Below are positions 1 to 64,000 of a stretch of DNA of 64,000 nucleotides, piece by piece. The notes beneath the pieces were generated by a model, which saw only the letters and a list, made by a program, of their open reading frames with translations, was not told the DNA's origin and did not search any database. The translations under genes were made by a program, and so were the position numbers. The DNA comes from an uncultured bacterium. Lineage in GTDB: Bacteria > Patescibacteriota > Gracilibacteria > Absconditabacterales > Absconditicoccaceae. Each line of letters begins with the position of its first letter. Position 1 is the stretch's first letter. Location of the stretch: positions 92,938 to 156,937 of the forward strand of contig CAMJIH010000001.1 in the NCBI GenBank assembly GCA_946405785.1. Direction: 5' to 3'.

Positions 1-1167
1 AAAAAATGAGAAACTTGGACTGCAGAATTTTCTGATTATGCACAAGAAGGAACAACAAAAATCTATATAGATTATCCTGAACTATGAAATGTTAAAGAAG
101 GAACCGTAATTACATGTCAACAAAGTAAAGTTCAATTTAAAATAAAATCTACAAAAGACGATACAGCTGAAGTAGAAATCATTGATGCTGGTAAAGGTAA
201 AATCATTCAATATGACAGAATCCTTTGTAGAGAATTAAATAACTTTGATGAAGATGAAATCTCAGAAAAAGATAAAAAAGATATTCTTCGAGGATTAGAA
301 TATGGTTCTCACGTATTAGGAGTATCATGTACTAATTCAGCAAATCATATTAAGAGTGCTAGAGAATTCCTAGAAAACAATAATGCTAAAGATATGAAAA
401 TCTTTGCAAAGATTGAAACAGAAAACGGATTAAAGAACTTAGACGAAATCATCGCAGCTGCTGATGGTATTATCTTCGGATTTGATGCATTTCCTTCTCT
501 TAAAAAGAATGATGTAATTGATGTTATTAGAAAAGTTAAAAATGAAGGTAAACCTATTCTCTTAACAAAAGTTGCTGTAGAATATGGACAAGATTTTGAA
601 AAAGCTTTCTGAGAAGAAATATTAGACTTCAGTAAAGAAGCTGTTGATGGAATTATGCTTGAAACATTCCTTATCGAAGAAGAAGTATTTGATGCTATCG
701 AAAAGACTGGTAATATTCTTTCAGATATCGAAACAAAACTTAATGATAAAGTACTTGAAAGATTTGAAAAAGAATGAGATTTTGAAGTAAGAGATTATAT
801 TATCTATAACGCATTCAGAAGTTGAAATGAACTTTGAATCAAAACTGCTATCTGTTTTACAGAAAACGGATATACAGCATCTAGATTCTCATCATTAGCT
901 CCAAGAATTCCTGTTATTACATTTACTCAATCAAAAGAAACTTACAGATATTTAAGTCTCGTTTGGTGAGTTAAAGGATATAAGATATCTCAATCATTCA
1001 ACTATGAGAACTTAAAAAAGATCTGAAAAGAAATGATTAGAATGATTTTTAAAGGAAACATCTCACTTGATGATAAAATTCTTATTCTTCAAGCAAATGA
1101 AACAATTAATACTGAAAAATGAGATATGATTAACGGTATTGAACTATATAATTTCAAAAATATCTAA
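1..1167 (+). CDS. Pyruvate kinase-like protein, divergent (5' end outside window)
   Basis: Frame 1 open with UGA=Gly to TAA at 1165-1167; contains 'KIFAKIETENGLKNLDEIIAAADGI', typical of the pyruvate kinase barrel, but lacks ARGDLG, PTRAE and SxETA motifs. Confidence 0.8.
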
Positions 1168-1170
1168 TAA

Positions 1171-1197
1171 AAATAGGAGTTCGCTCCTATTTTTTTT
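1171..1197 (+). terminator. Rho-independent terminator
   Basis: Inverted repeat aaataggag-ttcg-ctcctattt followed by a T tract, just after the CDS stop. Confidence 0.85.
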
Positions 1198-1299
1198 ATT
1201 AAAAAAATTTTTTAACTCAATTTCTATGCTTTAATATTGAAAATAAAAGCTGAATCGCTATCTTACTAATTGAATTTTTTTAAATTTTGTTATAGTCAC

Positions 1300-1854
1300 A
1301 TGGTAAAAATAGATGCTTCAAAAGTAAAAAAATGAACTGTTCTAGAAATGGACGGGCAACTTTTCGTAGTATTAGATCTTTCTTTCATGCAAATGCAACA
1401 AAGACAAGGTTCTTATACTTATAAAGTTAGAAATTTAGCAACTAATGGAGTTCAAAACGTAACAGTTAAATCAGGAATTACATTGGATCAAGCTGAAATT
1501 TCTACACAAAACGCTGTATATCTTTACAACACAGGAGATACTTACTCTTTCATGGAAAATGATACATGAGAGATTCACGAAATCCAAGCTGATACTATTG
1601 AAGATATTACAGGATACCTTAAAGATAATCTAGATGTATATCTACAAATCTATAACGGAAATGTAATCAACGTTATCCTTCCTTCAACTATTACTTATGT
1701 AATTAAAGATACAGTTCCTGGAATTAAAGGAAATAGAGCTCAATCAGGAACAAAACCTGCTACTCTTGAAACAGGTATGGAAATCCAAGTTCCTTTACAT
1801 AAAGAAATTGGAGACACTGTAACACTTAATACATTAACTGGAGGTGTTAGCTAA
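1300..1854 (+). CDS. efp: Elongation factor P
   Basis: 184 aa; 'YKVRNLATNG', 'TYSFMENDT', 'VPGIKGNRAQSGTKPATLETGMEIQVPLHKEIGD' match EF-P domains I-III. Confidence 0.95.
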
Positions 1855-1876
1855 TATATAAGAAATATTTTTTGTT

Positions 1877-1905
1877 AAGAGGAGCTCTTCATGAACTCCT
1901 CTTTT
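1877..1905 (+). terminator. Terminator hairpin after efp
   Basis: aagaggag...ctcctctttt inverted repeat 23 nt downstream of the efp stop. Confidence 0.7.
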
Positions 1906-1956
1906 CAAATGAAAAGAATTCCTTATAACAAAAAAGAATTTATATATCAAAAATAG

Positions 1957-2991
1957 ATGAAGCTCTGTTTTGCACCAATGGATTGAATTACTAACTGAGC
2001 AACTCGTTATATAACCGAGAATATTTTTGAGCAATATAAAGAAAAAGAAGATACACTACAAACACGAACAGAATTTATGAACGCAGATGGATTTGTTATT
2101 AACCCATGATGAGTAGCGAAACACCTTCTAACAATCCAAACAAAAAACAAACCAATAGCTCAACTCTTTTGATGAAGAAAAGAAAATCTATTAAAAGCTA
2201 CTTCACTATTAATAGAAAATTTCAAAGAAAATTTTTCTTGAATAGAATTAAATACATGATGTCCATCGAATACGGTTATGAAATGTTGAGGAGGAAGTGA
2301 TATGCTAAAACATAGACCAGAAACTTTAGATATTATTAAAGAACTTTCAAACATTCTAAAAGACTCTTGATTGACATTCTCTGTCAAATCCAGAGCTGGA
2401 TTAAATGAAGAAGATAAAAAAGAACAACTTTGATTCTTAATTGAAGTCTCTAAATATACAGATCTTTTAACTGTCCACTGAAGAACATTAAAGCAACTCT
2501 ACATGTGAGAAGCAGACTTTTATTTTATTAAAAAAGTAAAAAAAGAAGCATCTTGTCCAGTAATAGCTAATGGATGAATTACTAGCTATGAACAAGCATC
2601 AGAAAAATTTAAAGACTTTAATTGAATAATGATTGGTCAATGAGCTATAGGAAATCCTTGGATATTTACTAAACATCAACCAACATTAGACGAAAAAATA
2701 GACACAATAAAAAAACATTTATCATTAATGATAACAACAGAATTTCGGTTTGAAAAATATATTAAACCAATGAAGAACTATACATTTCCACAACCTACTA
2801 TTAAAGAATTAGAACATTTAGAAAAAGGCATTGATTATAATACTCCTTATCATTCAATTGTTGAATTTAGAAAATATGCATTCCAATATCTAAAAGGAAT
2901 ACCATGTTCTCGTGAAATAAAACAATGAATACTCCAAAAGAAGACATTCAACGAAATGTTAGAAATTTTATCTCTATTAAAGAATAAGTAA
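1957..2991 (+). CDS. tRNA-dihydrouridine synthase
   Basis: 'MKLCFAPMDGITNGATRY', 'GIELNTGCPSNTVMKCGGGSDML', 'VKSRAG', 'LLTVHGRT', 'PVIANGGI', 'IGQGAIGNPWIF' are Dus motifs (UGA=Gly). Confidence 0.92.
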
Positions 2992-2994
2992 TAG

Positions 2995-4053
2995 ATGAAT
3001 TACGAATGTTTTGATCATTGAGATAAAAAAATATTTCTAGTAGACATGAAAAAAGAGCTAGATAAAAATTTTTCTGAACTTTTTGATAAAGGAATAAGAA
3101 AATATTTAAGTCAAAAGAAAAAAATAGGAATCTTGATCAATAAAAAAGGATTTGATTCTTGAATTATCTGTCATCATTGTTGACACATTCCACAATGTGA
3201 TCGCTGTTCTATTGCTGTTAATTATCACATCCTTCCTAGCTGAGAAAAGATTTGAATCTGTCATATCTGTAAAAAACAATACATCTACCCTAAAACTTGT
3301 GAACAATGCTGAAGTGAAGAAATTAAAGAATATGGATTAGGAACTCAAAAATTAGCAACAATATTAAAAGAACAATATTGAGCAGAAAGCTTAATTATCG
3401 AATCAGAAACCGTTAATTCAAAAAATAAAATAGAGAAATTCGAAAATAAATTAACAGAATTCTCTAATGATTGAATCACTCCTATTTGTATCGGAACATC
3501 ATTATTAACTACTCCAATAAAGAATCGAAACTTTGATCTTTTAATCTTCCTTGATGCTGATATTGGACTAAATATACCGGACTATAATGCTAATGAAAAG
3601 AACTTCTATTTCCTTTATGAAGCATTTACAAAACATTCATGTAAAAGTTTTATAGTACAAACATTAAACCCAGAACAATATAGTATTCGCTCAGCATGTA
3701 GACTTAATAAAGATGAATTCTTCTCTATAGAAAAAGAATTCCGCCAAGCAAATAATTATCCACCATTCTGAGAAATGTGTCTTATCTTATATAAAGATGA
3801 AATCGAAGAAAAACTTTATAATAAAGTAGATCAACTCTATAAAGAACTGCTTTATCTCCAAGAAAAATATCAATTAAAAGATATGGAGATTTTCACAACA
3901 CCTCCTCTAATTTATAAAGTATTCTGAAAATATAGATACAATATCATCCTAAAATGAAAAGAAGTTAGAAACTTCATGGATATCGTATATACAAAATTAT
4001 CCCTCAATAAAAAGGGATTCAAAATTAATTGGATGCCAGAAACAATGGTTTAG
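2995..4053 (+). CDS. priA: PriA-like primosomal protein, C-terminal half (zinc-binding and helicase lobe 2 region)
   Basis: 'ICHHCGHIPQCDRCS...LPSGEKIGICHICKKQYIYPKTCEQCGSEEIKEYGLGTQKL' zinc ribbon; 'FRQANNYPPFGEM'; begins right after the Dus stop with no N-terminal DExH lobe. Confidence 0.8.
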
Positions 4054-4952
4054 ATTTCTAAACAAACTATATTTCAAGAAGGATCTTCAAATTCTAATCT
4101 ATATGCAGTTAATTGCATAGGAGAAGAACTTTCTTTTCCATAAAGATAATCTCAAACGATAGGTAATCAATGAGAACTTAAATGATATCTAATTTGATGA
4201 GTTCTCCCTGTAAATATCTGTAAATACAATTTAATTTGTTTATCAGATATTTTTTCTATTTTTTCAATTTGAGTAATTCACATTTTAGGAGTCATATTAG
4301 GAACCTTTGCTTTAACAACTTCTTGGATAACATAAGGAAGTTTTCATTCTATCTTTCCTAAAAATACTTTTCATTCAGGTAATATTTCAGAAACCGCACG
4401 ATACCATTTCTTTAATGGTACAACATCTTTTTCTTCAAGACTTTCTGATTCTGATTTTCTTTTAAACAATTCCTTAAAATGAGCTAATCCTTTTTCAGTT
4501 TTAGCAATAATCATTAAACCATCAGTATCTTTATCTAACCTATGTAACAATCCAGCTCTAATAAAATTTCAGACGCTAGGTAAAGCCGAATAACGATGAT
4601 ATAAGAATCAAACAACACTTGGTATTAAGATATCCCAAATACTATTAGGATGAGATAAAACTCATTTAGGTTTATTAATAACTAAATAATCATCTTCCTC
4701 TTTTACTATTGGAATATCAATATCTGGAGCTTCATCAAGAATAACAGGAGAAATAAATCTTTCTAAATCATCTATTTCAATAATATCTCCTTTCTTCAAT
4801 TTATTTGATTTTTTAACAGCTTTTCAGTTAACAAGAACTCAACCTCTTTCTATAATATGATGGAAAAAATTTCTTGAATAAGAAAATTGCTTCGTTAACC
4901 ACGTATCAATTCTTTCAGATTCTCCTTCAAATACTAAAGAAACTTTTTCCAT
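4050..4952 (-). CDS. RluA/RluD-family pseudouridine synthase (S4 domain)
   Basis: 'ERIDTWL', 'YLVINKPKGVLSHP', 'GLLHRLDKDTDGLMIIAKT', '[26 protein letters not shown]'; 301 codons; stop overlaps the convergent PriA-like stop by 4 nt. Confidence 0.93.
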
Positions 4953-4972
4953 AATAATCAACTATTAAAAAA

Positions 4973-5114
4973 GACCGACTAGCCGTAACAAAGTGTATCA
5001 TCTCTCCTTAACGGAAAGGTGGGTAGCTCCTCACTATCCATACAGATAGGATTTTCGGCTCCCAGGTATAAGTTGAGATTTTTGATAGTAAACTTCACTG
5101 CGAGATAGTCAGCC
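4973..5114 (-). ncRNA. Candidate structured RNA, possibly 6S RNA
   Basis: About 142 nt non-coding, GC-richer than surroundings; closing stem GGCUGACUA/UAGUCGGUC, long interrupted hairpin (GGGAGC/GCUaCCC, CUAUC-UGUAUG-GAUAG), T-rich 3' end on minus strand. Contains CCUGGGAGCCG, resembling the 6S central region. Not checked with a covariance model. Confidence 0.45.
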
Positions 5115-5156
5115 TACAATTTTTTTAAAGATTAACTTTCTCATTTCAATATCTCT

Positions 5157-5714
5157 TTATTTTCACATCTCTGAAATAACCCATTTTACAACATTAGGGA
5201 GGTTCTCCTCTGTTAATTTCTCAGGATAATTTCTTAATAACTCTTTTACACGGCTACTTTCAAATCAGAAATTCTGTAATGATTTAGTAACAGATTTAAA
5301 TAGCTTTTGATCCTGATCAATTTGAACTGCTTCAAATATCTTAACATTATCTTTTAACTCTAATACAATCTTTTTAGCCATTTTAGGACCAACACCTGGT
5401 ATAGATTGAAAGAATTTTGCATCTAAATTATCTACAGCATCTTTTAATTCATTTAATGGTAATTGAACAATTTGAAAAGCTGTCTTAGGTCAAACTCATG
5501 AAACTTTTAACATCATTTCAAATACTTCCTTTTGATCATAACTATCAAATGCGAAATATCAGAAAGTTTTTCTTTGATCATCAAAATAAGGATAAACAAA
5601 GAACTCTCCTTCCTTTTTTTCTCAAGAATACATTACTTGAATTCAAAAAGAAGAATTAACTAAAAAAGTTTCTTTACCTACAGTTTTAACATTTCACATA
5701 AAATAATGTAACAT
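5157..5714 (-). CDS. ruvA: Holliday junction branch migration protein RuvA
   Basis: 'MLHYFMGNVKTVGKETFLV', 'VSGVGPKTAFQIV', 'FFQSIPGVGPKMAKKIVLELKD' helix-hairpin-helix motifs; 186 codons. Confidence 0.92.
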
Positions 5715-5736
5715 TCTTATATATCAAATATAAATA

Positions 5737-6783
5737 TTATTTTCCCATAAGTTCTTTTATAAGTCTTAATCATTCAGTAGAAACTTTAAACTTTTTATCT
5801 CATAAAAGAAGATCTTCATTTCCTGGATATCATTTAATAATTTCTGCCAATCTATTGAGTACTGCAACATTATCAGGCAATGGATAACTATGAACTTTTT
5901 CTTCTACAGTTTGTTTCTCATCCATCACTTGTTTAAAATCTTTTTCTGCTAATTTCTCTGCCAGCTTTTCTTCAAATCAACGACGATCAACTCACTCTTT
6001 ATATTCTAATTCACTCAATCTTTTTCTAGCAAACTTAATATCTTCAACAGCAGGAATATCTTCAGGCATTGTTCATCATAATTCTTGGATCGTTTGTCTA
6101 ATCTTTTGCCCTACTTCAAAATGAGCTCTACTAGCATTATCTTGTCATTTAATTGATTCTCTCTTAATCTTGGCTTCAGCCTGTGTTGCACGAAAAAGGT
6201 TAGCAGCTAATTCTTCACTATTCATATGATCCAAAATATTATCCTCAGGATCAAGACGCTTTTTCTCTATAATTTCTTTCTTCTTTAATCCGTATAATCC
6301 TAGATATCAAGAATCATAAAATGTTGCATAATCACTAACTCAAGCACCTCTAGCGGTTTTAAATAGTTTCTTATTATGTTTTGTAACTTCATCTCTAAGC
6401 TCCAATCTTTTTTGATCTTCAAGATACTGAACAGACAACTCTTGCTGCCTAGTTTGTAAAGCAAAATAACTTTGTCACAATGCTACAATTTCTTTATTAG
6501 GATCAGCATTCTGAATAATAAGATAACATGCATAACGACTTAATTTTCGATTTTTAATTGCTCTTTTTGCTCAAGAACCAATACTAACTTCCTCAGAAAA
6601 TTCACTAAAATGGTTCTTTGTGGTCTGTCAACTTTTTACACATGCCGTTTCAGCCTTTTTTATTACTTTTGAAAAATTAGTAAAATCAGAATACTCCAGA
6701 ACTCTTGCTAATTCTCTAGCATGCCAATATTCCTTTCAGTATTCATTAACTCTCTTAATTTTTTCAAAAACCTGTTCATCCAT
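5737..6783 (-). CDS. dinD: DNA damage-inducible protein D (DinD)-like, BRO-N domain
   Basis: 'YWHARELARVLEYSDFTNFSKVIKKAETAC', 'KLSRYACYLIIQNADPNKEIVALGQSYFALQTRQQEL', 'NLFRATQAEAKI'; 349 codons. Confidence 0.9.
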
Positions 6784-6914
6784 AACGAAACATAATATGG
6801 AATAAAACATAATATGTTATATAGAGAAACTACTTGTTTTGTCAAATATAAATAGTTTCTGTTGAAAACTAAAAGGATTTTATTATATTCACTCTTGCTA
6901 AGAAAAGATGGTAT

Positions 6915-6992
6915 GGCGGGCTTAGCTCAGTTGGTTAGAGCATCTGATTGTGGTCCAGAGGGTCATGGGTTCGAATCCCATAGCCCGCCCCA
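6915..6992 (+). tRNA. tRNA-His (GTG), encoded CCA
   Basis: Cloverleaf with G-1:C73, anticodon loop TTGTGGT, T-loop GGTTCGAATCC, followed by CCA. Confidence 0.93.
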
Positions 6993-7043
6993 TGTAAATA
7001 TTAAGGGTATTAGCAATAGCTAATGTCTAATATAATCTAGTAA

Positions 7044-7073
7044 AATAGCAGCTTAATGCTGTTATTTTTTTAA
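7044..7073 (+). terminator. Terminator after tRNA-His
   Basis: aatagcag-cttaatg-ctgttatt then T tract. Confidence 0.7.
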
Positions 7074-7078
7074 TTTAA

Positions 7079-7106
7079 AAAGTAGAATGATGTAACATTC
7101 TACTTT
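7079..7106 (-). terminator. Terminator for the minus-strand gene at 7132-7776
   Basis: Perfect inverted repeat aaagtagaatg...cattctacttt downstream of the minus-strand stop. Confidence 0.6.
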
Positions 7107-7131
7107 AAACTATATAATATTTATTAAGATT

Positions 7132-7776
7132 TTATTCTTTTACACAAAACAATACCTTTGCAAATAAAGGATCTAATTTTATTGCTTCTACAGCACCTTC
7201 AGATCACCATTCTGAAGTTTTTCAAGCATTAGCTGTTTGATTACTTCATGCCAAATTATAATCAGAATCTCACTTATTTGTTGTACCATCCTGTACATTT
7301 TTTACAGCAAGAGTTGTACTAGCACTCAATCACTGAGTATCATAACCACCATATAGAATTTTATGAGAATGCTTAGGTAAATTCTTTTGTTCAATCTTGA
7401 AACTCTCATTTCCTCATAATTTCATTGATGTTCACTCATCTGTTTGTAAAGGTATTATATATCTATCTTTTCATCATCAAGTCCATTGAGTCCACCCTTT
7501 AGGACATGGGTTACCCTCACTTCAAGCATAAATAATAACAGTTCATTTAGGAATTGTTGAATCTTTTAAATTAGCATTCACTGATGACGTAAATCATCCC
7601 ATAGCTTCTATTAAACCATTCCACTTTGCTTGTTCTAATACCCTGTTAGGTGGATCAATTCTCAAACCACTAAGTGTAAATTCAGCAGCAAAAGCACCAA
7701 GAAAGAATACTCAACAAACAGCTAGTCATGCAAATATTCATTTCCATGTAGATTTCTCAAAAAACGAATTTTTCAT
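7132..7776 (-). CDS. Exported protein with phage tail-collar-like motif
   Basis: N-terminal signal/TM 'GIFAGLAVCGVFFLGAFAAEF', then 'GNPCPKGWTQ..GGKDRYIIPL...LGGNESFKIEQKNLPKHSHKIL' resembling the tail-collar domain pattern. Confidence 0.6.
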
Positions 7777-8035
7777 TATTATATATTATTAAATAAAAGT
7801 AAACATTATTCACAAAAAGCCGCATTAACACTTCATTCCACTACAAGCACAATATAAACTACATTCAAGCAAATTCATATATAATCTTATCTCTAAAAAT
7901 AAACTTATTATACTTATATCACACACATCTCTTACATTATTGTGATCATCAGTACACCAGTAATGATTATCAGCATCACGATACCACAAACCTCCTAAAC
8001 TTTATATTAGATTAAGATCCCTTTCTTTGAGAGGA

Positions 8036-11000
8036 TTAATTATCTATTTTTAGATTTCATTGATCATCAACTGTTCCTACCACAGTTATAGAACTAGGCA
8101 CACAATCTTCATGTTCAATACCATTTTCATCTTTTCGAGTTGTTGTTTCATCACAACATCGCCAATTTCTAGCATCATCTTCACAATATTGACCTTGTTT
8201 ACATTGTACTAATGTAAGATTCCATTCTTTACAATAATTTGGATCATCTGTAGTGAAAGTAACTATATCACCATGAACTCAACTAGTTGGTTTACTAAGA
8301 CTCTTATAGTGAACATATCATTGTCATTTTATTCAATCTCATGGAAGTGTAAAGTAAACCTCTAACCAAGGATTAGTCCATGTCCTTTCATCTCAATGAT
8401 ATACTCAATTATTAAATACACTTATATGGTGATTATTACGATCTATTAGAATAGAATCATCATTTATTTCATTAACACACAAGACATTAGGATTTACATT
8501 ATCTGTTCAACCTCTACAACCAACACTCTTACAATCCTTTTTTACCCCTCAATTTTCACACTTCCACTCTACATGATCCAAACGACCCCTATCATAAATT
8601 TTATTAAATTCTATCCGAGTTCAAACATCACAATACTTATAAATATTACTTCAAAGTAAACAACTATCATAAGCTGATGTCCCTTCTCCATATGCATCAG
8701 CACACCACTGAGGAGACTTCCTTCGATTCCAAGTAGAACCATCAGGTTTTCAACATTCAGGATCCTTAGCACATTCTGCTCCTTCCTTACATACACACTT
8801 TCCATCCTTATATTCATAATTCTCTTTACAAACATAAGCACAAGGTTGACCATCAGCTTCCGCTTCTGATGCATACAACTTATTACCTTCAGTTGGTTCT
8901 TCATTCAATTCACTAAATCTTCATCAAGCAGCAGGTTGAGAATTGTCTGGTTTTGGATCTGTTGGACAACTAAACTGTATACATTCACCATCAACATATT
9001 TATACGCAGGATCACAAATTACAGAACAAGGATGTCCTACAGCCGCACTATATGATGAATATAACTCATAATCAGCCTCTTCAGTTAACCAAGTGGTTGG
9101 TCAAACATTCACAGTATTAGGAATAGGATTTTGACATGTATAAGAATCATCTCAACATGAATCATAAGCACAACTATCATTACTACAATCCCAATGATAT
9201 TTACCATCAGTTCATGTAGTAACTTCAGAAGGAGTTCCAGATTGACATTGACCATAAACATTACCAGAACCATCTGTATACACATCATTTTTACACACCG
9301 GATTCTCATAACAATATTCATGACAAGTATGATAACCAGCATCACAAGCATATTCACAATAATTATTAGTAGGATCTCAATCTCCTATACGCGTATAGTA
9401 TAACTTTCATGGAAGATATCATCCTTCACCTTCATCAGAAAATACGTTTTCATAAGGTCACTCCTTTATATGAGCATGATCAAGATTTGGACGGGGTCCA
9501 AAACATTCTGTTGTGATTTTTGTTTTTGTACAACCTTTTCTATAGGTCCACCAACTATATTCATTATCACAAAACATACATCGAGTTGAATCTCATCAAA
9601 AAGTACCAGGACATTTCCAAATCCATCAATGAGGTGAAGTATTATCTATAAGTTCATCAACCCTAATTGTTTCCGGTTGTTTATCTTCCACTACAGGAGG
9701 ACAATTCTTTCCTTCAGTACAATTATTTTTTGGTGTATATTTACATTTTGGATGTACTTCATCACCTATATATTCTGGTCAACATTGTCATTTTATAGCC
9801 TCTCACTTAACATAAGCAAAACAACTTGCACTATATTTAGGATCATTATTATATCACTTACAAGTCCATATTGCCAAATACCTTGCAGGATAAGCATAAT
9901 AACCATGATGGAACTGGAACACTCCATCAACAAAGTAATTAATTTCAATCTCATTACTTATCAAATCAAATCCAGCATATCACTTATCACTTGAACACAA
10001 ATCAGATGGATTCAAAGAATCAACTAGCTGTCAATTCTTGGATCCACATTTACCTACTGCTGGAGGTGTACAATCATCACCATCCCTTGTATAATCTTTA
10101 GGACAAGTCCATTCACAAGCACCAAGCTTATCAGGAGTTGTATTAACATACGTCCAACTCATTTTCCTTGCTACCCACTTATTTCATTCAAGAGTTCAAG
10201 CACTAACTCATTTAGCAAGAGATGCTCACTTAATTGCATATGATCACAATGTTCCAGTACATACCAAATCGGCAGTATTTGAAATACATCTTGGTTGTCC
10301 GCCTATCAACTCCAAATGAGAATCAGTAGGACATTTACAAGATTTTCAATCTTTAACAAATCATATTTTTGGATTACAAATCCATTCACAACTTCCAGAT
10401 CAATTTGTTCATTTTGTAGTATACCAAGAAGCATCTTTAGCAGCTATCGTATAACTATAAGAAGACTTTCCATCAGCACTCTTATATGAAAAAGAAATAT
10501 CGGGTTGAACCCTATTTGTACATGCTGCACAAGATCAATTATCTCAAGGATAATCTCATCATGGAGAATACGTTCATATTGCACATTCTATACACTTATT
10601 TCCTGTTTCTGTACCATTATAAGAATACATATATCAAGAAGCACACTCAAAATCACAACCATATTCACCAATAGAAGAGAATGTTTTAAAACTTCTAAAA
10701 TATGGTTCTCCCGTTCAAGTTGTTCAATTCCACATAACTCATCAAGTAAAAACAAGTCATCAAGTTAATAAAAGAGATTTTGCAGATATTCAAACAGGAA
10801 CTTCACATTGATTACATAACATAGCCTGGTTTCCTGTTTCTGTCCATCCTCATGTACCACATGCAGTACATCTACCTGCCTCAGTCTCAGCCCATTTATT
10901 GTACTTATATCATCAATGACACGCAAATTCACAGTCATTTATTCCTGTACCTGGAGAAATATAGCTTCAATTCAATAACTCAGAACATGCTATACAATTA

Positions 11001-12370
11001 CCTGTAAACCATCATTTAGCACTTTTATGATTTGGATGATATCATACAGCACAAGTATAAGAACACTCTCTTTCTTCTACAGAATTAAGACTTGGAATTC
11101 ACATATATGTCCAACTTAAATTAATCCACTCTCATCTTCATCCATTTGCATCTTCATCCCATCTTGGTTTTCCTTTTGTTTCTTCATGAAGTATTACAGA
11201 TCCATCAAAACTACCTTCACAAACTCTAGCATCTACCTTAGATTCTGCACATAAAGCTTGCTCATTTGCATCAGATGACATTGGCATCCAAATCTTACCG
11301 TTACATCAACAGAATGCTCATAGTCAACCAGTCTGAACATAAGCAACAGTTCATCTAAATTTTTCAACAATAACTTCATCCGGACAAGTAATACCATCAG
11401 CTCCTCATTCAGAAAACTGCATAGTATTATTCTGAACTCATAATGCGCTTCTTACTCTCAATGGTCCTGCAGATCTAAAATCGAATGTCAATCTTGGTGT
11501 AGACGTATTTAATCAAAAACCATTCTTTACATTAACATAAAATCATGCATGTCATCACAGATTTCATCCATGTAACGCAAAACCACTATTCCCTGGAGAA
11601 TATGCAAAAGCCTGAGCAACAGCACTACTATAGTGTCATCCTCAGTGAGTATTAATTCAACTTCATATTAAAAAAGTATATTTATCTCAATGGTTATTAT
11701 ATCACATATCAATTGAATTCCAATCCTGAGCATTAAGAGAACTCTTTCTAGATCACAAAGCAACAGATCTGTGTCAAGCCAAAGAACTATCAACACCTCA
11801 AATCATTGTAGAATCAGTATAATGAACAGTACTATTTCTTCATCAAATGATTACACCTCATGCAGAACTAGCTGAATTTTTCACTCATCAAATTGCTACA
11901 GCACTATCATTCTTTCCATTTCTAGTTCATGTATAATCTCAATAATCATCAAGAATTTCTTGACCTCTCATATTTAATACATTTCATGATCATCAAACCA
12001 TTACACTTCAAACAACTCATTCTCAGAATGTGTTATATCAAATACCCATAGCATTTGCATTAATAGAAGAATTAATAAGTAACGCATTCAATTCAGGATC
12101 ATATCTCATATTAACGGAAGTTGAAGATTTAGGATCTGTTACATACAAATACAATGAAGTCAAATATTCAACTGTATTAGCAACTCACGTAACTACGATA
12201 TAATCTCAATCAACAAGATAATTAGGTTCTCATTCTGGTTCTGTTTCTGCAGCAAATCAGAACTGAGTCACAGTATAAGAAAAAAATAATACACTTAAGC
12301 ACAAAAACACTAATGGAAGCCATCATGACATCCTAGTTTTCAACTTCTTTTTTGTTCTTAATGAATTCAT
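8036..12370 (-). CDS. Giant cysteine-rich secreted/surface protein (1444 aa) with YadA-head-like N-terminal repeats
   Basis: Single frame with UGA=Gly; signal peptide-like 'LPLVFLCLSVLFFSYTVTQFGFAAE'; repeats 'SVALGSRKSSLNAQDWNSIDMGYNNH'; then many C-x-x-C clusters such as 'CSYTCAVGYHPN...CIACSELLNGSY'. Confidence 0.85.
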
Positions 12371-12583
12371 TTTATGTATTTATTATTAAAAGCTCTACTC
12401 AATTTTAGAGTTTTTTTTAAATTTGTCAAAAAACGAACCAGTAAATAAACCCAAGAAAAATCATTATCATCTAATTTTCTAACGATATTAAGCCATTTGT
12501 CAAACAAAAAAATAAAAAATACCTTTACATAAAAGATATTTTCCATTTTTTGTATCAATTTTCAGAATAATTATCAAAGAAAA

Positions 12584-12976
12584 TTACATATCATAGTATA
12601 ATTTACCATCATATTGATTAGCTTCTTGAGATTCCTTAAAGAAATTTCACAACAAACTAGCTTTACTAAGAATCTTTCACATATATGTAAAAACATTTTT
12701 TGCTGTATATTGTTCTGCACCTCTTACATCCATAAATTTCAAAAGACCTGGTGCTGCAAATAGAAACAAAATAGTAAAGAACATTCATAAAATCATATAT
12801 CTTATACTACTCCATGCAGCTTGAATCTTTTCGTTTTTTCAATTAGAAAAAACAAACAATATAATAGCTCTAAAAAAAGCATAAATACAACCCAAACAAA
12901 TAATTAGAACAATTCATGCTAAAATATATAATACAACTTCTTCAAAAGAAGAATCGACAGCTGGAAGATTATACAT
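12584..12976 (-). CDS. Small membrane protein, two TM helices (possibly VirB2/pilin-like)
   Basis: 130 aa; 'VVLYILAGIVLIICLGCIYAFFRAIILFVF...YMILGMFFTILFLFAAPGLLKFM'. Confidence 0.65.
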
Positions 12977-13000
12977 TCCTTTTTTATTTTAATATAAAAG

Positions 13001-13023
13001 AAAAAATCCCATAAGGATTTTTT
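13001..13023 (-). terminator. Terminator after rpsP
   Basis: aaaatcc-cata-aggatttt hairpin adjacent to the minus-strand stop. Confidence 0.5.
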
Positions 13024-13321
13024 ACTCTTTATCTGCATTCTTAGGTAAACTTTTTCTTTCTCTCATTTCATAGAATTTTTGGAAAAGAGCATCATTTGTT
13101 TCTTTGTATAACAATTTAGCAACTCTTTCAGACATTTGAGAACCTTTAGAAACCCAAGCTTTAATAGCTTCAACATCAGCTTCCAATTTATGATGCAATG
13201 GATCATATGAACCTAAAACTTCTTTATATCAAAACTTAGCAGGCTTTGTATGTTCAGTCAAAACAATTCTATAAAAAGGTCTCTTAGATCTTCCATGTCT
13301 TGATAATCTGATAGTTAACAT
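13022..13321 (-). CDS. rpsP: 30S ribosomal protein bS16
   Basis: 'MLTIRLSRHGRSKRPFYRIVLTEHTK...LGSYDPLHHKLEADVEAIKAWVSKGSQMSERVAKLL'. Confidence 0.95.
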
Positions 13322-13355
13322 GTTTAGAACTTCATAAAAAAACTAAAATCAAATA

Positions 13356-13532
13356 CTACTTCAACTTTTCTTTTGAAGTATGTTCAGTATGTTTTCTACA
13401 ATGCTTACAATACTTTTGTTGAGCAAGCTTTGGAGTAACAGCTTTATTAATACTTGTAAAATAATTTGTAGCCTTACATTCACTACAAACCATTGCAACC
13501 TTAATTACTCCACTTTTCTTTTTTGCGGCCAT
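13356..13532 (-). CDS. rpmG: 50S ribosomal protein bL33
   Basis: 'VAMVCSECKATNYFTSINKAVTPKLAQQKYCKHCRKHTEHTSKEK' with CxxC...CxxC. Confidence 0.9.
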   Translation of the reverse strand: MAAKKKSGVIKVAMVCSECKATNYFTSINKAVTPKLAQQKYCKHCRKHTEHTSKEKLK

Positions 13533-13592
13533 TTTACAACATTTGCAAATAAATAAAATATTTTGAATGACTTTTGAGATGATCTAATTTAT

Positions 13593-13666
13593 TGGCACTA
13601 GGTAGACTCGAACCACCGACCTCGCCCTTATGAGAGGCGCGCTCTAACCTGCTGAGCTATAGTGCC
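13593..13666 (-). tRNA. tRNA with CAT anticodon (elongator Met or Ile2)
   Basis: GGCACTATAGCTCAGCAGGTTAGAGCGCGCCTCTCATAAGGGCGAGGTCGGTGGTTCGAGTCTACCTAGTGCCA; no encoded CCA. Confidence 0.9.
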
Positions 13667-13812
13667 ATCACACATATTAAAAAAAATATGAGACTGATAT
13701 GTCTTATAACTATTAGAAACTAAAAATCAACTGTTTTTCTTTAGAAAAAATCTCTTGCTATTTTTATTATAATCACTAGCAATTAATCTGAAATTTATAT
13801 TAAAAAATCTAA

Positions 13813-14085
13813 ATGAGCATTACAGAAAAAGAGCTAGATCACCTAGCAACACTATGTAAATTAAAACTTAATACTGAAGAAAAAGAAAAATTCTTATGAA
13901 ATATGGATAGCATTATAAATTTCTTAGATGCTTTAAAAGTTTCTAAAAAATCAGATTATAATGAATGAAAAAAACTAAATTGTTTCAATTCTTGAGCATC
14001 ATTTGAAAATCCGAAAAAACTATTAGAAAATAGTGCTCATCAAAAATGAAGTTTAATTGGAGTAAAAACATCATTCAATAAATAA
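13813..14085 (+). CDS. gatC: Asp/Glu-tRNA amidotransferase subunit C
   Basis: 'MSITEKELDHLATLCKLKLNTEEKEKFLGNMDSIINFLDAL...SLIGVKTSFNK'. Confidence 0.88.
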
Positions 14086-14114
14086 AGTTTTTTATTCTTA
14101 AAAATAATAATACC

Positions 14115-14867
14115 ATGGCACGAGGAATAATCGTCATTATCGCTTTCATTCTTTTAACAATGGTTAGAGTTGTTAATCAATATGAAAGAAAGGTTGTATT
14201 AACTCTATGAAAATTCAGTAGAGTATTAACTCCTTGATTAAACCTTATTATCCCTATTTTAGAACAAACTATTAGTGTAGATATCAGAGAAAAGGCTGTA
14301 GACTTACCATCTCAAGAAGCTATGACTAAAGATAATATCGCTTGTTGAGTAAATGCAGTAATCTATTATAGAGTTAAAGAAGATCAAGTTGATAAAGCAG
14401 TACTTAATGTAAAGAATCTTGATTATGCTATGACTCAATTTGCTCTTACTACTATGAGAAATATTGTTGGTCAATTTGAACTTGATGAATTATTAGCTAA
14501 GAGAGAAGAAGCTGCTGATAAAATTAAAACTATTGTAGATACAAAATCTGATTCTTGGGGAGTTGATATCCTATCTGTAGAATTAAAAGATATTAATATT
14601 CCTGATGATCTTAAAAGAACTATCTGAAAACAAGCTGAAGCTGAAAGAGAAAAGAGAGCTAAAATTATCACATCTGAATGAGAATTAGCTAGTGCTGAAA
14701 ATCTCAGAAAAGCTGCCGTTATGCTTGCTGAAGCACCAGGTGCTTTACACTTAAGAACTCTTCAATCTATTAATGATTTAAGTTCTGATCAATCTAATAC
14801 AACTATTTGGATGATTCCTATGGAAGTATTAGAAGCTATTAAATGATTTTGAAATTCTTCAAAATAA
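14115..14867 (+). CDS. SPFH/Band 7 (slipin/stomatin-like) membrane protein
   Basis: N-terminal TM; 'VVNQYERKVVLTLGKFSRVLTPGLNLIIPILEQTISVDIREKAVDLPSQEAMTKDNIACGVNAVIYYRV'. Confidence 0.92.
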
Positions 14868-14886
14868 TTAAAACGAACACAACAAT

Positions 14887-14920
14887 AAAAATAAGAGTTC
14901 AAATGAACTCTTATTTTTTA
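14887..14920 (+). terminator. Rho-independent terminator
   Basis: aataagagttc-aaat-gaactcttatt plus T tract. Confidence 0.85.
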
Positions 14921-14932
14921 TTATTAAAGGAA

Positions 14933-16894
14933 TTAATTAACTGGAACTCATCAAATCTTTTTCATAACTGATCAACTCATCATAGCACTAATTTCATTTC
15001 TTCATCCATTAGCTATTTCACCATTATCAACTCAATTAGGATTTGGAGCTATTCTGAATGGATAATCTTCAGGGATATAGAATCATTTTATCTTTGAAAG
15101 ACATTTTTGAACATTAGATTGCCAATTAATTGGACTAGATGCATAAATCTTTCAATCTTCATTACCATATCTTGATAATTGTTTAATAGTGTGATAATTT
15201 CACAAATATTGATTATTTAATGTTAAAGGAATCAATCTTGCTCAGTTATAAGGATTATTATAAGCAACACGATCTCATCTATCGTTATTTCATACGTTAC
15301 CGATGTTATTATCTGTAGATAAGAATCTTCCTAATGTAGATTCAGCAAATGCAATACAAATAACCATATCTCTATCAATATTCGTTCACTTTACAACTTC
15401 ATCCCAGAATGCTAGACTTCTATATGTTCATACAGCATATGAATTAAGAAATGTTTGTGCTCTAGCATCAACAGTATCTCATTTAATTAATGCCAAATTA
15501 GATACATCAATAGGTCTAATCATTTGGTCATTAAAATACTTTAAACGATATTCTTCAGGAAGTACAGTATCTCTATCTTGTACAACACTTAAATCAAGAA
15601 CAGTTAATGGATCAATAGCTACACCATCTTTAAAAAGAGAGAAAGTTAGATTAGCACCTTTTGAAATAAATCACGCTCATTGAGTTCAAGATTCTCATCA
15701 ACTCTTTGCAATAACTTGTCCTCTTTTTACATAATCTCATTGTTCTACATAAATTGTACTAAGATATGCATATGTAGAAACATATCAATCAGTGTGCATA
15801 ATTAGTAACCAATTCAAATTTCAAACTCAATTATTTACATAATAAACAACACCATCTCTCATAGCATAAACAGGGGTTCATTGTTCAACTGATAATTTAA
15901 TTGAGAAATTCTTAAATCCATATTCTCTTTCAAAAGCAGGATCTTTAAAGATAGTTAATATTTGAGTAATAGGATATGTTGGCCAAGCAACAGGGCTATT
16001 CTCATTATCAGAACTATCAACATGATGATTCAAATCTGCAATTTTTGTTAATAATCAATTAGTTCATAAATATTTTCTTTGAGCAATATCAGCAACCATT
16101 CAATTAATTAAATTATGCAATTTTCATTCATCTCATGCAGTATCAAAATCAATATAATCTTGTAATTTTTTCTCACTATATAATTGCATAAAACTCATAA
16201 GATATGCTCTCTTTTGATCTAATTTTTGCATTTCTGTTTTATAATAATCAAGAGACTTTTGAGCAGAAACTTTTAATTCAGTTAAACGTTTAACAGTCTC
16301 TGTTTTTTGTTGTTCTTGAGCTGAAGTCTTTTGAAGTAAAGTATTAATTTGATTCAAAAGAATTCTTAATGTATCATCTCATGCCAACAATTGAGGCATA
16401 ACATCAGATTTTACAAAAGTTTTTAACAAATCTACTTCATCTCAAGTATCATTATAAATTTCTCTTTCCATCTTATAAACCATAAAAAGAAGTTGACTAA
16501 GATATTTCTTTGCAACCTCTAAATGGTATTTAGTTTCATCCAAAATTTTTATATTTTTTTGCAATTCTTCTCTAAACTTATATAGAGTTTGAATTGTTGT
16601 TGTCATCTTTTGAGTAGAAGCACTAATATCTTGGATTACTCTAACAATTTCTGTTCTTATCTCTTTATATTGTTCATCCATTTCTCAATTGTGATTTCCT
16701 TTTGATGCTTCATCCATTTCAGCTAATCTTTCTTTGAAAACAAGTAATGAATTTTTCAAACTTGAAACTTGTTCAATTGCATTTCTAAAAGAAATATCTT
16801 TCGAAAAATCAGAATCTGTAGAATCTCAAGCTGCAAAGCAAGGAGAAATAGAAAAAATCATAGTTAGAATCATTAAATACTTAATTTTTCACAT
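14933..16894 (-). CDS. Secreted coiled-coil protein with degenerate M23/LytM domain and lytic-transglycosylase-like C-terminus
   Basis: Signal peptide 'MILTMIFSISPCFAAG'; coiled coil; LytM fold signature 'GTPVYAMRDGVVYYVNN...DGYVSTYAYLSTIYVEQGDYVKRGQVIAKSG'; 'MVICIAFAESTLGRFLSTDNNIGNVGN'. Confidence 0.75.
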
Positions 16895-17024
16895 AGATAT
16901 CTTCAATAAAATAAAAGATAACCTAAGTATACATAAAAAGAATAAAATTTAAAAAAAATAACCACTATACATTACGATTATTGTGGCTATTTTTTCAGGA
17001 AAGTATTTATATATTGACAATATA

Positions 17025-17059
17025 AAAAAGAGTAAATATTTTATATATTACTCTTTTTT
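17025..17059 (-). terminator. Terminator after SBP gene
   Basis: aaaagagtaa...ttactctttt inverted repeat just downstream of the minus-strand stop. Confidence 0.6.
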
Positions 17060-17062
17060 ACT

Positions 17063-19276
17063 TTAATTAGATGGTTGAAGCAATCATGCAAAAGGATCTC
17101 ATGAACTTTCATAATTTTGAACTGGTTCATACTCTCATGTATAAACTGGTTCATACTCTCATGTATAAACTTCTTCAACAACATTTCATGTTTCAATTTC
17201 TCAAGAAAGAACCTCAATATCATTACCCTCTTCTGATTCATTTCACTTAAAGAAATTTAAGTGTAAATCATCAAAAGACAATTCAATTTTATTCATAACA
17301 TAAGAAACAAAATCTTTAACAGCTAATAATTTTGAGAAATCAAGATTCTTTGACCTAATCAAAGACACATGATCATACAAATAATTTCTCCAATTATATT
17401 CATACAAGAAACCAGTTGTTCACAAAGCAGAATCTACAAATTCAGCCTTTAAGTTAACAAATGAATAAGGGTATCCGACAATTACAAATGGCATATCTTG
17501 AGCATAAATTGCATTAATTTGACCCAAAATCTCATCCTTTTGAGAAGCCTTTGTATATTGTTTAAACAAACTTGTTAGATTTGGATTAGTATACAATGAT
17601 GGATTAACCAAAGCATCACTTGTTGTAAGGATTCTTAATACATCTTTCTTCATTCAAAGATTAATAGTATTCAACATAATATCATAATCCTCCATAATAA
17701 GTTTTGCCTCCAAAGCTTCTGGTGAACTTACTTGTTCAAACATAAAGTTTTCAATAATTCACGCATCCTCTAATATTTTCTTAAACTGTTTTATAGAAAA
17801 ATTAGATTCAAGATTATTATAATAAACAACTTTTATCTTCCAATCATTCTGAGAATCAGGCTCTTGTGATCATTCAATGTTAATCATATACAAATCAATA
17901 TTAGCAATTGTATAAGTTTTTCATTTAATCGTTCATACAATAGTATATTGATTAAGTCATTGATTTAAGTTCTTTCAAACCTCCAATGGATAAACAATTT
18001 TCTTATCAGTTTTCTTATAATTTTTGGGACTAAATTGATTTCACTTAGTATCAGTTACTTTAATATTTTCAAATTGATTAGAGAATCTAATTTCAAAATC
18101 AAAGTTCTCTGTTCTTGTAGGAGTATAGAAAATAAATTTTCTCTCTACTCAATTAATACTAATAGGCGTCTTTAAAACTTGTACTCCACTATCTTCCAAT
18201 TCCTGTTTTCATACTCATTCATCTTTTTCTGTTAATGAAACACGATTAATAAATTCCTTAATATTACTTCCATCTGAATAAAATGATGTTAACAATGGTT
18301 CTCTATACATTTTAAGGAACTTTCCATATTCATCTCAAACATAGAATTTAGCATTTATTAATCCACCTAATGCTCTTCTCAATCTAACTTTCATTTTAGG
18401 AGACTTAGTATTGAAGAAAAAACTAAGCATATCACTTCTAATTATATTTCTTCTTTCGTAATCTCATAATTGAAGTTGATGAGCATACATATCAACAATT
18501 CTATTTCACTCTTCTATTACAGATTTTGAAAATACTTCAAAGTTATCATAATTCTTAATCTGATAATATCACAAATTAGTATCTTCACATCCCATCAAAT
18601 TAAATACTAAGCTTTGATCATCATTAGATTTAGGCTGTAATTTACCACAAGAACTAGTTATTGGAGCTGCTGCAAAAGCTCAGATATAATCACCGTATAC
18701 AGCAGATCACAAAATATGATTAGGTAAAATATAGTTTGTGAAGAAATAATTATTATCTGTTGTACTTGTTGGGAATATAACCTTAATACGTCATTCTTCT
18801 TTTTCTATTTTTAAACTTTGATATGATGTCAAAGACTTAATATCCCAAGCATTTTGACGAATAATCTTATCATAAGTAAAGAAAACATCATCAATTGACC
18901 AAGGAGTACCATCAGACCATTGTTTTCATGTTCCCTCAACTGAAACATAATAAGTTTGATAATCTTGGGTTATTATCTTACAATTAGTTCATTCCAATCA
19001 ATCCTCATTAAGAGTGTTATAATCTATACAAGCATCAAATAAAAAAGACTGATAAAAAACACTTTGTCAGTCATTTTTTAAATAAGGCAAATAAGATATT
19101 TGATCGAAAATAGCTTCAACAAACGTTCATCATTTTTTATTTACAACTTCTCAATTATCACTAACAAATTGATAACAAAGAATTGATGTAATAAGAACCC
19201 GAAAACCACAAACCACGAAGAAAAGATAGGTCAAAATTCTCTTAGGAGAACTAGATTCATATGAACGATACCACAT
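17063..19276 (-). CDS. Extracellular solute-binding protein, family 5 (oligopeptide-binding-like)
   Basis: N-terminal TM; 'GTGKQWSDGTPWSIDDVFFTYDKIIRQNAWD'; 'KVRLRRALGGLINAKFY'; 738 codons; start overlaps the secG stop by 1 nt (TAATG). Confidence 0.82.
17120..17167 (-). repeat. Two tandem 24-bp units encoding EYEPVYTG
   Basis: aactggttcatactctcatgtata repeated twice, in frame near the C-terminus of the SBP gene. Confidence 0.9.
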
Positions 19277-19509
19277 TATTTAACATAAGGATAAACCACA
19301 ACAATGGCAACAAAAAGTATAGCACAACATAATGATATGATTTTTAATTTTCATTCCATTGTTTTTTTGCTTCAATATTCATTACTTCATCCAGCAGAAG
19401 CTCAACCAATTCACATACCAATACCTCCTCATTTTGGAGATTGAAGAAGAACGCTTCATACAAATATAATTCCAATGATAATCATCAATGCAACCAAAAC
19501 TGTTCTCAT
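19276..19509 (-). CDS. secG: Preprotein translocase subunit SecG
   Basis: 'MRTVLVALMIIIGIIFVGSVLLQSPKGGGIGMGIGGASAGSNEYGSKKTMEGKLKIISLCCAILFVAIVVVYPYVK'. Confidence 0.9.
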
Positions 19510-19675
19510 TTTAGATAACAAACAAAAAATAAAGAGTTTTCATAACAAGTTGAGTTTAAGGATTTACAAATAAAATTCAAGCTATCACAAACACTAAAAA
19601 ATATCAAATGAAATGCCTTGAAAAAAAGACTATTGTCTTTATATATACTACATATATTTTATTATTCAAAATACC

Positions 19676-20350
19676 ATGCTCTATCTTATTCCTACGCCAA
19701 TTTGAAATACAGATGATATCACCATCAGAGCATTAAATCTACTAAAAGAATTACCCATTCTAATTTGTGAAGATACGAGAACAACAAAAAAATTACTTAA
19801 CATTCTCAATATATGATACGAGAACAAACAATTTTTCTCTTTAACAAGTTTTACAGATAAAGGAAAATTAAACCACTATCTTAACCTATTAAAAGAGAAT
19901 GATATATGAATGGTATCAGACGCATGAACTCCATGATTATCTGATCCAGGAAAACAACTTATCCAAATATGTGTAGAAAACAATCTTCCATATACTATCC
20001 TACCATGAGCAAACGCATTAGTTCCTGCTGTTGTATGATCATGATTTGATACCTCATCATTTTGTTATATATGATTTTTACCACAAAAAAAAGGAAGACA
20101 AACAGCATTAAAAGAATGTATTCAAAGAGATATACCAACATTCTTTTATGAATCTGTTCATAGAATAGAAAAGCTTATCAAAGAACTAGATGAACTCAAT
20201 TATTCTTGAAAAATATCAATGACAAGAGAAATTAGTAAACTCTTTGAAGAACATATTACCTGTACTTTTGAAGAATTAAAAACCAAAATAGAGAAAAAAG
20301 AAATACAAATAAAAGGTGAATTTGTTATTGGATTATATCCAATAAAATAA
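19676..20350 (+). CDS. rsmI: 16S rRNA (cytidine-2'-O-)-methyltransferase
   Basis: 'MLYLIPTPIGNTDDITIRALNLLKELPILICEDTRTTKKLL', 'GMVSDAGTPGLSDPG', 'FLPQKKGRQ'. Confidence 0.95.
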
Positions 20351-20443
20351 AAAGATGTCAAGTTTTTGTTTGAATTAGCATCATAAATCAATATCTTAAA
20401 ACAAATAAAAAAACTATATGTGTTTTAAATATGGATATATGCA

Positions 20444-21463
20444 ATGTATTCTCTTTATCAAAGTCCAATTCGAAAGACACTTCAAATAGATATCTATAAA
20501 AAACAATACGGTTTTGTTAATCTTTTCTGAAAAGACTATTTTTATCTTATCAAAGAGAAAAAAATCTGACCATTTAAGTTCAGAGAATTCCAAATAATGG
20601 GATTACAGATACCCGAAGACAATTGGAATATGGTAAGGAAAGAACTAAAAAAGCTAAAAAAACAATTCTGAAAAAATCGATGAAATATATTCTTTCAACT
20701 CGGTATTGTTAACGAAATAACAAGTTTTGATAATGCTTGGGCAAGAGAACAAAACATTGTAGGAAAAGTAAGATGAATGAGGCTTCGTACAAGAGAGATA
20801 GTAAAAAAAGAAACAGGGTTAAAAGTTTCTTTTAAAGAGAACATGCCCCAAACAACAATACTAATCAATCTTAAAAAAACTGATGAAGAATTATTAAAAG
20901 AGATGAATAATGGTTGTGCAGACAGAGTAAAAAAAGCGATAAAAAAAGGAGTTATAGTTAGAGAATGAAACCTTTATGATTACGATGTTTTCTTTGATAA
21001 ATGGCAAATAACTGCATGATGAAAAGGTTTCTCAACAATAACAAGATCTCAATATGATAAACTCATTAGAATTCTAACGAAAACAAAAAGATGAAACATG
21101 TTTGTTTCTGAATTAGAATGAGATATCATTGCTTGAAGTATTTGTCTATTCCATGAAAAAAATATTGTATATCTTTATGGATTTACAGATAGAAAATATA
21201 CAAATCTCTGAGGACATCATTACTTAAAATACTGAATGTTTGAATGGGCAAGAGATCATGGATTCCAATTCTGTGATTTAATGTGAGGAGCTCCAACATG
21301 ATTTCCAGATCATCCTCTAGTCTGAGTTAGTAAATTTAAAGAATCTTTATGAGGAATGAAATGTGAATACTATTGAAATTTTGATTTAGTATTAAATCCT
21401 CTCCTATATTATTCATTTAAGTTTCTTACTTGGCTAAAAAATAAAATTAAAAAAGAACATTAA
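20444..21463 (+). CDS. FemAB-family peptidoglycan interpeptide-bridge aminoacyltransferase
   Basis: 'QSPIxKTLQ', 'TTILINLKKTDEELLKEMNNGCADRVKKAIKKGVIVRE', 'HHYLKYGMFEWARDHGFQFCDLMGGA', 'HPLVGVSKFKESLGG'. Confidence 0.88.
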
Positions 21464-21485
21464 TTATTCAAAGAATACTACTTAT

Positions 21486-21516
21486 AAAAAAACATCTCCA
21501 ATAGGAGATGTTTTTA
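21486..21516 (+). terminator. Rho-independent terminator
   Basis: aaacatctcc-aata-ggagatgttt plus T tract. Confidence 0.8.
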
Positions 21517-21538
21517 TTATATTACTAAATATGGTTTA

Positions 21539-23758
21539 TTAATCTTTTCTTCCTCTATAAACAGTCTCTAACATTTCTTCAATAAATGGAACATTAACAC
21601 ATAGAGTCAAAAGAGCTGTCAAAACGATCATAGAACCAAATCACTTAAACATATTAATACCATAAGCAAATAGCAATATTCAGATTAATAATGTTGAGAT
21701 TTGACCATCTCTAATAGCTGACCAACTTCTCTTTCTAGCAGATTTTATAGCTGATAGATAAGTCTTCCCTTCTTTAACTTCTTCATTCATTCTTTCAAAT
21801 ACAAGGATATTTGCATCAACAGCCATACCAATAGAAAGGATAATTGCAGCAATTCCACTTAATGAAAGAGCATAATCAATTAACTTTAAGATAGCAGCAA
21901 GAACAACGATAAACATAATCATTGTAGCAGCTGTTACGATAGCCTTTCTTATTCCATATATAAAGAAGATATAAAGGACAATTGCCAAGATACCAACAAG
22001 TGTAGCAATTAAAGCTCATTGGAATGCATAATCTCATAATGATGGACTAACCTTCTCTTCTTGTAAAAGAATCAAAGGAGCAGGCATATTTCAAGAATTT
22101 AATTCTTTAGCAGTTTCTTGTGCTCTCTCTTTGTCAAATCCTCAAGAAATTTGAGCTCTACCATCACAAATTCTTGTTTGGATTGTAGCGATTGTTGCAG
22201 GAACTCATCAAATAAATATTCCCATACTTCTACCAATATTATTTGAAGTTACTTCACAAAAGATATCTTTTCATGCTCCATTAAATTCAATACCAACACT
22301 TGGTTCTCATAATTGTGTAGTTTCAGGTCTTGCAAATGAGAAATAAGCTCAGTTCAATGGACTACCATCATTTCCTTGTGCTATTTTCCATAACATTCTA
22401 TCTTGAACAAAGATTTCATCAATAGTATATATTGTTTGATTCTTTAATGTATCCTCGAATACAACTGAATCTTCAATACTATCAATTTCAACAAAAGAAT
22501 ATACACTTTCACCTTCTTCCTTAACATCTTCTGTATATACAACATAAGTTGAAGTTGCAGCTGAATAAACTTTTGCTTCTTTAAGAGCTGGATCAAATTC
22601 TCCAACGTATGATTCTATATTTTCTTCAGTTAGATAACCATTTGCTAATTCACTTCATGTTTGAATAACAGCCTCTGGATTAGCTTGCAATACTGATTGA
22701 ACAGAAGCTACCAAAGCATCAAAATCTGAATCTATTTGTTCAATTTCTTCATCAGTCTTTCATAATGTTGATTCCTTATCTAATTGAATGATTCTAACTT
22801 TATATGCTTTTTTATCTGCATCAACTGATGATCATAAATTATACATTAATTTATTTCACTCAATTTTATATTCACCTTCTGCAATACCATTATCATCTTT
22901 TTCATCAGCAACTTTATATGTTAATCATAATTGATTAGCTACAGATACAATATCAGATGGAGAATATGATGTTTTTTCTTGAGCATCTCTTCATGTAACA
23001 CGGAATACTAAGAAACCATCAACATTTTCACTAGATATACTTCCATCTTCTGCTTGAGAAAGAGATGTTGTATATGTTCATTCTATAAGATTAGAAACTT
23101 GATTAAGTGGAATAGAATTTAAAGTATCTACATTTTCTTTATATATTTCAGGAAGCTCAGACAATGTTCATGAAATAGTATAAGCATAAATATTTTCAGA
23201 TGCTTTATTTTCATAATTTTCAACCATTTTATCAGGATTTAGAACAGCTTCAGCTCTTATCTTCTCAGCCAATTGCTTTCTTTGTGCAATAGTTTCTGGA
23301 GTTACATCATCATCGTTAGCTAATCTGAATTCCAATTCAACAGTCTTTCCAATAATTTCCTTAGCTTGATCAAGATCAGCAACACCTCATATTTCAACAA
23401 CAACTTGAGATTCATCAGCCAACTTTTGAATATAAGATTTATAATCACTTACTCATAATGAAGAAATTCTTGTATCAATATTTCTTAGAATAACTTCTTC
23501 TATACTTTTCTTTGCAGCAACTAAATCTGAAGCTGAATAAATTTCTTCATACTTGCTATAATCTATTTTATAAACAAGTTTTGTTCATCAAGAGATATCC
23601 AATCACTTTCTAAAATAATTAACTCAATCTTTTGTAATAATCCAATCTCTTTCGAAAGTTTCTTTATTAAATGTTCTACCAACAAATAAAACAAAGAAAA
23701 GACAGATTATAAAAACACAAGCAAATACAATTCTCCTTGTTGTCCAAAATCCTTTCAT
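21539..23758 (-). CDS. secD: Protein translocase subunit SecD
   Basis: C-terminal 'LSLSGIAAIILSIGMAVDANILVFERMNEEVKEGKTYLSAIKSARKRSWSAIRDGQISTLLI'; N-terminal P1 region 'VVVEIxGVADLDQAKEIIGKTVELEFR'; 740 codons. Confidence 0.93.
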
Positions 23759-23879
23759 ACTACACATAAAAAATATCTAAAAATAACGATTAGAAATATA
23801 TAGTTTTTGATTATGAATACAAGTGAATCTTGACAAAGAAAAAAGTATTTATTATAAACGTTTTACCTTAATATAAGTA

Positions 23880-24926
23880 TTATTGAATAGAGAAAACTAT
23901 TCAATCATGATCAGATCAATCAACATGAACTTTCCTAAAATCTGCAACATGGATATTATTACTAACAAAAATATGATCAATATGGCTCCAAATAATTGGG
24001 AAATATCAAACATATTCTCTAAACCATTCTGGTAAGAAATCAAAATCATCATGAATCTTTAACATTTCAGCTCAATTCCATGAGAAGAATGCAGCTTTAG
24101 ATCTAGTAATATTCTCAAATAATGGGAAAGATTGAGCGAATCTTTTATAAAAGATAGACCAAGGACTAACATTAAAATCACCTAACATAATAATCTTTGA
24201 ATCTTTATCTCTATATTCCTCATGTTGAGTATAATAATCTTTCTTAATTGTAATTAATTGCTGATTTCTCTTTTGAAAATCAAAATCAGTTACTGGAGAA
24301 CTTGTATGTACAAGATAAAAATAATATTTTTCATTATTCTTTTCTATCATATAATACCCATATTTCCAAGAATCTTCTTGTACAAATTCAGTATTAAAAT
24401 TAGTTATAGGATATTTACTGATAACAACACTACCACCATAAATTTTTGACCAATTTGTTTTATCATAATATTTATATGATTTAGCAGCAAAATCTTTTAA
24501 TGCCTTTTCGTGATCATCAGAAAATTCAACAAACATTACAGCATCTGGATTTTCTTGTTCAATTAAATTAATTATTCATGAAAAGTTTTTATTATCTTTA
24601 TAAATATTGGCATACATAATTTTCATTGGATCTCACAACCCTTCAACAACAAAATCTTGGTTATAAAAAATTCTGAATTCTGAAAAATATAAAAAGAAAA
24701 CAATTCAACAAAGAATAAGAAATATAGGAGAATACTTAACACTTAAAGGAACTATAACTTTCTTTGTAAATATTTTTTTTCAGACCAAAACAAGCCAATA
24801 AATTACCATAAGCAACAAAATTCCTCAAATATATGGCAAAAAACTTATTATCAATTCTGATATATACGCTTCTCTATAAAAATAAAGAAAAGAAAAACCT
24901 ATTAAGCACAATAAAGTAAAAAACAT
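23880..24926 (-). CDS. Membrane-anchored endonuclease/exonuclease/phosphatase family protein
   Basis: N-terminal TMs then 'KIMYANIYKDNKN', 'DAVMFVEFSD', 'IIMLGDFNVSPWS', 'HIDHIFVSN', 'GSDHDGIVFSI'. Confidence 0.88.
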
Positions 24927-24987
24927 TTTTTATTTATTAATGATAAACATGGTTACTATATTTTTTCCTCTCAATATTTCAAATTAA

Positions 24988-25017
24988 AAAATCTCCCCGA
25001 TGATGAGGAGATTTTAT
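24988..25017 (-). terminator. Terminator after minus-strand repeat protein
   Basis: aaatctcc...ggagattt hairpin. Confidence 0.55.
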
Positions 25018-25030
25018 AAATAGATAACTA

Positions 25031-27586
25031 TTATCTTGTTCTAGTTGTATAGCTTAACCAATCCATAAATCATTCATAAAAATCAGACCAATTTCTAAAT
25101 GATGAAGAACGACTATCTGTTAAAATATCTTTCATATCTCTCTTAAAAGTATCTGATCTACTTCTCCATGAAGAACTATTCCTCAAATTTGGATAGTCTC
25201 TCTCTAATGAAGAAATAACGTTATCCCAAATATCATATATAGCTCTAATTTTCTTTAATTCAGAATCTGTAAAGTTTCCATAATAACTTGAAGATCTATT
25301 ATAATAATAATCATCATAGTAATAACTAGAACTAGAGCTATATCCTCCAACATTTATTGTCCTTGTTCCATAAACTGAGCTGTCATTATCTTCTGTAAAC
25401 TTTAGTCTAAATTCTCAATTTGTTCTAAATCTTACTAATGAACTAAATGTCTTTACTCAATTATCTGATGTTGAGAATGTATATGTAGATCTATCCAAAT
25501 CATAATCAGATGAGCTAGCGCTTCTCCATGATCCATTTCTATATTCTTGTACTTCTATTCTTACCCTTTTATTGTAATTACTTGCGATACTTCAGTTACT
25601 AGCAATTGCCCTTAAGGTTACATTTATCCATTGATATGTTGATGGACTTGAAGATGATACTGAATACACATAAAGCTCTTTCGCACTATATGATGAGCTA
25701 TAACTTGAAGAACTTGATGATCATCCTACATTTATTGTTTTTGTTCAATAAACTGAACTGTCATTATCTTCTGTAAACTTTAGTCTAAATTCTCAATTTG
25801 TTCTAAATCTTACTAATGAACTAAATGTCTTTACTCAATTATCTGATGTTGAGAATGTATATGTAGATCTATCCAAATCATAATCAGATGAGCTAGCGCT
25901 TCTCCATGATCCATTTCTATATTCTTGTACTTCTATTCTTACTCTTTTATTATAATTACTTGCAATACTTCAGTTACTAGCAATTGCTCTTAATGTTACA
26001 TTTATCCATTGATAAGTTGATGGATTTGAAGATGATACTGAATAGACATAAAGTTCTTTTGCATTATATGATGAGCTATAACTTGAAGAACTTGATGAAC
26101 CAACATTTATTGTTCTTGATCAATAAACTGAACTATCATTATCTTCTGTAAACATCAATCTAAATTCTCATGATGTTCTAAATCTTACTAGTGAATTAAA
26201 TGTTTTAATTCAATTATCTGATGTTGAAAATGTATATGAAGTTTTATCCAAATCATAATCAGATGAACTAGCACTTCTCCATGATCCATTTCTATATTCT
26301 TGAACTTCTATTCTTACTCTCTTATTATAATTACTTGCAACACTTCCATTGCTAGCAATTGCTCTTAATGTTACATTAATCCATTGATAAGTTGATGGAT
26401 TTGAAGATGACACAGAATAAACAGAAAGTTCTTTTGCGTTATAAGACGAACTACTATAATATGAATTATCATTTGAACTAGTTGTATCAACATTAATAGT
26501 CTTTGTACCATAAACACTACTATCATATTCCTCTGTAAACTTTAATCTATATTCTCAAGTTCTTCTAAACCTAACTAAAGAATTAAATGTCTTTCTTCAA
26601 TCATCTGATGTTGAAAAAGTATAAGATTCTTGACTTAAATCATAATCAGAGAAAGAAGCAGTCTTCCATGAACCATTTGTATATTGTTGAACTTCAATTT
26701 TTACTCTCTTATTATAATTACTTGCAATATTTCAGTTACTAGCAATCGCTCTAATACTAACATCAACCCATTCATAAGTTGAAGGATTTGATGGAGATAT
26801 AGAATAAACAGAGATTTCTCTTGCACTATATGATGATGAAGAAGAACTATTATCTGAATAATATCAATCTACATTAAAAGTTTCATATGTTTTTTCTCCA
26901 TTATCACGAAGTTCTGCAACCAATCTATACTCTCAAGATTCTCTAAATCTTACGAAACTATAAAATCTTTTTTCTCACCAATCTGAACGTGAAAATGTAT
27001 AAGTAGATTTGTCTAAATCATATTCATAACTAGAAGCCCTTGACCATGAACCTCAATTATATCTTTCAACATAAAAATCAACTCTTCAATCATAATAATC
27101 ATAAGATGAACTAGATCTTTTTACTTTTAATGTAACATCAACCCATTGATCTCTACTAGGTCTAGAATTAGAAATTGAAGAAAATTCAGGATAATAATCA
27201 TTATAATAACTTGAACTTGAAGAACTATAACTTCAATCAAAGGTTCAATTTCTAAAATCATAATTTGTAAGCAAATCATATGATGTTCTTCATGTTGCTC
27301 TTAAATGAATACCTCAAACATCATTACCATCATAAGTAAACCTTCATTCACAATTAGAAAGAGTAACTGTTCTATTATTTGGCAATGTTAGAGTACAAGA
27401 AATTGATGAAGATGTAGACTTTGAACTAACCTGAGCATCAAATGTCTTTGAATCAACTTTCTTAATATCGAAACAAAAACGACTACCATCAGAAAAACGA
27501 ATATCCTGACAACTTGCAGAAGCTGTTCAAGAGAAAATGCACATTCATCATACAAGAAATGTTGCTAATAAAAGAAGTTTTTTCAT
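25031..27586 (-). CDS. Secreted repeat protein (851 aa) with tandem Ig-like domains and Ser-rich linkers
   Basis: Signal peptide 'MKKLLLLATFLVGGMCIFSGTASAS'; repeats of 'PSTYQWINVTLRAIASNGSIASNYNKRVRIEVQEYRNGSWRSASSSDYDLDRSTYTFSTSDNGVKTFSSLVRFRTNGEFRLKFTEDNDSSVYGT'. Confidence 0.85.
25330..26860 (-). repeat. Tandem ~375-387 bp coding repeats (4 closely related units; further divergent units to about 27240)
   Basis: Equivalent positions at 25371, 25749, 26124 and 26511, i.e. spacing 378, 375 and 387 bp; the two units nearest 25-26 kb are almost identical in nucleotide sequence. Confidence 0.9.
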
Positions 27587-27863
27587 TGTAATATAATACA
27601 AAAGATAAAAGGTTTTTTTATCAAACAATATATTATATATATATTTAAAAAGAAATGTCAATAGTATTATGAACAACAACATACTGAAAATACAATTCAC
27701 TCTATTGTTAAATTTGTTGGAGAAAAAAGCAAGGACAATAGGCTTATTACTACTAATTTTTTACATATTTCCCAATTTGTCAAATGATTTTTTTCATAAA
27801 TATTTGTAATCAATTAAAAAATAAATAATTAATTGCTGAAATTCTTTATTCCATCGTTTTGAT

Positions 27864-28253
27864 ATGCCTTTAAAAAAAGACAAAAAAAATACAGAGAACA
27901 AGAAAGATGAAAAGCTAAAAGTAAAAAAAGATAGTAGCAAGAAAATAAGCACTAAAAAAATTACAAAAAAAGACAATCAAGAATGAACTAATATAATTAA
28001 CTCAAAAAATTGAAATTATAAAACCCGAATAAGAGTAATTATAATATTCTTAATATCGATAAATCTCATACTAACTCTGGTTCTAATAAATAAAATAAAT
28101 CAGATTAACAAATGGACGCTTCTATATAACTGAGGAACAGAAAATTATAATAATCTAAAATCAGTATATGAAAGTCAGGAATATAAAGAATATATTGAAA
28201 ATGAGATTAACGACTTAAAAAAGCAATTAGATAATAAAGAAATAGTAGAATAA
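27864..28253 (+). CDS. Lys-rich protein with a single TM, septum-protein-like architecture
   Basis: 129 aa: 'MPLKKDKKNTENKKDEKLKVKKDSSKK...IRVIIIFLISINLILTLVLINKI' followed by a coiled-coil tail. Confidence 0.7.
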
Positions 28254-28288
28254 TAACTAAGTTTATTTTATCTTCATTATAATAAATT

Positions 28289-29242
28289 ATGGAAAAAAAA
28301 GAAAAAACTTGTGACTGCAATTGAAGTTGCAACTGTTGTAGCAATGGAACATGAATAGCTACAATCATTTTAGTTATCATTGGTCTTATATGAGGAGCAT
28401 GCCTATGAACAAATTTGAGCAATAAAGTTGATCAAATGGGAGAGAAAATTGATCAAATGCACAAATTAATTATCGAAATGTCATACGGATCAACAGAAAA
28501 CTTCAACAAAGTTTACGAAAAAGTTATGACTGACGAGTACATAGAATCTATCAACTCTCAAATCAATGCTCAATTAGAAAGCATGGGAGACTGATCAGAA
28601 GGATCTTCAGAAACAACTACAGGAGAATTAGTAAATCCTACAGATGAAGAATGGAACGGTACAGATGATGAAGCTTATAAATTATTCGGATTAAGCTGAA
28701 CACCAGGTAATGCAATTATCAATACAAAAAATCGTATGTATAAAGCTATTGGTGGTGCTTATCCTAAATCAAGTTTTGATGAAGCTATTGCTCAATTAAA
28801 AGAAGGATCTGCTCAAACTGACGAAATCGGTAATGCAGGATACCTTACTGAAACTCAATTAGCAAAACTTCTAGATTGAGCATACTACAAAAACGACAAT
28901 AAAGATGCTGAAATCGTTATCGTAGAATATTCTGATCTTATTTGTCCTTATTGTCAAAGACATTTCGACAATCAAACACTTGAAAGTATCGTAGAAGAAG
29001 ATAGTTCAGTTGCTTTAGTATTCAAAAACATGCCTCTTTCATTCCACCCAACAGCTGACTTAGGAGCTAAAGGAGTTGAATGTGCTGGAGAAATTGCAGG
29101 AACTGATGCTTATTACAACTTCCTAACTAAAGCATTTGCTACTGCTGAACAAGATGGAGAATTCACAAATGAATCTCTTGCAAACATCGCTAAAGAATTA
29201 AAAATCGATGCTAAAAAGTTTGATTCTTGCTTGAATGGTTAG
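28289..29242 (+). CDS. DsbA-like thioredoxin-fold protein, membrane anchored
   Basis: TM 'GIATIILVIIGLIGGACLG'; 'AEIVIVEYSDLICPYCQRHFDNQTLESIV', 'FKNMPLSFHPTADLGAKGVECAGE'. Confidence 0.9.
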
Positions 29243-29283
29243 ACAAACAAAAAGCCAAAAATATCAATACAAAATGGCAAAAA

Positions 29284-29315
29284 CAAAAGCTGCTACTTCG
29301 GTAGCAGTTTTTTAT
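29284..29315 (+). terminator. Rho-independent terminator
   Basis: gctgctac-ttcg-gtagcagttttttatt. Confidence 0.85.
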
Positions 29316-29461
29316 TATTGAAAACTCCTTTAAGAAAAGTATATATTAATCGGTTTTTATTTTGTTTTTGAAGTATGTATTTTCATACGCACCATGTCCC
29401 CACGAAATAATAATACTAAAAATTTCAGATAATTTTATTTTTTTCATTTATTAATCATAAA

Positions 29462-30973
<1,512 letters not shown>

Positions 30974-30976
30974 TTT

Positions 30977-31414
30977 TTAAGCACGATCAAATTGCTCAAT
31001 TTGATTTGAATTATCAACATCATGTGGAGTATCAATATCTTTAACATCTCCAACATTAATATCTGCTGTACTACGAATAAATGGTTTATCAAAACGATCA
31101 TTTTTTGCTATTACTTGTTCTTTCCAATTTTCATTCATTCCAGGTAATTTACCAGAATTTGGTTCTAGTACTCATCCTTCACTCATACCAGGAAAAAGCA
31201 TTTTAGCTAGCTTTGAAGATTCTGTAGTACTTTCTATTAACTTAGTAATTGCATCTTCTTGAGAAGCCATAGTATTTTGAAGATGTTCTCCATATAATAC
31301 TGGATCATCTATCATAGCTTTAAGATGAAACTCTGATCTAGAATCAACTTGATCTAGCTTATTCTCAAGAGTTTCATTGGTTTCATTACCTTTATATTGT
31401 TCAACTCATCACAT
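30977..31414 (-). CDS. Hypothetical protein
   Basis: 146-codon frame with UGA=Gly: 'MGGVEQYKGNETNETLENKLDQVDSRSEFHLKAMIDDPVLYGEHLQ...'. Confidence 0.6.
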
Positions 31415-31438
31415 CTTTATGAAAAACAAGAAATAAAA

Positions 31439-31963
31439 TTATTTATCTTTAAATTTCATCTTAAAACACTTTCCTTCTTTTACCAATTGATATGTAAACT
31501 CTACATCATTAATTTTCATGGTATAATGATTATCTCATTCAGGCAAACGATAAATTACTTCTTCTCCATCGGGCATCACCTCAATAATCAATAGGATAGT
31601 TCTTCTTTGTCAAGCATACCAAAAATTCACAGGGACAATACAATCTCAATTAGGACTTAAAGTAGGAATAACATCAGTTCATACTCATTCAAAACCAAAA
31701 TCTATATCATCTCTTCTTCCACTCTCAAAAGAAAGGAATTCAGGATTTTGTATATCTTCTTTAACTTTATTAATAATCAATGTAATTTCTGAAGGAGTTA
31801 ACTGTCTTTCTTTATTTGAAAGCTTATCTTCAAAGCTTAAAAGTCCTTCTAATCCAGCTCAATCTCAAGCTTCTTGAATAAGATTAAGAATAGCTTGATC
31901 TAATGACTTTTTTTCTTCCATAGGGACATTATTATTCCCTACCACTTTTTTTGTTCTTTTCAT
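31439..31963 (-). CDS. Hypothetical protein
   Basis: 175-codon frame: 'MKRTKKVVGNNNVPMEEKKSLDQAILNLIQEAGDGAGLEGLLSFEDKL...'. Confidence 0.65.
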
Positions 31964-31989
31964 GATTCAAATTTGATAGGAAATAAAAA

Positions 31990-32262
31990 CTATATAGACG
32001 AAATCATCGCATCTAAATTAACAGCTTCTTCTGATTGTTCTTCTTGTTGCTTCATAGCATTAACTTGATCCATTCTTAGTTGCATTTGTTCCTGTTGAAC
32101 TTCACTATAAGTTTGATTTACAGAATTCTTAAAAATTTCATACAACTTTTCGAACACATCAGGATCTAGTTGATCATTTTGAATTAATGCTTTTAATCCC
32201 CACCCCATTTTCCAATTAGGAAGAGCATCAATTACTTTCAACATAAACTCTTTTTTTGTCAT
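31990..32262 (-). CDS. Hypothetical protein, 90 aa
   Basis: Uninterrupted ORF 'MTKKEFMLKVIDALPNWKMGWGLKALIQNDQLDPDVFEKLYEIFKNSVNQTYSEVQQEQ'. Confidence 0.7.
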   Translation of the reverse strand: MTKKEFMLKVIDALPNWKMGWGLKALIQNDQLDPDVFEKLYEIFKNSVNQTYSEVQQEQMQLRMDQVNAMKQQEEQSEEAVNLDAMISSI

Positions 32263-32445
32263 TATTTTTTTGTTTGCTGAAATAAAAATTTCACAAATAA
32301 ATTTTAATCAAAAAATTTTATATGTCAAAAAACCGCTACTATTTTAATAAAATACCTAAAAAATAGAGAAATTATTGTAAAATAGAAAAACTTATTTATA
32401 ATTATATTAAATTATGGGAATTTTTATTTTAAGTCTAATTAAATT

Positions 32446-33765
32446 ATGAAAAAATTAATCAAGAAGGTGTTATGTTATGATAAAATATACCCAATAATCA
32501 AAGATTCATCATTATACCATCTTTACAAAAAAAGCCAATGAGATATTGCAAATTCACTATACAATAATCCATGAAACAACTTTTTCATAATTGGTGTAAC
32601 TTGAACTAACGGAAAAACAACAACCGTAAATCTCCTTCAAAAAATTCTTAATGATAATGTCGCACCAACAATTTCAATTAGTACAGCAGATATCAGAATA
32701 GATACCCAAAGAAAAGAGAATTCAAAAAAAATGACTTCTCTTAACGTTTTTGATTTACATTCTTATCTTACAACAGCTAAAGATAGCTGATGTAGAATTG
32801 CTGTATTAGAAGCATCATCACAATGATTAGATCAACATAGATTTGAAGGAATCGATTTCGATGCTGCAGTATTAACAAATATTACACACGATCATCTTGA
32901 TTACCACTGAGATATGGAAAGATATGCTAATGCAAAAAAAATCCTTTTTAAAAATGTATTATCAAATAAAAAACAGACAAAAATATGAGTCTTCCCTACT
33001 GATGATACATACTGAAGAAAATGGTTTGAAGAAATGCCATTAGATAAAAAAATTAGTTATTCATCATCTGCATCTTCAATCCTAAAAGCAACTCAAATCA
33101 TTGAATATCTTGACCATACAGAATTTGTATTCTCTTATCTAGGAAAACTTTACAGAGTAAGGACAAATCTCTTATGAGCATATAATGTAAATAATATTCT
33201 TGCAGCAATGTGAGTAGGAATAGAAATTTGATTAGATATGAACAAAATCATCGCTTCAGTTGAAAGCTTCCAATGAGTAAATGGAAGACTTCAAAAACAA
33301 GTAATTAAATGAGCAACATATTTTGTTGATTTTGCACATACTCCTGATGCACTAGAAAAAACATTAACATTCCTTGAAAAAGAAAAAGGAGATGGAAGAC
33401 TTATTACTGTATTCTGAGTTCCATGAAACAGAGATACAGAAAAGAGACCTATTATGTGAGAATTAGCATGGAAATTTTCAGATATAGCAATATGTACTGA
33501 TGATGATCCAGACACAGAAAATAGACTTAGTATTCTAAATGAGCTAAGCAAACCAATCCAAGAGAGATTCCTCGCTCCTTGAAAAATGTCATACATTATA
33601 CCTGAAAGACGTTATGCTATAAAATTTGCAACAGAAATAGCAAAACCTGGAGACATTATATTGCTTGCAGGTAAATGACATGAAAAAGTACAATTAACAA
33701 ACTACTGAAAAAGAGATTGGAGTGATTATGCTGAACTCGAAGCTATAAAAAATAGCTCTAATTAA
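32446..33765 (+). CDS. murE: UDP-N-acetylmuramyl-tripeptide synthetase (MurE-like)
   Basis: 'IIGVTGTNGKTTTVNLLQKI', '[43 protein letters not shown]', 'VDFAHTPDALEKTL', 'GVPGNRDTEKRPIMGELA', 'LAGKGHE'. Confidence 0.95.
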
Positions 33766-33789
33766 AAATTTATAAACTAAAATAAAAAC

Positions 33790-35214
33790 ATGCAAACACA
33801 ACTAACTAAAATTATAGCTACCGTAAAAGATGATTGTCCTATAGACAGAGTTATCCAATTATACAATGCTTGAGTAGATGTAATAAGAATCAATTTTACT
33901 CACGCAACACCTGAAAGTAGTAAAAGACTTTTAGAAGAAATAAATATGCAAAATAAACAAGGATATACTCATCTAAGTATCCTTCTAGATACAAAAGGTC
34001 CTGATATAAGAACTTGAATTAGAGAAACACCCTTACAAGTAAAAAGAAACGAAGTTTTCAATATTTACATCGATGAATCAAAAATAACAAAAGATTCTGA
34101 CATCTTCTGTGATTACGCATGAATTGTAAAAGATGTAAAACCAGGACAAGAAATAATTATTGATTCATGACTCTTACTCGTTGAAGTAAAAGAAGTAAAC
34201 AAAAATTGATTAGTTGTAAAAGCACTTAACGATGCTGAAATATGATCAAAAAGGCACATTAACCTTCCATGAGTTAAAGTATCTTTACCTGCAATGATTG
34301 AAAAAGACAGAACAGACATTTTATTCTGAATAAAAATGTGAATTTCTTATGTTGCTGCATCATTCATTAGAACAGGAGAAAACGTAAAAGAAATTAGAAG
34401 TTTCTTAGATAAGAATTGATGAAATCATGTTAAAATCATTTCTAAAATAGAGAACAAAGAAGCAATCGATAATCTAGAAGAAATTGTAAAACACTCAGAC
34501 TGAGTAATGGTTGCTAGAGGTGATTTAGGTATTGAAATGCCTATTTATGAATTACCTGTATATCAAAAGAAAATACTTGATATGTGTTTCCAATATTGAA
34601 AACCTGTTATCATTGCTACAGAATTAATGAAAAGTATGGTAAACAATCCATTCCCAACAAGAGCAGAAGTAAGTGATGTTTACAACTCTGTACTTATGAG
34701 AGCCGATGCTGTTATGCTATCAGATGAAACTGCTATCGGTAAATATCCAATCAAAGCAGTACAATATATGGAAAAAATTGTTGGAGAAGCAGAAAGAACA
34801 ACAACAAACAAACATAAAGACTTTGATATTCAAACAACAAATGAAGCTGAAATACTTAAAAAAGCACTTTCACGTTATGCACTAATGCTTGCAGATGAAA
34901 TTCATGCTAAAGCAGTTGTAGCTTTCTCATATTCATGAAACTTAGCAAGATATCTTTCTGCACTAAAACCAAACGTCCCAGTTATCTCATTTACAGAAGA
35001 TTTTGACACACACTACTCAATGGGAATAAGTTTTTGAGTATTTTCTAAGAAGATAAGGAAGTTCTCAAAGCATATGTCAGAAGACCAAGAAATTGCTATC
35101 GAAGCACTAAAAGAAGAAAAACTAATTAAAAAATGAGATCAAATAATCATCATTTGAGTAAGATTATATGATTGAGTTCGTCAACCACAAATAAGAGTTG
35201 TACCAATCGTATAA
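33790..35214 (+). CDS. pyk: Pyruvate kinase (canonical)
   Basis: 'KIIATVKDD', '[10 protein letters not shown]', '[35 protein letters not shown]', '[34 protein letters not shown]'. Confidence 0.96.
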
Positions 35215-35249
35215 TAAACTTAAAATATCTGATTATTGAAATAGGAAAA

Positions 35250-35282
35250 GAAATACATAGTATACATGCTATGTATTTTTCT
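35250..35282 (+). terminator. Rho-independent terminator
   Basis: aaatacatag...ctatgtattttt inverted repeat. Confidence 0.7.
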
Positions 35283-35299
35283 ATATTGTACATATTATT

Positions 35300-36307
35300 A
35301 TGAGATCAGAAATTTTAAAATGGGATAATGAAACAGCAAAAAAAGCAAAAGATATTATCCAAAGATGAGACATTGTAGCATTCCCAACAGAAACAATTTA
35401 TTGATTAGGTGCAGATGCTCTCAATACAACAGCTGTTAAAAAAATCTTTGAAGCAAAAGGAAGACCTAGTTCTAATCCTTTAATTGTTCATATATGAAAA
35501 AAAGAACAAATAAATGGTTTATGAATTATTGAAAATAAATATCAGCAACAAATTGTTGATAAACTATTCCCATGACCTATAACACTCCTCTTAAAAAAAG
35601 AAGATTGTATTCCAGAAGTTGTAACACAAAATCCATACGTATGAATAAGGATGCCTTCAAATACAATAGCAAATGAATTTCTTATCGCTGTTGAAGCACC
35701 AATTGCTGCACCTAGCGCCAATATCTCATGAAAGCCAAGTCCAACTTCAGCACCAATGGTAGCAGATAATGTATGAGATAAAATTGATCTAATCATTGAT
35801 TGATGAAATTCTGACTATGGTATTGAATCAACTGTTGTAAAAGTTGATGAAGAAGATTGAAAATGAAAAATCTGAATATTAAGACCTTGATTCATAACAA
35901 AAGAAGATCTTGAAGAATTCTTTAAATGACAGGATGTTGAAGTAGAATACACTTCTAAAGACAAAAACATGTCTCCAGGGACAAGATTTAAACATTATTC
36001 AATCCCTTGAGAAATTATAATAATAGACAATTATAAAGACATCGAACAACCAATCAACTCACCTACAGCAATTATAGCAACGAAAGAATGGCTTTCTAGA
36101 GAAAACCTTAAATCAATAAAAAATGAAAAATTACTAATATTAGAACGATGAACAGAAAGTAATCTAGCAAGCTGTGCTCATAGTTTATTCGACCTTTACC
36201 ACAAATGTGAAACCTTATGAATAAAGAAAGTATATATTCAAAGGCTTCCTGAAAATTGATTGTGATTTGCTATAATGAATAGAGTAAAAAGATCTGCTGA
36301 AAAATAA
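35300..36307 (+). CDS. L-threonylcarbamoyladenylate synthase (Sua5/YrdC/TsaC family)
   Basis: 'GDIVAFPTETIYGLGADALN', 'KGRPSSNPLIVHI', 'FPGPITLLLK', 'GIRMPSNTIANEFL', 'PIAAPSANISGKPSPT'; C-terminal Sua5-type extension ending 'GLGFAIMNRVKRSAEK'. Confidence 0.95.
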
Positions 36308-36336
36308 AAAAGAGAAGTTTAAACTTCTCTTTTTCT
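36303..36336 (+). terminator. Terminator (near-perfect palindrome, probably bidirectional)
   Basis: aaaaagagaagtttaaacttctcttttt between convergent genes. Confidence 0.85.
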
Positions 36337-36341
36337 GTATA

Positions 36342-36962
36342 TTATTTTTCTGACTCTTCTTTACTTAATAGTTCATGAAGAATACCATTTACTAACTTAG
36401 GAGATCAATCATCTGCATATCTTTTAGCCAATTCAACCATTTCATTGATAATAACCTCTTTAGGAGTTCATAAGACCTTATATTCAATATATCATAAGAG
36501 CAATAATACTTGATCCATTGGATCCATTTTTTCATAAGAAAACGTCTTTGTATAAGAATTAATCTTTTTATCAAATCCTTTTTCATATTTCTTTAATGCT
36601 CATCAAACTTGTAATACATAATCTACATCAACATCATCAGATGACCATTGATCAAAGAAGTATCCCATAATATAAGAGAAATCTTCATCAATATCATATT
36701 GTTGAGCATATTTAGAGATTTTTTCCTTTATCTCTTCATCCCAATGGAGAATTTCATGTTTCTTATTTTCAACAGCCTTCAAAAATGCATCATCAAGAAA
36801 CTTTGAATTATCTTTTTTTAACTCAGGTTCAGCATCAAAAAATTTTGGACTTCATCCTTCATCTCAAACAATTCCTCTCTCATTTAAAAGAGAAAAAAAA
36901 CAATGCTGATAAAAATACGAAAGAACGATTTTTCTAGCATTGATTCTTTTTTTTATATCCAT
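36342..36962 (-). CDS. nusB: Transcription antitermination factor NusB-like
   Basis: C-terminal 'MDPMDQVLLLLGYIEYKVLGTPKEVIINEMVELAKRYADDGSPKLVNGILHELL' matches NusB. Confidence 0.87.
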
Positions 36963-36996
36963 GAAACAAATCTTTCTGAAATGTAAAAGCATAAAA

Positions 36997-37227
36997 CTAA
37001 GCCTCAACTACAGTTGAAGAACCTTTAGCTTTTATTGTTAGAACTTGTTTTCAATTATAATATCCACAAGATGGACAAACTCTATGGTTTAATCTATTAG
37101 CTCAACAATTTGGACATTTTGCAGTTTTATATGTCTCAGACAATCTTCTTTGATTAATTGTCTTCCATGTTGAATGTCTCTTATTAGTTTGAGTCTTACT
37201 AATTTTTTTCTTTGGACCGATTGTCAT
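36997..37227 (-). CDS. rpmF: 50S ribosomal protein bL32
   Basis: '[58 protein letters not shown]'. Confidence 0.92.
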
Positions 37228-37263
37228 TTCCTTAATAAACTTAACAAATTAAAATATCCAAAA

Positions 37264-37710
37264 TTACTCAGCTTTTTCTGCTTTTTTAGCTGGAGCTTTC
37301 TTAGCTGCAGCAGGCTTCTTTGCAGGAGCTTTTTTAGCTGGAGCAGCTTTTTTTGGAGCAGCTTGCTTAACTGTTTCTTTCTTTACAGCAGCCTTCTTTG
37401 GAGCAGCTTCTTTCTTTGGAGCTTTATTTTCTTCAGCAGGAACAACTTCTACAACAGTCTTAAGATATGTTCTTCCATTGAACTTCTTAAAGTTCTTCTT
37501 TTTGAAAGTAACAATTCAATTTGTTTCTGCTAAGATACTAAAATCAGCAGCTTCATAAGTATTTTTTCCGCATTCATACTTACTTCCTTTTTGTCTAATA
37601 ATGATGTTACCTGCAACAACAGGTTGTCCTCAAAATACTTTGACACCACGATATTTTGGTTGTGAATCCTTTAAATTTTTAACGGAACCTGCAGCTTTTT
37701 TATGTGCCAT
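37264..37710 (-). CDS. rpmA: 50S ribosomal protein bL27 with Ala/Lys/Pro-rich C-terminal extension
   Basis: 'MAHKKAAGSVKNLKDSQPKYRGVKVFGGQPVVAGNIIIRQKGSKYECGKNTYEAADFSILAETNGIVTFKKKN' then 'APKKAAPAKKAPAKKPAAAKKAPAKKAEKAE'. Confidence 0.92.
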
Positions 37711-37812
37711 AACTTTTCAAACAAGATAAAAATCGACTTCAACAGAATATAAAGATTAGAAACAAATATTCAAGACGAAATAAGGATTTATTTTTCGAAA
37801 TAACAATATATC

Positions 37813-40290
37813 CTATACTCCAACTCTATAATAGACTTCTTTATCAACCAATTCTCTCTTTGTTCCCCACTTTAATGAAGAAATTTGTTTCATTATTTGA
37901 ACTTTTTCTGGACTATTTTTCACTGGCATATCCCAATAAAGTTTTGCCTTAAAACTAAATGGCCTTGTCTGCTGATTATTAACAGAAATTTTACAAGCAC
38001 CCATAAATTTCTCCGTAGATGTAAGATCAGTTTGATTAAACTCCGGTTCAAATTCTTTAGCTAAAAATTCAGCATCAGGAGTACCAACTTTATAAATAAA
38101 CATATTTCCTATGTTACCAAATATAGTTTTAGAAAGATCTAGATTACCTCCTAATCATTCTTGTTTCAACTGATCTATATACTGATGAGCAACAACAAGT
38201 CCTAATTTATATTTTCTGGCTTCTGAAAGAATAGATTCAAAAGAAGCAGAAACATAGTTTTGGAATTCATCAACATAAAGATAATGAGGGACTCTATCTT
38301 CAACAGCAATTCTAGATCTTTTTAAAGCAGAAAGCTTTACCTGCATCGCAATAATTTTACCGATAAGTTTAGATGTTTCTTCTGAAACAGTACCCTTTGC
38401 AAGATTAAGCAAAATCACCTTCTTTTGTTGCATTGCATCATACATCTTAAATGCAGATTTTGGCTGTCATATAATATTTCTAACATATACTCATGTTGTA
38501 AAAGGTCCAAATTTAGCTTGTATAAATGGAATAATTTCAGCCTTTTCTCTATCTCACATTTTCCTATATGTTTTATTCCACCAAGAAGCAACAACAGGAT
38601 CTTTCAAGTTTCTAATTTTTGCTTCAGCAAAAGCCTCGTCAGTAAAGAGCCTCATAATATCAACTATTGTTCCTCATTCAGGTTGATCCATCAACAATAA
38701 ACAAGCATTTCTAAAGTAATCCTGAATTCTTGGACCAAAAATTTCAGGTCCATACATCTGAACGAACATTTCAACCAAATCATTTGTAATAACATCCTTT
38801 TCATCTGCATCTTCAGGATCAACTTCCAACGGATTTAATCAAATTGGATATGCAGTATTTCACAAATCAAAATGAATTAAATCATCAATTCTTTCTTTTG
38901 GAAAATATTGCAATAAAGCTTCAATTGCATCACCATGCGGATCAATGAAAGTAAATCATCTTCAATTTTCCATATCATCAATCGCTTGTGCCAGCATAAT
39001 TGTAGATTTTCAAGTACCTGTCTGTCACAAAACATAAATATGCCTAAATCTATCACTATCCGTAATTCTTATCTCTTTCTTAACTCATCAGTAATTATTA
39101 TATCCTACGACAATACCTTCACTTGGAAGATTATCTGGAGCAGGAATAATTTTAAATTTTTGCCATGCTATCCTTGGATTTTGATTAAATCTTCAATGTG
39201 GAAAATGGATAATAGAAGATAATTCTTTAATATTTAATATTGTAGTTTTTTTGAAATTTTTAAGATCATCCATAAGGGTGTTATCACTATAGAATAATCT
39301 CAATACATAATGCTTTGCAAACTTTCTTAAATTCTTTGCTTTATGAAATTTAATAGTATTTAACCCTATATAATTATATTGATTAAAGAGTCTTGAAATA
39401 TCATCGATAATTTTTTTAGGTCTATGTTTATCTGGAGATGTAGCAATAGTTCTCATCTTTACCTGGAATAATTCATCATCCATTTTTTTATCAAAATCTC
39501 ACAATTGTTGTTGAGAAAAATTATGTTTTTTCTTCTCATTTTCTTTATTTTTAGCATCAGCTTTATCAGAGTTCCAAACCTTTTTAACAAATCACCAGAA
39601 GCCCTTAATTTCTTTTCATTCTTTAATATCATCAGCCTTCTTTCTCATTTTTTTCAACCAACTTTCATGCAATGGTTCAACCAATATTTGAATTCATACT
39701 TTTTCTTCTTTAGTCAAATTAGAAAAAGCTGATAATATACTATCCATTGGATCAGCTTCAAAAGATTCATATGTTTTAATTGGATATACACTATTCTTAG
39801 TTAACGTAAATTCTCATCATGCATAGAATTTACCAGCATCTAATAATTTTGGTTGTTTAACTTCTTCAACAATAGCTCATGTATAAAATGAAGCTATCAT
39901 TTTTTCTACCGTAATTAGATGTTCTTTAGGTACTCATAAGAAAAACTTAATAACTTCCTTTTCAACAACAATTTCCATACTAATATAATTATTACCATAA
40001 CGTTTATTTTTCCAAGAATCATCAAAAACAGCATAAAAGTTTTTATATACTTGATTCATAAGTTCGATATTTTGCTTCATTGACTGGATATGATCCTTAG
40101 CATCAATATCAGAACTTCTTGCTACAGCATTCTTAGGAATTTGTACTTGTAAAAATCTCAAACCATAAGCTTGTTCTTTTCTATGCTTTCTCTTTTCAGA
40201 CAAAAAGAAAACTCTATAGAGGTTCAATCAGAAGTACCACAATATAACACAAACTAGAATTCATATAAATATGTTTGAGATAATATCCAT
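37813..40290 (-). CDS. CPR-type T4SS/conjugative-transfer-like ATPase (VirD4/TraG/VirB4 superfamily)
   Basis: N-terminal TM; Walker A 'HIYVLGQTGTGKSTIMLAQAIDDMENGRGFTFIDPHGDAIEALLQYFPKERIDDLIHFD'; Walker B-like 'VPHYLYVDEFQNY'; 826 codons. Confidence 0.88.
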
Positions 40291-40361
40291 GTTTTATATA
40301 TTAATAAACCTTAATTAAGTATAGAGCTTTCTTCAAAAAAAGCAAATTTAGACAACATTTT

Positions 40362-43001
40362 CTATAGCATTCACTTCAACACTTTATAATCAACTTTTCC
40401 AGTTCACAACAATGGAATACTATCAATTTCTTGAACTCTTGTAATTTGTATCAAATTACTCACTCATTTTGATTTCAAGTATTCATTAACTTCCTTCACT
40501 TTCAAAGACATTCATACAACAAATAATACAATTTCAATTCCACCATCCGTTTCTTTTCATTCTAATGCAAGATTAATTTCTTCTGAACTACCATATTTTT
40601 CTTGTAATAATTCTTCCAAGAAAGGCAATGAAATCATTTCTCATCAAAGCTTGAGGAACCTCTTTTTTCTTCAAGTTATAAATAAGAATCAATCTTTATC
40701 TAAATATCATAAATCTCATGTTCTATACCATATTTTCTTTCATTGTTTCAAGAAAGGAGATTCTAGTGTTTTATCTTCATATCATCCAAAAACATTTGGT
40801 CATGAATAATAAATCATTCACTCTTCTCAAATAGGTAATTTTTCATCTGTAGCTAAATCACAAATTTGTACCTCACCAACAGAGATAGGAATACCTACAG
40901 ATTGTGGCTTTTGTTTTTCTATTGTATTAATAGAAATGATTGGAGCTGTTTCTGTAATACCATATCATTCAAGAATAGTACAATTTGGAATAATTTTTCT
41001 AGTTTTTTCAAAAACAATTTCTGAACATTTTTCACCACCAGTAATAACATAACGCAAAGATGTTAATTGTTCTGGTTTAGCAATATTCAATAAATTCTTT
41101 AAAAATGTAGGTGTAGTTGCTAAAATTGTTGGTTTAGTGTGACTAATCAATTTTGCAGCAGTAATAGAATCATTAGGATCCGGAGTATTTACAGATCTTA
41201 ATCATGCAATAATTGGGAAAATAGTATTTACTGTAAATCAGAAACTATGGAAAGGAGGTAAATAACAGAATAATGTTTCATCATTATGTACACTCAATAT
41301 TCCAGTAGTTCAAGCCCACTCTGCCATCATATTCTTATGAGTTAATGGAACAGCTTTTGGCAATGATTCACTTCCAGAAGTATATAATACAACTGCTGTT
41401 TCATCTAAATCTTTTGGTATTGGGAAATATAAACTTTTTACAACAGCCTTAAGTTTATAACTTAATGGAATATCTTTCAATAAATCTTCCAAAAAGACAA
41501 AATCATATTTGTTTAACCAATCAATATTTATTGTTTTATAAAATGTTCTTGAAGTTAAAATCTTTTCAGTTTTTGAAAACTTAACACAATGATCAAATGC
41601 TGATTCAGGATGAGTCCAGTTCATCATAACTGGAATTTTTTTAGCCAAATAAGCTGCCAAAATAATCATTGTTGTACTTCCTAATGCTGGAAACATAACT
41701 CAAATATGTTTTCATGGAATCTTTTTTAAATATTCGCTTATCAAAAATGACTTTAATACAACATCTTTTCTCTTTTGAAGTCAAAACATAGTATCATAAA
41801 TTTGAGCCGCATTTTTATCTTCTTTCCAATATTCTTTAAACTTCTCCAATACATTTTGTGATAAATCAGTTTCCCAATCATGAGTTTTACTTTTCTCTTC
41901 AGGAATATTCCACTCACAAGGTTTTAATTCTAGTTCCTCGGCAGCGGTAATTCATAATGCCATTGCCACGAGATCTGCAACTATTTTTAATTCTTTCAAT
42001 GGTGTATTTGAAGCTTTAGGATAAGCATTCAAAATTAAATTTTTAATTTCGGCCATATCCAATGAATCAAAATAGAGTTCCAAAATAAGATTTGAAGAAA
42101 GTGTAATTTTTTCTTTTTTATCAATATCTTTAACACTTCTTACAAGATTAATAACATTTTTAACAACATCTTCAGGAAATTTTGCAATATCATACTCATT
42201 ATGATTTTGAAAACTCTCAATAGAATTACGAATATGTTTTGGAAGTTCCTTTCATTTTACATTATTGTAGTAGAAATAATTCTTAACATACAAAACTTCC
42301 TCTCATCATTTTTCATTATAAAAATCTTCAAGACTTTGATTAAAATCTTCTAACGATTTCTTGCATTGTTTTTTCAATAAAGTTGTTTGATCCAAAATCT
42401 CAATAGAGACTTTTCTTTTAGGGACAAAAAAGAACAAATTAGCTACCAAAAACCATATTGTTCTCAATAAATTTCATGCAAATGCTGGAGTCTTTCAATT
42501 CCAAGCATTAGACCATCTACTTCACCATAAACCAGTTGTTCTAATTGTTAAAACTTTTGTATTTTTTGGTAAATTTTGAAGTGCTAGATAAGCAGATTTT
42601 TTTCATCAAATATATTCTTCTCATTGTCACTTTAATCTTCATGATGGATAAAGAAGAACTGAGTCTCAATCTTCTAATGCTTGTATTAAATCATGTAAAG
42701 CATCCTTTATTGCTCAATCTCAACTATTTGAATTTCATTTACCAATTTCTTGAATTGTAATAGTATTCATCAACTTAAAGATCCATCACAAAAATGGATT
42801 CTTTGAGAAATCAGATGTTGCAACTGGTCTTATTTTAATATATGGACGGAAAATACACCACATCAAAACAGGATCAACATAAGCAATATGATTTGGTAAT
42901 ACTAAATAATTTGATTCACTATCAAATGAAGGGAATCCTTTTATGTCTAATTTATAACGTATTTTCATAATCCATAAAAGCAACCTTGCCACTAATTTCA
43001 T
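40362..43001 (-). CDS. aas: Aas-like bifunctional PlsC acyltransferase / AMP-dependent acyl-ACP synthetase
   Basis: N-terminus 'NYLVLPNHIAYVDPVLMWCIFRPYIKIRPVA' (acyltransferase H-box region); later 'DETAVVLYTSGSESLPKAVPLTHKNM', 'YVITGGEKC', 'LLGTGKVDYKVL'; one frame of 880 codons. Confidence 0.88.
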
Positions 43002-43068
43002 TTTTTGTTTTTAGTAATAAATAAACACATACATAAATATACTGAAAAAGCACAAAATAAGCAAAAAA

Positions 43069-43629
43069 TTAAGCATTTTTATGACTTTTTTGATATTCTT
43101 CAAAAGCTGTGATAATATCATCACAAACTTCTGCTGGTGTTTTATTATCTGTACTTATCATAAAATCATAATTACCCTTATCCCAAAGGTCTATTCAGTA
43201 CAATTTAATATATCTATTTCTATCTGATTCATTTCTCTCTTTTGTCGCCTGTAAAGTACTTTCAAAAGAATCATAATTATCTGTCGTTCTATTGTCTCAC
43301 AAAATTCTTTTTGAAGCAACCTCATCAGAAACATCCAAAAATACTTTAAACGCATGAGGTTGACACAAAAATCACAATCTAGATTCAAGAAGGATTCCTG
43401 AATTTACATCTAATGATTTTTGATATTCTTCAAACTTTAAATCAAACTCTTTTTGATTCTCTGGTTTTTCTCAAAGAAGATTAAATTCAAGTATACTAAG
43501 TCACATTTCTTCAGCTAATTTTCTTTTCAAAGTTCCAATTGAAATAATTTCATAGTTTAACTTTTCAGCAAGCAATTTTGAAACCGTTCATTTTCAACTT
43601 CAAGCCTTTCATCAAAGAGTAATAATCAT
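43069..43629 (-). CDS. cmk: Cytidylate kinase-like
   Basis: 'MIITLGGKAGSGKGTVSKLLAEKLNYEIISIGTLKRKLAEEMG' with all loop glycines as UGA; 'LATKERNESDRNRYIKLYGID'-type C-terminal motif ('QATKERNESDRNRYIKLYGIDLWD'). Confidence 0.88.
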
Positions 43630-43656
43630 AGAAATATTCTTAAAAAAACTAAAATA

Positions 43657-45243
43657 CTAATGTGTTATAGAATTCATCCAATTAATTAATTCTGGTATAT
43701 CATAATCTCAACCATGTCATTGATTCCATGGATATTTAAAATCAACTTCAGCACCACCCCATTGACTCAACGCTTTTGCTAAAATAAAAGGAATAGCTAA
43801 GGAAGTATCAGCATCTTTTGCTCAGTGTCTAATTCTTCGATATTTAGAAATAGATGTTTTAGAATCAGGAATATAATTCATTGGATTCATCAATTTAACA
43901 ATATCATTAGAAGCTATATCTCAACTAACTAAAGAATGTTCATACGAAAAATTAGTAAAATGAAGATTATCTACAAATTCGTTTCAAAAAAGATTGTTTT
44001 CTCATGCTTTCAAACTCAAGTCATCAAAAGCTGGTATTCATTTATTACGAGAAAGATAATTCTTAACATAAGCATCAAAATCTATACTAACAACTTTTCA
44101 ATTATCAATTGTTAACCAATCAAAACCAGATAAATTCTCGCCACTTTGCAATGCCTCATTAAATGAGTCAATTAACATCAATTTTATCGATTCCTTAAAA
44201 TTTCATTCTCAGTCATCATTCAAAGAATACAAATTTCAATTATTATCTACCAATCCTAACGTAGAAACATAAAATGGGAATGCATCTTTCAATAATTTTG
44301 CTACTTCAATATCCTCATCAGAAATATTCTCAACTCCTGTTACAGAACGATCTGAATTATAATCCAATTGGTCTGCATCAATTTTACTAAAACTATCTAT
44401 TCAATAAAATTCCCATTCATACGCTTTATCCGCATTATCAAGGTTTGTTATTGGACAATAACTAGAAACAGCATAAACATCATCTGTTGCTGGAGCCGCT
44501 CATATTGCTTCTAGATATAATTCATAATCAGGATGATTAGCCGTTGCACCCAGTAAAACAGACATAGCTCAACCAGCACTTGTTCAATTAGAAATAATTT
44601 TATTTGAATCTCATGGGATTAAAGCATCATTATATTTCAGATAACGAATCGCTGCTTTTAAATCGATAATTCAAGCTGGAGCTTTTCATATATATTTTCA
44701 ATCTTCACTCTGAAGATTGCGACCTCTTGCTCAAGCAGAAGCAACAATAAAACCATCTTTTAAAGCATACAATGAAACAGATATTTGATTCCTTCAAAAA
44801 TTACCTCTCATTCATTGAGGTTGTTCTCAAGAACTTTTAATATTTTCCAAAAAATTATCAAAATCAGCATTATTGTCATCTCATAATACTTCAGGCTTAG
44901 CAGACATATATCATCAAACTTTATTTGGAAAAAATATTGGAGCTGTTTCTAAAGAAAAGCCATTAATTTCTTCTCAAGAAAAATATTGCTCAGGAACATA
45001 AATATTCATGCTTTGATAACTTTCATCAACTGGATTTTTAACATAAACAATATTTTCATATGCACGAATTAACAATTCTTCTCAACTCAAGGACAATGTT
45101 TTTATCTCATAAGTTCAAGAATCAAATACTAATCATGTGAAGACATCATCCTCAACAATAATATCATTATTACTAGGAGATGCATTTTCACATCATGACA
45201 AAAAAACACAAAACAAAAGAATCAATCACAGTAAATTTTTCAT
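43657..45243 (-). CDS. Lipoprotein, tannase-like alpha/beta hydrolase
   Basis: Lipobox '[12 protein letters not shown]'; '[18 protein letters not shown]' nucleophile elbow; '[23 protein letters not shown]'; '[20 protein letters not shown]'. Confidence 0.8.
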
Positions 45244-45263
45244 TATTCACAACAAAATTAAAA

Positions 45264-46337
45264 CTACCTCTCTTTCTTAATCTGTAATCAACAAGGAAGT
45301 TTTTTATATAAAAATAAATATGCATTAATTCAAAAGAATAAACAAGCCATCATGACAAAAATAATAAGCTTATGAAATCTATTTGCTCACTGAAGAAGCA
45401 TAAAAATCATCATCATTAAAGACCAGATCCGAATGAAAGCCCTTGTCTCTCATCTAGAAAATCATAATCACATAAGTCTATGATGAAAATGAGTATAATC
45501 TCAATTAAGAGGATTCTTTTTTAAAATAAAAATTCTATATAATCCAACCCAAACTGCATCAAAAATTGCCAAAGAAAGTGCAACAACTAATGTTCAAATT
45601 TTAGCACCTCATGCTACAGAAAGATATGCTATAGAAAAACCAAAAAACATAATTCAAACATCTCTCACTAATCATAATGGCTTATATTCAATAAAGGTAT
45701 ATACCAAACTTATAATAAACAAAAACAATGAAAGATTCTGAACCATAATCAAAACATCATAATTTGTGAAAGTATCATAACTTTCAAAAACAACAAATCT
45801 TAATAACAAATAAATTGTCAAAAATCATATTGCTGAAACTCAGCTTCACTGAGCATAGATACCATCAAACCAGTTAATTGCATTAATACAGAACATTGTC
45901 CATATCATAAATGCAATAGTGAATAACCAATTAGGAATATGATATACTGTATCTCATAAAACAAATTCTTGATCTCCAAGTCAGCCAATCCAAACTGCTA
46001 AATATGCAGCAATTAAATGAACAATTAATCTCACCAATGGAGGTATTTTAGGGAATTTTCAAAGATAACTCAATTCTTCTATTGTTTCAACAGTTCAAAT
46101 TAACAGCCCTGGAATTAACAATCCCAAGAACAAAGGATTCGAATAATATTCAGGATAAACAATTAAAACTCATATGATAAATATCAAAATAACAAATATT
46201 CATTGTAATGTTGGAACAGGAGCCCTTGTATTCTTCAAATCACTTCCCGGTTTATCAAGAACCTTAAACTTCTTAAATGCGAACCATCAAAGCCAAGCTA
46301 AAGCAATTGTTATTAAGAAGAGTATCAAAGTATTCAT
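45264..46337 (-). CDS. Glycosyltransferase family 4 (WecA/TagO/MraY-like undecaprenyl-P transferase)
   Basis: Multi-TM; 'NTRAPVPTLQGI', 'FCINAINWFDGIYAQGSGVSAIGFLTIY', 'GDYTHFHHRLMGLG'. Confidence 0.87.
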
Positions 46338-46547
46338 GATTAAATGTCTACAAATAAAGAGAAACATTAAAGATAATGTAATGATTACTCTAAAAAATAC
46401 TAGCATTATAAAAAACTTAACCTTGACACATAATAAATTAAATGATGATATAAAAAAGGAAAGTATACTATGCAAAAATCAATTATCATTGAATTCATAA
46501 AGGAAATCACAATAATGTAAAACAGTTAATTTATTAAATGTACACAT

Positions 46548-47696
<1,149 letters not shown>

Positions 47697-47713
47697 TTTT
47701 CCCCATAACAAAC

Positions 47714-47784
47714 CAGGAAAGAGAGGAATCGAACCTCTGCCACCAGCTTCGGAGACTAGTGTGCTACCATTACACCACTTTCCT
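47714..47784 (-). tRNA. tRNA with CCG anticodon; tRNA-Trp-like body, proposed to decode CGG as Trp
   Basis: AGGAAAGTGGTGTAATGGTAGCACACTAGTCTCCGAAGCTGGTGGCAGAGGTTCGATTCCTCTCTTTCCTG folds as a full cloverleaf; A1:U72, G73, loop CTCCGAA; no encoded CCA. Confidence 0.85.
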
Positions 47785-47804
47785 ATAACAAATAAATATA
47801 TTTT

Positions 47805-48374
47805 TTAAGCACCAGAAGAATCTGAAATCTTTAGTGCAATTTTTAGATTAAGATGAGATGATGCTAATATTGTAAGAATAGCCATTATCAATGAAACAAT
47901 AGGTATCATAGGAGTATATAAAACCACATATGAATTATTAAACAAAAGTTCATAAATATCTCCCTTAAAATAAGCTAGAGGGTAATAAACAGCACTCAAA
48001 ATACTTCCCATACACAAAACACACCATAACAATGTTTGAATTTTCTTTTCAAAAAGTTCTCATGAGAATTGAACAGATAAATGAGAATTTATTGCAAAAA
48101 ACCATAATCCCAAAATATATACAACCAACATAACCGTAGGTTGAGAATTAGCCAAAAACTCGCCAATAGAAGCATAAGAAACTCATAATATCTCTTGATC
48201 TCAAATTCACTGCAATTGAGCAGCCCACTGTAAAATACAAATTCACAATGACATACACAATACAAGGAAAACATAACTTCAAAATGTTATCTTGACCAAT
48301 CTTTCAGCTTTTAAAAATGAAAGAAGCAAAACAATAATTACAATTCAAAACACCACAGCAACATCTATCTGCAT
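47805..48374 (-). CDS. Multi-pass membrane protein
   Basis: 190 codons with UGA=Gly; several hydrophobic segments, e.g. 'VAVVFGIVIIVLLLSFL', 'PTVMLVVYILGLWFFAI'. Confidence 0.7.
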
Positions 48375-48490
48375 TCCTTAACACAAAAAAAGAATAAAAA
48401 ACATTGCATATTTTCACAAGATAACTACTCTTACAAAAATGATAATAATGTTTACATAAATAATTGCAATTTTAATTTCAAGCACAATAC

Positions 48491-49261
48491 ATGACGAAGT
48501 TAAGACAAAGGAAAAAATGATTTACAATGATCGAAGTATTAGTAGTCATGATACTCGTATCAACAACATTTATGTGAATAATTTCAGCTGTAATTTCTAC
48601 AACAAATTATCTAACAGCTACAAGGCAAAAAGTAACAGCACTAAATCTTGCTAAAGAATGAGTTGAAGTAATGTATAACATAAGAAATTCTAATTGGAGA
48701 AGATGGGCAAACCTAAAAGATGAAGTTTGGTTAAAATCAGATCCACTTGAAAAAGATAATAGTGGTAATGATGCACCTTCTGCAAATTGGATACATCCAT
48801 GAAGATGGATAATAAAAACAAAAACATCAGGAGAGAATAAATATTTTACGCTAGAAAGGATTAGTGACTGATGAGATATGTCTTGAGAAGATGCTTTACA
48901 AAGAGATGCATTTAAACTACAAGAAGCTATTTTTTGATGAACTTATCTTAACGAAGCATATAAACTCCACTTTTTGAGTGGTAATTGGTATAATTCCTGA
49001 GATTTAGATAATTTTTCTTGAGAACAAGTATCAGTATGAGAATACCGAAGATATATTGCAGTAGACTGATTATATCAAAAAACAGCAAGCGATGGATCAT
49101 TAAATAATAATAAAAAAATTTCCTGCGATACAAGCACATCTAACCCAATATGTACCGATGGAACAGCAAAAGAACTTCGTTTTTGTTCTGTAGTAGTTTA
49201 TACAAGACCAAAATTCTGAACAGTTGAAATTTGTTCTATTATGACAAATTTTGAAAAATAA
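48491..49261 (+). CDS. Type IV prepilin / pseudopilin-like protein
   Basis: 'MTKLRQRKKGFTMIEVLVVMILVSTTFMGIISAV' class III signal with G|FTMIE cleavage motif; G encoded by TGA. Confidence 0.88.
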
Positions 49262-49268
49262 TTAAGTA

Positions 49269-49859
49269 TTATTTCTTAAATAAATCTCAAAACATTTCGA
49301 CTTCTTTAGAAGCCACATGAACATATCTATCTTTATCATTTACTTCATCACTTCGAATAGGAGTTCATTCTTTTAGTGATTTCTGAACATCTAACACCCT
49401 TTGATTTCTAGATCCTCTAAACTTCAATTTCAAATCCAAAAGATCTTGTTCAAATCTTCAATCCACCAAAACATCTAGATTAGAAAGAATTTTACTAGTA
49501 TAAGGAAGCTTAGGACACATATATTCGGTAATAAATTCATAAGTATAACCAGAAAAACACCAGATTGTTTTATCTGGACATTCATCTTTTATCTGAGAAA
49601 TAACATTTCGTACTTCTTTTTGGTTTTCTGGAGCTAATGGTTCTCATCACAAAAAAGTAATTCCTGTGATATAATCCTTATGTAATTCATTAAGTATTTC
49701 GTCTATAGCTTCTTGAGTGAATAAAGAACCATAATTAAAGTCCCATGCTACAGCATTAAAACATCATTTACATCAATGTGGACATCCGCTTACAAAAAGA
49801 GAGACCCTTAATCAGGGTCCGTTAGCAGTATCCATTTTTTTAATTGCTCAATAATTCAT
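49269..49859 (-). CDS. nrdG: Anaerobic ribonucleoside-triphosphate reductase activating protein
   Basis: 'MNYGAIKKMDTANGPGLRVSLFVSGCPHGCKGCFN' radical-SAM CxxxCxxC with UGA glycines; start overlaps the upstream operon region. Confidence 0.93.
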
Positions 49860-49873
49860 CCAACACTCTTAAA

Positions 49874-52018
49874 TTATGATACATGTAAAACTCTCTTTGA
49901 GATTTCCTTTGTCTTTCATAAGTTCCAGAAATTTTCTCATAAATATCAACAAGTTCTACGTGTTACATTCATTTTTCTCTGATCCTTATTATGACATTGA
50001 GGACATTCCCATTCACTATTTTCATTAACAATAATTTCTCAATCAAATCCACAACAATGACAATAATCAGATTTAGTATTAAACTCAGCATACATGATAT
50101 TATCATACATGAATCTAATTAATGTTTCAATTGCAGGAAGATTTTTCTGCATGTTAGGCATTTCAATATATGATATTGCTCATCCAGATGAAATCTTTTG
50201 GAATTGAGATTCAAATGCCAACTTTGATACAGCATCAATCTTCTCTCTTACATCTACATGATATGAATTAGTATAATATCATTTATCTGTTACATCTTTA
50301 ATTTCTCAGAATCTCTTTCTATCTATCTTAGCAAAACGATAACAAAGTGATTCAGCAGGAGTTCCATACAAAGCGAATCAAATTCAAGTTTCTTCCTTCC
50401 ACTTTAATGTAGCATCTTTTAATGTTTGAATAACTTTTAATGCAAACTTCTCTCCTTCTGGTTGTGTATGAGAACATCACTTAATAAGAACAGAAGCTTC
50501 ATACAATCAAATATATCCAAGAGAAATAGTTGAATAACCTCCATAAAGATATTTATCAATTTTTTCTCATTTCTTTAATCTTGCAATTGCTCAATATTGC
50601 CAATGAATTGGACTAATATCAGATAAAGTTCCCTTTAATCTTTCATGTCTACACATCAAAGCTTTATAACAAAGCTTTAATCTTTCTTCTAATATTTCAA
50701 AGAATTTCTTCTCATCATGATCTGCTAGGATAGCTACTTGAGGAATATTTATAGTTACAACTCCTTGATTAAATCTTCATTCAAACTTATATTCTCAATT
50801 TTCATCCTTCCATGGAGATAAGAATGAACGACATCACATTGGAGCAAATACATTACCACATTCAATTTCTCTCATCTTCTTAGCAGAAATGTAATCTGGA
50901 TACATTCTCTTTGCTGAACATTGAGCAGCTAACTTTGTCAAATAATCATATTTTCCACCCTTTAAACAGTTATGTTCATCTAATACATAAACAAGTTTAG
51001 GGAAAGCTGGAGTAACATAAACTCAAACTTCATTCTTTATTCCCTGAATTCTTTGTTTAAATATTTCTTCAATAATTTCTGCAGTTTCTTGAATATAAGG
51101 ATCTTTTTCATCTAACTCCAAGAACAATGTAACAAATGGAGATTGACCATTTGTAGTCATCAAAGTATTAATTTGATATTGAATTGTTTGAACTCATGAA
51201 GCTAATTCATCCTTAACTCTAATATCTACTAATTTTTGAATTTCTTCATCACCTAATTCAGGACATGTTTCCTTATATTTTTTCAAATATTTTTGCTTAG
51301 TATTATACAAATACTTTCCTAAATGTTTAATATTTACAGATTGTCCTCCATATTGAGAAGAAGCTACAGATGCAATAATTTGTGTCATAACAGTACATGC
51401 AACTTGAAAGCTCTTTGGCGTTTCAACCAATTTTCAATTCATAACTGTTCCATTATCAAACATATCTTTAATATTAACAAGACAACAGTTGAAAATAGGT
51501 TGTACGAAATAATCCATATCATGAAAATGAAGTACTCATTCATCATGTGCAGTTCTAATATCTTCAGGAAGAAGCATTCTACGAGTAAGATCTTTAGAAA
51601 CTTCTCATGCTATCAAATCTCTTTGCGTTGAAGCGATAGCAGAATCCTTATTAGAATTTTCTTGTCCTACTTCCTTATTATCATTATGTATTAATGTTAA
51701 TATAGAATCATCAGTTGTATTAGCTTTTCTTACTAAAGCTCTTTGATAACGATATATAATATATTTTTTCGCTAACTCTGCTTTATGCATCTCTATAAGT
51801 TGCTTTTCAATATAGTCCTGAATTTCTTCAATAGGAACTATTCCCTTCTTATGACATTCCAAAGATCTAATAATTTCAGAAATAAGGAAATCACTTGCTT
51901 GTTCCTTTTCTGGAACTTCATGATTAGCTTTCTGAATAGCTATACGAATTTTCTCAGCATCATAAGCTACTTCAGATCAATTTCTTTTAATCACCTTCTT
52001 GATTGTCATCTTTAACAT
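49874..52018 (-). CDS. nrdD: Anaerobic ribonucleoside-triphosphate reductase
   Basis: ATP-cone 'VIKRNGSEVAYDAEKIRIAI'; 'GQSPFVTLFLEL', 'GCRSFLSPW', 'CHCCGFDGEIIVNENSEWECPQCHNKDQRKMNVTRRTCGYLGENFWNLGKTKEI'; 715 codons. Confidence 0.95.
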
Positions 52019-52094
52019 AAGCAAAGTTATAAAAAAAATCTGACTAAATGTCGGAATAAAAACAAGAAACCGTTGACACCGGCGCGAGTGTAAA

Positions 52095-52110
52095 GCACAA
52101 TATTTTGTGT
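52095..52110. promoter_or_regulatory. NrdR-box-like palindrome 1
   Basis: gcacaatattttgtgt, close to the NrdR consensus as I recall it (acaCwAtATaTwGtgt); upstream of nrdD. Confidence 0.7.
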
Positions 52111-52126
52111 CCAATTTCTTATTCAA

Positions 52127-52142
52127 CCACAAGATATTGTAA
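52127..52142. promoter_or_regulatory. NrdR-box-like palindrome 2
   Basis: ccacaagatattgtaa, start spaced 32 bp from box 1 (about three helical turns). Confidence 0.6.
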
Positions 52143-52242
52143 TTATAATAAAAATCAAGAGAAAAAATCGACTATTTTTTTAAATAATGATAACAGGTAG
52201 TTAGCAAGTTTTTAACATTTTAAACAAAATTTAAATAATAAT

Positions 52243-52258
52243 ACAACAAATATTGTGT
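52243..52258. promoter_or_regulatory. NrdR-box-like palindrome 3
   Basis: acaacaaatattgtgt. Confidence 0.5.
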
Positions 52259-52344
52259 TTTTATATAGAGAAACATTAATTCAAAAGCCGATTATAAGAC
52301 ATTAATTTTTTCACTATTTTTTCAACATTATCTAGTACAAAAAC

Positions 52345-52360
52345 ACACAATATTATGTGA
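52345..52360. promoter_or_regulatory. NrdR-box-like palindrome 4
   Basis: acacaatattatgtga, about 65 bp upstream of the dnaX start. Confidence 0.55.
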
Positions 52361-52424
52361 AATATATTGAAAATTCATAATGAAATCATAAAGTAAAAGA
52401 GGTTTATTATATCTTATATACAAT

Positions 52425-53879
52425 ATGAGTCTTGCTAACAAATATCGTCCAAAAACATTCGATGAAATGATCTGACAAGAACACATCATCGATATTTTAA
52501 AAGCACAAATGAAATCAAGAGATGTTGTTCACCACAATTATCTACTCTTTTGACCAAGATGAACATGAAAAACAACATCAGCAAGACTTATAGCAAAAGC
52601 TCTAAATTGTTTAAACCTACAAGATTGAAATCCTTGTAATCATTGTGCAAATTGTGAATTAATTAATAATTGAACAAGCTTAGATTATGTTGAAATAGAT
52701 GCTGCTTCTCATACATGAGTAGACAATATCAGAGAAGAAATCATAGATAAAGCATCATACCCACCAACAACATTAAGTAAGAAAATCTATGTTATAGATG
52801 AAGTTCACATGTTAAGTAAATGAGCTTTTAATGCGTTATTAAAAACCATTGAAGAACCTAAAGGAAATGTCTGTTTCATTTTTGCAACAACAGAAATTCA
52901 TAAAGTACCAGATACTATAATTTCTCGTTGCCAAGTATTCAATTATAAAAAAGTTCCAGACAATGCCATGGTTTCTCATCTAGAAAACATATGCAAACAA
53001 GAGAACCTCAAATATACAGAATCTGCTCTTAAAATAATATCAAATATATCAGAATGATGTGTAAGAGATGCTGTAAAATATGTAGATCAAGTAAGTATTC
53101 TTTGAGATTTAAATGAAGAAAATGTTGCTAGATTTTTATGAGTAGCTTGAGAATCATTAATTAAAGAAACACTTCAAGACATAAAAACATGAGACAGAGA
53201 AAAAATATTTTCAAAACTAGACAATATTTGATGACAAGGAATTGATTTATCTCAATTCGCTAAACAAACAATAGGATATTTAGATCAACATCTTTTAGAA
53301 GATACAGACTTCTATTTAAGATGTTCAGAAATATTCTGAGACATTATATCTACAATAAAACGATATCCATATCCTATTGTAGCATATAAAATTGCTATTA
53401 ATAAATACCTTAATGGAAATAATACTGAAAGCACATCAAAACCAGTAATTGAGAAAAAAATAATTAGCGAGGAAAAGAAAAATGACTGAAAAAAAGAAGA
53501 ACCCCAAAAAATTGAAGAGCAAAAACCTGAAATAAAGCAAGATTCTGAAAAAAAGGCAGAAAATACACCACAAGAAAATAAACCAAATGATCACAAAGAT
53601 TATTCATGAAACTTTAAAGAACTATGGAATAATGTTCTTGAAAAAATGAATAAACCAACTGCTCAAACTCATTTAAAAGATGAAGCTATTATAGAAAAAA
53701 AAGAAGGGAATATACTTGAAATTACGGTAATTACTTCCCTTGCAAAAGTATTATTGAACAATGAAGACAATAAAAAAGTGCTAGAAAAATTATTAAGTGA
53801 CGAACTAGGAGAAAATATTACAATGAATATTACATTTATTAAAAAAGAAGAATATTTCGCACAAAAAATGTGATTATAA
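52425..53879 (+). CDS. dnaX: DNA polymerase III subunit gamma/tau
   Basis: 'MSLANKYRPKTFDEMIGQEHIIDIL', '[26 protein letters not shown]', '[24 protein letters not shown]', 'FIFATTEIHKVPDTIISRCQVFNYK'; all three P-loop glycines are TGA. Confidence 0.96.
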
Positions 53880-53887
53880 TAAATACA

Positions 53888-53923
53888 AAAAAGTAGAAGG
53901 ATTACACTATCTTTCTACTTTTT
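53888..53923 (+). terminator. Terminator after dnaX
   Basis: aaaagtagaa...ttctactttttt inverted repeat. Confidence 0.7.
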
Positions 53924-53937
53924 TCATTAATCATAAA

Positions 53938-55464
53938 TTATTTTAACTGATTTATCTCTAATATTTTTTGTTTTAAATAATTCATTTCCTCATTATTCGA
54001 TGTTAATCACAATGCTCTCATGTAAGAAGCTGTAGCTTCTTCTGAATCTCATCTTTCAAGAGCAGCATCTCAAAGTAATTGAAACAATTCAGGTTTTGCA
54101 TATTTCCTTGCAAGACGAGCTAACTCTAATTCAAGCTCTTCAGTTAGAGAAGTCTTCTGAATCGCATATAATCAAAGCTGTCAATAAGTACAAACTTGAG
54201 CATTATCTCATTTTAAAGAAAGAGAACAAACTGATAAATAATCTTGAACAAGTTTCATATTTTGTTTCATATAATACGATTCCTTTCACCTACGATATGG
54301 CTTCCAAAAAGCTTCATCAAAAAATGAATAAAAATCCGATGCTTTTATAGAAGGATATCACAACAATCTCTGCCATCAAACAAAAATTCTATCAGTTTCT
54401 CAAAGAGCAATATAACTCAATATTAAATACCTATCAGAATCTAACAAAATCTTTGAATCAGTTATTTGTGATAGATATAAAACTGCATTCGAATAATCTC
54501 ATAAATGATAATAACAAATTCCCAAATAATAAAGATATGAACTCTTTTCTTGACGATCTAATTGCAATAATTCATGAAAATAACGTGAAGACGAATCCCA
54601 TTTTCACATAATAAAATCAGCATTAGCCAATATTTGATGAGGCAAAATATAATCCGGATGTTCATTAACTAAACGTATAGCTATTTTCTTTGCTCATGCC
54701 AAAAATCATTGATTCATTAACTGATAAGCAACCAAACCATCTTGATAATACTCAGGCACATCCTTCACTGAAAGATATTCATTAAATGCAGATTGCATCG
54801 CCAAAACAAAATCTTGATATTTTGTTCACATCAAACTCTGCATTTCACTTTGTGCTTGCGTATAATTTCAATCAATTAAATCAAATGCTGTTTGATAGTA
54901 TAATATCTTTTGTTCAGGGAAAACTTTCTTCTTATGATATTCTCACAAAAGGATTTTTAAACTATTATATTCTGTATCTGTTGTTTGAGAAAAAGAATTA
55001 ATTCATATCTCAAATAATAATCAATTACTCAAATAACTCTTTATTGCATCAGGCAACGAGTTATAAAAAGCCTTAGCTTTATCATATTGATTATCCAGCA
55101 TATAAGCATCCAATAATAACTGTGTAACCTCCTGAGTCCTCTGCTGTGAATATATTTGTTCTAGTATTACAATTTTTTCTCTAATATTTCACAATCATTC
55201 AGCATCTTTTGCAGTAAACTGAACATCATTTGATAAAAATCAAGAAAGAAAAGAAAGATCTTCTTCCGTTAAAGTAGAATTAGAACCTGTTTCATTATAA
55301 TTTCATGACAAATTAGAATTCATATCAGTTGATGATTTTTGTATTCAATTCCAAGATATTTCATATCCCTTAGAATCCAAAAAAATTAAAGCAACCCGAC
55401 AAAAAACAAAAAGTCATCATATAACATACCATATAATAGATTCTTTTGATTTTCTTTTTCTCAT
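53938..55464 (-). CDS. Membrane-anchored TPR-like protein
   Basis: N-terminal TM 'SIIWYVIGGLFVFCxVALIFL'; TPR-like 'SSYLYYLGICYYHLGDYSNAVLYLSQI', 'ELFQLLGDAALERGDSEEATASYMRALGL'. Confidence 0.75.
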
Positions 55465-55536
55465 TTAATAACATATGTCTAAACAACGAAAACAGAATAA
55501 TTATTTATATAAAGTTTTCCAGTTAAAGTAACAAAA

Positions 55537-55572
55537 GAAAAAGAGTGGTTTTTTAATAGCCACTCTTTTCTA
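55537..55572 (-). terminator. Terminator hairpin
   Basis: aaaagagtgg...ccactctttt. Confidence 0.6.
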
Positions 55573-55588
55573 GAAAGAAATATTATAA

Positions 55589-58500
55589 TTATTTTCTATA
55601 AATTTCTAACGCTTTATTGAAGTCTTCTGCTCCTGGAGGAAGATTTCACCATAGATCAGGATTGTATTCAATAAGTACTGAAGCTCAATTAAGAACAACG
55701 TCTCTTCTATTTTTACATTTAGAATCTGTACTTGGATTCTTTGCATCACATCAATCATAGAACCATGTATACAATTCAGATCTTCTGTTTTTTACAACAT
55801 TTGAAAGATCTCAAATTGCTATTCATTTAATATGCAAATTACCATAGTTACACCATTCTTTATTTGACTTCTCTGTATTCCACTTATCATGTTCAGATAA
55901 GAATCATTTACCTGCATAGAATATTCACTTCACCATTTGTCATGCATGTCCATATTTCTTAATATTTCCATTACATGCTGTAGGATTCCAACCATTATCG
56001 GCCTTAAATCATTCAGCATCAAAGATAATATTTCACTTTGTCATAATCATAGCATTAGAATAAAGACTTCACATAATTCTAATATTAATCTTATCTGACA
56101 CAGCAATTAATGTATAAGGTTTTTGAACATTAGTAGAGATACATGAAACATTTTCATTATCTGATAATATAACTTCAGATGAAGTAGTATCTCACTTCTT
56201 ACCAATGAAATAAATAGACTTTCCTTTTACTTTTCTAATCTCTCATCCACATTTAGAACTATTCTTAACAACAACTGAATTAGCATAATACTTGTTAATA
56301 AATGTATCTAATGATGTTGCTAAATCAGCTGGGACAGAGTAATCTGCTGGTTTATCCTCTTTATTTCATTCAAACAAAGCTCATCCATCAATATTCTTAT
56401 AACTTTTCAAATTTGTAGTACTTCTGATCTCTCAATAAGGACTCTTTTGTACAAGATAATGATCAGTTACAGCAAAGTCTACTTCACAAACAGGTTCTTC
56501 AGCTATTTCTTCAGTAGATAAAGTTCCTTCTCAACTACAAATTCTATATTTTACTCTATTCAATGATATCTTATATTCTCAGAAATCTGTTATATTAGAT
56601 ACTCTTTTATTTAAAGTTACAGATCTATTACCAACACTAACATCTGGTGTTCCAAATTTTTCAATAATTAATTTTGAAGAAACTGGAAGCAATGTTGGAT
56701 AGACTTTCCAATAATTATCTAATGTTTCAAATACATTTTTAGTATCTCATTCATGATTTAACAAACTTCAACCTAGCCATCAAGCACTATTTTGTGAAAT
56801 CCAACTAGTTATAATAGGATAGTTATTCTTAAAGTTTGTCCAACTATTACTTCTTGTCCAATCATTACTTTCTGCACAATTAGCTGAGAATTCATAAACT
56901 TTTCATTGAGGACCATAAACAATAAATTCACACATCATTGATTCTAATTCAATTTTACCAGCATCTGATGAAGAACATTTTTGTATAAAATTGTCCTTAA
57001 CATACTCAACTCTATCACTTACAGGATGTGTTCACATCTCTCAAGCCATATTCCAATAGAATGGCAACATTTCTCATTTCATAATAGAAATTGAACCATT
57101 TTGAACATTGAAACATTTTGGCACTTCTCAAGTTGATTTTTTAATTAGAGTACATGACTTTGTACAAGTCCATTCTCCTTCATAAGTACTAGTAGGACTA
57201 GTTGAGTTTTTAAACAAAGGATCACCTTTATGAATAACTTTTTCACTTCCTCACCAATCACAATATTCGATTCCATTTTTATATCCATCTCAACATTTAC
57301 TTCATCCTCCTCATCATCAACCTCCACCTCATCAAGAAGAACCACAACCTTCACATGCCCTTTTAACATATGCAGGATCACAAGCATAATTAATTTTACC
57401 TGAATAATCATAAACACATGCTGTATTTTTATCATTATTATCTCTAAGCTTTTGAGCCTTAAAATATACTGTTAAAGTATCTCATTCCATAAATACAGAT
57501 CATGATTTCATTACAACATTCCATTCAAGATCTTTATCATTAGTAATTTTAGGAGTAATTACATATTCAAATGGAGTTGTATTCTTAGATCACTTCTTCA
57601 TTATACCAGTAAAAGCATTATCTGATAATTTTAATGTATCATCCTTTAATAACTTATACATAGTTGTATCAATAGAATCCTTTACAGTAAATCCTGTAAA
57701 TGAAACTTTTGCATCTTTAACAACCATTTTAAAGATAACATTCTTTTCATCAACACTTGATTTACTATTAAGAGATAATGCAGCTGATTCAGTATCAGCA
57801 TCATTATATGCTTCAGCTTTCCAATCACTATTTTTACTTACATACTTCTTAATAGTAAGCAAGTTTCAAGTAGGATTTTTAACCTCAGCAGGATCACATT
57901 CATGAGTTTCTTCTCCTAATTTATCATAATATACACACGCAATATTCTTTTCATCAGCTTTCTTTTCTGCCATAAAGATAGCTTCAAATACATCTCAAGA
58001 CATAAAATCTCACTTTCACATATAGACATCCCAAGACAATTTTGTATGTCATGCAACTCATGTACTTACGCTTGGTGTTAATTTATAATCATCCTTCACT
58101 CAAGTATTGTAAGTTCAAAATTTAATAGTTCAAGTAAATGCATTGTTAGCTAATGACCAAGATTCATTCTTAAACAACAATTTTGAATTATCCAAATCAT
58201 CTTCAATAACAAATGATTGCAATGGATCATCAGCACCATCTACAACAATCTTAAAGTAAGCAGTTTTACCATTTTCTAATGTCATAGTATCATCATACCA
58301 TGGTCAATTAACTGAATTACTTACGTATTTTTTAATATTCAATACAATATTAGGTTTTACATCAACCTTATCACATTGTTCCTTTTCTCCTGGAGGTAAG
58401 ATACAAGCAACGTTTGTACTATAAGTTTTATATAACTCTGTAATTTTTGCTTTAAATTTTATTGTTAAAGTATCTCACTTCTTAAATCCATTTGGAAATG

Positions 58501-60766
58501 AATAATTCCAATTCAATAAGTCTAATCAAGTAGATGTTACACCTGTCGAGAACATTTCTACATATTTCACAGTACTTGAAGCACTATTCAAATCATAAGA
58601 ATAGAATGAAATTCCTTTAGGAAGATAATCTGTAATCTTATATTCAGGATATTCTCAATCTAATGCTGTAACTTTAATTGTATATTCAATAATATCTCAA
58701 AGAGCAACTTCACTCTTATTTACAGATTTTTCAATTTTAATAGATCTTCATCAGATATCATATTTATCGTTATCACATACATAACTTTTATCTGATCCAT
58801 CATCATTCTTTTGATCATTTCCATAAATACATACATTATTAACTCTATTATCAAGATTAGAATCTAACACCTTACCAGTCATAATAATATATCACTCTTG
58901 ATTAGGAGCTAAATCAAATCCAGAATACTCAAGAACTGTTTGACCACCAATTTTATAAAGTCCACTAAGAATTGGTGATACCCCATGAATCTCACTACTT
59001 ACATATTCAAGATTAAGAGGTAAATAATCTTTAATTTTAGCATGTATTACAGCTTTATTTGTAGTATTTTTAAATACCATTTTAAATCCAACCAACTCAC
59101 CAACTTTATATTTATGATTCTTATCTCCTAAAAGATTCTTATCGATAGTTGGTTCTCCTGGTTGTTCTTCAAAATAAATTGGAACATAATCATGATCATC
59201 TTCATCTGTTGATTCATCACATGCCTTTCATTCCTCAGTATAAGCTTTACCGTTTCATGTAATGATATGCTTATATGGAATAATACAATCATCATTAGGA
59301 TTATTATCTGGATTACTATCTATATCTTCAGTATTATATTCATTAGAATTATCTTTACTGATTTCTGCACCATTGATAATCTCTGTTCCATTGAAATTAG
59401 GATCAATCTTAAATTTAATAGTTATACTACTAACACTTGTTCATGGAAGGATTTCTGAAGTAATAGTTCTCTTTGCAACATTACCTTCTTGAGTCCATTT
59501 ATCATCATCAAGAATCAATCCATAAGGGATATAATCAGTAATTTCAATATTTCTTGCTGTATAATCACCTTGGTTATAAATAGTTATTCTATAATAAATA
59601 ACATCTCCTGGTTTATAGGTTTTACCTTCTTCAACCAAAGTTTTAGTTAAAGCGAGATCATAAATCTTCTTATCTGTTAACTTACAAGAAGGACTACATT
59701 CTTTACCTCCCCAATTTGGATTAGTCTCATTAGGATCACATTCTTCTCAATAAGCTTTTTGAACTTTTCAATCTCAACACCATAATTCTTTAGCATTACA
59801 ATTATCTGGTGTTGTTCATTCTGATCAAGAACATTTCCAAGTATAAGTTCTATTTGGTTCAACAGGACCAACAAAATTAGTTACTTCACCCGGATTACAA
59901 AGTATCATATCTGCATTCAATAATGCTGTAGGATAATTTGTATTATATAAATCTCCTTCATATGAAGAGACACATTTTGGTGGAACTACAGGAGGTTGTT
60001 GTTTCTTTGTACAAGAAACAGTACAGTCACTTGAAGATGTTCCATTAGCGGCTCAATCATCACATTCCTCTCATCCATTTAACGGAGAATCAATATTTTC
60101 TGAAAATTCTTTTGTTCAATTATCTAAGATTCAATCTCAACAAAATCAAATATGAATATTTAAACATTCATTATCTGCTTGTGGAACTGGTGATCATGTC
60201 TTACCATACTTATATATTTGAGTATGAGCTCATAAATTATTATAATCTAAATATTGCATTTCTTGCTCTCACTCCTTATACAAATATCAAATTCTATATA
60301 CATGATACACCACTTGTGCTGCAATATCACTTCTCTTATATGTACTAGGAATATCTGAAGTAATTTTTGCTCATCATACATCTGTAGGAACCCCCATAAC
60401 AACAACCGTATTAACATTATGTGGTTTACCTTGAGAATAATAAGCCATTGACGGAATTGTAATTGCGTTAGATATTACATTATAAGAACTAAACCACGTA
60501 TACTTATCTGGATTACTTCAATCAGAACGCAATTGCCAAAGATAACTCGTATAACTTGGATCAACTACTGAAAGAGTGTCAATCATCTCATGATTTGTAG
60601 ATCACGCATACATTACTTGATCAAAAGTCCCTCAGTCACATTGGGTATTTCAAGCATACAAACTTGTTTGTGGCTGTCTTTTAACCAATTCTGCATTAGC
60701 AAAACTTGTTGCAAACAATGCAACGAATGCCAATCAAGCAATAATTGTTTTTTGAAAGTTTTTCAT
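55589..60766 (-). CDS. Giant secreted surface protein (1725 aa) with DUF11-type repeats and a poly-Gly linker
   Basis: Signal peptide 'TIIAGLAFVALFATSFANAE'; 'DLALTKTLVEEGKTYKPGDVIYYRITIYNQGDYTARNIEITDYIPYGLIL' and 'IKIEKSVNKSEVALGDIIEYTIKVTAL...ITDYLPKGISF' (DUF11-like); Cys-rich 'CGDGYKNGIEYCD'. Confidence 0.85.
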
Positions 60767-60965
60767 TGGTGTATCCAATAAAAGATAAATTAATTATGAG
60801 CAAGATATAGTATATAAAAATACTCACTAAACCAATTTTAACCGAAAATCCACAAAAATCAAGTTTTATAGATTTCGAGAAGACTTCAATTCATATAAGT
60901 CATATCAAAAAAATCAACACATACTTTTAAATATTTAAAGAAAAATGTCAACCCTTTTTTTAATA

Positions 60966-61003
60966 AAAAAAAGAGTAACTTTTATAAGCTACTCAATTTT
61001 TTT
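60966..61003 (-). terminator. Terminator between the two giant genes
   Basis: gagtaacttttataagctactc hairpin downstream of the minus-strand stop. Confidence 0.5.
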
Positions 61004-61004
61004 A

Positions 61005-64000
61005 TTATTCTCTTTGTGTTACCAATAATTTATTAAATTCATCAACTCAAGGAATATTAGAAGAAAGCAAATTCGAATTAAATTCAACCATAACCGAAGC
61101 CCCATTAAGAACTGCATCTCTTTTTTTATCATGAGTTCTAAACCAAGTATACAATTCAGACCTTCTCTTATTTTTAACATTACTAAGATCTCACAAAACA
61201 ACTCATTTAATATGTAAATTTCAATAATTACACCAATAATCATTATGAACACTCGTATTTAACTTATCATTTATTGAATCATATCAAGCTCATGCATAAA
61301 ATATTCACTGTACAAGTTGTCATGCTTTTGAATACTTAGTATCTCAGTTCTCCTGAGCATTGCAAGCACCTGTAGCATCAAAAATTATTTTTCACTGAGT
61401 AATTACCATCATATTTTGAACAACATTACCTTTAATTCTTATATCTGCTCAATTTGTTGCAATAAGTGTAAATGGTTTATCTTTAGACAGCAACTTCTCA
61501 GGCAAATCAAATACTTTTCCTGAATCTAAATCAGTTAAATAAATCATCTTTCAAGGTACTTGTCTCAAATTTAAATCTGAAACCAGTTTAGCATTTCTAG
61601 AATACTTTGATATAAATGTATCAAAATTACCCGAAATATTAGAAACCATCTGATAATTAGCAACTTTTTCATCTCAAGTCTCTAGTGAAAACAAAGCTTC
61701 ACCACTTTTCAAATAATATTTATTAAGTTTAGTTGCCGTCTCTTGATCAATATATCCTAAAGGACTCTTTTGAACCAAATAATGGTTAGTTACTGCAAAA
61801 TTCACCTCACAGACTCTATTATTTGATCAATCAGTCATAAAGAATTGATTCTTTCACTCATCAGTTTGTCTAAAATCACAATAACTATACGAAATATTAT
61901 CCAAAGATACTTTATATTCTCAGAAAGTCTTAATTTCATGTTTAGGCTTAACCGTTTTACCTACTCACAAGACAAAAGAACCTCATACATTACCAAAATC
62001 ATTAATAATTACTTTTGATGAAACAGGAAACAATGTTGGATAATCTCTCCAATTATTTAGTGTTTCAAAAACATTTTTTACTTCTTCAGATCAAGCAAAT
62101 GATGATATACTACCAGCAAACCATCAATTCCAATTTTGTTCAATATAATGTTTTATAGCAGGATAATAATCTGTTTTATCATCATTTCAAGCTCACCAAC
62201 CATTAACTCAAACACAATCAAGACCATCTAAATCATAAATAATATCTTTATTTCATAAAACACTAGGTCAATATACAAGGAATCTACACTTTAAAGTAGC
62301 CAAATCTATCTTATAAACATTATCCTCGTTACAATCTCAACCAGGTTCTGTTGAAGAGTAAAAATTACGTTGTAAATATGTTTTTCTAGCATCTTCTGTT
62401 TGATTTCAAAGTAATCCTTCAACATTCCAATAGAATGGCAACATTTCTCATGTCATAATAGAAATTGATCAATTCTGTACATTAAAGCATGAAGGATCTA
62501 AATTCAAATGACAATCAGAAGAACATGTAAGTCAACTATACGCACTATTATAAATACCTTTTTCTTTAAATAGTCTTCCCTCTCTTCATATTAGTTGAGG
62601 AGCATCTTCTCACCAATCACAAGCCTCAAATCCTTCTTGAATTCAATCTCAACAAACAGGCTCTGGACATGTTTTTTTCTGAATACAATCAGGAATTGGA
62701 TCAGGTTCTACCTTAAATGTAGCAGGATCAGAACATGCAGAAGGATTTACCACACAAGCAATATTTGATCACGATGCAGTTCTTACTTTCATAGGGAATA
62801 TAATATAGTATACATTATCTTTAGAAAAACTTCATTGAGTCATTTTTACATTCCAAACAATTTTTCAAGGATCAAAATATCATGTACTCAAATAATCATA
62901 ATCCTCATCATGTTTATATTCATTCGGCATTTTATCAACATAGTATTTTTTTATTCCTTCAGCCTTTTCCACAATTTCAAAGACATCTTGGTCATATTCG
63001 TCTTTTACTGTGAATTCTTTCAATTTTCATGAATCTCAAATAACCTTAATCATAAAATAAATAATAGGATTTTCATCTGAAGCATTCAATGTTAAAGATT
63101 TTTTCCATTCTCAGTTAATACTTCTAGAAATATACTTATCCACTTTTAATCAACCAGTATCCTTCACTATAGTAGAAGTTGTACATCACAATTCAGACTC
63201 AGAAAGATCTAAAGCACAAACTTTGTTTTTATACGAAGTTTCTTCTGAATTTTGATTAACTCTTACTGAATATTTTAAAATAATTTCCTTTCACTTCCTA
63301 AAATTTGGAATAGAAATAGTCCAAACCAATGGATCTCACTTTTCAAATTTTTCAAGAACAATTCACTCTGGTCACTTAACAGAATAAGATTTATCAACAT
63401 AAGTAACACCACTAGGCAAATCATCTTTAATAAACAATCATGAATTGATTCATCCATAACTTGTAATTTTTATTTCATAATCAATGGTATCTCAATTTGA
63501 AACTTTTGTTGCACTTGAAACAATTTTTTTCTCAATTCCTAACATTTTCTTAATACTATATGGATCTGAACATTTACCTGTCACAGCACGTTCTCATGCT
63601 TTTCTGTATGAAAAAGCACAATTTTCTGTATTTGACATAAAATCATCAGTAACCTCTCATGTTAAGATAATATATCAAGACTCTCATGCTTTCAAACTAA
63701 ATCATGAAAATTCTATAATATTATTTCCTTCCCTAGTATACTGTCAAATTTTTGCAGATTTCACAGAAATAGAAACACTAGGAGATTTTAAATTTAATGG
63801 GAAAAAGTCACGGATAAGAGCATTTGAAATATCCTTAGATGTATTATTTTTAAAAGATACTTTAAATGAAACTTTATCTCAAACATTATAAAATTTTTCT
63901 CATAGTAATTCCTTCTTCTCAATTTCAACATAAGGTACTTCTTCATCTTTCTTTGTTGCACTACATGAAACTTCTAATCATGATTTCTTACATTTCCAAT
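61005..64000 (-). CDS. Giant surface protein, DUF11-type, paralogue of 55589-60766 (5' end outside window)
   Basis: Open with UGA=Gly from the window edge to TAA at 61005; 'GDTIDYEIKITSYGGINSGLFIKDDLPSGVTYVDKSY'; C-terminal region parallels the neighbouring protein. Confidence 0.8.

Follow-up and report, generated by a model that had tools for sequence, protein, structure and literature searches.

In nearly all life, the codon CGG stands for arginine. A departure from this rule was predicted with Codetta (Shulgina and Eddy 2021) for Absconditabacteria, where both CGA and CGG are reassigned to tryptophan and the corresponding tRNAs carry Trp identity (PMC8629427), and a 2026 paper repeats the CGA/CGG reassignment for Absconditabacterales, with tRNA(CCG) having 5-bp anticodon stems (PMC13092985). 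A Trp-type tRNA(CCG) reading CGG is also known from Anaerococcus and RFN20 Bacilli, but there CGG is the only reassigned codon and tRNA(UCG) is missing (PMC8629427).

The source organism of the tRNA(CCG) gene studied here falls within Absconditabacterales/SR1, the clade of the published CGA/CGG=Trp code, and shares with that code the codons, the Trp-type tRNA(CCG) of the tRNA pair (its UCG member being seen in both congeners and across the family), the UGA=Gly assignment beneath it and the identity features G73, lack of A20 and A/G1:U72; the 5-bp anticodon stem is present as well. Nothing essential differs, and the genome is one more example of the same system, while the likeness to Anaerococcus and RFN20 Bacilli ends with the reassigned CGA and the additional Trp-type tRNA(UCG). 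The Codetta publication used the same criteria for Trp identity; in view of both papers, the finding is considered correct and known in kind. New are the codon exchange counts of this genome, the tryptophan of tryptophanyl-tRNA synthetase (TrpRS) written in CGA or CGG, the comparison of tRNA bodies and a lead on TrpRS residues. In this way, base-level support from one more genome is given to a bacterial sense-codon reassignment that has so far rested on computation only. The matter also concerns annotation, as pipelines label tRNA(CCG) as tRNA-Arg and mistranslate CGA/CGG in such genomes.

The window, i.e., the whole 64-kb stretch of DNA that was analysed (29% GC), belongs to an assembly of 0.99 Mb in 74 contigs, 77% complete (G000). 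The features of interest are the following:

47714..47784, minus strand: tRNA gene with anticodon CCG and predicted Trp-type identity (ARAGORN, Rfam RF00005, Trp-vs-Arg score)
47750..47752, minus strand: anticodon 5'-CCG-3', cognate codon CGG (sequence, ARAGORN)
47686..47706, minus strand: terminator-like hairpin with U-run, directly downstream of tRNA(CCG) (consensus match only)
47805..48374, minus strand: ORF of 189 aa without Pfam family, directly upstream of tRNA(CCG)
46548..47696, plus strand: queuine tRNA-ribosyltransferase (TGT) gene, convergent with tRNA(CCG)
29462..30973, plus strand: prolyl-tRNA synthetase (ProRS) gene

At 47713-47785, ARAGORN called a minus-strand tRNA whose anticodon is CCG, and the Rfam RF00005 match covers exactly 47714-47784 with 66 bits, with A1 at 47784, G73 at 47714 and the anticodon at 47752-47750. 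Every feature listed for this tRNA in the preliminary description is present in the sequence, namely the acceptor end A1:U72, G2:C71 and G3:C70, discriminator G73 and the anticodon loop CUCCGAA. Its variable region has 4 nt, the D-stem is GUGU and the D-loop AAUGGUA contains U20 and no A20 (GGUA vs GGAUA in Arg tRNAs). The acceptor end, the discriminator and D-loop base 20 are thus held in common with bacterial tRNA-Trp(CCA), whereas the anticodon is CCG instead of the CCA of canonical tRNA-Trp, and the body is unlike that of the family's resident tRNA-Trp. The terminator-like hairpin was observed once against 0.1 expected in shuffles, and the pairing of the upstream ORF with tRNA(CCG) is kept in both congeners (G001 and G002).

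In regard to isotype, the window tRNA was aligned by structural position with the tRNAs of about 50 genomes from the same family (f1) and from other families of the class, and Trp and Arg profiles were built from outgroup tRNA-Trp and tRNA-Arg, excluding the anticodon and base 37. This comparison had been set beforehand as the test that could refute the claimed Trp-type identity; it gave +34.9 bits for Trp over Arg and no clear-margin Arg score. Held-out outgroup Trp tRNAs scored from +24.6 to +73.2 bits and outgroup Arg tRNAs from -79.6 to -27.2 bits. All 29 tRNA(CCG) genes of the family are positive on the same score, and all 29 combine A1:U72 and G73 with the lack of A20; among outgroup tRNA(CCG)/(UCG), A73 is found in 26/28 and A20 in nearly all. 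Such a combination of features is far from anything attributable to chance, and, judged by its acceptor identity, the window tRNA is a Trp-type tRNA and not a canonical tRNA-Trp.

The meaning of the codons agrees with this identity. G000 and the congener G001 were compared over 27,823 codons in 84 pairs of orthologous ORFs with a median identity of 79%. CGA or CGG was matched with TGG in 57 cases and with another Arg codon in two. Six CGG codons of G000 could be placed, five opposite TGG and one opposite Tyr in G001, and CGG codons of G001 were found opposite TGG of G000 five times. Likewise, both CGA codons of ProRS and the single CGA codon of TGT occupy positions that hold Trp in 3/3 aligned solved homologues of each protein. 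One Trp of TrpRS, invariant in the outgroup proteins (22/22), is encoded in the 29 TrpRS copies of the family by TGG (20), CGA (6) or CGG (3), and in these 9/29 copies the Trp-charging enzyme is itself written in reassigned codons. According to these alignments, both CGA and CGG mean Trp in G000. The placement of the genome's own CGG codons and the three CGG-encoded TrpRS tryptophans support the initial proposal of tRNA(CCG) as the adaptor for CGG=Trp, and the accompanying statement that CGA is commoner than CGG was also borne out (19 vs 7 in the window's main ORFs). TGA is a sense codon throughout the ORFs of the window (821 in-frame TGA in 18,390 codons), TrpRS carries nine internal TGA codons and a UCA tRNA is present (L032) with U73, G1:C72, C2:G71 and G3:C70; from these features, UGA is predicted to be read as Gly here.

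It is very probable that a Trp-accepting tRNA(CCG) reads CGG as Trp, beside a UCG partner and the ordinary tRNA-Trp(CCA). The observed basis of this decoding scheme consists of sequence features, codon meaning and the tRNA gene set. According to the scheme, TrpRS would charge tRNA(CCG) by way of G73 and the A1:U72, G2:C71, G3:C70 acceptor end, and the charged tRNA would pair with CGG on the ribosome, resulting in the insertion of tryptophan. The Trp-type tRNA(UCG) would read CGA and could read CGG too, the ordinary tRNA-Trp(CCA) would read UGG, and arginine would be specified by AGA, AGG and CGU/CGC through tRNAs UCU, CCU and GCG. Arg tRNAs with these three anticodons are present in G000.

The second Trp-type tRNA, with anticodon UCG, foreseen in the preliminary description exists in both congeners and throughout the family, and it was not found in the contigs of the 77% complete G000 itself. 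The tRNA(UCG) genes of the family have the loop CUUCGGA or CUUCGGC, and nearly all have G73 without A20. About 145 bases separate the UCG tRNA from the CCA tRNA in the congener G002, on a stretch with no match in the G000 contigs. Because the obligatory tRNA-Trp(CCA) is likewise missing from these contigs, the absence of tRNA(UCG) is ascribed to an assembly gap. The genome search for the two tRNAs, with comparison of their bodies, that had been suggested at the outset yielded neither gene in G000, and the comparison was made with the congeners' copies.

We also considered a clade without tRNA(UCG), in which tRNA(CCG) would be forced to read CGA, and rejected it after looser patterns recovered UCG tRNAs there. 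One contig of 6 kb (G030:C58, L134) carries an Arg-type tRNA(UCG) with an encoded CCA end, adjoining an Arg tRNA(UCU). It is the only Arg-type tRNA(UCG) in the family, G030 also has a proper Trp-type one elsewhere, and the contig is likely a contaminant. No viral carriers of Trp-type tRNA(CCG) or tRNA(UCG) were found, and the well-formed viral tRNAs with YCG anticodons have the Arg-type A20. Four Bacilli assemblies and Finegoldia also carry a Trp-type tRNA(CCG). In Solobacterium sp. RGIG5799 (L313, L435), such a tRNA lies on a 7.4 kb contig, while TrpRS of the same assembly has CGG at positions that are Arg in Finegoldia TrpRS, a conflict that is probably due to a binning error.

As for the origin of tRNA(CCG), the initial idea of a tRNA-Trp derivative with a single A36-to-G36 change did not hold. 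Outside the anticodon, the body of the window tRNA shows 60% identity with tRNA-Trp(CCA) of the congeners and 72% with their tRNA(UCG), and its identity with tRNA-Trp from other families reaches 66%. In the family's resident tRNA-Trp, the D-stem is GCUC and the variable loop has 5 nt (26/28), as opposed to GUGU and 4 nt in the window tRNA, and a one-base origin from this gene is ruled out by the body comparison. In most YCG tRNAs of the family, the D-stem is GUGU and the variable loop has 4 nt, as in most outgroup tRNA-Trp (4-nt variable loop in 18/23).

Alternatively, tRNA(CCG) and its UCG partner could be ancestral Arg tRNAs that switched acceptor identity and never derived from a tRNA-Trp gene, a possibility with a fair claim to attention that nevertheless stays well short of even. 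The loops CUUCGGA (with G37) and CUCCGAA also occur in outgroup Arg tRNA(UCG) and Arg tRNA(CCG), respectively, the body of the window tRNA alone is not Trp-like, and a precedent for such a switch is known in the origin of AGG=Met (PMC8629427). On the other hand, the UCG bodies are strongly Trp-like (mean +33.1 bits), and both the D-stem (GUGU) and the length of the variable loop (4 nt) agree with outgroup tRNA-Trp. Trees built from subsets do not reject the Arg placement (p 0.29-0.46), but the full set with identity columns masked rejects it (p=1.5e-5) and retains the Trp placement (p=0.13). The Trp placement was never rejected (p 0.13-0.39), in trees built from the few columns that tRNAs offer. 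Descent from an older tRNA-Trp thus seems somewhat more likely than conversion of an Arg tRNA.

Two further genomes hold related structures. A near-copy of the tRNA(CCG) of G023, in which the anticodon is CCA and the acceptor stem is mismatched, adjoins the normal tRNA-Trp(CCA) of that genome (contig C98, position 2686, L086) and could represent either a twin in decay or a reversion. In G068, the normal tRNA(CCA) is accompanied by another one whose body is of the GUGU type seen in YCG tRNAs (G068:C55:79460, L138), a combination that ties the YCG and tRNA-Trp body types together.

It is highly improbable that the gene is an ordinary Arg tRNA(CCG) with a drifted acceptor end and that CGG still means Arg. 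Its anticodon is an Arg anticodon, from which alone ARAGORN labels it Arg, and once identity positions are masked, the body becomes ambiguous (-3.4 bits) and the nearest outgroup tRNA is Arg CCG. However, G73, R1:U72 and the lack of A20 are features of the whole family, CGA and CGG swap with TGG but hardly ever with Arg codons, and the invariant Trp of TrpRS can be written with either of them. Charging with glutamine is hardly credible: Gln tRNAs also have G73, G2:C71 and G3:C70, CGG=Gln occurs in Peptacetobacter, and the nearest tRNAs within G000 are Gln UUG (63%) and Gln CUG (62%), but the window tRNA has A1:U72 rather than U1:A72 and C35 rather than U35, and in the codon alignments CGA and CGG stand opposite Trp, not Gln.

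Reading of CGG as Trp by tRNA(CCG) raises the question of how TrpRS takes a tRNA with G36 or U34, which can now be tied to named residues. The E. coli TrpRS uses the anticodon CCA, A36 included, as an identity element (PMC12135181), and G36 should consequently weaken recognition unless the enzyme has changed. In the E. coli TrpRS-tRNA structure, Ser227 reads A36, Thr225, Asp226 and Lys274 read C35, the backbones of Tyr270 and Gly271 read C34, and Glu155 reads G73 (PMC12135181). With the residue register confirmed by alignment to solved TrpRS, the Ser227 equivalent is kept in 8/29 family proteins vs 19/22 outgroup proteins, being Ala, Thr or another residue in the other 21/29, and Gly271 is kept in 5/29 vs 22/22, with Lys in 24/29. 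All 29 family proteins retain Thr225, Lys274 and Glu155. The two shifted sites face bases 36 and 34, precisely those that differ among CCA, CCG and UCG.

We infer that TrpRS charges tRNA(CCG) and tolerates G36 and U34, possibly by means of the substitutions at the equivalents of Ser227 and Gly271, which are Ala and Lys here. That the single TrpRS of the clade remodelled its anticodon pocket to take all three Trp anticodons is a tentative reading, a little short of even, and no description of such a pocket as the enzyme half of the reassignment was found in the literature. Since 25 of 135 conserved columns are shifted in the family TrpRS, the shift of 2/6 anticodon-contact columns is not significant (P=0.31). 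Co-adaptation of TrpRS was not accepted as proven, both for this reason and because position 227 drifts in standard-code Bacilli too. In the RFN20-like order of Bacilli, Ser occupies position 227 in 13/27 genomes that lack a Trp-type tRNA(CCG) and in 0/5 genomes that have one, an association that is weak given the drift of this site in any case. Finegoldia and Solobacterium were left out of this comparison, since they have a different type of TrpRS, in which the position is Pro.

About half of the RFN20-like genomes that lack a Trp-type tRNA(CCG) have Leu, Met, Thr or Asn at the position equivalent to Ser227, a residue stated to be conserved among bacteria (L436-L464). Within the family, G013 has two TrpRS genes, on contigs C1 and C5 (L246, L215), with the anticodon-reading loops TDA and THS, while every other family genome with a match has one.
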